Shown here: positions 1-64,000 of the stretch, one piece after another | Layout of the letters: each line of letters opens with the position of its first letter | Position numbering within the stretch: position 1 is the stretch's first letter | Assembly (NCBI GenBank): GCA_027604685.1 | Contig: JADHYX010000051.1 | Span: forward strand, 422 to 64,421 | Direction: 5' to 3' | Length of the DNA: 64,000 nt | DNA from: Lobulomyces angularis | Taxonomy: Eukaryota > Chytridiomycota > Chytridiomycetes > Lobulomycetales > Lobulomycetaceae | Program-made: the position numbers and the translations under genes | Notes under the pieces: generated by a model | Database searches by the model: none | Seen by the model: only the letters and a program-made list of their open reading frames with translations | What the model was told of the DNA's origin: nothing

Positions 1-81
1 AAAATTTTTAAATTTTAATTTTTTTTTTTTTTTTTGTTTTATTTTTATTAAAATCAAAAAAAAAAATTTACTCTTGATTAG

Positions 82-1097
82 GCAGACCATTTAGCAAGTA
101 AATTTTTTTTAAATAACATTAAAATAAAAAAAAATATATATTATTAAACTTTAAATTTCAAAAACCTGTTTTTTTTTTTTTTTTATGACTTTAAGGTATA
201 TATGGTACGGAAAAAGATAAAGTAAATTGTTCATTTTACTTCAAAATTGGCGCATGCAGACACGGCTTCAAATGCACCAGGAAGCATGTTAAGCCTACTT
301 ATAGTCAAACACTTTTAATTTTTAACATTTACCAAAACCCTGCATTATCAAATATGGCTTCTCAGTATAATGAGCAGCAACTTCAAGGTAAATTTTTATT
401 TTTATTTCTTTTTATATATCTTTAATTTTTTTTTTAGAGCATTTCGATTTATTTTTTGAAGATCTGTTTATTGAATTAGCTAAGTTTGGAGAAATAGAAG
501 AATTGAATGTTTGTGACAACGTTGGTGATCATTTAGTAGGAAGTAAGTTAAAATACATATATTTCTTTTATCAAAAACACATATTCATTTTGCTCTCAGA
601 TGTTTACGTGAGATTTAGATATGAAGAGGATGCACAAAAGGCAATGGAAAGCTTAAATGATAGATTTTATGCAGGAAGACCAGTTTATTGTGAACTTTCA
701 CCAGTAACTGACTTTAAAGAAAGCTGTTGCCGTCAGTATGATAACGATGAATGTACAAGAGGAGGTTTCTGTAATTTTATGCATTTAAAAAAGGCATCAA
801 AACAACTTAAACGAGAGCTTTTTGATAGTCAAAAAAAGTACTTAAAAATCAAGAGGCGAGAGGAGGAAGAAGCTAGAGGTTTAAATTCAATACATATTAT
901 TTTAGTTAATTTTTTTACTTATTTGATTTTTTTTTTTAATATTTTAAGCTAAAGCAGAAAAGGAAAATCCAAGTAGCAGAAGGTCAGGAAGAGAAAGAGG
1001 TGCTTCAAGAGAAAGAGGGGAAGAAAGATACAGCAGTCGAGATAGAGATTTTGAAGGAAGGGAGAGAGATTATTCAAAGAGAAGAAGATATGATTAA
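82..1097 (+). CDS. U2AF1: U2AF small subunit (U2AF35), 5' partial
   Basis: Splicing factor that recognises the 3' splice-site AG together with U2AF65. Five exons join in frame: 82-97, 196-387, 438-542, 600-878 and 949-1097. The N-terminus reads [20 protein letters not shown], typical of the family. Two CCCH zinc fingers flank an RRM-like (UHM) domain. Finger 1 is C-x8-C-x5-C-x3-H around [10 protein letters not shown]; finger 2 is C-x7-C-x5-C-x3-H around [10 protein letters not shown]. The UHM holds [16 protein letters not shown]. The tail is arginine/serine rich and ends SKRRRYD. No ATG lies in frame before position 82, and an acceptor AG sits at 80-81, so the initiator methionine must be on an exon left of the window. 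The genome's short introns with T-rich tracts ending TTTTTAG fit a canonical U2AF. Confidence 0.93.
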
Positions 1098-1964
1098 GTT
1101 TTCTGGTTATAAAATTAATTTTTTTTTTTGTTTTTTAATTCTAATTTTATCGTTTTGTAAAATTATCTCTTTTTATGAAGTTTCTTTTATTTTGAAAATA
1201 ACTTGCCAATTATAAATAACAAAAAAAAAATTTTTTGAAAATAAATTTATATTCAAAACAATATAACAACTTTTAAAATCAATTTTGTTTATTTTTTGTA
1301 TGAAAAAATTTTTGATACAACATACTGTTTTATAAGAATGTAAGTTGTCGTCCAATTTTCAAAACTTTATTATTTGCTTTACTCCAGTAGTAAAAAAAAA
1401 AAAGAAAAAAAAATAATATATGAAAAATATACATTCTTTAACATTTTTTTTTTTTTTTAGAGCACAAAATCCATTAATGAAAGATAACAAGTAATTAATT
1501 AAATTTTGCTTTATCACTTTAAAGCAGTTATTAGTTCAAATAAAAAAAAAAAAAAAAAGATATAAAAAATTCTTTTGGAAATTAAATAATTGGATTACTA
1601 AAATTTTGAAAAGTAAAGTATACAAAAAAATAGTCTACTTTCCAAAAGTTAGTGAAGAATTTTTTTTTTTTTTTTTTTTTGTGAAACAAAAATAAAGAAA
1701 ACCTAATTATTAATTAATACAATCATAAAAATTTTCTTGCTAGTAAAACCATAAAATTTGTCATTGTTAATTAAACTATTAAAAATTATTTCCATCTAAA
1801 ATGAAGTCTATGAAAAATATATTTCCATAAATTTTTAAATACACATATTTTTGAAAAAAACTATCTAAACCTTTCTTTTTTTATTTTCAATTAAAGTAAA
1901 TTAAAAAAAATAAAATAAAATAATACAGTTAACAAAAAGAAAAAATTTAAAAATAAATTTTTAC
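1098..1964. other. intergenic, convergent 3' ends
   Basis: This AT-rich spacer lies between the stops of U2AF35 and Sec66. It holds long A and T homopolymers, and no open frame can be linked into a gene. Confidence 0.6.
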
Positions 1965-2896
1965 CTATTTCTTTTTATTAGGTTTTTTTCCAGGCTTCTT
2001 TATACTAGATTTTTTGCTTTTATTTTCTTTTTCTTCTTCTTCTAACAGTTCTCTCTCCAATTTTAATCTTTCAGCTTCGTTAGCGTCTTGTGTATCTTTT
2101 GAATTCTTATTTTTTTTATCGCTTTCTTCATTTTCTTCATCCTCTGAACTATCGTCACTTTCTAAAGTTTTTAACGCTTTTTCTTTTTCTTTTTGAATTT
2201 GATTTTGGGCAATTTGACTGGCTTCTTGAAAAATTGTGTTCTTCCATCCAGCTAAAAATAAAATTAAATATTTAAATTTTTTATATCACGGTTTTTAATC
2301 TTATGCATGAAGAAAATTTAACCACATGTAATAAACTAAATTTATTTTGTTTCTTTTTTTTTTTTTTTTAAAAGGAGAAGACTTACGTTTTAATAAGTCA
2401 GCTTCAAAAACAACCTAAAATAGAGAATTGAAAAAAAACTTCAAAAACTTTGATAAAACTTACTTCTTCACACTCCAAATTTAATTCTTCCTCAGCCGCT
2501 ACAATATTTTCCAGCAAATCCTCACCAACACACCCACTTTTAACTAGTTGCGATAGCGGCCCTTTTTCATCTTTAATTTTTATAATCCTTCTAACATCTT
2601 CGACGGCTCTTTTCAATAACGCTGCACAAAGTAGCTTTTTTCCATCCACATCTTCAGGAGAGTATTGCTCACTTAATTCAAGATATATATCTTTACTTAA
2701 ATGCCTGCCAAAGTAGCTGTTGGTTATAAACTCTAAATGCAAAAAAAAATTAAAAATTTTAAGTTATTTGCAGGTTTACAATACTTTGTTTTATGTTAAT
2801 GACTCTTAACTGATTCCATTTATTAAATAAAAAGAAAACTATTCCTAGACCAGTAACATATAATGTGGGAAATACCAATCCTATTAAGTCTATCAT
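1965..2896 (-). CDS. SEC66: ER translocation protein Sec66/Sec71
   Basis: Non-essential subunit of the Sec62/63 post-translational translocon in the ER membrane. Four exons join in frame: 2896-2785, 2732-2464, 2414-2387 (28 nt) and 2251-1965. The N-terminus (MIDLIGLVFPTLYVTGLGIV) is one membrane segment. The conserved core includes LLCAALLKRAVEDVRRIIKI, then GCVGEDLLENIVAAEEELNL and a PGW motif, in the same order as yeast Sec66. The tail is long and charged, ending KKPGKKPNKKK. Sec66 is typical of fungi, so the gene supports fungal affinity. The start is the only ATG giving the membrane segment. The gene is convergent with U2AF35. Confidence 0.88.
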
Positions 2897-3200
2897 GTTA
2901 AAAATTCAAATTCAAAAAGAAAATTTCCGCCTTATTTTGTTGGCAATAAGTCAAAAGATCACAAAAGCCTTCTTATAACTACAATTTACAATTAAATTTA
3001 AAAAAGTAAATGAAACAAAATTTGCAAACATTCAGTATAAAGTTTTTATAAGAAATTGTTTTATTTTCTATTTTTGGTTAATAATCTCTAGGTGTGTTAT
3101 TATTTTTATGAACTACTACAAAGTTGTAAGTATTGAAGTATTTTTATTAATAATTAGGGTTAGATGCAAGCGAACTCTGCAAAAAAGTTTGAGGATTTTT

Positions 3201-4948
<1,748 letters not shown>

Positions 4949-5169
4949 GATTTAATTTTATTTGCCAAATAAAAAAATTAAAAAAGGTTTTTTTATTTTA
5001 AACTTTTGTGTCAGAATTTTTTTTTTTTTATTTTTTAAAAAAAACATCAAAAACTCAAAAAGAAAAAAGAAAAAAAAAAACAGAGAAAGATTAAAAAAGA
5101 AAAAGGAATTTAAATAAAATTTTAAAATGAGAATATTAATTTATACATAAAAATAAGAAATAACTACTT

Positions 5170-5526
5170 TCAATTATTTTTTCCTTCCCCGGAAATATTA
5201 CCACTGGCTGTATTTAAACTTCTTTTTACCCTTCCTTCACCAGATATATTGTCATTTACTACATTCAAGCTTCTTTTTACCCTTCCTTCACCAGAGATAT
5301 TGTCCTTTGAGACTCTCAACCTTCTTTTTACTCTCCCTTCCCCTGAGATATTATCGTTGGCGATTTTCAAGCTTCTTTTTACTCTCCCTTCACCTGAGAT
5401 GTTTTTTAGATTGAACAGTTTAGGGTGATCTTTAGTTTGAGTTGTATCAAGAGAACTGGAAGACAAATGGGAGCTTGACACATAGGTTAAAATAGCTGTA
5501 ATGACTAGATATAAAGGAAATTTCAT
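5170..5526 (-). CDS. secreted repeat peptide precursor with Lys-Arg processing sites
   Basis: Intronless 118-residue ORF. Residues 1-19 (MKFPLYLVITAILTYVSSS) look like a signal peptide. After a short spacer, from residue 42 to the end, a 17-residue unit repeats five times (starting at residues 42, 59, 76, 93 and 110; the last is partial). Each unit begins NISGEG; the first four continue RVKR. The core is invariant, while the residues after KR vary (SLKIAND, RLRVSKD, SLNVVND, SLNTASG). VKR is a typical site for kexin-like protease. Cleavage would release three 15-residue peptides and a 16-residue C-terminal peptide, all sharing NISGEG. NIS is also an N-glycosylation sequon. The layout resembles fungal alpha-factor pheromone precursors and other Kex2-processed repeat proteins, but I recognise no known mature peptide. 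Confidence 0.85.
   Translation of the reverse strand: MKFPLYLVITAILTYVSSSHLSSSSLDTTQTKDHPKLFNLKNISGEGRVKRSLKIANDNISGEGRVKRRLRVSKDNISGEGRVKRSLNVVNDNISGEGRVKRSLNTASGNISGEGKNN
5173..5403 (-). repeat. 51-bp tandem coding repeat, 4.5 copies
   Basis: In-frame tandem array inside the peptide precursor. Units lie at 5403-5353, 5352-5302, 5301-5251, 5250-5200 and a partial one at 5199-5173. The half encoding NISGEGRVKR is the most conserved. Synonymous differences between copies, for example in the Ile, Ser and Gly codons, suggest the peptide sequence is being kept rather than that the array is freshly duplicated. Confidence 0.9.
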
Positions 5527-6014
5527 TTTATTTTGAGAAGTTTTTTATTATTTTTTCATTTTTTTTTGCTCATTTTAAAGACTTTGAGCTTCCATAGTGG
5601 TGGTTAATGTAAGAGATTTTGAAAGGCTGAGTGAAAAATTTTCTATGAGATTTGATTAAAATTTGCATCTCCTTTAACTTTACCAAAAACCTTATTTATG
5701 CATCTTTATTCATTAAGCAGCAGCAACAAGAAAATTTTATGTTCAAAAGGAATAGGTTATTTGGGAGCTGAACCTGCTTTTTTTGCAAACGACATTGCAA
5801 AAGTTATACATTGTTAAAATTTCCTAAGTGAAAATTATATGTTTGTTTAGGAACATACTTAAAACTCTGCAACAAGTAAGGGATATTGTAGTACTATTAT
5901 GTTAACTCTCAGTTATTTAATATTGTAAACTTTTTTTTGAGAAGTACGTCCCTTTTTTCATTCTTAAGTTTTTTTGCCATTTTTTTTTTTTTTTTCCTGT
6001 TTTCTCTTTAAGCC
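5527..6014. other. divergent intergenic region
   Basis: Shared upstream region of the peptide precursor (-) and the RNF121-like gene (+). The middle is less AT-biased than other spacers and contains AGCAGCAGCAAC near 5718. No further gene is visible. Confidence 0.5.
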
Positions 6015-7437
6015 ATGGCCGATGCAGTAACAGAAACCTTTGTAGCAGTTCTACCAAGTATTATAATTGACAATCAAGGACGCCAACACAGCATTGATGA
6101 ACTTACTGATCAACAAAAATCCCTTCTCAAGGAAAAAATGTATGCTTAACCACCTTTTTTTTTTTATTTATCTACTTACCTACTTTTTTTTTTACCAAAA
6201 GAATTTTTCAACATGAGCATGCTGGTAAAAATATTACCAATCAATCAGTAAATTTAAGTAAAACTTTTTAATTTTGAATTGCAGGACATGAAGAAACGCA
6301 TGCTAGAATGGGATTAATTTTGTTAACTGCATTGATATCCGTTCAATTTTTAATAATGTTTTGGAAAAAATACCACAAAAAAAGTTTTGACTGGGCTAGT
6401 TTAATGGGATTATTGATTGTTCCTCCATTATTAGCTATAAACGCAGGAAATTATCGTTATCTGATAATTTGGTTCCTTTTTGCACTAACTAATTTTTTTG
6501 TGGTTCGGTTAGCATTTGAAAAACCTTTAAGAAATTCTACTCCTGGATTTGTATATCGTTTTTACGCCTGGACTTATACACTAAGTTATATCATTGGATT
6601 TTTTGGCCTATTTATTACAATCTCTGCTCTTTTTAGGTAATTTTTTGTGCGTAGAACACTCATTTGTTTGAATATTTGCATGATATGTAAAAATTTTTGC
6701 TAACAATGATGTATTTTAGATTACCCGAAAAATTATTTTCAATTAAAGAGCAAAGTGAGATTTTTATGTTTCAAGGGGGATTAATTATGCTATTTTATGG
6801 ATTATATTTTGGATGTTTAGGAAGAGATATAGTTGATAGGTTATCAGAAGCTATGGCTGCAAGTATTGGATATTACAATAGAAAAGGGTGAGTAATATGA
6901 AATTTCTTTTCTATTAAAACATATTTAATAAAAAGTTTTCCTGCAAAGCATTTGAGAGATAGCATTTGTGCAATTTGTGGTTTGACAACCACAAATGCTA
7001 AACAAGCAGAATATATTAATCCTACAGAGGAAAAAAATTTGTTTTGGTGGTTTAATGGTATTTTAGGACATTATGGACAAACAAAAGTTGGTAATAGTTA
7101 CCAATTAAATTGTAAGCATATTTACCATGAAAGTTGCATAAGAGGTTGGACTTTGATAGGAAAAAAAGGTACTAAAAATTTTATTGAAAAAAAAAAATTT
7201 ACGTTGAATTTAGATTGCTGCCCTTACTGTAAGGAAAAGGTTAATCTGAAAGTTTTTAGTCAAGGCTCTAATCCATGGGATACAACTCAATTACTCTACT
7301 TAAATCTTCTCGATGCCCTAAGATGTATTTTTTTTATTTTTTTAAAACCATTTCTTACTTTTTTAGATGTCATTGTGTGGAATCCAATGGTCTTTTTTAT
7401 TATTCATTATGTGTTTATTATTTTTGACATGAAATAA
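6015..7437 (+). CDS. RNF121: RNF121/RNF175-type membrane RING E3 ligase
   Basis: Predicted ER/Golgi-membrane ubiquitin ligase. Start MADAVTETFVAVLPSI at 6015. Early exons carry GHEETHARMGLILLTALIS, as in animal RNF121. Several hydrophobic segments follow (LITALISVQFLIMFW region, LLIVPPLLAINAG, YLIIWFLFALTNFFVV, SYIIGFFGLFITISALF, LIMLFYGLYFGCLGRD). The RING comes next: CAICGLTT, then CKHIYHESCIRGWTLIGKK and CCPYCKEKV, then SNPWDTTQLLYLNLLDALR and a final membrane segment. The zinc ligands have the family's H2-type centre (CKHIYHESC). Compared with human RNF121 the RING carries a longer insert between its first cysteine pair and the C-x-H-x3-H core. An extra lysine-rich stretch precedes the last CPYC. 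Confidence 0.88.
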
Positions 7438-7675
7438 TCTACATTTGTAGTTTTTTTTTATTCAACTTAAACCCCATTTCGTAATTTTTCTCATCATTCA
7501 GTAGTTTTAATGTTATTACTAAAATACTTAGAGACAATATATTAAATAATTTAAAATAAATAGTAGCGGCAAATGAAATACTCATAAACTTAAAAACCCT
7601 AATTTGGTGGTTTAATTAGATCATAAAATCAGTTTCATTTGAGTTAGCAAAAACTATTTGTTATTTCATTGAAAA

Positions 7676-10600
7676 ATGACTTCGAATAATGCGTCGTCAC
7701 TATTTAGATCTTGTGAAATGACTCATTTTAAGCTCTACATTCCCCTTGAGATTGCCCAACAAACGGTTGCGGAATTTGGTGAGCTTGGTTTAGTCGAATT
7801 TAGAGATGTGAGTAAAATTTTATATGTAGTTTATATTTGTTTTTTTATGAAACATTAGCTAAATCCAGATGTTAACGCGTTCCAAAGAACTTTTGTCAAT
7901 GAAATTAGAAGATTAGACGAAATGGAAAGGAAACTAAGTAAAGCCATTTCACCATTACATCTTTTTTATTACATCTTAAGGCGCTATTACTTCATATAAT
8001 CAATAAAACCTTTACTTGCTAATAACAAATTCAAATTTTAAATTAACAAAATTCATTTTAGGATTTTTACAACTTCAAATGTCAAAATCGGAAATTCAAC
8101 CAAAAGTTCCTTTGCAGCAGCTGTATTACTCAAGAACTAGAACTCAAAATGAAATTGATCTGATGGAGGAAAGGTTGAATGAACATGAGCAAAGACTAAT
8201 TCAAATGAATAATAGTCAAGCAAGTTTAAATAAAAGGTTATATAATAATATTTTATTATTTCTAATTTTTGTTTGTAGATTTTTGGAATTAACAGAACTG
8301 AGGCACGTATTGAGAGAAACAACCTCTTTTTTTGAATCTTCGATAAGGCATGGAAGTATTGACAGTTTAAATAGTCCTAATCACACAGAAGGTAACTCCC
8401 AAAAATTTTCAAATATTTAAGTTTTTGTGATAGGTGCTCATTTGCTCTCTAGTGGGGCGCCACCCCCAATTGATGATACACATGAAGCAATAGAAAGGGG
8501 GGAAAGTAGCAGTTTAAAGTAAATTTATGGATGTTTTCACTATAATATTTTTTTTTTTGTAGTTTTGTTGCTGGTGTAATATCCCGACAAAGAATGGGAA
8601 TTTTTGAAAGGATTTTATTTAGAGCTTTAAGAGGAAATTTATATATGAATTATGCGGAAATTAGTGAAGCTATAATAGACCCAATTACAGATGAACCTAC
8701 TTCAAAAAATGTGTTCTGTATATTTGCGCATGGTAAAGAACTACTAGCAAAAATCAAAAAAATTTGCGAAAGTTTGGGAGCAACAATTTATCCTGTTGAT
8801 GAAAGAGGAGACAAACGCCGACTTGATGCACTAGATGTCATCAGTAGAATTGAAGATTTAAAGCAAGTATTAGATAATACAAAAGGTGCAAAGAGGGTAG
8901 AGCTTCTTAAAGTTGCTGATCAAAGTGAAATCTGGGAAAACATTATTCTGAGGGAAAAAAGCATCTATTATTGTTTAAATTTTTTTCAGCAAAGCGAAGG
9001 GAATAAAAAAAGTTTGATTGCAGAGGGCTGGTGCCCCACAGAATCTATTTCTGCCATCAAATATGCTTTAAGTGGCGTCACAGTATAATCATAAACTTTT
9101 TTTTTGACTTCTAAATTGGTTTAATATTTAGGAAAGGACAGGTTCAACTGTTGCACCACTTTTCAATGAACATCCTACACATAGAACCCCTCCTACGTAT
9201 CATCGCTTGAACAAATTTACGCAGTGTTTCCAAGATATTGTGGACGCATACGGGATTGCAACATATCAAGAAGTTAATCCTGGTTTATTTACAATTATTA
9301 CTTTTCCTTTTCTGTTTGCAGTTATGTTTGGCGATTTTGGTCACGGCGTTATTATGACGTTGTTTGCTGCCTGGGTTTGCTACTCTGAAAAAACTTTGGC
9401 TACAAAGAGATGGGGGGAGGTGAAGTTTAAAGAATTAAAAATTTAAATAATATCCTAACTGTAGATTTGGGATATGTTTTTTGGTGGAAGATATATAATA
9501 TTACTGATGGGACTTTTCAGTTGTTATACTGGATTGTTGTACAATGATGTGTTTTCTTTAGCTTTTAATGTGTATGGCTCTGGGTGGAGTTTTCATGGTA
9601 AAGATAATTCTACTGGAAAATACTACGGGGTCTACGAAAAAACTTATCCTTTTGGCATTGATCCAGTATGTGAAACTACATTTTAATTTTTCTAATCTAT
9701 CTTTGTAGGTGTGGCATAAATCCGATAACTATTTACTATTTTCAAATTCTTACAAGATGAAACAAGCTATTATACTGGGAGTAATGCAGGCATGTAATTT
9801 TATTTTATTTTCTTTTTAAATTAAACTTCAAAATAGATGTCTTTTGGAATTTCATTAAATGTTTTCAACTACAATCATTTTAACAAAAAAATTTCCATTT
9901 ATTTGGAGTTTTTGCCTCAAATTATTTTTCTTCTCTCTATATTTGGCTACCTTGTGTTCATGATTCTATTTAAATGGCTAACTGTTTGGGATGGCTATAA
10001 CCCTCCAGGATTATTAAACACTTTAATTTACATGTTTTTATCCCCCGGAACTGTCGATCCCTCAGAACAGTTATATACAGGACAGGTAATTTCTGCACTA
10101 CAAAAATTTGATGAATCTTCTTTAGGCAACGGTTCAAACTATACTGCTTCTCATCGCCTTTTGCTGCATTCCTATAATGCTGTTCGCCAAACCATATTAC
10201 TTATGGAAAGAACACCAACGAATTAGAGGGCAAGGTTACGATCAAGCTGCACGAAGCAGTATGGAATCTGCTCCTGGCTCGCATGATGTAGAAGAATTGC
10301 ATTCAGAAGAAGTAAATATTGCGGTTCTAAAATATTTACTTAAATTTATATGTATTAGCACTTCGAATTTAGCGACATTATGGTTCATCAAGTAATTCAC
10401 ACAATTGAGTTTTGCTTAGGAGCAATTTCAAATACCGCCTCTTATTTAAGGCTGTGGGCATTATCTCTGGCACACGCTCGTATTCTTATATCTGAATTAT
10501 CTTTTTTTTAACAATTTATTTAAGAGCTATCGGAAGTAATTTGGGAGATGGTTATGGAAAATGCGATGGAATATGGAGTAATAGGAATTATAATTGGTTT

Positions 10601-10829
10601 TGGGGTGTGGTTTCAACTTACTTGTGGAATATTAATCCTTATTGAAGGTTTGAGTGCATTTTTACATGCGTTGAGATTGCACTGGTAATTCAAAATTTTT
10701 AAAAATCTTTTATGACTTAATTATTTTAGGGTTGAGTTTCAAAACAAATTTTATGGTGGAGAAGGTCGTAAATTTCTTCCGTTTAGTTTTGCTAAAATTG
10801 CTGAAGAACATCGCAGTGGAGAAAATTAA
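7676..10829 (+). CDS. VPH1: V-ATPase V0 subunit a
   Basis: Proton-translocating membrane subunit of the vacuolar ATPase, roughly 830 residues over about a dozen exons. The start is [20 protein letters not shown], then [20 protein letters not shown] (cytosolic domain), [20 protein letters not shown], the membrane domain from [20 protein letters not shown], and [20 protein letters not shown]. The last motif contains the arginine essential for proton transport (R735 in yeast Vph1). The end is [20 protein letters not shown]. Two introns are easy to misread: 10086 to about 10125, which restores [19 protein letters not shown], and the one after LSLAHA, which restores [11 protein letters not shown]. 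Whether it is the vacuolar or the Golgi isoform cannot be told from sequence alone. Confidence 0.93.
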
Positions 10830-11019
10830 ATGTTATAACACATATAAAATTGTTGAAATCTTTTTTTTGTAATTTTTTTTCGATTCTAAAAAAGGATTCT
10901 TGAATAATTATTGTATTTTACTTTATTGAAAAGTTTTGCTGTTTATTTCTAAGTGGTATTTATGTTCCACCAATATATTTTAATTATGGAAATTTTTCAA
11001 TAAAACCCTTGTGTGGGCA

Positions 11020-13249
11020 ATGGATTTAATTTCATTGAAAAAAGTAATTGATACTTCCATTGAATTAAATAACTCTAAAAAGAATAGCAGAAATCAAAAT
11101 AAAAATGAGAACTACCCTCAAACTAATTTATCTGAAGAAAAAATATTAAAGAATAGGAAAAATTTACAAATATTCAATAAAGAAAAGCAACTAATTAAAA
11201 CTCATGTTAAACCTGTAGTTAAACCCGTTTTTAATGTTTCTGTAAACAAAAGTAACGTCTCTCAAACCAGAACTGGGTTGAGTTTTAAAAATAACAATTC
11301 TTTTAGAAAAGACTTGTTTGAGCTAAACGAAAGTGACAAAAAATTACGGAGGCTGGTGGATAATACAAATCTTGCTAATAAACTTTTGTAATATTAAACT
11401 CTACAATAAAATTTTATTATTTTTATTTATTTATTTTTTAAAACATTTCTTTTCAACGAAAATCAATTTTAATAACCTATTTTTTTTTTTTTATTCCATA
11501 CCATCAAAGGTTGGAAAAAGAAAATATAAAAAAAAAAAACCGGTTAAAGAAGCATTTATCACCTAAATCAAGTTTATCACAAAAGAATTTTACAAATAGA
11601 GAAAATGACAGTATGTCAACAAAACGAAATTCGAGACTGGAGAATGTCAAAAAAACTCCAGTTTTAAAATTAAGGCAAAGTGAGGAGCACGCGTTGAAGA
11701 AATCCAGCAACTACAGTGATTTAAAAAATGAAATTCGTTCTGCAACACCTTATGAGAAAGTGAAAAACAATAACACCAGTGACTATAGCAATGCCTTTAA
11801 TGTCAATAGCAACCAAGCAATAGCAGATGAGTTTCATATTTTTGAGGATGAATTAGCTCAATTTAAATCAAAGCTTGAACGTGAAAAATTGAACATTAGT
11901 GAACATCATTTAAGAACCTTACATAAAAAGCAAGATGATGAAGAATTAAACAGAATTAACAAAACAAAAGAATTATTAAGTGAGCAGGGTCAAGAAGATT
12001 ATAGTGACCAACCTAGAGAAGATAGTATAAAAATAAATAAAGGTAATTTAGTTTGTTAGATTATCTTATTTGACCAAATTTCAAACTATTAAAGATAACA
12101 CTACTGATGGCGCTGTTAACCCAAAAAATGTTATGTTCGATATGTTAACTAGTTCCAGTGATGTAGATGGAGAAAGTTTGAGTAATACCAAAGAAAATGC
12201 TCATCCTATGATAGCGCATAAAAAACCTGTGGTTAATGCCTCGGAAACTACTAACACTGGGAATACAAAAAAATTTCACACTAAGGATGCAATACACTTA
12301 ATCGCGGATGCCGTAGTTTCTATGGTAGAAAGAAAATTGCCGTTAAAAGAGCAATTTCCTAAGAAGAGTAACGATGTAGAAAACAAAGTTTTATTTGAAA
12401 AAATACCAATTATACCAAAAGAACAAAATTTTGAAATTCAGAAAAATCTTTTCAATCAAGATGAGGAAGAATGGTTAAAAAATGAATTCAATAAAAATTT
12501 ACAAAAAAATGACATGAAAAATAATAAAAAAAAAAAAAACTCAAATCACCTCAACTACTTTTTTGAAAAGGAAAAGAAAATTGAATTTATGAAACCAAAT
12601 CTAGACTCTAAAAAAGAGAAAGGTGATATACACTTCTATGAAGAAGTCGAAGTGAATTTCGGCAAAGATAGGTTTTTGAATAGAAAACTTTATGAAAATA
12701 GTGAGGCAGAGGAGGAAATTGGAAAATGTAAATCTGAAAACGTAGAGGAGTTTGAAGAAGAAGATTTTTTCGAAAATACTGAGGAGAATAATCAAGTTCA
12801 AGAAGACTTTATTTCAAATGATAGTGAAATAGAAAATCTTATAACCATTTTTAAACCTCAGAATAATCAGAATAATGTTGCCGCCTTAGATCTTAGCGTG
12901 CCAAATAATGAGGTAGAGGAGGTGCTAATGATTAATTTAAGTAGTAGCACCTTAAGGAACATCAGAAAACAACGTTTAAATAGATTAGACGAATTAAAAG
13001 ACTTGTTTAACTTTGACAAGGAAAATGTAAATGAAATAGATTTAATTAGTTGTAACAAATTCATTGAGGAAGGGTGCTGGAAGATATTTGATGGGTATAT
13101 TATTTTATTATTTATTGCATTTTTCTTTAATAATTTTTTCCAGAGTTATACAAGAAATTTTAGAAGGTTGCTGTGATAACGTTTTTAATGAGTATGAAGT
13201 AATTATTAATGACTTTGTGCAAAATATATTTCAGGAAGAATTTGTTTAA
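11020..13249 (+). CDS. unrecognised charged, low-complexity protein
   Basis: Four exons by eye. MDLISLKKVIDTSIELNNSK starts at 11020 (an upstream GTG is not needed). Introns follow KL.LL at about 11388, KINK at about 12041 and WKIFD at about 13094. The final exon ends QNIFQEEFV. The protein is about 640 residues, rich in Lys, Asn, Glu and Ser, with an acidic block (EEFEEEDFFENTEENNQVQE) and poly-Lys. The only part that looks folded is the C-terminus (FIEEGCWKIFD, then VIQEILEGCCDNVFNEYEVI), a short amphipathic helical stretch of the kind seen at the ends of centrosomal or microtubule-associated proteins. That comparison is impressionistic, and I assign no function. Confidence 0.6.
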
Positions 13250-13538
13250 ATCACTATTTAACTTTTTAGTTTATGATTATAAACAATCATTTTGAATTCG
13301 CTATTTTCAAATTTTAATTTTGATAACATAAAATTAAAAAAATTTTCATTCATTAATTTGTAGAAAAATACTCTAAAATTTTTAAAATTTGTTAACAAAA
13401 TTAAATTTTTCATATTAGCCGTGGTTGGTGTGAAAAGGAATTAGTTAAGTGGAAACAATTAAATTACAGCTCTGCTATATCATAAGTTACGATTTACATG
13501 GATATTTATACTTGTGATGAAAGTCAAATTCTTCATAA

Positions 13539-14397
13539 TTAGCGAATTAGTGCCATTTTTTCTAGTTCATTACTTGAAGTCAGTATCATATCGTTATCAT
13601 AGAAAACACCAGTCCTTTATTAAATTCAAATTAAGAAATATTTAAGTAATATTTTTTTGTACCTAGGAGTTGAATAAACTTTTATTTGCCGAACATGGGT
13701 GTCTTTGCCATCATGATGATTTGATTTAATTGCCACTTGTAAAAAAAAAGTTTTTAAAGGTTTCCTACGAAAATGAAAAGATTAAGTTTTAATAAAAATT
13801 AGGAAAAAAAATTTTATGGAATTTTCTGTAGTACCCAGTTTCTTCACAGTCTAAATCAAAATTTATCCAACCAGTAGGTTCATCCAAATCTTCACATTTA
13901 ACCTCTTCCAATTCATGTATATTGGTTCCTTTATGAAGGAAATTAAAAAAATCAGAAAAGACTCTAAATTTTACCAGCATTGATAGCTATTTTACTAGGG
14001 GTGTATGATTCATCTTGCTTGAAGTCCAAATAAATCGCCACCCTCTTTATTATCATCCTTTTTTGAAACAGAAGATTTATATAATGCGGCTGAGGACCAT
14101 CTACCAATTTCTGAAAATGAACAATTGGATTTTTCTAAAAAAAGTTACCTGATTGCCAAAAAGTGTCATAAGAGTTATCCATCAAATGTTCTAAACCGTG
14201 GCCAAGTTTCTGCGATGAGAGAGTCCTTTATAAAATTAAGATTAAAAGTTAAAAAAGAAAAAAACAACACTTTAAGAAAAACACTGCACATAATTTGTCA
14301 ATAACAAGCGAAATTTAAAATTAAAAATGTACCAGTAAGCAATATTTCCTATTGATCTAAAGCACTTATTTTCTTCGGATTTTTCTTCATTAAACAT
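13539..14397 (-). CDS. APC10: anaphase-promoting complex subunit APC10/DOC1
   Basis: Substrate-recruiting subunit of the APC/C, a DOC/galactose-binding-like fold. Reading from [20 protein letters not shown], the exons join to give [40 protein letters not shown], then [42 protein letters not shown] and YSTPR. These match APC10 block by block (the family pattern is WQSDG.QPH, SYTPSKI and DTH.RQIK). Reading through the last donor would give a tail ending YFLI (TGA at 13626-13628). Splicing the GTACAA..AAG intron instead adds [20 protein letters not shown] and ends ALIR. The terminal Ile-Arg is the family's APC3-binding tail, so the spliced form is preferred. The start is 59 bp from the divergent lipase start. 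Confidence 0.92.
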
Positions 14398-14456
14398 TAT
14401 TAAAAAAATAGTATTTAGAGCAAATTTTTGAAGAAAAAATTTTTTTGAAACAAAAA
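14398..14456. promoter_or_regulatory. 59-bp bidirectional intergenic region
   Basis: Only 59 bp separate the start codons of APC10 (-) and the GDSL lipase (+). It is mainly A/T and contains TTTTTGAAGAAAAAATTTTT near 14425, a nearly self-complementary block. Any promoter and both 5' leaders must fit here or reach into the neighbouring coding sequence. Confidence 0.5.
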
Positions 14457-15886
14457 ATGAATTTTTTAATAACAATTTTGACGTTACTTAAACTAATTAC
14501 TACTTGGCAAATTCCCTTTTTGAAAGAAGTTAATGACGAATCAGAGGAACTGAAAGTAAGTAACATTAAAGGTAAGAAATTTGAGTGCAGTGTAGATTTA
14601 ATCTTTTTTATTTAGTTGTTGCAGCTCTTGGTGATAGGTATTAAATATAACAACTTCAGCATCATTTCATATAAATTGTAAACTGTTCAATATACCATTT
14701 AACTCAGTGTCTAAAAAATATGTAGCATTACTGCAGGTTTTGGGGCGAAGGATTCAGGATGGAATCCACCAACTACAAAATCTTTTATTGAAAACAGAGG
14801 AGTAAGCTTCAGTATTGGTGGTAATGTTTTTTTATTTAAATAAATTAGTTGAAGTTTAAATCGTTTTAACAGGTGACAAAAATTTCACAACGTTGCCGAA
14901 TTTAATTAGAAATTATAATCCAAACTTAGTGGGGTTTAGTACTGGTGAGCACTTAGCTGAATTATGCTATGGTGTAGTATGTCCTCCACAATATTATATT
15001 GAAGATTATTTAAATATGGCACAGTCAGGTTCTAAGTTAATTAATTTGTTTGCCCAAGTAAAGAGGTACTACATTTAAATAAATGTTACTATTTTTATAC
15101 TACAGACTTAAACTCACGATGAACTTTTTAAATATCAACATTAAAGATGATTTAAAGTTTATAAATATATTCATTGGAGCAAATGTAGCGAAAACTTATA
15201 ATAATATTTTTTAACAACGGTTAATACATAACTTAGGACCTCTGCGGCGCTTGTTTGATCAACAGTTTATCACCGGACCTTTTTGAACTAGGACTGAGGG
15301 AAATCTTGTATGACTTAAGTACAATACCAAATACAATTGTCAATGTGCAGGCCTTATTTCCAGTGTCCCAAATATATGACCTCACCAAAGATGATGTGTA
15401 CTGCTTAAAATTAAGGAATAGAGGCTTATCTTTTGAATGGTATTTGTTCATAAGGTGCATTTTACCAAATTTTCTTATTCAGCTTTTGTGCATTTAATGA
15501 TGGTGAGGATGGGAGAAAAAAGATGGATGAATATTGGGTGCAGTATAACCGTGTTATAGAGAAGGTTGTAACTGAATTTAAGAATCAAAGAGAAAGAGAA
15601 AAAAAATTTCATGTTTTATTTGACCCATCTAACGTTGGAGTTGATATACGCCGTTGGAATTCAAAAAATTTTATTTCCAAAATAGATTGTTTCCACCCTT
15701 CTGTTGAAGCACATAAAGCTATGGCAATAAGTTTGTGGTAATTACTTTCGAAAAAATTATTTTATTTTATTGTTCATTAGGAATAATTTGTTTTTAGATT
15801 CCAGCAAAAAGAAAAAAAATATTGACCCTGAAAATTTTGGAGAGATTTACATTCCTAATGAACAATCCAGAATTAAGATTGACTGA
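14457..15886 (+). CDS. secreted phospholipase B-like GDSL lipase
   Basis: Predicted secreted or lumenal phospholipase/lysophospholipase of the PLB1-like GDSL family. It starts MNFLITILTLLKLITTWQ (signal peptide). After an intron it reads VVAALGDSITAGFGAKD, where the intron splits the catalytic-serine codon region (GGTGATAG^). Then come SFSIGGDKNFTTLPNLIRNY, NPNLVGFSTG, FIGANDLCGAC (block III Asn) and DCFHPSVEAHKAMAISLWNN (block V Asp and His). All Ser, Gly, Asn and His signature positions of SGNH hydrolases are present. The LGDSxTxxxGA, FSIGGD and TLPN pattern is that of animal PLB1 repeats, here as a single copy. The C-terminus is KKKKNIDPENFGEIYIPNEQ and shows no GPI signal. Confidence 0.85.
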
Positions 15887-16257
15887 AGTAAGATTTTGAA
15901 AAAAATTGTATCACTATGTGCCTATCATTCTTATCAGTGTAAATAGTTCATTTCTTTTAATTGTAGTCATAGTAAAAATAGATGCAATTTTTGGTTTAAA
16001 AAAAAATAATAGTATTTTTTCTTAAGTTTCTTATCCTGAACCAATTTTGTTCACCTAGGAATTTGGAGTTGTACTAAACATGCTAACTCAATACGTGCTT
16101 TAGTTAGTTACTTTAAGAAAAAAAAAATTGACATGATTTTTAGAATGGTAATCTATGATTTTATGTAATACATAAAACTTTTCTAAAGTAGCTTAAAATA
16201 TTGTGATATACTTAATAAAACATAATTTAAATTTGTGTACAGATATTTTTATACAGT
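15887..16257. other. intergenic, convergent 3' ends
   Basis: AT-rich spacer between the lipase stop and the stop of the coiled-coil/FN3-like gene. No supported gene. Confidence 0.5.
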
Positions 16258-19200
16258 CTATTTTTTTTTTAATGTTCTACTCACAGATATATTACTTATT
16301 CGACTAGCATGTCTTCCCAAATTACTGGAATTCCCAACGGATTTCTTTTCTTTAGGACTTATTGCAACATTACTTGAACTATCCTTAGCTGCATTTCCAT
16401 GAGGCTCATGACTAATGACTGTCTGTTGTGAGGGGTTTACAACTGAATCTGGTGGTAGATGTCCCTGAATGTTACTATCATCAGAATTGCTATGGTCCTG
16501 TGATAGGTTAATTTCACTATGGGCAGGATAACCATTATGCATGTTAACTAATTTTTGATTTAAACTCAAATTACTCGTACTAATTTCATTTAAATATTTG
16601 CTTGTTCTTGCTTTATTCCCTAACAAACTTAGGCTTTGCCTTTGAGAGTGCACCAATGGGTGCTGTTGAGATAATTGATTTGATGTTGCTGAAGTAGGTT
16701 TATCTTCAGTCCCTGATAAATTAGAGGTTAGCCGTTCAATAGGAGAGGGTGGCAGTTGTATAGCAGCTAAAATTTGTACCATTATTAAATAAATGATTGC
16801 CTTCATTATAAATTACCCGCAAGTGGAATGAACATTGAATTTGATAAAGAACCCTCAGCTAAAAAACAAAATTGAAGTTATTTAAAAAAAAATATATTTT
16901 GCTTACACTTTGTTTCACTTATATAACTAAAGGCAAAGTAATACTGCTGAGCTAAGAAGATTTAAAGATGAATACGATTAAAATGCAAAAATTACCTTTA
17001 TTCAAATTTTCTAAACAGAGAAATTTTTCTTTCAGGTCAATAAATGGTACTTCTACAACAGCGCCATGCATATCATGCTCAAAACTAGAATATATTTTTC
17101 TACCAATGACATGACTGTTAAAAGGTGACTCTTCATCAGCCTTCTGCAAATTTGATAGTTGGAGGTTGTTCTCGCATATTTTTAAATTATCTCTAAATTC
17201 AAATAATACACTTGTAGTAGATATTATCTTAAAATTTGGTAAAATTTTTGGGGTAGGTATCATGTGTTCTTTACAATAATTAAGAAAATTATAAATCAGT
17301 CAGAGAGATATAAAGTATTACCTAAATCAATTTCATCGCTAAAATAGCTTTCATCACTAAATCCGTAATCATTCATCGCTAAGACTTTTACTTTAAAATT
17401 GTAACCGAGATTTAAATTATCCAATACATAAGTAAACTTGGTACAGGAAATAAAGTTAACATTTTCAGATGAGCCTTTTTCTTCCATATTAAAGTCATCA
17501 ACATTATTGCCGCTGTAATGTTCTTGAAACTTTTTTTCATTTCCTCTAACTGCAATTAGAATTTCCTCTTCAATTAGATTATTTTCTTTGATTTTTTCTT
17601 CTTCCTCATAAATTTCCGTATTGGTCTTTTTTTCTACAATGATTTCTTTTTTTTTCGACTTATTACTTATATTAAGGTCATTGCTGTTGTAACCTTTTTT
17701 CTGTGATTTAAATAATTTCAGTTTGTACGAAGTAACTTCACTCCCCAGATTTTTTTCTACTGTGCAGGAAATTTTAACACAGTGTGTCGAAATTCTTTCA
17801 ACTATTGGTTTCGAAGGCGTATTTGGCTTAACATCTAATGAGAGATTAAAATTTATAAAAAAAAAATTTTAAAATAAATTTACCAATCTTAATACAATCA
17901 GTTGTGTCACTGTGTGGTCCCTCGCCTGAACCATTGATTGCGGTTACCGAAAAATAGTGCTCAGTTAACAGTGTAGGATCAGTGTAGCAAAATTTTACTT
18001 TAGAAGTTTCACAAGACTTTTTTTCTTGAGGTAACATCATGTTGATAGCATTAATATCTACCTTATATTCAGCTGTATCTTTCACAGCTAGTATCAAGTT
18101 TTTTTCACCACAATCAACTTCACAGTTGACTGATGTGGATTCAGCAGAGGTTTCAATTACATCATTCTTCTCTTTGAACGAATCGTGAGAGTTATTGTCA
18201 GATTCGATTAAAGCATTTGCGCTTAAAGGATTTTTAATATCTTGCTCCTCATTTCCATGATCTTCTATAATTTCAGTTTCCATAGTCAAAATATTTTCAG
18301 AAACAACATTACTATCAACTTCATTTTTTTTTTCAGAGAATAACGTTTTTTCACGGTCATCAACGGTAACTTCTTCTTCTGGATCAAAAGTGTCACTTGG
18401 TATTTCTGCAATCAAAAACTTATCTGACATATCCGGAAAATTACTATGATAAACGTGATATTTCCTAATTTTACTCTCTCCTATTCTACTTAACACCGAA
18501 TCAATCAGCAATTCTATTTCCGGCTCTTCGTTTCGAATTTTAATTGAAACTGAAGGTTTGTTAGGTTTTTCCGGTAAAATATCTACAAACCAAAAAATAT
18601 AGAGAATATTAACTAAAAACATTACCTGCAAGAATTCCACTTTCTATTTTAAATGCTTCACCTCTAACTCCTTGAAACGCAGAAAAGCAGTCAAAGTAGT
18701 AATATGCACCATTTTTCAGGTTTGAAAATTTTACATTAACTTTAGTCATAGTTTGTTGACTATTTGAAGTATTGCTAAAATTAATGGCTTCCTTAACTTC
18801 ACTTGAATTAACAAATTCTTTGTAGTTTAATTTGAATTCCTTTAATAACTTAATATTTTTCGAATCTTCAAAACATCGCACAAAAATTGCATCCCATTCA
18901 AAGTTTATCAGTGGTTTAAAATCAAAATTAAGAATTAATTCAATTTCAGTGGGGCTTTGATTTTCTAAAGGTTTTAAGTTTACTTTCGGTAATCTATCGA
19001 TTAGAAGCTTTAATTTTTGCTTTTCCTGCTCATCCTTTTCCCTTTTATCGCAAACCTTACATATCTGATCTTTACTACTTTTATTATGTACTGCTTTAAA
19101 CCGATAAATTGACAACGATGCAATTTCCTTATCTTTTTCTTTTAACAAATTTTCTAAGTTGTCAGTTTTATTTTTATAAACGTAATTTTCTTCCTTGATA

Positions 19201-20009
19201 TTTTTAATTTTTATTCTAAAATTCTTATTTTCCAAGTTTAAATTTTTTTCAATCAAGTCAGTTCGATGCTGAAGTTCCTAAATATAAAATTAAAATTGTA
19301 CTTATTTTTTAAAAAATTATATCTACTGAAGTGAACTTTATTTGTCTTTCTAAATTGAGTTTAGATTCATCCAGATCCCTTTTTAAAACTTCCCTCTCGT
19401 CCAAACCTTTTTCATTGATTAATTGCTGGTAATGATAATTCTGTTCTTTTAAGTTTCTAACTTCTTTATTCAAACCACGGAGTTGCCTAGTATCAGATGT
19501 TAAATGACCAAAATATTCCTTTAACTTCAACTAAATCGCTTAGTTTTAAAATAGGATTTCATTGGTGACATTACCTTCAGTGCTGTGGCTTCTTCACGTA
19601 GTCCTTTTATTATTCTTGGTGCATCGTTAAATTCCATTTCCATTTCTTTCATGTCTCTTAGCATTTTTCTCTCAATCTAAAAGTGTTATTCTGTTTTAAC
19701 AAAAGTTTAAATAACCTACATTTTTTAAATTCATATTTTCATGTTTAAGGCGACATATTTCTACATCTCTATCCCTGCATGTTTGCCTTAGTTTATCGAT
19801 ATGATTTAACCTAAATTATTTTTTAACCCGAATATATATAAGAATTTAATTTACATGGTTAATGCAGGATGCACATTTTGAGTTGTGGGCTGCTGTGAAT
19901 TTTGGCTTTTAGTTAAATCTGGCTTTTTGATGTTTAATTGTTGTAGTTCCACATTACTTCCCCTTAATAATGGAAGTTCAAGTATATGTAATTCTTTCGT
20001 TTCCGCCAT
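16258..20009 (-). CDS. coiled-coil protein with fibronectin-III-like domains
   Basis: Large multi-exon protein starting MAETKELHILELPLLRGSNV. The N-terminal third is coiled coil (HIDKLRQTCRDRDVEICRL, EVRNLKEQNYHYQQLINEKG, then a Cys pair in DQICKVCDKREKD). After it come beta-rich modules with FN3-like edges: YYYFDCFSAFQGVRGEAF; PEKPNKPSVSIKI running to HYFSVTAINGSGEGPHSD; PNTPSKPIVERIS running to NFKVKVLAMNDYGFSDESYF; and a further PTPKILPNFKIISTTSVLFE unit. Long acidic inserts interrupt them. The tail is Ser/Gln/Asn rich and ends SNISVSRTLKKK. The tail exon attaches through an intron whose removal gives FIPLAAAIQLPPSP. A GTGAGT donor lies just before the stop, so the last few residues may differ. 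I recognise no family; a cytoskeletal or scaffold role would be a guess. Confidence 0.65.
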
Positions 20010-20284
20010 AAAAAAATCAAGGATATAAATGGTTGCTTTTCCAGCAGTTTTAAATTTAATTCAAAAAAAAAAAAATGGATAAAAATCAAAAATTTTACGC
20101 GTTTACTAATTATTTGGGATGGAATAGAACCAAACATGCATTTTACTACCAGATCAATTAATTGAAAAAAAAAAATGGGATTATAGAAAAAATTTTAAAG
20201 GAAGTGGATGAGTTGCGTTGCCCCTTTAATATTTATTTTGTTAACTAATTTTAGAAATTTTTAAAAATTTAAAAAAATTTTTTT

Positions 20285-20937
20285 ATGAACTTCAAAACTA
20301 CAAAACCTACCTCAGTATTAAAAATCAAAAATAAATTGCTTTACCAAAGCAATACGATTAAGACCTTAAATTGTCAATCAAAATGTAATTTAAAAAACAC
20401 AGATGAAAAAGTTGAACAGCCTTTTCCAAAAGCAACAATTGACATTCTCAATGGTGCTACTGCAACAGACTATAAATCTTCGTCGTTGAATGAAGAAGCT
20501 GATGATGACGAGTTCGGGTTTTCTTCTGTTGGAAAATTTCTGGAAAAGAATTCTAGGAGTGCAGATTTTGATGGTATTGAGAAAAGTAAGTCTTCAAAAA
20601 CACCGCATGAAAATTTAATCAATTAAATATTTTGTTAGAAGCAGTGAACATAGACGATGAAATCCACAATTTACATCAGAGCTCACAAACTAGTGATATT
20701 CTTTGTGATTTTGATCCAGTAGATATATTTTCGAAACCTGTTTTAAATACCAAAAAAAGGAAAAGTTTAGAGGGTGTTAAATTAATTGACTTTTCGGGGG
20801 ATGATGAAGTAAGTGAGGAACAATTAAAAACAAAAAAGAAGCATAAAGCACAAAAAGCCCAGTCACCAAAATCAGATAAAATAAAAGAATCTGACAATAA
20901 AAGTTTGAGAAGATCATCAAGACTTAGTAAAGGGTGA
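20285..20937 (+). CDS. small unrecognised protein, nuclear-looking
   Basis: Two exons joined by removing about 20586-20638 give a protein of roughly 200 residues, starting MNFKTTKPTSVLKIKNKLLY. An acidic centre (EEADDDEFGFSSVGKFLEKN) is followed by KKRKSLEGVKLIDFSGDDEV and a basic tail (KTKKKHKAQKAQSPKSDK) ending SLRRSSRLSKG. The clusters of Lys/Arg look like nuclear localisation signals and the final RRSSRL is a common motif in chromatin proteins. No domain is recognisable. It could be a fast-evolving chromosome- or nucleolus-associated protein. Confidence 0.55.
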
Positions 20938-22055
20938 CAATTTTATTATTCCGTAGAATGATTTTTTACAACTAAAAATATAGATTTTTTTTTTAAAAAA
21001 AAAATATTTTGTATTACTAAATTTTTTATTTCTTTTGGATATGCTTAATGGAAGTTACGAGGCCAAATTTAAATATTCTAAAGCTGGTAAAGTGCTGGTT
21101 AAAGCAACTAAAATTGTGAAAATGAAAAAAAAAAAAAAAAATTATACTTAAAATTCAATTCTTCTATCTTTTTTCATTTTTTTGAATTTGACCGCATATT
21201 ACATTTGATATAATCATTCAATTTCTAAAATAACTTCGGTTTCTACTGTTAGTTTAGCACAAATATTAGCGTCTATTTTTTCGCTTGATATTTTTGCATT
21301 CACTATAGTAATCCTAATTAATTAATATTCTCATTATTTTTAACTACATAAAAGCACTTTAGTTCTTTGCAAAAAATGTTTTATTTTTTTTACGAAAGTA
21401 ACAGTATATGGTAATTTAATGTTAATTCACTTACAAATTGAAGTTTTCATTTAGAAAGTTGTTAGTCTTACAAATAGTGAGTTCAGCAAATTTAGTTTGC
21501 ACGTTAAGACTATGTGGTGGTTGAGTATGAACTTTATTGTTGAGAGTGGAAAGGTGAGAAAGTTAAAATTATTTATTGGTAGAAATTTTTCTGATTTTTG
21601 TTACCTTTGCTGTTAGGTGAAATTCAAGGAATGAAACAACATTAACTGGTAATTTTAGTCTTTCAGATTATTATGCTGTGCATGCCAACAAAGTTTACAG
21701 TCATTAAAAAAATGTTTATAAAGAGAAAAATTAAAATAATAAGATGATTGGAGCTGATATCCAAGAATGATTTTTTAAACTATGAAGTCTGAGCATAAGG
21801 TTACCATTAAAGTTTTGAAACACTGAATTTATGGAATTGCAGAATAGTTAACTACAGATGTACTGGAAAATTGAAAGTAAAGTTTTCCACGTTATCCAAA
21901 TATTAACCTTTTTCCAGAAGCTTTTCTTAAGGCAGATGCGTAAAAGTGTAAAAGGGTTGTTGTTAAAGAGCAGCTACTCTTTTGTGAAGTTAATAACTGA
22001 AGTGGAGAGAATCTTTTAATCCCTGTGTGACGTGGCGCAGTAAGTCACCGCAGAG
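20938..22055. other. long intergenic region
   Basis: About 1.1 kb without a convincing gene. A 36-codon ORF at 21041 (MLNGSYEAKFKYSKAGKVLV, then poly-Lys) is the only open frame with ordinary residue use and may be chance. No tRNA- or rRNA-like structure was seen. The right half presumably holds regulatory DNA for the bromodomain gene. Confidence 0.4.
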
Positions 22056-22063
22056 TATAAAAA
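22028..22063 (+). promoter_or_regulatory. candidate promoter of the bromodomain gene
   Basis: A TGACGTGG element at 22028-22035 (bZIP/CRE-like core) lies in an imperfect dyad (GTGAC..GTCAC). A TATAAAAA box at 22056-22063 follows. Downstream, GTAAGA at 22176 and TTAG at 22228 bound a likely 53-bp intron in the 5' leader, before the ATG at 22265. These are motif matches only. Confidence 0.4.
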
Positions 22064-22264
22064 GCAAAATTATCCCAATTTTTCATTTTTACAAAACCCT
22101 CAAAATTTTTTCTGCAAATCTAACAACTTCCATAAAACCCCATTCATTATTTAGAATATAGAACCAACCATTTTGGTAAGATTATTAGTTAAATTTTACT
22201 CAACAATGTTTATATTATTATATGTTAGGCAACTATTGATATTTGAAAATTAGAATTTTTTTTA

Positions 22265-24314
22265 ATGACTACAACAGAAAGCATTCATACGAGTATTGAG
22301 TCGAAATTGGTTAATGATCCAATTGAAATTCAACTAGATCAATTAAAACCTGTTTCCCAACAATCTATCGATACGGAATCTCCTTCTATTACCTCAAACT
22401 CTGAAGCAAATACACAGCAACAATCTAATGTGGAACAAATTAGTTCAAAATGTGAAGAAGTGTCGCAGGCGAGCAATCAGAGCAATAATGTGATTCAAGA
22501 AGAAAATTTAACTGTAATATTTATTAGTTTGAAGAAATTTTTATTAACAATTTTTATTAGTCCATCACCAATCCCCTACTTCACGCCCAACAAATAAAAA
22601 CTTTAAAAACAATTTGTAAATATTTAAAGAAAACAAAAGGAGCAGAAAATTTTTCGAAACCTGTTGACCCAGTTGCATTAGGAATTCCTCAGTATTTTGA
22701 AATAATTTCTAATCCAATGGATTTAGGTAAATAAACTATATGCATTTGATAGTTTAACGATTGGCGTTAGGTACGATGGAGCAAAAGCTTTATAAAGATA
22801 AATACAGGTAAGTCTACCAATTTTTGTAATTTTAATAGAATATATTTAGAGATTGGAAAGAATTTGTGGCTGATATGGACCTAATGGTACAAAATTGCAT
22901 CACTTTTAATAGTAGAGAGAATGTGTATTCTCAAATTGCTTTAACACTACAAGCCAATATGCACAAGCACCTTGAAAAGTTACCTAAAGAATACAAAAAG
23001 AGGGGTAGTGAAGTTAAGGTAGCATGTTAATAAACTTTTATACTCACCACCTTTCTAGCTAGAACCTATACACTCGAGAAGCGATAACCCCAGACCAAAA
23101 AGGGAAACTCATGCTCCAGCCAGAGTTGAGTTTGGAGATAATCTTTCACCTGGTCGCAAGCAACGAAAACATTTACCTGAATTTAAATTTTGTAATAGTG
23201 TAATGATGAATTTATTGTTCCGCCTCCTTAACATTATAATAAATAGGTTTGGAGGGAACTTACTAATAAAAAGTATCCTTTTCATCTACCATTTCTTGAA
23301 CCTGTAGATACCCAGCTTGTCCCTTCCTACTCTAAAATTATACAACATCCTATGGATCTTACTACAATAAAAAAGAAGTTAGACAGTGACATATATAATT
23401 CATGCGAGGAATTCGAAGCCGATGTTCGATTAATATTTAAAAACTGTTTTCAATTCAATCTGGTGGGTGATAGCATTCATACAATGGGAAGACAGCTAGA
23501 ACAAGTGTTTAATTCCAAATGGGCCGAGAAACCATATGAGTTTCCCGCCCCAGCTGCAAAATCTCTTACAAGAAAATATCGTGATGATTCTGACAATGAG
23601 TACGATTCCGCTGGTAATTTTTTTTTTTTTTTTTTGTTAATATTTGTGCTTAGAGGATCGTAACTTGTTGATGCAAATGGAGCTTGATAAAAAAAAAGTA
23701 GAGCTACAAATTACGAATTTAAAAATTTCAATGGAAAAGAGGCGAAAAAGAAGAGATGAGAGAATGCAGCAAGCAAGAAAGAGACCACAAACTAACGGTA
23801 GTCAAAATAATCGAAAAAGAGGAAAGAGGCAAAAAAGAATAAAGAGTTTTGAAAGTGAAGATGAGGAAATTAAATCATTAGCTATGGATGAAGTTCCTGT
23901 TTTAACTTCAGATCAGCAAATGAAACTTTCTTTGGGGATAAATAAATTTGATGACGTAACTTTGCAAAGAGTATTACAGATTATTAAAGAAAGCACGAAA
24001 TATAGAAATGTAAATATTAGGAGAAAGTTTCTTTTATTAATTGTCTGTAGTTAGATGAAGCGCAAGGTGAAATTGAAATTGATTTAGCAACAATGGATGT
24101 TAGAACTCAATTTAGACTATACACTTTGATGTTGTCAAAAGAAAGTCAGAGTACAAAGAGAAGCTATAAAAGAAGGCCAGACACTGGTGTTACTAATGGT
24201 ATTGCACAATACATATTGAATTGTTATTAATAAGCGTTAGGTGCCATATCACACGGGGAAAGTTCTTCGGGTGAATCTAGTGATGGTAGCAGTAGTGACT
24301 CAGGTAGTGATTAA
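22265..24314 (+). CDS. BDF1: BET bromodomain protein (Bdf1/BRD-like)
   Basis: Chromatin reader that binds acetylated histones. Start [20 protein letters not shown]. Bromodomain 1 runs from [20 protein letters not shown] through [20 protein letters not shown] and [13 protein letters not shown] to [18 protein letters not shown]. Bromodomain 2 runs from [20 protein letters not shown] through [20 protein letters not shown] to [19 protein letters not shown]. Each retains the NPMDL/HPMDL loop. The acetyl-lysine asparagine is seen in NCITFN; in domain 2 the corresponding segment is NCFQFN. A coiled coil, a basic stretch ([17 protein letters not shown]), an NET domain ([20 protein letters not shown] to [20 protein letters not shown]) and an acidic Ser tail ending GSSSDSGSD complete the BET layout. 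Confidence 0.93.
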
Positions 24315-24736
24315 TTTTTAATTGATAAGGGAGAGAAGGGGGTTTCTTTTGACAAAACAAACAACTATCTGATTTTACTTTTTTTTTATGACATCTAATT
24401 TAATATCCTCAAACAATCCCTCTTTCCAAAAAGAACCCCTTTCTTTATTATTTGATACTTTACTCGGGACAAAACATTATTTATAATTAGTTAATATTGT
24501 ATTTTTCTAATCTTTTTATTTTTGTACAATTGGAATATGTGTTCTTTGTTTGTTTAATATTAATTTATATAATTATGGAAAAGTGAAACAAATATATCTT
24601 AGTGTATTTGACTTTTACTTAATACTTTTTTTTTTTTTTTTTTTAATTAAATGGGGTTTTTGGAAAGAGGAATGGTTGCTCTTTATTATCACATTTTGTA
24701 TAAGAAATTTTTTCACTAAATATTTATTTTTTTAGG
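24315..24736. other. intergenic or unresolved 5' exon region
   Basis: Between the BET stop and the acceptor at 24735-24736. A 32-codon ORF at 24388 (MTSNLISSNNPSFQKEPLSL, then LFDTLLGTKHYL) reads like an N-terminus and could belong to the next gene, but it has no GT donor in a compatible phase. Confidence 0.4.
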
Positions 24737-25544
24737 ATCAGTCTCCAGTGGTGACTCATTATTCAATAATAAAAATAAAAAGAAAAAAGGCGTGGTTTCA
24801 AAGCAATCAACTATATTTCATGTGGCCGAAAGCCAAATGAAAGTGAATGAAACCAAAAAACAATTGGGTAGGAAAACTTCAAACATAAACCAGCAAGACG
24901 ATTTTAATTTACCGTTCAAGTCTCACTCTACTATACCAATAAAAAGCACTATAGAATTGCAAAAAGAAAAAGAACTGGAAGCATTAGAAGAAGAAAAAGA
25001 GAAGAAGAAAAAAATAATTGAAAATCAAAAATTAAAAAAAAAAAATTCCAGTTTGAGAGAAAAAAGTTTACTAGACTCAATATACCAAGCATTTGATGGG
25101 TTAGAAGAGGCCACATCACCTGCAGCTGCGAATTCAACTTCAACTTCTACACCAGTTTCTCCAAATAAAACTGAAAAGTTAAAAAATATAGAAAAAGTAG
25201 CGGATAAAGGCATGCCAATTACTGAAAAGGAAAAAAATTTCATTATTGAAGAAAATGAAAATTTGCGAAAAATTTACTTTAACAAGAACAAACAAAATTA
25301 TGACTTTGAAATTTTAAAAAAAAGTAAAAAGATTTATTTGGAATTCGGTTTTGGTAATAGAGGTGGTAATACTAATAGTAGATTGGAGGATGAATTGGAG
25401 GATGAGGAGTTACGATTAGGAAGAGAACTTTTTAGAGAAAATATATTGAAGGAAAGGAGACTGAGGAGGAAAAAAGAGCAGGAAGTTGGCGGTGTTATGA
25501 ACAAAGCTGACAATGGTAATTTGGGGAATGAAAGATTTGAATAA
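24737..25544 (+). CDS. charged coiled-coil protein, 5' end unresolved
   Basis: Open frame entered from a TTTTTTTAG acceptor at 24736, reading SVSSGDSLFNNKNKKKKGVV and continuing about 268 residues to GNLGNERFE. It contains a Lys/Glu coiled coil (KEKELEALEEEKEKKKKIIE), a linker rich in Ala/Ser/Thr (AAANSTSTSTPVSPNK), and an acidic-basic end (RLEDELEDEELRLGRELFRE). The first internal ATG is at 24837 (MKVNETKKQLGRKTSN), so either translation starts there or an upstream exon is missing. No family is recognised. Composition fits a nuclear or cytoskeletal protein, and the call rests on frame length and non-random residue use. Confidence 0.55.
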
Positions 25545-25604
25545 AATAGGCTTGTTTTTTTGGTGTTTTTTTCTGTAAATAATAATTTCATCAATTTTAT
25601 TATT

Positions 25605-26990
25605 TCAATACAATTTTTCTTTTCTTAAAATAAATTCTACTGCCTCTAGTACATCAGACTTTACAAGGGTACTATTATGATCATGTTTTCTGTGGTGATC
25701 TACCTCATTCCAAACTCCGGTTCTGACCAAAACACTTTCCCAGCCTATAAAATAAGTAAAAAATGACAAGGAATTTGTGCTTCACCATGATTGTTAGCTC
25801 CATCAATATCAGAATCAGGGTTATCTATTTGATAGTAAAAATTATTTCACAAGTTCTTAATACATCATATGACAACCTCCAATAGCATATACAATTCGTC
25901 TACTAGTATCCTTCGGTAGACCCCACATTGCATTAGCATGATCATTTAAAATTTTTGTAGCAAACTCATAGGTAATTTTTTCTGGCTTACCAAATTTCGT
26001 GGATATCAAATGCTCCTTCGTTAATTTTTTATATAAGCATTCTAAACAGGTCTTGAATGCTCCTTGAGCAAATCTATTTACTGGATATTCATTACTCCAA
26101 ATAAAATCAGGATTACTACAAGTCATAGGTTATTAATTTTTAGAATTATTTTTTTAACCCTACTAACCTAAAATAAAGTTGCACCCTATTGGTAGATTAG
26201 AAATGCATTCTTAATATAAAATTTTATATATTCTACTCACGCTTGAGGTGTTCCATTGTCTTTTACGGTTCCCAGTATCCCATTTTTAGATCTCAAAATA
26301 TCTGTGCAGATTTGTAAATCTCTTCCCCAATCTCTTGAATCATGAAACATCATAATTGCTTTAAACTTAGAAAAAGAAAGTCGAATTATGAATAAAAATG
26401 AATATAACAGTACCGGTTCTTTACTTAAGTCGAAACTGTCATCTTCCTCTGAGTCAAATGCATTGCTGAATGGCCAAATAGAGTGATTTGTTCTTAAAAC
26501 ATCATTTGTCGTTAAGACTTTTTCAAAGCCATAATTTTTCGCAACTTTTTTACATTCATTTTTTGCTCCTCCTATCACCACAACTAAATCATTTCTATAC
26601 TTCTTTACCAAACTTTTCTATTTTAATTTTAATTTTATTTTTTGTTGCATTTATCATCATAATCAAAAATACCATTGGAGAATGCGATAAAACAACTTGC
26701 TGTTGTGAAATCTAAGTAATTTGAATTTTTAATATAAGTTTTTTGATGGTTATTACAGGTAGATCAAAAAGCTGTGCTAGTTGGTCAGCTTTCATTTGCT
26801 CTTTCACACCACCACCGTTGGTTAAAAAGATGAAAGGAATTTTTCGTTCCGATAAAAGTTTAAGTGCTGGTTTAGTTTGATTTAGTAATCGCTTTCCTTT
26901 TATCAAAACACCATCTATATCAAAAGCAAATCCAACAGCATGGTAAGATCTCCTGAATTTGTAAACAGTGTTCTGCTTGAATGGATTCAT
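25605..26990 (-). CDS. HAD-family hydrolase, HDHD5/CECR5 (yeast YKR070W) type
   Basis: Class IIA haloacid-dehalogenase-like phosphatase, probably mitochondrial. Start MNPFKQNTVYKFRRSYHAVG gives a basic presequence directly before HAD motif I (FAFDIDGVLIKGKRLL). Motif II is IPFIFLTNGGG. Then come FEKVLTTNDVLRTNHSIWPF, FKAIMMFHDSRDWGRDLQI, NPDFIWSNEYPVNRFAQGAF and motif IV, GDNPDSDIDGANNHGWESVL, assembled across two splice junctions. The end is EAVEFILRKEKLY. The order and motifs match CECR5, whose physiological substrate is not established. An upstream in-frame ATG (27059) adds an unlikely cysteine-rich leader and was not used. Confidence 0.85.
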
Positions 26991-28846
26991 TTCGTAAAGT
27001 CTTGTGTCACCTGTTTTAGATTTTTTTGAACAGAAATATTCAAAAAAATAACACAACAAGCATCATTTCCCATACTGTTTCTTTTGATGATTTTAACGCT
27101 GTTTGTTTTCTTTGATCTTGGTAAATTTAAAATGTTTTTCGTTACTATCTTGGTGTAGGTGATAATATGTCTAGGGATAGAGGATGTTGATAATGGAGTA
27201 AAATTAAATAATTTTAAATCATGTTTTTTTTATAAATCACATAATTTGAAATGAGATTCTAAATATTTTTTCTTGTTCTTCCAACATTATGGTAAGCCAA
27301 TCCTACGATCTGAATATCTGCAGGAAAAAAATCTTGTATTTTTCAGTAGCAATTTCCAGATTATACCTTGAAATTTTAATATTGGTTACCAAAAAGATAA
27401 TTTTGTACCTTATTATTATGTTTTATTTATTCTTGAGCAGATTTATATTATTATTGTAGAAGTAATTTTTTTTAATCTTTTGAATAAAGTAATTAGTTAA
27501 CCAAATCTTATCACAGAAATTTAAATAATGCAACAGAAACATTCTACAAAAAAATAAATTTTAATGAAGTATTCATGACATGCAACGTATTTCGAAAATA
27601 TTGAAACATTAACTTTAAATTTTAATAAACTCACTGTACAAACTGCTCACTTTGTCAAATGGTATCTACTTAATTCAAATGATAACAATAACACATTATA
27701 ACCAAAAAAAAAACTTTCAAGTCATTTTTTGCTTCTGAACAATCACATCTTCAATAATAGAAATAGCGAAGAGAGGGGCAGTTATAGGTCGATTTTCACC
27801 ATACATTCTCAAACATAAAAAAAACAATTTCCTACATAAATCAAGAAATTAAAAACATTCAACAAATTGCTTTAAAAATGTTTTTAAACAAAAATTAATA
27901 AGAACATTTAAAATAAATGTTAATTATAATTTATCACTTTAAATTTATTGATAATAACTACTTACCTAATTAATTAAAATAAATTAAATGTTAATTATAA
28001 TTTATTACTTGGTAAAACCAGTTAAGTTTTATAAAGAAGAACCTTAAACCCATGTCTTGCAAAAAACCCTGGATTGCCATTTCTATCTTTTCTAGATCTT
28101 TTCTACTGATTTTTTACATTTCCATCACTTTTAATAGTGAACAGTGTTGTTTTTAAACGCTATCTTCAAAAAGATAATGCGCAAAACTGTATGGAAATGT
28201 TACCACCATTATAAAACGAACTTACTGTTTATAGAGGTGTTTACTTGGAAACAGTTAATGGATACAAATCATTGTGGAAAAAAATAGTTTAGACATCTTT
28301 TTATAGCTTACTTTTTTTACTTTCAGTATGTGTATTAAATAATTAATTGAGTGCAACACATAGTGACAGTGATCTTGTAAATTTCCATAATCCAGTTTCC
28401 CTAATCCAGAACTTACATTTCAAGAAGTTTGTTATTATCAACGATTAGAAGGTGAGTAAAATATATTTCCAGACCATTTGAATTACCTTTAAGAAAATTT
28501 ATAAAAATCTATCAGCACCTGACCCTGAAGGAAAAACAGATCAGGGAATAACAGAAGAAGCTTGGAATTAAAAGCTGTTAATGAAAAGTTAAAGTTTTCA
28601 TGTCTTAACATTTTTATATTTTTTTTAACATAAGTTTACATTCAACGTGAAAGTTCAAAATTAATTTGATACATAAGGGCGAAAAAAATTGTTATGGAGA
28701 GCTACTTTGTCCAATAAACAACAAGGAATTCAACTAGCATATATGAAGAAACATTCAATTGACACTGGCTCCATCTGTGTGACAGTTGATATTCAAGGTT
28801 CCAGATGATTCTTACAATTTTTTTAGAAAAAATTCAAGTCAGATAA
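26991..28846. other. long gene-poor region
   Basis: Nearly 1.9 kb between the HAD gene and EB1, mostly AT-rich. It contains a short local duplication near 27911-28010. At 28420-28575 and 28640-28810 there are two stretches that read as short open exons but could not be joined into a gene. No RNA gene is recognisable. Confidence 0.45.
27911..28010. repeat. two-copy AT-rich direct repeat
   Basis: A motif of about 25 bp (AAATGTTAATTATAATTTAT followed by C/T and ACTT) occurs at about 27914-27938 and again at about 27986-28010, about 72 bp apart. Origin unknown. Confidence 0.6.
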
Positions 28847-29978
28847 ATGAATGAAAGTAAAGCGGAATTAATAAGCTGGGTCAACACCCTTTTGAAGTTA
28901 GATTATAAAAAAATTGAAGAGCTAGGTACAGGAGCTGCTTATTGTCAAATAATCGATTCGATTTATGGAAACGTAGCGATGAATAAAGTCAAATTTAAGT
29001 GTTATATGGAGCATGATTTTTTGTTTAATTATAAAATCCTTCAATCTTCATTTAATGCTAACAACATAGAAAAGGTTTGAATCATAAATTTTACCAGAAA
29101 AGTAACTGTTTAGGAAATTTTCATTGAGCAATTGGCCAAATGTAGGCAAAACGAAAATTATCAGTTATTATCATGGTTAAAAAAATATTGGGATACTCAT
29201 TATGGTGGAACGCAGTATGATCCTGAAGGGAGACGTAGAGAAAAGCCTAAATCTGGTAAATGAATTATTATGTTTTTTTTAATTTGAATACAGCCTCATT
29301 AATTAAAGGGAAAAGAATAGAAAAGTCTAATCAAAATCTTGGTAAGTTCCAGAGTTTTTATGCATCTTTCTAATTAAGTATGGAAATAGAACCAGTGGAC
29401 CCTGAAAATAAGCAAGTAAACCTAAAATCATCACTTTCATCCACCCCTACCGGTAAGCAAAAATCTGTAAAAATTTGTGATGCACCAAATCTCAAATTGC
29501 CAAAGTTGCCAAGTATGAAAAAAGAATTTTTTAACAATAATTTTTTACAAAAGCAATCAAAGCTATTTTAAATCCTTATATACCCATCCCTGCGTCCATT
29601 AGCAAAAGTTGCCCAATACACTCCAGATCTAGCATGAATGCAGTGGTTTCTCAAGTTCCCCCTAATAGCGCAGATGGGAAGAGTCTTAATTCACGTCCTT
29701 CAACTGGAACATCTGAAGTTGTTTCAGCATATAGTTCGCGAAGTAGAACAGGAATTAAGGACGGTAATTATAATTTAAAAAAAGGTTTGGAAAAGTACAA
29801 AATTAGAGTAAATGATATGCAGAGAAAAATTGATGAATTAAATCTAAACAAATCAAAGAATGAGAGTGAGCTGAACAACTATAGGTTGCAAATTGAGGAA
29901 ATGAAGCAGATTATGGAATGGAAAAATAGAGATAATATAAATGAAGTTTTTGAGCAACTAAAGTTAATTTTAGTTTAG
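28847..29978 (+). CDS. EB1: EB1-like microtubule plus-end binding protein
   Basis: End-binding protein tracking growing microtubule tips (yeast Bim1, human MAPRE1). The N-terminal calponin-homology domain is clear: MNESKAELISWVNTLLKLDY, KIEELGTGAAYCQIIDSIYG, KVKFKCYMEHDFLFNYKILQ, then NYQLLSWLKKYWDTHYGGTQ and YDPEGRR. A Ser/Pro/Lys linker follows, with an intron near 29512 joining KLPKLP to TIKAILNPYIPIPAS. A coiled coil ends the protein (KIRVNDMQRKIDELNLNKSK, then EMKQIMEWKNRDNINEVFEQ). The usual C-terminal EEY/F tail is absent (it ends LKLILV), so partners needing that tail (CAP-Gly proteins) may not bind. Confidence 0.85.
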
Positions 29979-30132
29979 AAAATTGGTGTAAATCTTTTAA
30001 TTTTTTGTTTGTTAAATTCGTTCTATAAGTTAAGCTTCAGTAAAAATTTTTTTTTGTGGTAGTAAATCACGTCCTTAAATTTTTAAAACAAAAAATAAAA
30101 AAAATTGCAAAATCTTTAACATCTTTAAAAAA

Positions 30133-31500
30133 ATGAGATTTAAAATAGTTTTACTGTTTAATATAATCCAAATTATTATATCATCAAGTTCCGACCACTG
30201 TTCCTACATACATCAGTGCAAAGACACTGTCTTAAGAAGCTCTGACTTGAAGTACAAAATAGCTTGCTATAACACTGAAAAACAAATTTGTGGACCAAAA
30301 CCTTTCACCAAGATTGATGGTAAAAATTTATATGTAAAATGCGTTTCCGGCTTTAAGGTTGTTGACTGCTTAAAATCAGACTACAAGGCTTGGGTGGAAA
30401 AAAAATTAAAATCAGTAGTTACAGGGGAAAAATCCGTTATTCCCGCAGAAAGTTCATCCTGTGACCTAGATCGATGCAGCAGTTCCCAAAATAATGAGTG
30501 CTTAGTTCTGCACCAATGGTTACCTGACTATTTTTCAAAAGTTGATGAGTGTTGTTCAGCTGGAAGATATGTTACTTGCAATAAATTTAATCAAATAACT
30601 AGATTGTACGCAAAAATAAAAATTAATAACGAATTGTTTTACATTTGTTTGTTTAGGAACCTGGGGGATAAATCAATAACTAGTATACCCAATGACATTT
30701 TTAAATTTCGGGAATTGATATTGCTGTAATAATATTTGATTTTACTTTTATAAATTAATGATTTTAGTGATCTTTCCTTTAATCAAATTAACGGTTCTAT
30801 TCCCTCGAATATCGGAAAACTTAAAAAGCTGAAGTTTTTGTGAGTAAAATTCCTAATCACATTTCCTTACCTAAATTTGATAGAAATTTGAGCGGGAATA
30901 AGTTAAAAGACAGCATACCAGCAAGTTTAGGAGACTTAGAAAATCTTACTGGATTGTATTTAAAATTTTTTTTTAATTTAATTATTGCTGCTCTATAGGT
31001 GGTTAGCGTTAAATAAATTAACTGGAAGCATTCCACCCGAACTTGGTAACCTATCAAGACTTCAAACATTGTATTTTATAATCTTTCTGTAAACTTTAAA
31101 TCATTGTTTAAGGTTTTTAAGTGGTAATGAATTAAGTGGAGAATTACCTGAAAGATTATTTCTACTCTCAGAATTGAAACATCTGTAAATCTTAATTTGT
31201 TTTTTTAATTTTTTTAATTTAAATGCAGATATTTAAATATGAATCTACTTGAAGGAAAATTACCAAAAATGTCCAAGTTAACAAATTTACAACAGCTGTA
31301 ACATTTAAATGAAAAATTTACAATTTTTTAATATTTTTAGTGATCTTAGCTACAATCAATTTTCTGGAAAATTGCCGAATTTTAGTCAACTGCAGTTAAG
31401 AGAATGCAATCTTTATTCACTAATGAATGTATGCAATTCGGAAGGTGTAGAAATCCACAGTGCCTGTAAATCTACAAATACATACACAAGTAAGAAATAA
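30133..31500 (+). CDS. secreted leucine-rich repeat protein, plant-type repeats
   Basis: Signal peptide (MRFKIVLLFNIIQIIISSSS), then a Cys-rich N-terminal region of about 140 residues (DHCSYIHQCKDTV, CYNTEKQICGPKP, DECCSAGRYVTC). At least six LRRs of the 24-residue plant type follow, e.g. DLSFNQINGSIPSNIGKLKK, NLSGNKLKDSIPASLGDLEN, LALNKLTGSIPPELGNLSRL. A short Cys-containing end follows (ECNLYSLMNVCNSEGVEIHS). Exons: 30133-30605, 30657-30725, 30768-30839, 30884-30955, 30999-31070, 31113-31184, 31229-31297, 31341-31500. Every intron is phase 2 and cuts the same Leu codon. No kinase domain or membrane anchor is seen. A donor at the very end (ACA A^GTAAGA) could give an alternative two-residue tail (KC). 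Confidence 0.85.
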
Positions 31501-31669
31501 AACATTTAATGTTTCTCATAATTTTTTAGAATGTTAGAAAAATTGTAACTACCTGGGCTATTATATTTCTTTTTATTTTACAAATTATAATATTAAAATA
31601 TTGTTGAAGATTGAATTATTTAATAAAAGTAGTTTTTAATTTAATAAAAATTTTAATTTGACCTTTAAT

Positions 31670-34600
31670 CTAATCAGCAGATTTATGTCGGGATATATAT
31701 TCTCCAAAGGCAGCTTCGATTTTAGAACACAACCACTATTATAATTTAATTAATTAAGAGCTATTTTATTCGATATGTTTACCTGAGCGGAATTAGAATC
31801 AGGACAAGGAATAACTTTTGCCTTGGCAGTTTGACGATTGCCTTTCTGTATCAATGTTATCCCTCCACTCTCCAGTCTTATCAACTGTACGTCAGAATAA
31901 GGTAGATTCCAGTCATATCGTAATTTTTTAATTCGAATCATCAAAACTCTTAAGTTTGTAACAAGCACAAGTAAATCTTCATTTCTTAAATCTAAGTGGG
32001 CAATATAATCTTCATGAAAAAATTCGCCATTATCTACTGCTTTCAAATAACTCAAACCCAAAGCTTCTCTAGGGTCATAAGGCTAACACGGCGATGAAAA
32101 AAAATAAAATAAAAAAAAATTTACCTTCAAAATTCCATCTTTCCCAATATAACGAGGAAGTCTTTGTCGATCAAGATCTAACTCAAAAACAGTAGTCGTA
32201 TTTTTGATGCCTTCGGTTACCGTTGATGCAAGGTCGAAAACACCAATTACGGGTTTGGTAATTGCCCTAATTGTTTTACTAAATTTAGCAAATAAGTATC
32301 TAAAATTACCCAACTACTCCTTTGCCAAGACCCTTAAAAAAGCCACTCACACCTTCCTTTTCAGCTCCTTCCATCGGTTTAGATACTAAACCTTCAACAC
32401 CACTTCCAATAGATCCAAAAAATGACGAGACTCCTTGAGTAACGCCGGAAACTGCATGCTTCGGCTTATTTCTAAAAAAAATCAGAAATTTATTTTAAAC
32501 TTGTTAATAATAATACCTGACTCCATGAAGCCTGCGTTTCTCTTGAAACTAAAAAAAAACATTATTGCAACTGTATATTTGTTAAATACTTCATCGTCCA
32601 ATGTAACAACTGATAAGCCCTTGCTGATGCTTCCAGTAACTTTTGATAAAGTATCAGAAAATCCAAATACAGTTTTCTTAACCAGACTTGCTCCACCCTT
32701 ATTTCTTATTTAACGTAAAATTTGTCAACACTTAATATACCTTGGCTAATCCGATACCAAAATCTTGAGGTCTAGTAATTTCAAAGCCTTGTATCGGTTC
32801 GTAAAATAAATCCCAAACACCTGAACTAACAGAATTGAAAAGACCTACAGGATTACCTAAAAAGTCTGCGCTACCAATTACTTTGTGTATCTAAACAAAA
32901 ATAATGAATTATTATACAAAGAAAAAAAAAAGTATTTATACCTGTCCAACAGCTTCTTGCGAATAAAAAGTCATTATGCTATTTACCAGCTGTTGAAAGG
33001 TTACAACTGAATGATGAAGTTCCAAAGAATTCATTCTTATTGGCGCGTCATGTATATTTCCAATAGCCATGGTAAATACTAAAATAATTAAGAAAATTGA
33101 ATCTTTTCTTTCATTACCATCAAAAAAAAAGGTCAAAATATTGTGAGATCTTGGCCTAGAGTCTTCATTGCTTGTTTTCGTTCTCGCAAAAGAAACGTTT
33201 ATTTTAATGGGCTGAAGAAATAATCTTTCAAAGTACATTCTTACATCACCATCAGATACTTGATGGTGTGGAGTAACCATTTCCGGATCATAAAGTTTTC
33301 TAAGATTACACTCATAAGTAAGGGAATATGTTAAGAAAATTACCCATCAATTTCCTCCCAACCAGCAACATTGAACTTTGAAAATTCCAGCAGTGCATTT
33401 AAAAAATCTTCGTCAATGTCGAAAGATAGCTCTTGAAGTAATATACTGCAAAAATGATAATAATCCAATCCATATGCTGCAATATATATTAGTAGCTAAT
33501 AGAAGATTCTAAATTTTACAAATATCTTTAGACTTTGTCAAAGTTCCCAGTAAGACAGGTCTAAATTGCTCGTCACCTTCCTTTGGTAGATTCGTAGGAT
33601 AAACAAAAATTGGTTCTATACAACCATACAGTTGATTATCGATCTAATTTATTTAATGACAAATAAGTGTATTGTAAATACCTGAATCCATTTTAGTGTA
33701 AATTCAAGTTTTTGAATAGTGGTACCATCAACATAAGTAAAACTGAAATCTTTAAAGGAAGCATACAGCAGTTCCTACATATTCATCAGAATATACCAAA
33801 AATTTAAAGAATATACCTGCATGTGTTGGTTTATCAGAGAAATTCCAACTCCTTCCATTCTAAATCTAAAAGAAAATAATGCAACTTCCGCATCTTCTTT
33901 TTTCTAAAAAAAGTTTAACTCACAAATAAAGTATACGAACCGTTGAGGATTGGGAGCCACTTTGCGATAACATAAGGGAATCGGAAGATGATGCTGTAGA
34001 AGGGTCTGCAGTTCGGCGATATTGTTCAGGCAATTGTGAAAGCCTAGGAATTTTTAATATTCCATTATAAAAATTTAATACCTAATGACAAGTACTGGTC
34101 CTTCGGCAACTATTTGAATGCATAAAACTTTATACTGAGATCCTTTCATATCTATAGGATATTTGACGTGGGTAATATTTCCAATATCTAATAAATCGAT
34201 TTCTCTTTCTTTTCCATTAACATGAACTACCAAAACTTTATTTTGTGCAGAAGGATTGTCCCATGCATAACGTTTTTTTGAGTCTTTTTGAACAATATAG
34301 TTGTTGTTACTTCCCTTGATAAATATGTTTAGATTTTGTATAAAAAGAAAAGTTCAAACCGATTGCCAAATCACAACATCTTGCTCTGATGAGTTTTCAA
34401 TAAGAAATGGCCAGTGACCTTCATTTCTTGACACTATCAAAAATATTGCAGCGCCTTCAAGAACAATTTCTACATTAAGCAAATCTTCCTCTTCACTACC
34501 ACCAACTTTACCAACTTTTACAAACGTTTTTCCAATATTGTTGACAATAAATGGTTGTGACCTAAATTTAATACTTTAGTGGAAAATAAAACATAACGGT

Positions 34601-37600
34601 TTACCACTCATTTAACAGACCTGTTCTTCGTACGCTAAGCAGCACTGGATCCTCAAAGAGTTCCAAATAGTGGAATGGCAAGGAAGATTTGGCTTGAACA
34701 GTGGTTACTGCATTTGAGCCATGTTGACGAAAGTTAAGATCTTCCGACATTTCATTGATAATATTGTATCTAGGACAAACAGTAACTACTTTCGTCAAAA
34801 AAAACTAAGGAACTTCTGTTAGTACATTTTTGCATAATCTTTTTTACTACCTTTCCTTCACCTTCATTAATGGAAATTCCAAGGTGGACAGATTTGTTTC
34901 GTTTTGGTAGTGGGATGGCAACATCAAAGTCACTACCTACGGCTTCGAAACTAAGTGGCTATTGGAATAAAATTGTTCATTTAGTACTAGAAGTTATAAA
35001 TTACCCTGCTCCAATCTGAATCAGGTAACTTCACTTGTGCACGGTTTCGGACGGTATCAAAGTTAGAGTAAGCAAACATCAAAGGTTCCACCTAGTTTAA
35101 TTTTTTTAATAAAATGTACTAACCGAAACTTCACCTTCTCTGGATTATGAACGCGTGAAACTTGGCCTGCTGCCAGTCTTTGCTGGGACATCAAAGAACT
35201 CGCTGAGAACTTCAAATCTAGTCCTGTTTTGTTCAAAATCACGTAGGGGCTGTAAATTGTAACCTTTCTTCCACCTTTTTCGAGCTTGTTGCTATATTTG
35301 ATGCGAAGCATCAAAGTGTTTCCTTCATGATCTTTTAAAGTTACGTTTTCGTCTCTGTATCCTAAATCAGAATTTGTTATAACAGCCACTTCACTTTCTC
35401 TGTAGTCTTCAGAAGTGTTTATAATAACTTAGTGATATAATGCAGCCAGTTAATAAATACCTGTTCCTAAAATCTGGATTCTTAAAACCAGAAAATGGGT
35501 GGGATTTAAAGTGTGAATAGTATCTAGTTTTCCACTTGCTAATTGTTGCTTATGTTCTTGGTGCTTGGTTTTATCAGTAAGTTGGTATTTAATGTCGTAA
35601 GGCAAAAGATTTTCAAATTGGAAAGGCGGAAGAATTTTCATTCTAATCTTTGGATATTCACTTTTAACGAACATAATTGTTAAATTCAAAAATTTATTTA
35701 TTCATATCTATACCCTTTTTCAAATGTAGAATTGACCTGAAATAAAAATGGAGGGATGTTTCTATCTGGGGAAAAAGACGAAACCAAAGGGTAAAAGTTG
35801 TCCCGTTGAAGTTCCTTCCAGAACAGAACTTCTTTTGACCAATGATAACCAAAGCCTAAGATAAAGTGATGTTATTGATGATAAATAAGAAAAAATATAC
35901 CTTTTGGACGAATAAGAAGTTTGTCAAAATATGATGTAATAATAGGAACGGCATAGTCTTTACCAGGCAATACCTCTTGAATCTTTGAAGTCAATTTACC
36001 CGCAGAATTTATAGTAACCACTTCCAAGGTTACATTTGTTGAGTTTTCTAAAGCAGTGGAAGACCTAAATGTAACTACCTTAACATTATCTTTTAAAGTA
36101 ACTTCACAAACAAGTTGATGTGACACTTGGTCAATAGATGGTCTCAATAGATAAGATCTTACACCTTCCCTATCAACAGCAATTGATTTTAAACTTTCCC
36201 ACGCAGGACCGGATATTTGCAAAGAAATTTTGTTTGGTGAGGCTGTTGTACTCTTTTAAAAAAAAATTAAATTGAATATAAATCAAATTGGCACCTCTCT
36301 CAAAACCCGCCAATCACCAAATCTCCAAGACATCTCTTCACCATCGCTAAGAAGCTTAAATTCAGTATCAAGCCCATTCGTTGTACCATCAGCCCAGACA
36401 TGCATATCATAACCGGTTCGATTAATTAATATATAAGGAGCATGTACTTTCCTTCTAATAGACAATTTTCGCTATTGAAACAAAATTTAGTAATGTGTTA
36501 AAGAAAATACCTCATCCTTTTTATCCCATCTATTAAATGTTTTTAGAGCAGTTTCTATAAATATATGTGATAAATTAAATTCAAGTTTCTTTTTTGATGA
36601 AAAAGTTATTGCGGTAGCCCCTTCACTAGTTTTAGTCGTCTTTAAAGAAAAATGTAAAAAAAAAAATGAAAAATTGGTGCTACATTTAGAGAACAAGACC
36701 ACGGCTCAATTATGGGTTCCCAATGAGAATTTTTAATGTTAAAATAATTAACTTGCATGCTTAAAGCGACTCGCACTAAAAGATGTTTATACTGGTATTA
36801 AATAAAAAAATTCCATACCTTCCATTTGCGTTGACCAGTCTTTAACATCAGCACCCACCCTATCAACAATAAAATCAAACATCGGCAGATGAAGGTCGTT
36901 TAGATCATCAATTAGGATTAAGCGCAATCCTTGAGTATGCAGTTTAAGCTACATTAGCAAAATTTCAATTAAAAAAGCCATATAAAAATAACAACTACCG
37001 TTTCTCTAGACATGATAAGGTTATTTATTGGAACAACTTCCTGCGCTCCTTTCTCATCGAAATTTTCGTTTTTTTCGTTGGATGAAGCCAATTCAGATAT
37101 TTGGTTTACTATATCCAAAATCAACAAAACATCTTTGTACGAAACTCGAAGCATTAAAGGTGTAACATCTATTTTAATATCAGTTAACTTATGACCAGGA
37201 CTAGGTTTTGCATCTTCAACCGTTAATGCTAAATCGAAATTTTGAATAAATCGTAAGGCAGTCTCAGCTCTATTTAAAAGAATTAAAAATAAATATAAAA
37301 CCTTTTATTACCTTTGGTCCATTGCGCAGAAAAACATACCAAGATCATGCGCACTGTAACTAGTTATTCCATCGTGGGCGATAACTAAATGTTTCAAAAC
37401 CAAAATAATAGCTTCAGTCGATGCAACTTTAACATTTTGCAGAACAATAATCTCTAAATCGACGACGTTTACCCTATATATACTATCAGTGGGAGTTGCA
37501 GCATCTGGAGATTCTGCGAACTTTAAATCTATTAAGCCATCATCAATATCTTTGACGGTTGCATTTCTTTTAGATCTAGGTTTTTTTGCTCTTTTCTTTT

Positions 37601-40600
37601 CATCAGCAAAAAAATTGCCAATTGCAAATATATGATCTAGAATTAGAGTAACTTTAGGGCTATCAAAGGTAATAAGATAATTTGTAGCTTTCGATTTTTC
37701 ACTTGTTGATTGAATTGAGAGCATACTTTGATCAGGCTTAGTAATTGTTCTCAACACATCCTTAAATATATTATCAGTTTGCCTTGTATCAAAAATTTTC
37801 AACGCTCCAATTTCTGCTTCCATTTTACTTGTTCCATTTAACAACGTGCATTGTTTAAAAAACACTCGGGAAATCAAAAATTCCGCCAATGAAGATTCCT
37901 TGTTTTCCAAAAGTTGAAATATTTCCAAAGTGATCTTCGGTAGTTCAAAAAGAAAATCCATAGTTGATCGTTTCTCATCCTGAACATTCTCTTTCGATAC
38001 ATCCTCAGAAATTTGGTCCATTTTAGAAAAAGATGATGTATCACGTCCATCGTCTGAGGAAAATGCGTGTTGAAGTGAATCAATTAAGTCCAACATCAAA
38101 ATATATTGCTTCCTGATCAATTTTAACTGAACTGGAGACATTTTAATTGCTACCTAAAAAAAAAAAAACTTTATTAGTTTTCTTGGAAGCTGAGTACCTG
38201 TAAATCAGGAACTTTTAAAGAATTTTTAGTTATATTTTCTCCATTAATATTAAATCTTGTTATATTGAAATCGGCGTGGACGTCTTCCAAAATATCCGTT
38301 TCTTCGGAAGTTCCCACCCCTGATTCATTTTCGTTATCAAATGTTGAAATTAACTTCATCGATTCTAATCTAGCGGAAATCTCATCAATTACTATAGCAT
38401 TTTCACTCCCGTATTTTTCAGCGCTGGCTTCAGAAAAGTTGTTTTTTGCAGTTATCTTTCCCAGGTACATAGATATAAAATTTTTACTTGATAAGCTAAC
38501 TTCAGGAAAAACTAAGATAGGTGTTTGTATTTGAATATTGAAATGGAATTTTCCACCACTTTCCTGCATGTGATTTGCTTTGTCATACGCCGCCTTTCTG
38601 GCACTCTCTACTAGAGCGTGCATTTTTTGAAATTCACTTAAGTATTCTTGTAACTCAATACAAAAATCTTCCAAAAACGTAACTTTCACGGAGGGGGCGA
38701 ATAAGTTAAGTGAAGAATCATACCCAGGGTAATTATCCGAAGAAATATCAAAACTTTCAAAAACGAAATCCGCAACCTGGCCACCCTCAACTGATATGAA
38801 ATCTCGATATATACTTGGATCTTTGGCCGATGGTCTGACCAAGTGATCAACAATGGAGAAATTACCAAGTGTGCCATTGACTTTCATAGTTTTATTTTTC
38901 ATAACTACACTTATTTGCCCATCATCAAAGCTTGAAGTAGCAATATGAGTTCCATCTCTATTTAGTAAAAGGTTGATACTTTTTAATGAAGTGGAAACTA
39001 CAAAAGTTGATTCCTCCATGTCTGAAGCAGTGGACAGCGGATCTGTCATCGCATCTTCTTCCGTTATTTCAGGGGGAAGAATGGTTTTCTTTTCTTCTTT
39101 GCTGACAAATGCAGTCAGCAAAAAGTCATAAAGATCCAAAATACTTTTCCTTGTCAATACTACATTTAGTGCGCCAAACGTTACATCAACCTTTTGATCT
39201 ACTCCATGAAAGTCTGGAGATACTTTTTTAATGCTTTCATAAGACAAATAAATAAAATGCTCTACATTTGAATTTTCAGCAGTAGATGTTTCTTCTAATT
39301 TACTTAATAAATAACGAAATTTTGGATCAGTGCCATTTTCTATTTTATCTTCAATTTCAGCGCTAGCAATTTGAACAAGAATCTTTGTATCAAGTGGACG
39401 ATTAGTGTACTTAAGTTGGAATAACTTAACGCTCATTTCCGCCAGTTCAGTTTCAGCTGAAATTGAATCGACTGTACTTCTCTTTAAACTAATGGAAACT
39501 TCTCCTACATTAAATGAACATTCCATAAGAACCTTTGCTAGTTCGCTTATATCTTGGCTTTTGGTTAAAAGTGATGGTAATTCTTCTAGCACCTTTTTTT
39601 CGTCAATTTCGTTTTCTTCTGACACAAATTCTTCATTTGCGTCTTCAAAATCATCATCTGAAAAATAATCAGCATCTGAATGTTGAATTTTGCTCTGTGA
39701 GTATAAATTCCATTCTTCTTTTGACAACTGTACAGTTGTCTTTGTAGAGCTGCTCATGTGTGTCGCTTCGTCGGATGAGAGTCCACCCGAAATCGAATCT
39801 AATATCTTCATCACAGATTTATATTTTTTATCACTAAGGTTCAAATGCAATCGTGGAAGTTCCCCAAAAATTTTCATCCAAGTAAAAGCAGTTTCTTTTG
39901 GTAAAATGCACCTAAAAGTTTAAAAATATTATGAAAAGTATTAGCATTTCATGATACATATGAACAGAAAACATAATGTTGACTCTTTCAATAAAGTGAA
40001 GGTCAAAAGTAGAGGATTGGTTTTCCAGTTCATTAAGACAAGCATCATAGGAATTACCGACTAAAACCTAGAAGTATACATTTTTGTATAAGCACATTTT
40101 GAAGTATTACAAACGAACCTGAACCGATGACAATTCAATTGTAAATACGTCATAAAGCATACTTTTCAATTGGTCCATGTCGTGCTCGTTTAATTGCGTT
40201 TTCTTTTGTGATATATCCTTCAAAAGAACTTTGTTTGCCAATTTACTCTCAATTAAGAAATGTCCAGCATCCAGTACCACGATAGTTGATTCAGGGTCAT
40301 TGACATTTTCTGGAAAGATAAATACAGGAGCGTCAATATCAACTTTCAAATCTAAAGTTTTATGTTCTTCAATTGCATACTCCAATCCCAACCTAGTCTG
40401 GTTGGTAATACCTTGGAAAGTATTCTGAGCAGCTGCCTGTAATAACGATTAATTAATATTGACATTAATAATAAATACTTTAAGAGTGGTAAACTGGGTA
40501 CCACTTTCAATTTCGTTATCGGAAGGAGGTGTAAAAAATGAAACCAGAGACTTTATTGCAGCAGGATTGTAGACTACTTCTAATGGCAACATTCTAATTT

Positions 40601-42901
40601 GAACAGCATTATCCGCCCTTTCATCTAATGGTTTTAATTCTGCAACCATTTGAAAAAATTTCGAGTCTCTAATGTTGAAGTGATAATTTCATAAAAAACA
40701 AATTTTCTTAAATTACCCCTTAACAGCTTGTTTTGCTTTAACTAGATGAGTGTATACTTTACTTGAAGTAGTTCCATCAATACATTCCATTCCCTGCAAT
40801 GAAACATCAGCAAGATAACTTCCCACTTTGGCAAATTTTAGGATATTAGCAGAAAATTTGCTAAATATAACTTTCATGAGTTCTTTTGGTTGCTTTGAAC
40901 GTTTTCCAGATTTAATAGATAATGAACCAGTATTTAACAACCAACTTAAATTAAACAAAACGGCCTATAAAACCAATTTTTTTAGAAGTAAAAAAACTTT
41001 CAATCTTTACATCATCAGGAAAAACTGAACTAGTAAATGCAGCCTCTGGATCATATTCAATTGTTTCACATAACTGTTTCATGTGATCTTGTGTAAAAAC
41101 ATTATTGTTTTTTTCTTTTTCATCCTCAGTATTCTAAATAACTTTTAACATCATAAACAAAAAAATGCTTAAACCTGTTCTCCTGAAGACCAACCTAACC
41201 AGGAGCTCCACGTGGAAACTTTTTCTGTAACTTTTTCAACAGGACCGGCTTCCAAATAATGAAAAAATAAAAACAATTTAGTAATATTCGTTATGAATTA
41301 CCTTCTAGCTTTTTTTTCCGCAACTGATTACGTGCAATAGATCTATAAAATCTTAAATCTTGATAACTTAATTTCCTTTCAAGCTGAAATAATAATGCTG
41401 ATTCATTAATTGGGAGAGATGGCATAGTCTGAGATAACTTGTAAACATTAACATAGGAAATTCTGTCGTCACGCCTTTCCTTTAAATATTCCCACGTCCA
41501 CTTACGGTTCTTTTCATGAACATCAAATAAAACACAGTTACCTAAGTAGAGTTTTAATAATTATTCAAAAATGAATCGTTACCAGCGTATTTAAACCAAG
41601 CTTTTGGATCTGCCGCTGGAGGAACCGTCCTTGGCGGCCTGAATTTTCTATACTAAAATAAAATAAATTTTTTGTTTACTATTTGGAATACCTTATAGGA
41701 TCTCATATATAACTCAAATGCATTCAACAGCGCCAAACCAGTGTTGAACTGGTCATCATCCAATTCAAAACCCAACTCATCAAATTCAATTTCGGCAAAA
41801 TTTCGAGCACTTCCCGGAACATAATCCTTTTGCAGAGTTAACTTAAAAAACAAAGTCAGCGATCACCAATATTTTTTAAAAACCTTTCCAATGCCGCAAA
41901 CTGGTCTTAAAATATACTGCAAGTTGTTATTGTTATTTTGACCTTTTGATGCGATCTGATGTGTAAATAATATAAGCTTTCAATATACTTTAATGTTCAA
42001 ACCAGTTTCACAAAAGCGTCAAAGGCATCCTGTCCACTTAAGTTTTCCAGACTTTCGAGTTCTGTATTCCAATACATCGCTAGGCTGCCCAACTTCACGT
42101 ACTTATTAATTCCATCTGATAAATCGTGAATGAATGCTTCATTCCAAAGGCTGTCAGTAGAAATAGCTGAAAGTTCAGACAAAGTAATTCCAGCAGAAAA
42201 AGGAGACTATATTAGAAAAAAAAATTATTCTGAGATGTTTAAAAAAAAAAAATACCTCAGGTACATTAATTTTATCTTCGTATCTAATATGGATATTTTT
42301 AATTGAAAATTGCAAATTGTCAATAATTTTTGCTGTTAATTGAGTTACAAAAGATTGATCTTTGAGAGAAACCTCAGCCTTTTCTTACAAATTATAAACA
42401 TTTTTGTTTAAAAGAAAAACCAAGTATTTTAATATAAAACCTTTTGTCAATAATTCAGCTTGAGCCAACCTTTGAAACTTATGCTTTAGTTCAGAATCAA
42501 ATTCTTCCTGATAATCGTAATCTTGACCTAACTTTGGCACAGCAAGTATATAAATATCGGAGATTTCAATCTTTATGGGTTTATTTTTCAGGTCATTCCA
42601 TGGTATCGTACAATTAAGGTTGCCCAGATATCCTTCACTCACATTTATAGGAAGATTAAATTTATCCAAAGCGGATGTCTTCAATTTTAAATTGTTCAAG
42701 ACTACATTGCCTGACCATATTCCAACCTTTACAATACAAGAATAAAGAAAATGAAATTGCGAAACTATTTACGGATAACTGCTTAGGTTCAAGGTTATCA
42801 CAGTATTCACCAAGTACAGTATTTAAAACCTACGTTTTTTTAGCAATTAATGGATAATAAATTGTTGATTTTTCATACGCTTGATATCAACGATTCAAAC
42901 A
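31670..42901 (-). CDS. VPS13: VPS13 bridge-like lipid transfer protein
   Basis: Giant lipid-transfer protein working at membrane contact sites, roughly 3,000 residues in many exons. The N-terminal chorein domain reads [20 protein letters not shown], then [40 protein letters not shown] and [20 protein letters not shown], built across three short exons. The middle is long beta-rich repeats. The adaptor-binding (VAB) repeats are visible at about 36.4 kb ([16 protein letters not shown]), 35.6 kb ([15 protein letters not shown]) and 35.25 kb ([17 protein letters not shown]). Toward the end, [20 protein letters not shown] marks the conserved C-terminal helical region and a PH-like domain ends [21 protein letters not shown]. 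The sequence suggests no break. An EEP phosphodiesterase lies divergently 308 bp upstream. Confidence 0.93.
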
Positions 42902-43209
42902 TAGTTTAAAATTTTAGTACAATTTAGAAAAATTTTTGGTGAGGAGTTTGTCAACAATTGGACATGGACACTACTACAAGTTGTCCATTTGTAGGATAAA
43001 TAATGATTAAATAGTAATGAAATCAATGGATATAAGCAGATCCAGGTGATTTTACTGAAGGTTAATTCTATAGCCTAAAAAAGCTTGAGATAAATTGACA
43101 AGCAAAGTATTTGTCCGATTTTCCATAATTGTATAAAACTCCAAACTTCAATGTTTTAATTTCTTAAAGGCCAACACCTCCTTAATTCAACAATCTCATA
43201 TAAAATTAA
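42902..43209. promoter_or_regulatory. shared upstream region of VPS13 and EEP gene
   Basis: A 308-bp divergent spacer. Less A/T monotone than other spacers, but no motif stands out. Confidence 0.4.
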
Positions 43210-44431
43210 ATGTCTTTAAGCAACAACAACTGTAGAATTTTGTCCTTAAACTTCTTTTTGAGGTATGATTTTTTTTTTTTTTCTACTTAAATTTTATTTT
43301 TGAAGACCTCCTCCAATTAGAACTTACTGGATTTCAAATCATAAAGAAGCAAGGCTAAAGCTATTTACTGAAACCGTATTGGATAATTTTGATGTTATCT
43401 TACTTCAGGAAACTTTTAAAACAGGAAGTTCTAGGCAAAAAAGACTAGTCAAGATAGCTTATTCTAAAGGGTTCCAATATTCTACTTCTTTAAGTCCGGT
43501 TTCATTTCTCAAGACCTTAAAGGTTGATGGAGGTAAAATCCTAAATTTTTTTAAAGAACTTAGTTTTATTTGAAATTAGGTTGCACAATTTTAAGTAGAT
43601 TTCCTATTGTGGAAAGTGGAATGAACTTTTACACTGGTAAAAGAAACCCTATTCTAATAGGAATTGAAATTTTTTTTTTTATCGAGCAGATGCAGTGGAT
43701 GTTGACAAGTTTTCACAAAAAGGTACTTTATTTGCCAAAATTGAATTGAGCAGAGGAATATATCTGTTTGTATTCACCACGCATATGCAAGGTTCTTATT
43801 TTAATTTTTTTTTAATTAACTTTATTTTTTAATTATTTAGCTAGTTATGAGTTAAACTGCAAAATAAATTGTCCAGAGGCATTGGCAAGGCAAATTTATT
43901 ATCCTCTATAATCATTTAATTTAAATTGAAAATTTTAGGTTAAGCCAATTCAAGGAAATTCACGATTATATAAAAGATTGTCAATTTAAGTACAAATTTA
44001 ATCCCGATACAGATTGTTGTATTTTTGGTGGAGATGTTAATGTTGATGGAAAAGGAACAAATGAAATGGAAGTCCACAGTGAAGAATATTTGAGAATGTT
44101 AAGTACTTTAAAAGGTTCAGAGTTTGAAGTGAACGATTTAATATTTGACTCTTTAAATGTTCATCCTAATACGTATGACACTATATTGAAACCATTTTGG
44201 GCGAAAATTTTTAAAATGGATAAAGAACAACAATGTTTGGATTACCTCTTTTGTTTTAAAACAAAAGATCTAAAGAAAGGTAAATTAAATAAAAACAATT
44301 TAAATTTATCTGCTGCAGAATCCACTTTCTTCTTCAAAGATACAAAAGTATTGCCATTTAAGGTCGAAAACAGAAGTTTTACTCAGATAAGTGATCATTT
44401 CGGCTTAACGACTACCTTAACTTTTACCTAA
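43210..44431 (+). CDS. endonuclease/exonuclease/phosphatase-fold phosphodiesterase, neutral sphingomyelinase-like
   Basis: Metal-dependent phosphodiesterase, probably acting on sphingomyelin or a related lipid. The first exon MSLSNNNCRILSLNFFLR joins PPPIRTYWISNHKEARLKLF, giving the LNxFLRPPPI start seen in the bacterial-type and animal neutral sphingomyelinase branch. Catalytic motifs: VILLQETF (metal Glu), FAKIELSRGIYLFVFTTHMQ (His), CCIFGGDVNVDGKG (GDxN) and TQISDHFGLTTTLTF (terminal SDH). A family-typical region before the end reads QQCLDYLFCF. No signal peptide or membrane segment is evident. The substrate is inferred from the subfamily flavour and is uncertain; inositol phosphatase or nuclease is less likely. 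Confidence 0.72.
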
Positions 44432-44751
44432 GTTCTTTTCTATATTTTACTAGATACAAAATAATTAGATTATTTGGTAGATTTAGCTGTTTCAATCAAC
44501 TATTTTGATGGTTTCAAAATAAATAAACAAAAATAAACTTTTTTCCAAATAAAATGATGTAAAAGAATTAAAATTTTGATAAAAAAAACCAAAATTAGCG
44601 TTGCTTTAAATATTCCCATTTGTTAAATTTATCTGTGTATTTATTGATTATAATTTAAAAAAGAGTGAAAAATGTTATATTAAAAATTTTTAAAAATGAA
44701 AAATTTAAATAATAAACAATTAAATATTTAAAAAAAAATTAAAAATAAATC
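44432..44751. other. intergenic, convergent 3' ends
   Basis: Very AT-rich spacer between the stops of the phosphodiesterase and eIF1. Nothing further seen. Confidence 0.5.
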
Positions 44752-45185
44752 TTAAAAACCGTGAACCTTTACTTTATCTTTTGTAACAATTTCATTATCA
44801 ACCAAAAATCCTAAAATTTTTTGTCTCTGGTCACCTTGCAACTGGATTACTTCACCAAGATCATTATCTTCAACAATATGCCCATTGCAAGCAAAGCCCT
44901 ACAACGAATGTCTAAATTGCAAAATAATAAAATAATTACCTTTTTAAAAGCTTTCAATATTCTAGCTTGATCTAAGTCAGTTGGCAACCCTTGCACAGTA
45001 GTTATCGTTTTTCTTCCTTGTCTCTGCTGAATGCGGATGTCTACAAAATTATGAAAATAAAACAATGAAATTATGAAAAAAATTAAATTACGAATATATC
45101 CTTCTTGCTTTAAAACACTATCTTTGTTGCCTCCTTCATCATCAAAATTAAGGTTATTTCCATTAAATAATATATTTTCTGTCAT
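44752..45185 (-). CDS. SUI1: translation initiation factor eIF1 (SUI1)
   Basis: Start-codon selection factor in the 43S complex. Three exons. MTENILFNGNNLNFDDEGGN leads into HIRIQQRQGRKTITTVQGLP, then DLDQARILKAFKKGFACNGH, IVEDNDLGEVIQLQGDQRQK and ILGFLVDNEIVTKDKVKVHG F. The core is highly conserved. The start at 45185 gives the usual short acidic N-terminus; a further ATG at 45233 would add a hydrophobic leader (MVTQIFFLKKFCTTSF) that eIF1 proteins lack and was not chosen. Confidence 0.93.
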
Positions 45186-45497
45186 AAAACTAGTTGTACA
45201 AAATTTTTTTAGAAAAAAAATTTGTGTAACCATGTTTAAGAGCTCAAAAGTTTATTGTCTTGTCTCAATCCTTTTGAGAACAGTCTCTTTTATCGATTAA
45301 AAAAACTCTCCTTAATGATGGCAAACAACTTAATAATTTGAATATTTTTGTACAAGTAATTTAATACATCATTAAACAAAAATAAAAAAGTGAATGTCAG
45401 ACTTCAAATTATTGAAACCTTTATATTTTTTTTTCAACTTTAGAATTCTATATAATTTTATTGTAACTTTAAAAAAAAAAACTGAATCTATTGTTTT
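45186..45497. other. intergenic
   Basis: AT-rich 312-bp spacer upstream of eIF1 and downstream of the tyrosinase stop. It presumably holds the eIF1 promoter; no motif was identified. Confidence 0.45.
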
Positions 45498-47281
45498 CTA
45501 ATTTTTATAAAATTTATTTATTTTCTCTTGAACATACTTTTTGTTTTTCAAGGACTGTTCCTCAGTTATAGATCCATAGTTATCAAGTAAATCTTTTCCA
45601 TAACCTTCGTGGTAAAGTAAAGCTGCGTTGCTTAAATATCCTCTTTCTTTATTCAAGAAATCTACTAAATCATTCATCGTTTTTTCATTTTCTCTAATAT
45701 AAGTTTCATTTAGTCCTAAAACAATAACAAAATTCAATAATTAATTAACAGATATGAATTCAATTAATGGTCAATACCATTTTTTTTAATGACATGTTCA
45801 GATAATGGAGAAACGTGTCTCAGGTTATATTCATCATCTCTGTCTTCACATGCTGGAGTAACTGTATTATCTAAGCTACCATGGTAAGCACCTCTTTTTT
45901 TAAATTGAAAGTGAACATGATCCAATTCCGCTTCCATGCCGAAAAAGCTTCTTTTTATAAATTTTGACAAATTTGAAACAACATTTTTGACATTTGGTAG
46001 TGCAGCTGAGTTTGGGGTGGTAGGCAGAGCAGAGGACAACGGCTTAATTATTTTAGTGGAAACTGCTAAAACTGTTGCAGTTGTGGTGGAATTAGGTAAA
46101 AGGGTGGTGGAGTTTAAGGCTGCTGATGCGGTGGATGAAACTGCAACTGTTGAAGTTGAAGAAATTGAGACCGATGAAGAAGTAGTTGAAGTAGTTGAAG
46201 TTTCTGCAACAGAAGTAGGATCAGGACCCTGTGCACAAAAAAAAATTTGTTTAATATTTTTAATAAAACACACTAACCCCCGTAATAGGTCCTGCACCAG
46301 CCGAGTAAGAATATCCCAACTGACTAATGCTAAACATCTGAGAAACAGTTCTATCTGGAATAACACCGTCCATATCTAGAACATCATTACGAGATGCTTG
46401 TCCCCCAAACGGTCCAGGCCCGTTATAGTCGTTGGCAATACTTGGGTGATTTTGTTGCCAAGCTGCCCATTGTTTATCTACAAATGCATGGTGTAAGTAA
46501 AAAAGTGGATCTCCACTGGATTCATATAAATTAGCCTAAGGTTTGTTAATTGATCAAAACTGTATTTGAATATTTACCATATTACCACCAACAAAAGAAT
46601 GTACATAAGGGTGATATTGGCCCTCCATTGCCTCCCTGGCTGCGTCATAATTATTATTTCCACTTTCTATTCTCTGAACAGCTTCTGGACCAGGAAGAGA
46701 CCCACCATTAAAAGATCTGGAAAAGTGATTTGCTCTAAATGGGCCATTATTATTTCCATTAGATCCAAAAAATCTGAATACTGGTGAACCTATTTTAACA
46801 GTCTTAACTACAAGTCACCTTTTGATATGAATAAGTACCTTCAGGGTTTTGTGAATCCAAAGTACCATCCCAATATGGTACTGATATCGACTGACCAGTA
46901 CAGTCTCTCATTTCACTTTCTAAGGCTAACAAATACAATCTATGCCAAGGTAGAAATGCCTGTGAAATTGAAAAAAATACATATTTTCAAATAAAAAAAA
47001 TTTTCTTACAGCGTTGTTATGTGCAGCTGCAATATTTTTCGTGTGCACATTTTTCAACCTACTCCATCTGCCACTGTCCATTAAACAATTAACTGCGTCA
47101 ACAAAAGCTAAAAAATGTGTAATTATTAAAGTTTCCAGAACTGGTATGTTTAAACTTTACCTTGCCCTTCACCGTTTAAACCACTTCTGTCAGAATTCAT
47201 TAATTCTCTTACTTCCCGTCTGATCGAACATGTTAGCCCAATTACTAAAAATGATATTAATCTAACTCTAAAATTGACCAT
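45498..47281 (-). CDS. secreted tyrosinase (type-3 copper)
   Basis: Copper monooxygenase oxidising phenols to quinones, the entry to melanin or to protein cross-linking. Signal peptide MVNFRVRLISFLVIGLTC. The CuA site is built from VHTKNIAAAHNNAAFLPWHR (three His). The CuB site comes from YHPYVHSFVGGN and SSGDPLFYLHHAFVDKQWAA W. All six expected histidines are seen. After the domain (NGPGPFGGQASRNDVLDMDG, then QLGYSYSAGAGPITG) a Ser/Thr/Ala-rich, probably O-glycosylated linker follows (ETSTTSTTSSSVSISSTSTV). Then comes a distinct tail of about 150 residues (KKRGAYHGSLDNTVTPACED, RDDEYNLRHVSPLSEHVIKK) ending INKFYKN. The tail may be a propeptide; KKR before it is a plausible kexin site. Small secreted tyrosinases of this sort are known in fungi and oomycetes. 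Confidence 0.88.
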
Positions 47282-48353
47282 TTAAATTGTTTTTAGCTTT
47301 GAGCAGGAAAAAAAAAAAAAAAAAAATTGCTAAATAAATAAGGTATTTGTATTTTAAACCTCATTTTTGTGCTTATGGGTAAAAAAAGGGGTGACAGCAG
47401 TTGTTGCCACGAACTCCAGCACAGTTCAAGTTGGTCACTGAACCGAATCTTCCACTTTCCAAAGCTCAATTTATCAAATCTACAAGGTAATTCTTTTCAA
47501 TGGAGCTCCAGTAGGGTATATAATGCAATCCTCAATAGATAAATATCTTTAAACTTTATCTTTTTTCTTCGTAATGTTATTTAAGGTTATTAGGGGAATG
47601 TATTAAACCAAAATTAAAAATAAACGGTAGATTTGAATTTTATACAAATTGTAAAGGTTCCTATATTATAAAGCAAACCATATGATGTGAAGTAGATGAA
47701 AATGAGAAAGATGACTGGAAGATCCTGGTTTAAGTATAAAATTATAATAGTTAGCACTTATCAATACATATTTAAAATAGGGATGAAGAAAATTTATTTT
47801 TTTTTAATGGCCAACAACATACAAATCCAATACAAAGTTAACTCAATAACTTTAAATAAAGTTTCCTGCACAATTGTCTGCCTCTAAATACGAAAATCAA
47901 AAAAAGTTTATTAAAATTATTTTCTATTATTTTACTATTATTTTTTTGAACTAAAGGAAGTTTAATCAATTATTTCGAAACTCGCCACAGCAAGAAAATG
48001 CTATTATCTTCACCCATTAACTTTACTCAAAACTACTTAATCAAATGTCCATGTTATCGTCATTGTATATATAACTCTTTTCCTCATTGCAATTTTGATT
48101 TTTTTTATATAGCAAAAAAAGCAATTTCCAAAAAAAAAAAATTGGAAGGCGAACAAATTTAACCAAAAGCATTATTTTTGAGGGATTTTTCCCAAAAGGC
48201 GTGTCTTAACCCCTCTTGTGACACAAGCTTTTGGGAAACAAGAAATGCAACTGAACAGTTTAAATAATAATATTGTTTTGATTATACCAACGGACTACAA
48301 TATGAATATAACACTGAGAATAAAGAAGTATTTTTTCAAATTCTTCTTAATGT
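47282..48353. other. intergenic
   Basis: About 1.07 kb between the tyrosinase start and the SDS22 stop. The part next to the tyrosinase (47385-47500) is clearly less AT-rich than the surroundings and is the likely tyrosinase promoter. A 63-codon ORF at 47696 has AT-driven residues and was not accepted. Confidence 0.45.
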
Positions 48354-49572
48354 TCAGGTGCAGTATGTAGCATCAATTTGCTTAATTGATTTCAAGGACA
48401 GTTTGATTTTGTTCCTATAAGTAGCTTTGTTCAATCTTTCCAAAGGATTGCCTTCGAAATAAACGGTATGTAAATGCATTTTATCTCCAAGTTCTTCTTC
48501 AATTTCTTTAAAACTTTCAAGTTTGTTATAGCTTGCCTACAATAAAAAAGGAAAAATTAAAGTCTTTTATGTAAGGTTACCCAAAGTTCTTCAAGTTTAA
48601 CCAAACTTTTTAATCCTTCTAATTTCAGTATGAAGTTATTACCAACATCTAGAACTCTTAAATTTAAGTTACATCCCAAATTTTCAATTTTAGTTAAATT
48701 GTTATGCGATATGTAGAGTTCCTCCAAATTTCGTAATTCAGAAATCTCTTCAATCTTATTTATTCGATTGCTTTGAATACTTAGTATTCTTAAATGCGCA
48801 AACTGACTTAAGTTCTAGAATTTTTTCTTAAAAAAATAAAAATTGTTGGGTTTTACATACTTGTAAGGAAACAATTTTATTTTTTCCTAACCATAAACTA
48901 TCAAGTTGGACCAAGGTATCTAGATTTTCAATTTTTCGAATTTTATTGGCTCCCAATTCCAAGTTTTTTAATTTTTTTAATTTTTCCAAACCTTGTCGAT
49001 AAATAAAAAATTTAAACTAATAATACCTTCAATAACAGTTATTTTATTTCCAATTAAAAACAGTTCCGCCAATTCAACTAAATTCTCTATGTCACTAATG
49101 TTTTTGATTTTATTGAAACTTAAATCTAAATACTGGAGATTTTTATATAGCAAACTAAAATTTTCAATTTTTGATATTCTATTATCATATAAATCTAATT
49201 CAAGAACATTGTCATTTTTTAAATTTATAGAATCAAACTTTGTTAGTAAATTTTGTCGAAGAGAAATTTTCTACATTGGGTAATAAAATAAAAAAATCAA
49301 ATTTTTGGGAATCAATATTGCTATTTCTTTTCTTACCTTTAAATTAACAAATCTATCAATGTTTAAATCTTCCAATGTCGTCAACCTATTATGAGTTAAG
49401 TCTAAAACAGTAATGTCATTTGGTAAATGATCTAAAAATCCAGCTAATTGCAAAACATACAAACAACAAATTACTCTATTGTAGTGTTATTTGATATACC
49501 ATTTGAGATTTCACAGAGGGTACTTTCCTCTGCTTGATTTTCAGTGGAGACTGAGACTTTTTTTTCGTTCAT
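48354..49572 (-). CDS. SDS22: protein phosphatase 1 regulatory subunit SDS22
   Basis: Leucine-rich PP1 regulator acting in the nucleus and at mitosis. Start MNEKKVSVSTENQAEESTLC, then consecutive 22-residue SDS22-type LRRs: PNDITVLDLTHNRLTTLEDL, NVLELDLYDNRISKIENFSL, NLQYLDLSFNKIKNISDIEN, LAELFLIGNKITVIEGLEKL, NLELGANKIRKIENLDTLVQ, SLWLGKNKIVSLQNLSQFAH and ILSIQSNRINKIEEISELRN. The LRR cap (VYFEGNPLERLNKATYRNKI) ends QIDATYCT. Unlike the secreted LRR gene, introns here do not follow the repeat borders. Confidence 0.9.
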
Positions 49573-49603
49573 AAAAATCTTAAAACCATAAAACCCTATT
49601 ATA

Positions 49604-49804
49604 ATGCAAAAAACAAATTTTACAAAAACCAATTTAAATAAAGCTCAAAAAGCCACAGTATTGAACAAGTTGAAAATTAATGAAAACAATGTTGATTCAA
49701 ATCAGAATACGTTGATCACTGAAGTATTGCCTCCTAACTTAGATTCATTTACTCAAAAAGGCTTTAATGATTACAATTTCGACTTAAATTTTAAATTTTT
49801 ATAA
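49604..49804 (+). CDS. tiny hypothetical ORF, divergent from SDS22
   Basis: A 66-codon intronless ORF (MQKTNFTKTNLNKAQKATVL to YNFDLNFKFL). Its ATG is only 31 bp from the SDS22 ATG on the other strand. Composition is Asn/Lys/Thr/Leu rich but not a simple A/T artefact; it contains the readable segment LITEVLPPNLDSFTQKGF. No family recognised. Confidence 0.4.
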   Translation: MQKTNFTKTNLNKAQKATVLNKLKINENNVDSNQNTLITEVLPPNLDSFTQKGFNDYNFDLNFKFL

Positions 49805-49922
49805 AGTTTTGTATTATACTATTTGATTTTAAGATTTTGATTTTTAAAGTACTTAAAAATTCTTTCGTAATAAATGAGTTTTAAGATATGAAACAATATA
49901 AATCGTTGTGAAAAAAAAAAAA

Positions 49923-51416
49923 TTAAATAAATATCTGCCTCAATTCAGTAGGAGCGGTTATAATTTGACATTGCGGACAAACTCTTTTAAAAGCTAAACT
50001 CTGCAACCAACATCTAATTTTTAAATAAAAAATAATAAAATAAATTAACGAAAAACTGCTATACTTTTCACAATGAACATGCCAACAATTAATGCTGACG
50101 CAGGGTTTATCATAAAAATTTAAACAAATTAAGCAGTTTGGTATATTGAAGATTTTGTCATTATCGTTGTTGGAACTTTTCTCTCTATTGCTATTGGTGA
50201 ATCTTTTTAAAGTTTTTATTTCCATCTTTAAACTTTCTATAATTAATTTTGAATCTGGTGGAATTGATGGGTTTTTCAGTATTAATGTCAGCTCTTGATC
50301 TGAATCAGAATCTTGATAAAAGATTAATGGAAACTTTAAAAAAAATACCCTCATTTTCAACATCAAGCAGATTGTCATCAATTTTATCATTATTTAAATT
50401 TTTTACAATTAAAGCATTTTCATCTAAAAATGCTGTTTCCACATTGGTGTCTATTTTCAATTCAGAAACATTTTCATCAGTTGCTGTAAAAAACTGCTGT
50501 AATGCTTCTTCACTTAAATGTGAGTTTCCGTATATCGTACTAGACTCTTCTTCAATTTCAACGTCCTCGTCTACATCTTTATCGGTTTTTTTATTTACTG
50601 AATATCCAATGTCTTCATAATTTCCTAAAAAACACAACTTTTAAGCACATATTACCAAACAATACCTTGCAGCAAAGATGTGGCTCGTACTCTTGTTTGA
50701 CCGGCCCAGGTATACTCTTCCCAGTCATTTGACTTTTTGAATGAATTATTGCCATTATCCAAATTATTACTAGCATTTTCTACATTGCATGATATAGCTA
50801 AACATTCATCAATATGTAGATTAACCAAGTGGGTATCTAGTGGTAAAGGCTTTTGGCACATGAAACAAATTTGATTTAAAAGAGACAATTCTAATAAAAC
50901 GTTATATAGCGCATTGCAAAATATTGATACCCTTTTCTGTTGCATCCAAAAATTTTTTTTTTTTTTTTTGATTGAACTGAAGGATATCCGAATTATCCAA
51001 ATTTTGTCTTTTTAATCTGGAAGCTTTTAGCTTGCATAATATCTAAACTACAATTAAATATAACTTTTTATATAATTCTGTATTAATTTTACCTGTTCAT
51101 TCTCATCTAATTTCATTTTCCTGCCTTTTTTTAGTTGTTGAGAAGCCAATATGGCAGCATTTCTTTTAGTTCTATAAAGAACATTTAGTGAAGTTTGTTT
51201 AGGTAGAAAATGAAAATGAAAAAAAAGGGTAAAACCTTTTTTCTACTATCTTGTCTGCTTTAACTAGTTCAAGCTCTTTCATATAGTGATTTTCAAATTG
51301 ATCAGAAGTTAATTTTTTTTCACAGATAGGACATTCTTTAAATCAATTTTTTATTAAAAACTGAATTGCCTTTGATAGTTTTATATTTATATGAGCAAAA
51401 AAATGATACCTTGCAT
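49923..51416 (-). CDS. RNF220: RNF220-like RING E3 ubiquitin ligase
   Basis: Start MQECPICEKKLTSDQFENHY, where an ATG codon plus CAA G forms a mini-exon (51416-51410) spliced to a C2H-type zinc finger. Then come VEKRTKRNAAILASQQLKKG, RKMKLDENEQILCKLKASRL and KRQNLDNSD. A poly-Lys/FLDATEK stretch leads by a 43-bp intron into ELSLLNQICFMCQKPLPLDT (second finger). NDWEEYTWAGQTRVRATSLL is the diagnostic RNF220 block. The RING closes the protein (CLICLNFYDKPCVSINCWHV HCEKCWLQSLAFKRVCPQCQ) and ends ITAPTELRQIFI, matching the animal ITAPGDLRRIYL end. A run of 17 A lies in coding sequence and encodes the lysines; frame is kept without invoking an error. Confidence 0.87.
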
Positions 51417-51759
51417 TTTGTTTAAAAAGGGAATACTTAAAGTGTTTTTGCTAATTATGTTGTTAATCTTGATTGGATTGCTTCACCCAATTCAGTATAG
51501 AAATTGAGTTTCTTTGGTGTAACACCTAAAAAGTGATAATAGCACAGTTCATATTTAAATCCGAATTTACGCTATAGCAATTGATAACAGTAATTTGCTG
51601 AAGTTGCCTAGATAGGAGTATAAACGAAATTAAGTTAATCTCTACCATTTAAATCAAATTTTATTGCTTCTGCTCTAATACATAACTATAATTTTATAAA
51701 AATACTTTCCTTTTTGATGGGAAACATAGAACTACTTTGAGGATTGCCTTAATTTACTA
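51417..51759. other. spacer with a possible mini-gene on the minus strand
   Basis: Between the RNF220-like start and the SET stop. On the minus strand several GT..AG pairs could join very short exons here, e.g. into a 30-residue product ending NFYTELGEAIQSRLTT or a 46-residue one starting MVEINLISFILLSRQLQQIT. Neither is recognised. Confidence 0.3.
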
Positions 51760-52648
51760 TTATTCATCATCACCGTCGTCTTCAGCAAATTCATCTTCAA
51801 CTTCCAACAAACCTAAGTAGCTCTTGGTGGCACTTTCATAAAAATCTAAAAATTAATGCAACAGACTAAAATACACTATAAAAACCTTTTGAAAACATAG
51901 ACTCTTCATCTTCAGGCAAATCTTCGCTTAAGAACCATTCAAAGAAAGGCGGAGGTCCTTGAGCTCTCATTAACTCTTCAAAATCATCTTCCTCCAAATC
52001 TTCCAGGTTCTCCTCTTCATCTGCTTCTTCAAATTTCCTTTTTTTTTCTTTATGTTCAACATTATCGCTGCCTTTCTCACGTCCTTCGTGATCATGAGAA
52101 CAATTCTCACCATGAACGTGAGGTTTTTTTATTAACTGTTTCCCTTCTTTCCAATCTATTGGTCCTATTTTAACTAAAAGTCTGGCATGATCATCACCTA
52201 AATCCACAATTCTAATCAAGAAAATAAATAACAAAGAAAGTTGTAACTATACTCTTTGTAAATTTGCGTTCCATTAAAAAATCCATTGTCTTTTTTAAAA
52301 CTTAAAATTACTTTGTAACTTTTACAGTTTTCTTGACTTCTTTCGACTTTTACTATGAAACGCACATTATGTAAGTAACAGATTAAATTTTTTACCTTTT
52401 TCTAACTGTTCAATTAAGCTTTTCTCCTCACCGGTAATTAATTTACTAAGCTCAGGATGGTTTAATAAACTTTTTGACCAAAAACCTTTTGTTTTTTCCA
52501 CTATAGAGTTCCTTTTTTCTAAATGCTTTAATTTCTTTTTGTTGATTTTTAATAACAGCTTCTCTAACTCTTTTTCAAACTCTTTATCAATATTTAAAAG
52601 TTCTTCCTCTTCCTTTAGACAATTTTCTAATTCTGGTGAAATTTGCAT
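51760..52648 (-). CDS. SET: SET/NAP-family histone chaperone
   Basis: Histone chaperone of the SET/TAF-I/Vps75 branch of the NAP fold. Start MQISPELENCLKEEEELLNI, then dimerisation helix, TKGFWSKSLLNHPELSKLIT (the typical FW..L.NHP motif), EQLEKVEVERSQENCKSYKV, FKKDNGFFNGTQIYKEIVDL, and the earmuff end GPPPFFEWFLSEDLPEDEES. An acidic tail closes it (EVEDEFAEDDGDDE). An insert rich in His and charged residues (KPHVHGENCSHDHEGREKGS) sits where animal SET is short. Start codons of SET and the divergent NDUFAF7 lie 49 bp apart. Confidence 0.87.
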
Positions 52649-52697
52649 TGGTTTTTTTTTTTTTTTTTTTTTAAAAAAATAACTGCCTTATACACTA
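52649..52697. promoter_or_regulatory. 49-bp bidirectional intergenic region with poly(T)
   Basis: Only 49 bp between the SET (-) and NDUFAF7 (+) start codons. It is dominated by a T run followed by A, a poly(dA:dT) block of the type that excludes nucleosomes in yeasts. Confidence 0.5.
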
Positions 52698-54446
52698 ATG
52701 TTTATAAAATTAAAAGAAACGAAAGTTTTATTCACATTATGGAATGGAAATGTATTTTTAAAACAATTTTTCAGTAAAAGGACTTCAACAAGTTCGACAA
52801 AACTGACCAAATTTTTAATAGACACTATTAGAATGACGGGACCACTAGTAAGCCTTGCAATCCATACTAAAGTTTAACTTTTTAAAAAAAATTTTAAAGT
52901 CAATTGCTAATTATACTAAGCACGCTTTAATTCACCCCTTAGGAGGATATTACACAAGAGAAAATGTTTTTGGGACAAAAGGCGACTTTATAACTTCTCC
53001 AGAAATTTCGTAACAAATAAAATATTCTGTGCGGTAATTATTATTTTTCTTAGGCAAATTTTTGGAGAACTGATAGCAATTTGGATTTACTTTCACTGGA
53101 AAATGCAGCCTTTTCAAAATGTAAATTCTACTGATAATAGAAAAATTTAATTGTCATTGTGCTTAGTTTAGGTTAATTGAGTTAGGGCCGGGTAGAGGAA
53201 CGCTTATGGCTGATATACTGAGGGTATATTAGACTTATAATTTTTATAAAATTTTTTGAAAAAATAGACGTTAAGTCAATACGAAGATTTTTATAATAAC
53301 ATGGATTCAGTAAATTTTGTTGAAGCAAGCAAAACTTTGCAAAAAAAGCAAAATGAGACGTTGCAGGATTTTTTTTCTTCTAATAAACAAGAAAAACTTA
53401 ATAAAAAGGTAGTTTGGCACGAATTTTTCAATGAAATTCCAAAGGATATTACCAGTCCTTCAATTATAATCGCACACGAATTTTTTGATGCATTGCCCAT
53501 TTTTAAATTTCAGGTAATTAATGGGAATTTTAATTTTTTTTTTTTTTATGGTAGTTTTCTTTTAACAATAGTATACCAAAAATGGCTGGAGGGAAATTTT
53601 AGTGGATATAAAGGAAGAAATTGAGGAGTATTTTAATTTATATATTTTTATCATTTACCAAGAGCAGTAAAAACAGTGGTGAATTCAGATTTGTGTTGGC
53701 ACCAGGAGAAACGCAAGCCAGTATATCTTTAACTGATACGCCTAGATTCGATGCAGAAAAAAAAGTTGGCAATGTTATTGAAGTATCTGCGGAGTCTTTC
53801 GATAGTACGGTTAAATTATAGCTTCACTTACTGTTTTTTTAAAACTCAAGTTACTCGAGAAATCGCCTCTAGGATTAATGAGAATGGCGGTTTTGGATTA
53901 ATTTTTGATTATGGAAAAGATAATGTTTCAAATGATAGCTTACGGGTATTTTCTTGACTTTTCATAAAATATTTAAAGCCTTGAAATTTATAGGGTGTCA
54001 GCAACCATAAATTTGTTAGCATATTAAAAGAACCCGGGAGCTGTGACATAACCGCAGATGTGGATTTTTCGCTTTTAAAATCAGCATGCTCGCATCTTGG
54101 TAAGGATATATGTATATTGATAAAAAGTGTTGAAGAAATCTTTTTTTTTTCCTTAGCATTCCCATATGGCCCAATTACGCAAAAAAAATTTTTAGAAACT
54201 ATGGGCATTTATACAAGATTGGGAATGTTGTTAAAGAAAGGTGGTTTAAATAGTTCTCAGAGAAAAAGTTTAGTGTCTGGTGTTAAAAGATTAACAAGTT
54301 TGGAAAATAATGTAGGCATGGGAAATATTTATAAAGTGTTGGCAATAACAAACAATCAGTTAGTCCCTTATTCCTTTGATAGTGACGAAACATTAGTTAA
54401 TGAGACTCGACAAACGGAAGGGTTGGAAGAGGAAAAAATTAACTGA
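52698..54446 (+). CDS. NDUFAF7: complex I assembly methyltransferase NDUFAF7 (MidA/DUF185)
   Basis: Mitochondrial SAM-dependent arginine methyltransferase needed for respiratory complex I assembly. The start MFIKLKETKVLFTLWNGNVF and FLKQFFSKRTSTSSTKLTKF make a presequence. Family blocks follow: TIRMTGPL, SIANYTKHALIHPLGGYY, FGTKGDFITSPEIS, QIFGELIAIW, LIELGPGRGTLMADIL (SAM loop), SIIIAHEFFDALPIFKFQ, KNGWREILVDI, GEFRFVLAPGET, GGFGLIFDYGKDN, DITADVDFSLLKSAC and GPITQKKFLETMGIYTRLGM. Introns such as F-D^I-T at about 53798 keep the frame. A complex I assembly factor implies that respiratory complex I is kept, which matters if this is a parasite lineage that has lost functions. Confidence 0.92.
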
Positions 54447-54502
54447 AAACTGTCGCAGATTATTAGAAGTATTTTAAAGAAAAAAGGCTATCTTCTACTG
54501 TT

Positions 54503-57500
54503 TTAAATTTTATAATTGGTTAAATCAGGTTTCTTGAATCTACTTCCACAATAAATGCATTGACTTGAAATGTATTGCAACAGGCACAAAACAAAATTAT
54601 GCTCGACTGATTCATTCTCAAAGTTATCTCCCGTTTTATTTAAATTTTTAAGCTCTTCCTCAAAAAATAATAATTTTCTATTACATCCCAAGCAGCTACA
54701 TAAAATAATTTTTAAAATTTCGAAATCAATTAAAATTAACCTAAGTATATATGGACTTTCACAAATTGCAAAAGTTACGCTGCATCGCTCCCAGCAATGA
54801 TTTTTAGCACAAATACCCTCCCAATAATTGTTTAACAAAAGTCCCGAATTGCAGCATGGGCATTTTTCGTTAACCAAAATAAAAAAATCCTCGTTAAGCA
54901 AAACTTCCTCATCTTCCTTATGAGTAATACTGAATTGTAAGGACTGTGAAAAATAATCACAAAAAGAGGCAGTCTTGAAAGCAATTATAAACAGTAAATA
55001 AATGATACTACAAGTAATGAAAGTTCCTAGCTTTCACTTACCTCCTGATTACAGCTCAATTCTTTTTCTAAATCATTAAGGTATTGCGAAAATTTCTGCA
55101 AGGTTTTTCGTAAATGATTCATAAAGGGTAAGTTTTTGAAAACGATTTTCCAACTTAATTCAAGAAACTTCTGCAAATTCAGATCCCTTTTCACTACACT
55201 TGATATTAAAACTTTTCGTAAATTAGAATTTAAAAGTAAATTAAAAATTAACTTCAAATAAAAACTCAAAATAAGAATGTTGTTTTGCTTAAGTGCTTCA
55301 GTAATTTTTTCCTTGAAATTTTCGCTAACTGATGACTATTTTTTCACAAGATTAAATTAAAAACATACTTTAACCACACCTTTAAACAAATACAATAGAA
55401 ATTCATCAATTTTAAGCAATTTAGGCTAATATTTTGAAATAATTTGGGATTTAATTCTAACAGAACTGCTCTAAAAAAAGTTAATTCACACTGTGAAATA
55501 TCATTACTCATCCCAACTACTGTGACCCCCATAATTGTTTCCAATAGTATTTTCTTCAGCTACTATTTCCTCCACAACCGCAGAAGAATCGACATATCCT
55601 TTCATTAGAATACTCATAAACCTATAAAAAAAGGACTCGGCTTCTCCAACTAGTGTGTTGGCATCATTTTGAGAGTAGATAATGATATCCCAAAACAAGT
55701 GTGATGGTGAATAACTTTCGGCTAAATATAAAGCTTCTTAACAATAAAGTATAATTTTCCATACTAAGTTGTTTTTGATGTATCAATTTTTTAAATCGTT
55801 CAAACAAAAATGATTCCAAACTCAGATCATTATTACTGTGCATTGGTAATGGGAAAAAAAAAGATTCATCAAATTTTGCTATATTGTAATACAATTCCGA
55901 CGAAGCACCAACTCTGAAACAAAAATAATAAATGGCGAAATAGAGATTGTATTACTGAAATAATACAAAATCTGTTAAACAGTTAAAGGTAGTGAAAACT
56001 CCATATATTCTGATATCTTTGGTATAGTTATTTTTCTTATTATCTTGTGTATCGTGATCTTCTTCATTAACAAAACAGTGTTCCTTAAATATAACGGCTT
56101 GATTACGTAAAGCTTCAGTGAAATCCAGCAGTAGTTTCAATCTTCTGCTGGAGACTTCCACTTTAAATGCTTTTCCATCAATAGTATATACACGTAACTC
56201 ATCTGGAGACGCTCCCCATACAAGTCCTACAGTGATAAGTATTTTCAACTATTTTTACCTCCAGTTCCAAAATTACTGGGTATTTTTAACGAAGAAACAG
56301 TCCCGGAAGAGTTCCCTGTCTTACTATTACCAGAAGTACTCCAAACAAATAATCTGCTTCCTTTAGATATAGCACAGAGTGGAGCAGTCTCATTGTACTA
56401 ATTTCGGAACGTTTAATATTAATAACTTTGAATTTAAATTACAGGGCACTTATAGAATAAAAGTGATTGACAATTTCTTAAATCCCCCCCGCAAATTTCT
56501 TCATATAAGGAAACTTCACATCCAATCGCACCGTCACTTTTGAAAGATAACTTGAATAAAAAACTTTTAACGCAACCCTTATGATCTGCAGCACATAAAA
56601 AACATCCTATTATTTTAAACAAGATGAAAATAAATATTAAGAATCAAATAATTACGCGCTTCATCATTATCCTTGATCCATTTAGAAAAATCCATTAAAA
56701 TCACCCATGAATCGTCAAAAGCTTGAAACTCTGATATGATTCTAGGTATTTCGTTACAATAACTAGATAAGGAAGATTAGTGCCCGAGGTTTGTATCTAA
56801 TGTTACCTCCAGATTACAATCGAACCATTTTTGGACCCTGTGGCCATCAAGGATGATAGTGTGCTAGTTGTGATTAAGGCTGGCTGAAATGTATCTGACC
56901 AGCAAGCGGCTACAGCAATCAAAAAATCATGAACTGCCTAAATTATATATCTTACACATAGTTTCGACTTTATCAACGTATTTTTTGGAGACTGTTACGT
57001 TGTTTTCATTGCAAATATAATGTTTCACTAGCAGAACGGAGAGATCATGTATCTAACAAAATGGTATCAAAAATTACGCTTAAAAAAGGTTACCTTATCC
57101 CATTTTGAAACATATGGATCATTGGTAGGGCCAAATATATACACTTTCGAAGAACCAGAAACCACGATTAACAAACAACTGTAAAAAAAAGTTAGATAAT
57201 AGGTTATTCAAAATCAACTAATAACCTGTTTCTCTTAGTACATCCAGAAGGAGACCAATCAACCTGATGAAAGGATTCCTTTTCTAACATTTCCCTTCTA
57301 TAATCGTATACGTCTTCCGTTCCCATTAAATTCAAACTACCTAATTGCTGGCATTTGATAACTGTTTTATAAAAAGAAAACTGCTGGGAAGATGATAGGT
57401 TTTGAGTCAAAATGTAAACAGATTGGGAAACTTTAACTAAACGTGTATTAAATAATGCCAAGGATAAGTAATTTCTTAAATTGCCAATGTTCCAAATTAC

Positions 57501-57591
57501 CTGCTATTTGATTGTCACTAGAAATTTTAATAGAGTTTGGTTGCTTTGGACCATGGGATTTAAATCGGATATGATTGAAGGTGGATTCCAT
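54503..57591 (-). CDS. GTF3C4: TFIIIC 90-kDa-type subunit (GTF3C4)
   Basis: RNA polymerase III factor subunit with WD-type propeller and C-terminal zinc finger. First exon MESTFNHIRFKSHGPKQPNS to SSDNQIA joins VKVSQSVYILTQNL by removing an intron ending CGTTTAG. Then FHQVDWSPSGCTKRNR, LLIVVSGSSKVYIFGPTNDP, ILMDFSKWIKDNDE, GLVWGASPDELRVYTIDGKA, and the finger CPCCNSGLLLNNYWEGICAK NHCWERCSVTFA with further CxxC pairs (SCLGCNRK, CIYCGSRF). The finger plus GHxWxRC-like core is the TFIIIC90 zinc domain. Several middle exons were only read roughly. Confidence 0.8.
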
Positions 57592-58664
57592 TATATTGAA
57601 TTTTTTTTTCTAATGAACGTTAAAACAATACAACAATTTTTGATAAACAGGCAAGTGAAGTGAAAAGCAAACGTAGTATATGTTTATATTCAAAGAACTA
57701 CTTAAATTTCTTTGTATCTTTCCTTCACAATGACTATTTTTTGAAGTATAATTTTCGGCATAATCGTATTAGGTGGTTTTAAAGATTTCCTAAACTCCTG
57801 CATTTCTTTCTTTGTCTCTTATTAAAATAATTAAACCAACTCCTTATCATTAACCAGTACTTGTCCTGCTCGAAAGGAAGATAAATGGAGATGTTGCAAC
57901 AAAAAACATCCCTTATCATTACGAAAATATATTACTTTTGAGTTACTAAACTCTCCTTAGCAACAAGTAAATAGTATTTTTACTTATAATTTTACTTGCC
58001 AACCCATCTCATTAGCAACAACAACATTTAAGTTTTTCTCTTTTTTTACTCTACAAAATTCTCTCTTAAATTAGCTTTTACAGTTTGACTGAGACCTATC
58101 TGATTGAATATGAATAGGTATAACAGCATTCTCAAAGTTCTTTTAGTAACTTCATCACCCACCACCAAACAACTTTTTAAAATTATTTTCAACTTCAAAT
58201 CAGTACAAAATCATAAACAGAGAGAACTGGAAAGTGCCATTAAATACAGATTAAACACTAGGCAGCAACTATAAGAGTTATACTTCATAGATTATGAAAC
58301 AGTAATATTACTACAACTATGAAAAATAAAACTTGTGCTTTCAAAGTTATATAATGGAAGTTACAGATCATATTAGAATACATAGTAGATTTTAGCTTCA
58401 TGTCTCTCTGTGTTCCTCTCCATTCAATGTTAAAACAATTTTAAATTAAACTCACTAATAACAAAGCTTGCTGGTTCATATATCAAAACAAGGCTGTCAA
58501 ATATGTTGTCACTTTTAAATGTATTTTTCCTTAGCAATTGCTGATTTCGAAGTTGATGCCTTTATTAAGAATGAGAAGTTTATGGTATCAGTAACGACTA
58601 CCTCACGTCCTTCAGAGAATAGATACTGTAAATCGGAGCTTAAAAATATTTGAAAAACTTCATA
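57592..58664. other. intergenic, divergent upstream region
   Basis: About 1.07 kb between the TFIIIC90 and IFT57 starts. No supported gene. An open stretch at about 58537-58640 (AIADFEVDAFIKNEKFMVSV) directly precedes IFT57 in another frame and may be leader sequence. Confidence 0.4.
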
Positions 58665-60275
58665 ATGGACTCTTTGTTAGATAACCTAAGATTACTAAAC
58701 TATCAAAAGGAATTTTTAGCAGAATAGTAAAGATTTATTTTCTTAACGTGAAAAATTGATATTTTTATTCCATTCAGTAAATTCTCGCCACTGAATAAAA
58801 CATACTTTGTGCTTCAAGATAAGAATCCTAATGAACAGTTTTTTATCTTTGCTTGTCTGTGTTTTTGGCTTGTAATTTTAATTTTTTAATGATTATGAAC
58901 TTAACAATTAAAAAAGGTAAAAATATGTGGAGGAGACTTAGATAAACCACAGCAATTTGATGATCCTAATGCTACCGTATCAAATATTCGTTAGTTATTT
59001 AAATTACTGTTATGTGACGATTTTTTTTTAACATTAGTTGCTGCTGCGAAAAGCTTACAAATCAACTTTGATAATGGACCAAATAAAATTAAGCAAGGAA
59101 ATGGTGAGTTTGTGGTGCAGTTATTAACAATGTTATCTGAAAGAGCATTGCAAATCAAAAAATTTGTTTTTCAAAAACCAAGCCATAAAACAGAGGAGTA
59201 ATAAGAATTTAAAATCTGTGTTAATTAGTTTAACTTAGTTTTGCAGAGGAAGCAGAGGTGGACCATGAAGCGGAAGTTACTACTGAAAATGTTGAGGAGC
59301 ACTTGTTTTTAAATCAAGAGGATGACGATGAAGACATGTATGTTGCAGAAATTAAAAAAAAAAATGAAGAACGGTAACTTTTTGTTAGAAAAATATAAAT
59401 TAATGTTTAGACCATTGACTTCTATTATGCCATCAGTAGATTCATCCGATTGGAAATTAGAAGTAGAGCGAGTCTCTCCACTACTTAAAGTTCAGATACA
59501 GAATGACAACAAGGTAAAATTTCTACACAAAAAGGGTTTATTTGGTAAAAAAATTTTATTAAGGACTGGAGAATACATTTAGAGCAAATTTCTTTTCACT
59601 ATTCTAAGATATCAAACTTATTTGTTTCCACTTCTGAAAATTTAAAGTTGCTGCATAAAGAAGTAGAAAAAACTTTAGAGAAAATTAATAGCAGGGAGAA
59701 ATATATCAATAGTCAGTTTGAAACTCAGGTAAAAAATTTTCCCATGTTCATTTCAGTTACATTTCCGAACTTGTTTTGTTGTAATTAGACAGAAGAGTTT
59801 AGAGTATTACAGGAGCAATTATCGATGTTAAAACAAAAACATTCGGTTTCAAACTCTAATGTGACAGACTTGACTACAGAACTATCCAGAATTAGTGAAG
59901 AACTGGATTCAGTGAAGGTGAGTTACATTGCTCACAATAAATCCTAAAATTTTAAAAATAAAGTCAAGGATGGATGACATAGGAAATGGAATGACAGACT
60001 CAAAACCACTTGTTAATATTAAACAAGGCGTTAGCAGATTGAAGGTTTGTTTAAAATTTCATTTACAAAGCTCAAACCATTGTTTTTTTGTCAGAACGAA
60101 GTTAAACAAATGGATTTAAGAATTGGAGTAATTCAGCATACATTACTTAATGCCAAAATGAAGAACAAAGGTACTTTAAACGTCCCAAATTTCAGTACCG
60201 CGCAGGTAAAGCTAAAATTTCTGAACTTACCTTTTTAAAATTTTTATCCAGATATTCGCAATACATGTGTTATGA
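58665..60275 (+). CDS. IFT57: intraflagellar transport protein IFT57
   Basis: Subunit of IFT complex B, required to build cilia and flagella. MDSLLDNLRLLNYQKEFLAE joins YKFSPLNKTYFVLQDKNPNE, QFFIFACLCFWL, VKICGGDLDKPQQFDDPNAT and GEFVVQLLTMLSERALQIKK (the CH-like N-terminal half). The coiled-coil half has SSDWKLEVERVSPLLKVQIQ, NDNKDWRIHLEQISFHYSKI, TLEKINSREKYINSQFETQ, GMTDSKPLVNIKQGVSRLKN and MDLRIGVIQHTLLNAKMKNK. Each matches animal IFT57 in order. The last intron gives FSTAQIFAIHVL; reading through its donor would give VKLKFLNLPF. A GTGAGT inside NGEFVVQ must be skipped to keep the conserved block. Confidence 0.92.
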
Positions 60276-60647
60276 GAATTCTTTTCACTTCTCATTTCTT
60301 ACAAATTTTTTTTTTTGGCTTTTTTTTAGAAACATCGCAATTTATAATAAAATACAATTTATATAATATGTTAAGAATTAGCAATATTTTTAATTTCATT
60401 AACTTCAAGGTATTATTCTCTTAACTTATTATTGGCAACTAAATCAATAATTCTAATATTCTACCTGATATTATTTTCCAAATATTTGACTTTACTGATT
60501 AATTATTTAACAATTTGCTGTGTGGTACTACTAATCATAAAGTTAACAGACTCGTTTCGTTAGAAAATTAGTTTACAGATATTTCAAATATTTTTTTTTA
60601 TAATATTTTTTTTAAACTCCGGTTAAATATACATAGTAACTTAAAAA
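60276..60647. other. intergenic between IFT57 and kinesin-II
   Basis: AT-rich spacer of 372 bp separating two co-oriented flagellar genes; no motif recognised. Confidence 0.45.
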
Positions 60648-63314
60648 ATGTCTGCTAAAGAAGATGAAAACATCATTGTTGTGGTTCGCTGTAGGCCATT
60701 TAGTGAGAAAGAGAAATTGGCTGGCCATTCAAAGATTTGTAGTATTGATACACAAGCTGGATCTGTGGTGTTAACTAATCCAAAAAGCCCATCAGATGTT
60801 AAGACTTTCGTCTTTGATGCTTCATTTGATGAAGACTGTACTCAAGTAAGATCAATTAACCTTATTATGCGCACTCATAACCTATTTATTTAATAGACGG
60901 AAGTTTATAATAGGACCGCCAGAAGAATAGTAGATGCCGTATTAGAAGGCTTTAATGGTACTGTATTTGCTTATGGACAAACAGGAACCGGAAAAGTAAA
61001 AAAAAAAGTTAATTGTTAAATTAACCATTTCCCACTCCAAAAGACTTTTTCCATGCAGGGGATACCACATGAACCGAATTTAAGAGGAATAATCCCTAAC
61101 TCCTTTCATCATATATTTAATCACATTGGTCAATCTAAAGAGAAAACTTTTTTGGTTAGAGTTAGTTTTTTGGAAATTTACAATGAAGATATAAGGGATC
61201 TCTTAATAAAGAAATCAACAAAGCAAACTGGCTTAGACATAAAAGAGAACCCCGAATCTGGTGTTTATGTCAAAGATCTAAGTAGTTTTGTAGTTAAAAG
61301 TGTTGAAGGTATTTAAAAAACCTGCTTAGCTATTTATTTTTTCAGAAATGGAGAAATTTATGGACTTCGGAAACAGTACAAGGTCAGTTGGAGCTACGCT
61401 AATGAATGCTACTTCTAGTAGGAGTCATTCTATTTTTACTATTACCATTGAAAGCAGCGACAGAGGGTTGGATGGAGAGGAAAGGTTTATTGCAGGAAAG
61501 TTGCATTTAGTTGATTTAGCTGGAAGTGAAAGACAGTCTAAAACAGGTGCCGCTGGTGATAGATTGAAAGAAGCAACCAAAATCAATTTAAGTCTTTCAG
61601 CTTTGGGTAATTGTATTAGTGCGTTGGTTGATGGAAAAAGCTCCCATATACCTTATCGGGATTCGAAGCTAACTCGTAATTTACATTAAATACAGCGCAT
61701 GCATAACTAAAAATTAATTCGATGTATTTTAGGTTTATTACAGGACTCATTAGGAGGAAATTCCAAGTAAATGAAATGGAATTAAATATAAATTTTCTTA
61801 ATTTTCCAGAACTTTAATGATAGCGACTATGTCCCCAGCAAGTTACAATTTTGATGAATCGCTAAGTAGTTTAAGATATGCAAACAGGGCAAAAAATATT
61901 AAAAACAAACCGAAGATTAATGAAGATCCAAAAGATGCCCTACTGAGAGAATATTCTGATGAAATTAACAGATTAAAAGCTGAGCTGGAACTAAAAAAGA
62001 ACGGTTTAGGCAATGGCCAAATTAATGAGCCATTAATCATATCAAAGAAAGTTATAAAGAAGGTTGTAAAAATTAAGAAAGTTTTAAGAAAAAAGGAAAA
62101 AGTGGATGGAGAAAATGAAAATCAAAGTGAAGTGGAGGAAGAAGAAGAAGAAGATGAAAGCGAAACTGTCGTGAGTGATAATGGAAATCAAATTGTTGAA
62201 AAAAGTATTAGCTTTGTAAAATTAAGTAGCACTTACACAAACTCTTCAAAAAAAAATTAGGGTTATTAAATCCGTTGGCTTCTATGGACCAACAAACAAT
62301 AGATAGATTACAGAAAGAAGTAGAAGCTGAAAAAAAGGCATTACTCGCTTCTAAGGATATGGTGGTGGAGCAAAAGCAAAGAGTTGCAGCAGAATTAGAG
62401 TCAAGAGCTAAAGAAATCGAGGAAGAAAGAAAATCTAGAGAAGAAATGGCGGAACAGTTAAAAGCAGTTGAAGAAAAGCTTCTCATTGGAGGTGTGAACA
62501 TATTCGACCATGTCAACGCGCAACAAAAAGAGTTGGAAGAAACACAGGTAAATATTTTTTTAGATAAAAAAGTTACGAAATGAAATAAGGTTAAATTACA
62601 AGAAAGAGCAGAGGCGGAAAGGAAATTAAAGGAGCAATTGGAATTGAAGCAAGAAAAGCAATTGCAGAAGGAAGAAAATTATAATTCATTACAAGAAGAA
62701 GTTGATATAAAATCAAAAAAGCTAAAAAAACTTTGGCAAAAGTTACAAGTGTCAAAGCAGGAAATAAACGACTTAATGGACGAATTTCGGAATGAGAGAG
62801 AAGACTTGCTGGATACGATTAGGGAGCTCTCCAGAGAACTAGGATTAAAACTGTCCATTATTAATAATTTCATACCCAAGGAAGATAGATTAAAAATAGA
62901 GGAAAGAGCAATTTACGACGAAGAAAATGAGGAATGGTGCTTAGCACCGCTCAGCAGTATTGGTGGTAAATATAAAAGACCATGCTCAGTTTCTACGTTA
63001 CACAGGCCCACTTGCCAATATGCGAAGTCTTTAATGGTTCTCGATGACCCAAGTTTTCGATATAGGGGGGAAAATTTGATTTCTTTAAAGGTATTTATTC
63101 CTAACTGTTTAATTTAAACTTGAAAACTTAATAACAATAGCTTGATTTACCAGAGCGTACCACTATTGAGGTGGAATCAATGAGACAGCCAAGTTCAGAA
63201 CAAAAAAACCTTCAAGGTGCGTTAGATTTTGCTTTAGGAAACGAGAATGATGAAATATTTGTTAATGAAGATCATAATCCTCTTGTAAGGAGGGGTACAT
63301 TGAAGCAAAGATAA
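60648..63314 (+). CDS. kinesin-II motor subunit (FLA10/KIF3 type)
   Basis: Anterograde intraflagellar transport motor. Start [20 protein letters not shown]. The motor domain holds [19 protein letters not shown] (P-loop), [28 protein letters not shown] (switch I), [15 protein letters not shown] (switch II) and [20 protein letters not shown]. The neck [28 protein letters not shown] is the kinesin-II signature. A basic/acidic hinge ([20 protein letters not shown] then EEEEEDESE), a coiled coil and a globular tail ([20 protein letters not shown]) follow, ending [10 protein letters not shown]. Hinge exons join by an intron after QIVEK, not by the ORF that ends SSKKN. Charged hinge patterns differ between KIF3A and KIF3B, so I do not assign which one. 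Confidence 0.92.
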
Positions 63315-63581
63315 ATATATTATGTATTATTCTTAATTCTTAGTTTTATAATTACTAGATTTTTTTTTTAGAAAACTTACATTACATATTAATATTAGAC
63401 AACTAATTTCTTAATTATGATGTATTTAAAAATGGTTCTAAAATAAAAAAGTGCACATTTTTATTAAATAGCACTATTAATTGCCAGTGAAATATTAATG
63501 AATAAAAAAATTTTGATTTTAAAAAAGAGCAAATGTAATTGAGTATAACTATTTTCTATTTGCAAAATGTGTTTAAAAAAG
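63315..63581. other. intergenic, convergent 3' ends
   Basis: AT-rich spacer between the stops of kinesin-II and TOR. Confidence 0.4.
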
Positions 63582-64000
63582 TCACCAAAATGAACACCAG
63601 CCCTGATAACACTGACAAAGATTTTCTACTGAAGTGGCACTTGCTATTAATTTATCTACTTGACTTTTTATATCTAACGTTTGGTGAGGTTTAAAATCAC
63701 GCCCTAAATTTAAATTTAGTTAATTTATAAAGAGAAAAATTATCTACCAGTGAGCTTGTTACTAACTCGATTTATCACAGTTAGGGCTCTGCTATTGGTG
63801 ACATCTGGTTTCTCGCCTCTACCCTCCTCCAATTCTTCCGTTTCCTCAGTATTTATAGTGTAAATTTTGCTTGCAGGTAGACTTTTGCTAAACTTGTTAT
63901 TTTCTGAAAAATCTAATAGTTTAAGTTAAAATAAAAATCAATATATTTACCATTGTCATCAGCAATTTCGTCAGTAGTTGCGTTACCTTCTTGCTTGGCA
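63582..64000 (-). CDS. TOR: TOR kinase C-terminal end, 5' truncated by window
   Basis: The last exons of a PI3K-related kinase. From the right edge: [69 protein letters not shown], then [39 protein letters not shown] and stop. [11 protein letters not shown] and the FATC end [13 protein letters not shown] are diagnostic of TOR (mTOR ends in a very similar GWCPFW). The kinase domain lies beyond the window. Confidence 0.92.

What the first reader, a model, noticed from the sequence alone, without database searches (positions are those of the whole stretch)
5170..5526. Secreted Kex2-type repeat precursor releasing a family of short peptides
Seen: a signal peptide, then five 17-residue units with an invariant NISGEG core; four continue RVKR, and the residues after KR vary (SLKIAND, RLRVSKD, SLNVVND, SLNTASG). 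The gene has no intron in an intron-dense region. Known: repeat units separated by Lys-Arg are the layout of alpha-factor-type pheromone precursors, Kex2-processed repeat proteins and some cyclic-peptide (dikaritin) precursors. Inference: processing would yield 15-residue peptides that could serve as mating or zoospore signals, or as host-directed effectors. Variable flanks around a fixed core suggest the core is the recognised part. The NIS sequon could be glycosylated.
Basis: partly seen in the sequence, partly recalled or inferred. Interest (0 to 1): 0.85.

Follow-up and report, generated by a model that had tools for sequence, protein, structure and literature searches.

The report
Orphan Kex2-type repeat peptide precursor
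A probable chytrid fungus carries a small gene for a secreted-looking protein that seems built to be cut into several near-identical short peptides; this layout is well known in fungi, but no relative of these particular peptides was found and their role is unknown.

Summary
In detail: window 5170-5526, minus strand, is one uninterrupted 118-codon ORF with a signal-peptide-like N-terminus and five NISGEG units at a 17-residue period; four continue RVKR. It is more than chance. Between repeats every change in the NISGEG core is synonymous (pS 0.72, pN 0; P 6.5e-5 in a no-selection simulation), whereas residues after KR differ freely. The same genome encodes a Kex2 homologue nearest to yeast kexin and a Kex1-like carboxypeptidase. 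One copy only was found in the 20.8-Mb genome and no relative in two searches of a 5.8-billion-protein collection. By hand count it meets the repeat rules of two published KEP (Kex2-processed repeat protein) definitions. Three 15-residue peptides, one 16-residue C-terminal peptide and one long N-terminal fragment are expected, not five equal peptides. Alpha-pheromone and dikaritin membership is not supported: no Ste13 dipeptides, no Tyr in the repeats; no UstYa or STE2 match, but without positive control. The organism is probably a chytrid (mitochondrial TAG = Leu); species unknown. Verdict: new member of a known kind, function open.

The parts
5170..5526 (-). whole precursor ORF, 118 aa, no intron, TGA stop
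5473..5526 (-). signal-peptide-like N-terminus, residues 1-18 (MKFPLYLVITAILTYVSS); cleavage point is a heuristic guess
   Evidence: hydropathy (11-residue means 2.0-2.3 over residues 3-17), rule-based scan; no SignalP available
5374..5472 (-). N-terminal fragment, residues 19-51, up to the first KR; holds the first NISGEG
   Evidence: in-silico cleavage
5323..5373 (-). repeat peptide SLKIANDNISGEGRV + KR
5272..5322 (-). repeat peptide RLRVSKDNISGEGRV + KR
5221..5271 (-). repeat peptide SLNVVNDNISGEGRV + KR
5173..5220 (-). C-terminal peptide SLNTASGNISGEGKNN (16 aa, no dibasic site)

Best explanation
The gene encodes a Kex2-processed repeat protein (KEP). The protein enters the ER by its N-terminal signal (inferred), may be N-glycosylated at the five N-I-S sequons (inferred), is cut in the Golgi by the genome's Kex2 after each of the four KR pairs (inferred from sequence; the enzyme is shown to be encoded) and trimmed of K-R by a Kex1-like carboxypeptidase (inferred; a candidate is encoded). 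It would release three 15-residue peptides ending in NISGEGRV, a 16-residue C-terminal variant and a longer N-terminal fragment. The NISGEG part is what selection keeps (indicated by synonymous-only change between repeats); the seven residues before it are loosely constrained. Several near-identical copies most likely raise the yield of one activity that depends on the core, as is supposed for other KEPs. What the peptide acts on, self or another organism, is not determined.
For: Layout. Core constraint: five NISGEG cores, pS 0.715 against pN 0; the minimum of 7 changes are all synonymous where 5.2 nonsynonymous are expected (P 6.5e-5 by simulation); for NISGEGRVKR over four units 6 of 6 are synonymous (P 1.7e-4). 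First and second codon positions are polymorphic in 7 of 10 columns of the variable stretch against 0 of 8 in RVKR (Fisher, one-sided, P 0.004) and 0 of 20 in NISGEGRVKR (P 5.9e-5). The sense frame has 11 of 17 invariant columns against 4, 4, 4, 5 and 9 in the other five frames. Kex2: S8 exons and a P-domain match (32.6 bits, cut-off 21, one stop inside the matched stretch) at C3:164.3-165.8k; the motifs around the catalytic Asp, His, Ser and the oxyanion Asn, and a C-terminal membrane segment, are in the frame translations; best PDB hit kexin, E 2.9e-55 and 2.4e-24, ahead of furin. Kex1: the C28 carboxypeptidase segment tested hits KEX1 best, E 9.5e-23 against 3.2e-9 for carboxypeptidase Y. 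Published precedents of the layout: PMC6339444 (passages and section 24 seen), PMC7329392 (passages and section 13 seen).
Against: No expression, peptide or protein data. No trained signal-peptide prediction. No homologue found, so there is no conservation between species, only between repeats of one gene, which are few and not independent. The codons for V-K-R vary nowhere, not even at silent places, so conservation of KR alone could partly reflect recent homogenisation. One antisense frame is also open over most of the array (59 aa from TTG, 5249-5428) and keeps 9 of 17 columns. Only three units lie between two KR sites, the minimum of the definition.
Confidence: 0.78

Rival explanations
1. 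A secreted or wall-bound repeat glycoprotein that is not cut: the repeated N-I-S sequon is the point, and RVKR is only a basic spacer.
For: Sequon present in 5 of 5 units; many secreted fungal repeat proteins are structural (general knowledge).
Against: Four RVKR sites kept while the adjacent residues change; a kexin homologue is encoded; the protein is short, without cysteine or an evident C-terminal anchor (sequence), and a sequon alone would not need SGEG kept.
Confidence: 0.12
2. An alpha-factor-type mating pheromone precursor in the strict sense (Ste13-trimmed, Ste2-sensed), a special case of a KEP.
For: Signal, pro-region and KR-separated repeats are the same layout.
Against: No XA or XP dipeptides after KR (SL, RL, SL, SL instead); no STE2 match in the genome (nothing rang in the controls; STE3 was not searched); no similar protein found.
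Confidence: 0.05
3. A dikaritin or ustiloxin-type RiPP precursor whose core is cyclised by UstYa-family enzymes, another special case of a KEP.
For: Kex2-separated repeats behind a signal-like N-terminus.
Against: No Tyr in any repeat unit; no UstYa/DUF3328 match in the genome (nothing rang in the controls); Table 1 of PMC7329392 counts 0 of 178 chytrid KEP genes with a DUF3328 gene nearby (passage).
Confidence: 0.02
4. Not a gene: a noncoding tandem repeat with a chance open frame.
For: No homologue found; AT-rich window with many low-score tandem repeats (40 rows at score 40 or more); an antisense frame is open as well.
Against: 13 of 20 polymorphic columns are third codon positions and every core change is synonymous; GC of the ORF 36% against 30% for the window.
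Confidence: 0.03

Closest known systems
KEX2-processed repeat proteins (KEPs), PMC6339444 (2019) and PMC7329392 (2020)
   Same: Signal-like N-terminus; three similar fragments of 8-100 aa between KR sites; repeats take well over 15% of the protein (3 x 17 of 118 = 43%). KEPs are reported in 14 of 19 Chytridiomycota strains surveyed, 178 in all (Table 1 passage of PMC7329392).
   Different: No sequence relative found; RVKR rather than bare KR; an N-glycosylation sequon inside every core; no Ste13 signature.
Ascomycete alpha-pheromone precursors (MFalpha1 type)
   Same: Signal, pro-region, KR-separated repeats.
   Different: No EA/DA-type dipeptides after KR; no STE2 match found (no positive control); a variable stretch within each released peptide.
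Dikaritin precursors (ustiloxin, phomopsin)
   Same: Kex2-separated repeats behind a signal peptide.
   Different: No Tyr in the repeats; no UstYa match found (no positive control); no gene cluster seen.

Membership tests
KEP | ER signal peptide | tested here: inconclusive
   Hydropathy and a home-made rule only; SignalP not available
KEP | At least 3 repeats of 8-100 aa between Kex2 sites (PMC7329392); at least 3 similar fragments after KR/RR cleavage (PMC6339444) | tested here: met
   By hand count: exactly 3 units bounded by KR on both sides, plus one C-terminal and one N-terminal copy. The papers' own repeat-scoring programs were not run
KEP | Repeats cover at least 15% of the protein (PMC6339444) | tested here: met
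   3 x 17 of 118 residues = 43%
KEP | A Kex2 protease in the genome | tested here: met
KEP | Peptides actually released | not testable with these tools
   needs mass spectrometry
Alpha-pheromone precursor | Ste13 XA/XP dipeptides after KR | tested here: not met
   SL, RL, SL, SL follow the four KR sites
Alpha-pheromone precursor | Ste2-type receptor in the genome | tested here: inconclusive
   no match, but nothing rang in the controls either
Dikaritin precursor | UstYa-family (DUF3328) enzyme | tested here: inconclusive
   no match, but nothing rang in the controls either
Dikaritin precursor | Tyr in the core for cyclisation (feature recalled) | tested here: not met
   no Tyr in any repeat unit

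The most novel reading that the evidence does not exclude
NISGEG peptides are an extracellular peptide signal of a chytrid (between zoospores, gametes or thalli, or towards its host), read through the invariant, possibly glycosylated N-I-S-G-E-G core: a defined peptide-signal candidate for a lineage whose signals are largely unknown.
Probability: 0.15. Interest if true: 0.7.

Novelty: new member of a known kind. Interest (0 to 1): 0.33.

Why it matters
[quoted passage not shown] A short precursor with a sharply defined conserved core gives an exact set of peptides to look for. On its own it adds one orphan member to a class with 7878 predicted members in one survey (PMC7329392, passage). In Coprinopsis cinerea, knocking out six KEP genes gave no detectable phenotype (abstract and passages of PMC9769878), so a strong function should not be assumed.

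Tried and rejected
Paralogues: whole-genome DNA search, protein search (E up to 10) and two degenerate-pattern searches found no second copy; the tool warns that only the best candidates are scored. The NISGEG pattern with up to 1 mismatch gave 18 places against 14 for the reversed control; nine of the 18 lie in two arrays, five here and four in a mitochondrial contig. I read the frames at the ten other places or arrays and saw no other KR array. The GEGRVKR pattern with up to 2 mismatches gave 50 places against 69 in the control; only the four sites of this array matched without mismatch, and the one site with a single mismatch (C349) is in a 28-residue frame without repeats. The other 45 were not read.

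Homologues: none at E up to 10 with the native query (5478 candidates) or with a longer query meant to reach precursors with more repeats (only the 7993 candidates sharing most words were scored). That search needs shared 5-residue words. None confirmed in viral contigs (21 pattern matches, none a relative). PDB: one hit at E 6.7. Pfam: two hits, both below cut-off, taken as chance. The nearest relatives of a neighbouring VPS13-like exon are 45% and 36% identical and unnamed, so absence of the precursor from the collection says little about close kin.

Carboxypeptidases: of five contigs with S10 matches three were compared with PDB, C127 and C150 (nearest carboxypeptidase Y) and C28 (nearest KEX1; another part of the protein was used there); C209 and C243 were not.

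Literature: paper searches for the assembly found nothing. A search on chytrids, Kex2, secreted peptides, pheromones and zoospores listed 15 of 39 papers; I opened only the KEP papers among them, so I make no claim about what else is in print. NISGEG occurs in 3 papers, 2 listed, neither relevant by title. Passages only were seen of PMC6131824, PMC6572847, PMC10861067 and PMC13391722; they did not identify the species. S-G-E-G also fits the Ser-Gly-X-Gly glycosaminoglycan-attachment consensus of animals (recalled); not tested, probably chance.

An intended sample of the genome, to count other KEPs, could not be fetched, so the number of KEPs in this genome is unknown. rRNA searches did not complete. 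No structure was predicted.

Full report
What is there. The ORF at window 5170-5526 lies on the minus strand and reads 118 codons from ATG to TGA without a break. Upstream and divergent is a gene starting at 6015 whose frames I read as an RNF121-like membrane RING protein (recalled resemblance; the RING frame reached only a sub-threshold Pfam match). Two minute upstream reading frames precede the ATG; the start of transcription is unknown.

The repeats. NISGEG recurs five times at exactly 17 residues; identities at shift 17 are 44 of 83, against 7 of 85, 3 of 84 and 5 of 82 at shifts 15, 16 and 18. Tandem Repeats Finder reports the 51-bp period on its own. A repeat alone would be no evidence of a gene, so I tested how the copies have changed. 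In the five NISGEG cores all five polymorphic columns are third codon positions; pS is 0.715 and pN 0. Random substitution on the consensus gave only synonymous changes in 6.5e-5 of trials. In the last five residues before the next core, over four units, pN is 0.41 and pS 0.73. First- and second-position columns vary in 7 of 10 of that stretch and in 0 of 8 of RVKR (P 0.004). So the core is held by selection on the protein, and the RVKR site probably too. Cautions: the V-K-R codons do not vary at silent places either, so homogenisation may contribute there; numbers are small; the copies are not independent; and one antisense frame is open over most of the array and keeps 9 of 17 columns against 11 of 17 in the sense frame.

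Chance. Of 82 ATG ORFs of at least 60 aa in the window only this one has a word repeated three times and only this one has KEP layout; 0 of 28 in the reversed window. My signal-peptide rule passed 4 of 82 (1 of 28 in the control). It is crude and rejects hydrophobic cores holding N or Q.

Processing machinery. Family searches of the genome gave S8 peptidase matches at 18 places on nine contigs and one P-domain match, the latter near the best S8 match on C3. Frame translations there show a signal-like start, a pro-region with KKR and FKRK, DDGLDYD, DDRHGTRCAGE, SWGPSDNG, TGNGG, GGTSAAAPLASG, a Ser/Thr-rich stalk and a membrane segment with an acidic tail. PDB comparison ranks yeast kexin first for both S8 exons (2.9e-55; 2.4e-24), furin next. 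In the printed alignments the acidic residues that I recall as lining Kex2's S1 and S2 pockets are mostly kept; the second Asp of kexin's PADDG is Asn here; the numbering is recalled, not looked up. Of three serine carboxypeptidase genes compared, out of five contigs with matches, the C28 gene is nearest to Kex1 and two are nearest to carboxypeptidase Y.

Products. Cutting after each KR leaves a 33-residue N-terminal fragment (with signal cleavage assumed after residue 18), three 17-mers that become 15-mers after loss of K-R, and a 16-mer.

Relatives. Only one array was found in the genome. Two searches of the protein collection returned only the window's own protein. As even a VPS13-like exon of the window has its nearest match at 45% identity, close relatives are probably not in the collection, and I do not conclude that the gene is species-specific.

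Organism. G000 is 20.76 Mb in 533 contigs, the window 30% GC. Contig C145 carries a frame that I read as mitochondrial ATP6 (no family search was run on it); it has in-frame TAG codons under the standard code and is open for 366 codons with TAG as leucine. PMC6131824 says that this code, table 16, applies to the chytrid mitogenomes assembled there (passage). A Kex2 nearest to yeast kexin fits a fungus. That is good evidence for a chytrid, not proof; the species was not identified. The same mitochondrial frame begins with five 10-residue repeats that also contain NISGE; with only about 15 bp alike and pattern counts near the control I take this as coincidence, unexplained.

Compared with what is known. 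By hand count the repeat features of both KEP definitions are met, the signal peptide is only indicated, and peptide release is untested. Alpha-pheromone status fails on the Ste13 signature; dikaritin status fails on the lack of Tyr (feature recalled). KEPs average 9.37 per chytrid strain (SD 10.64; found in 14 of 19 strains) in one survey (passage of PMC7329392), so finding one is unsurprising. What is specific here is the orphan sequence, the sequon within the conserved core, and the contrast between fixed core and variable N-terminal half.

Verdict. A real, probably functional peptide precursor of a known kind; secreted peptide release is the most likely mechanism, and what the peptides do is unknown.

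Noticed in passing
G000 contig C145:43969-44118, minus strand (within L022 and L051): A frame read as mitochondrial ATP6 (TAG = Leu) is preceded in frame by five 10-residue tandem units NISGE(S/N)(P/A)LL(Y/N/T). It shares NISGE with the nuclear array, about 15 bp of similar DNA and nothing beyond. Pattern counts (18 against 14 in the control) make coincidence likely; not explained.
   Followed up: partly
window 16258-16806 (-) and 30133-30729 (+): Two further single-exon ORFs with hydrophobic, signal-like N-termini by eye (my rule did not pass them) and no Pfam match; the second is cysteine-rich.
   Followed up: no
G000 contigs C342, C181, C5, C221, C248, C53, C97, C381: Besides the kexin on C3 there are S8 subtilase matches on eight further contigs, so several subtilases or remnants are encoded.
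   Followed up: no
window 5548-5573 (-): Two minute upstream reading frames (MSKKK-stop and MKK-stop) lie just before the precursor's ATG.
   Followed up: no
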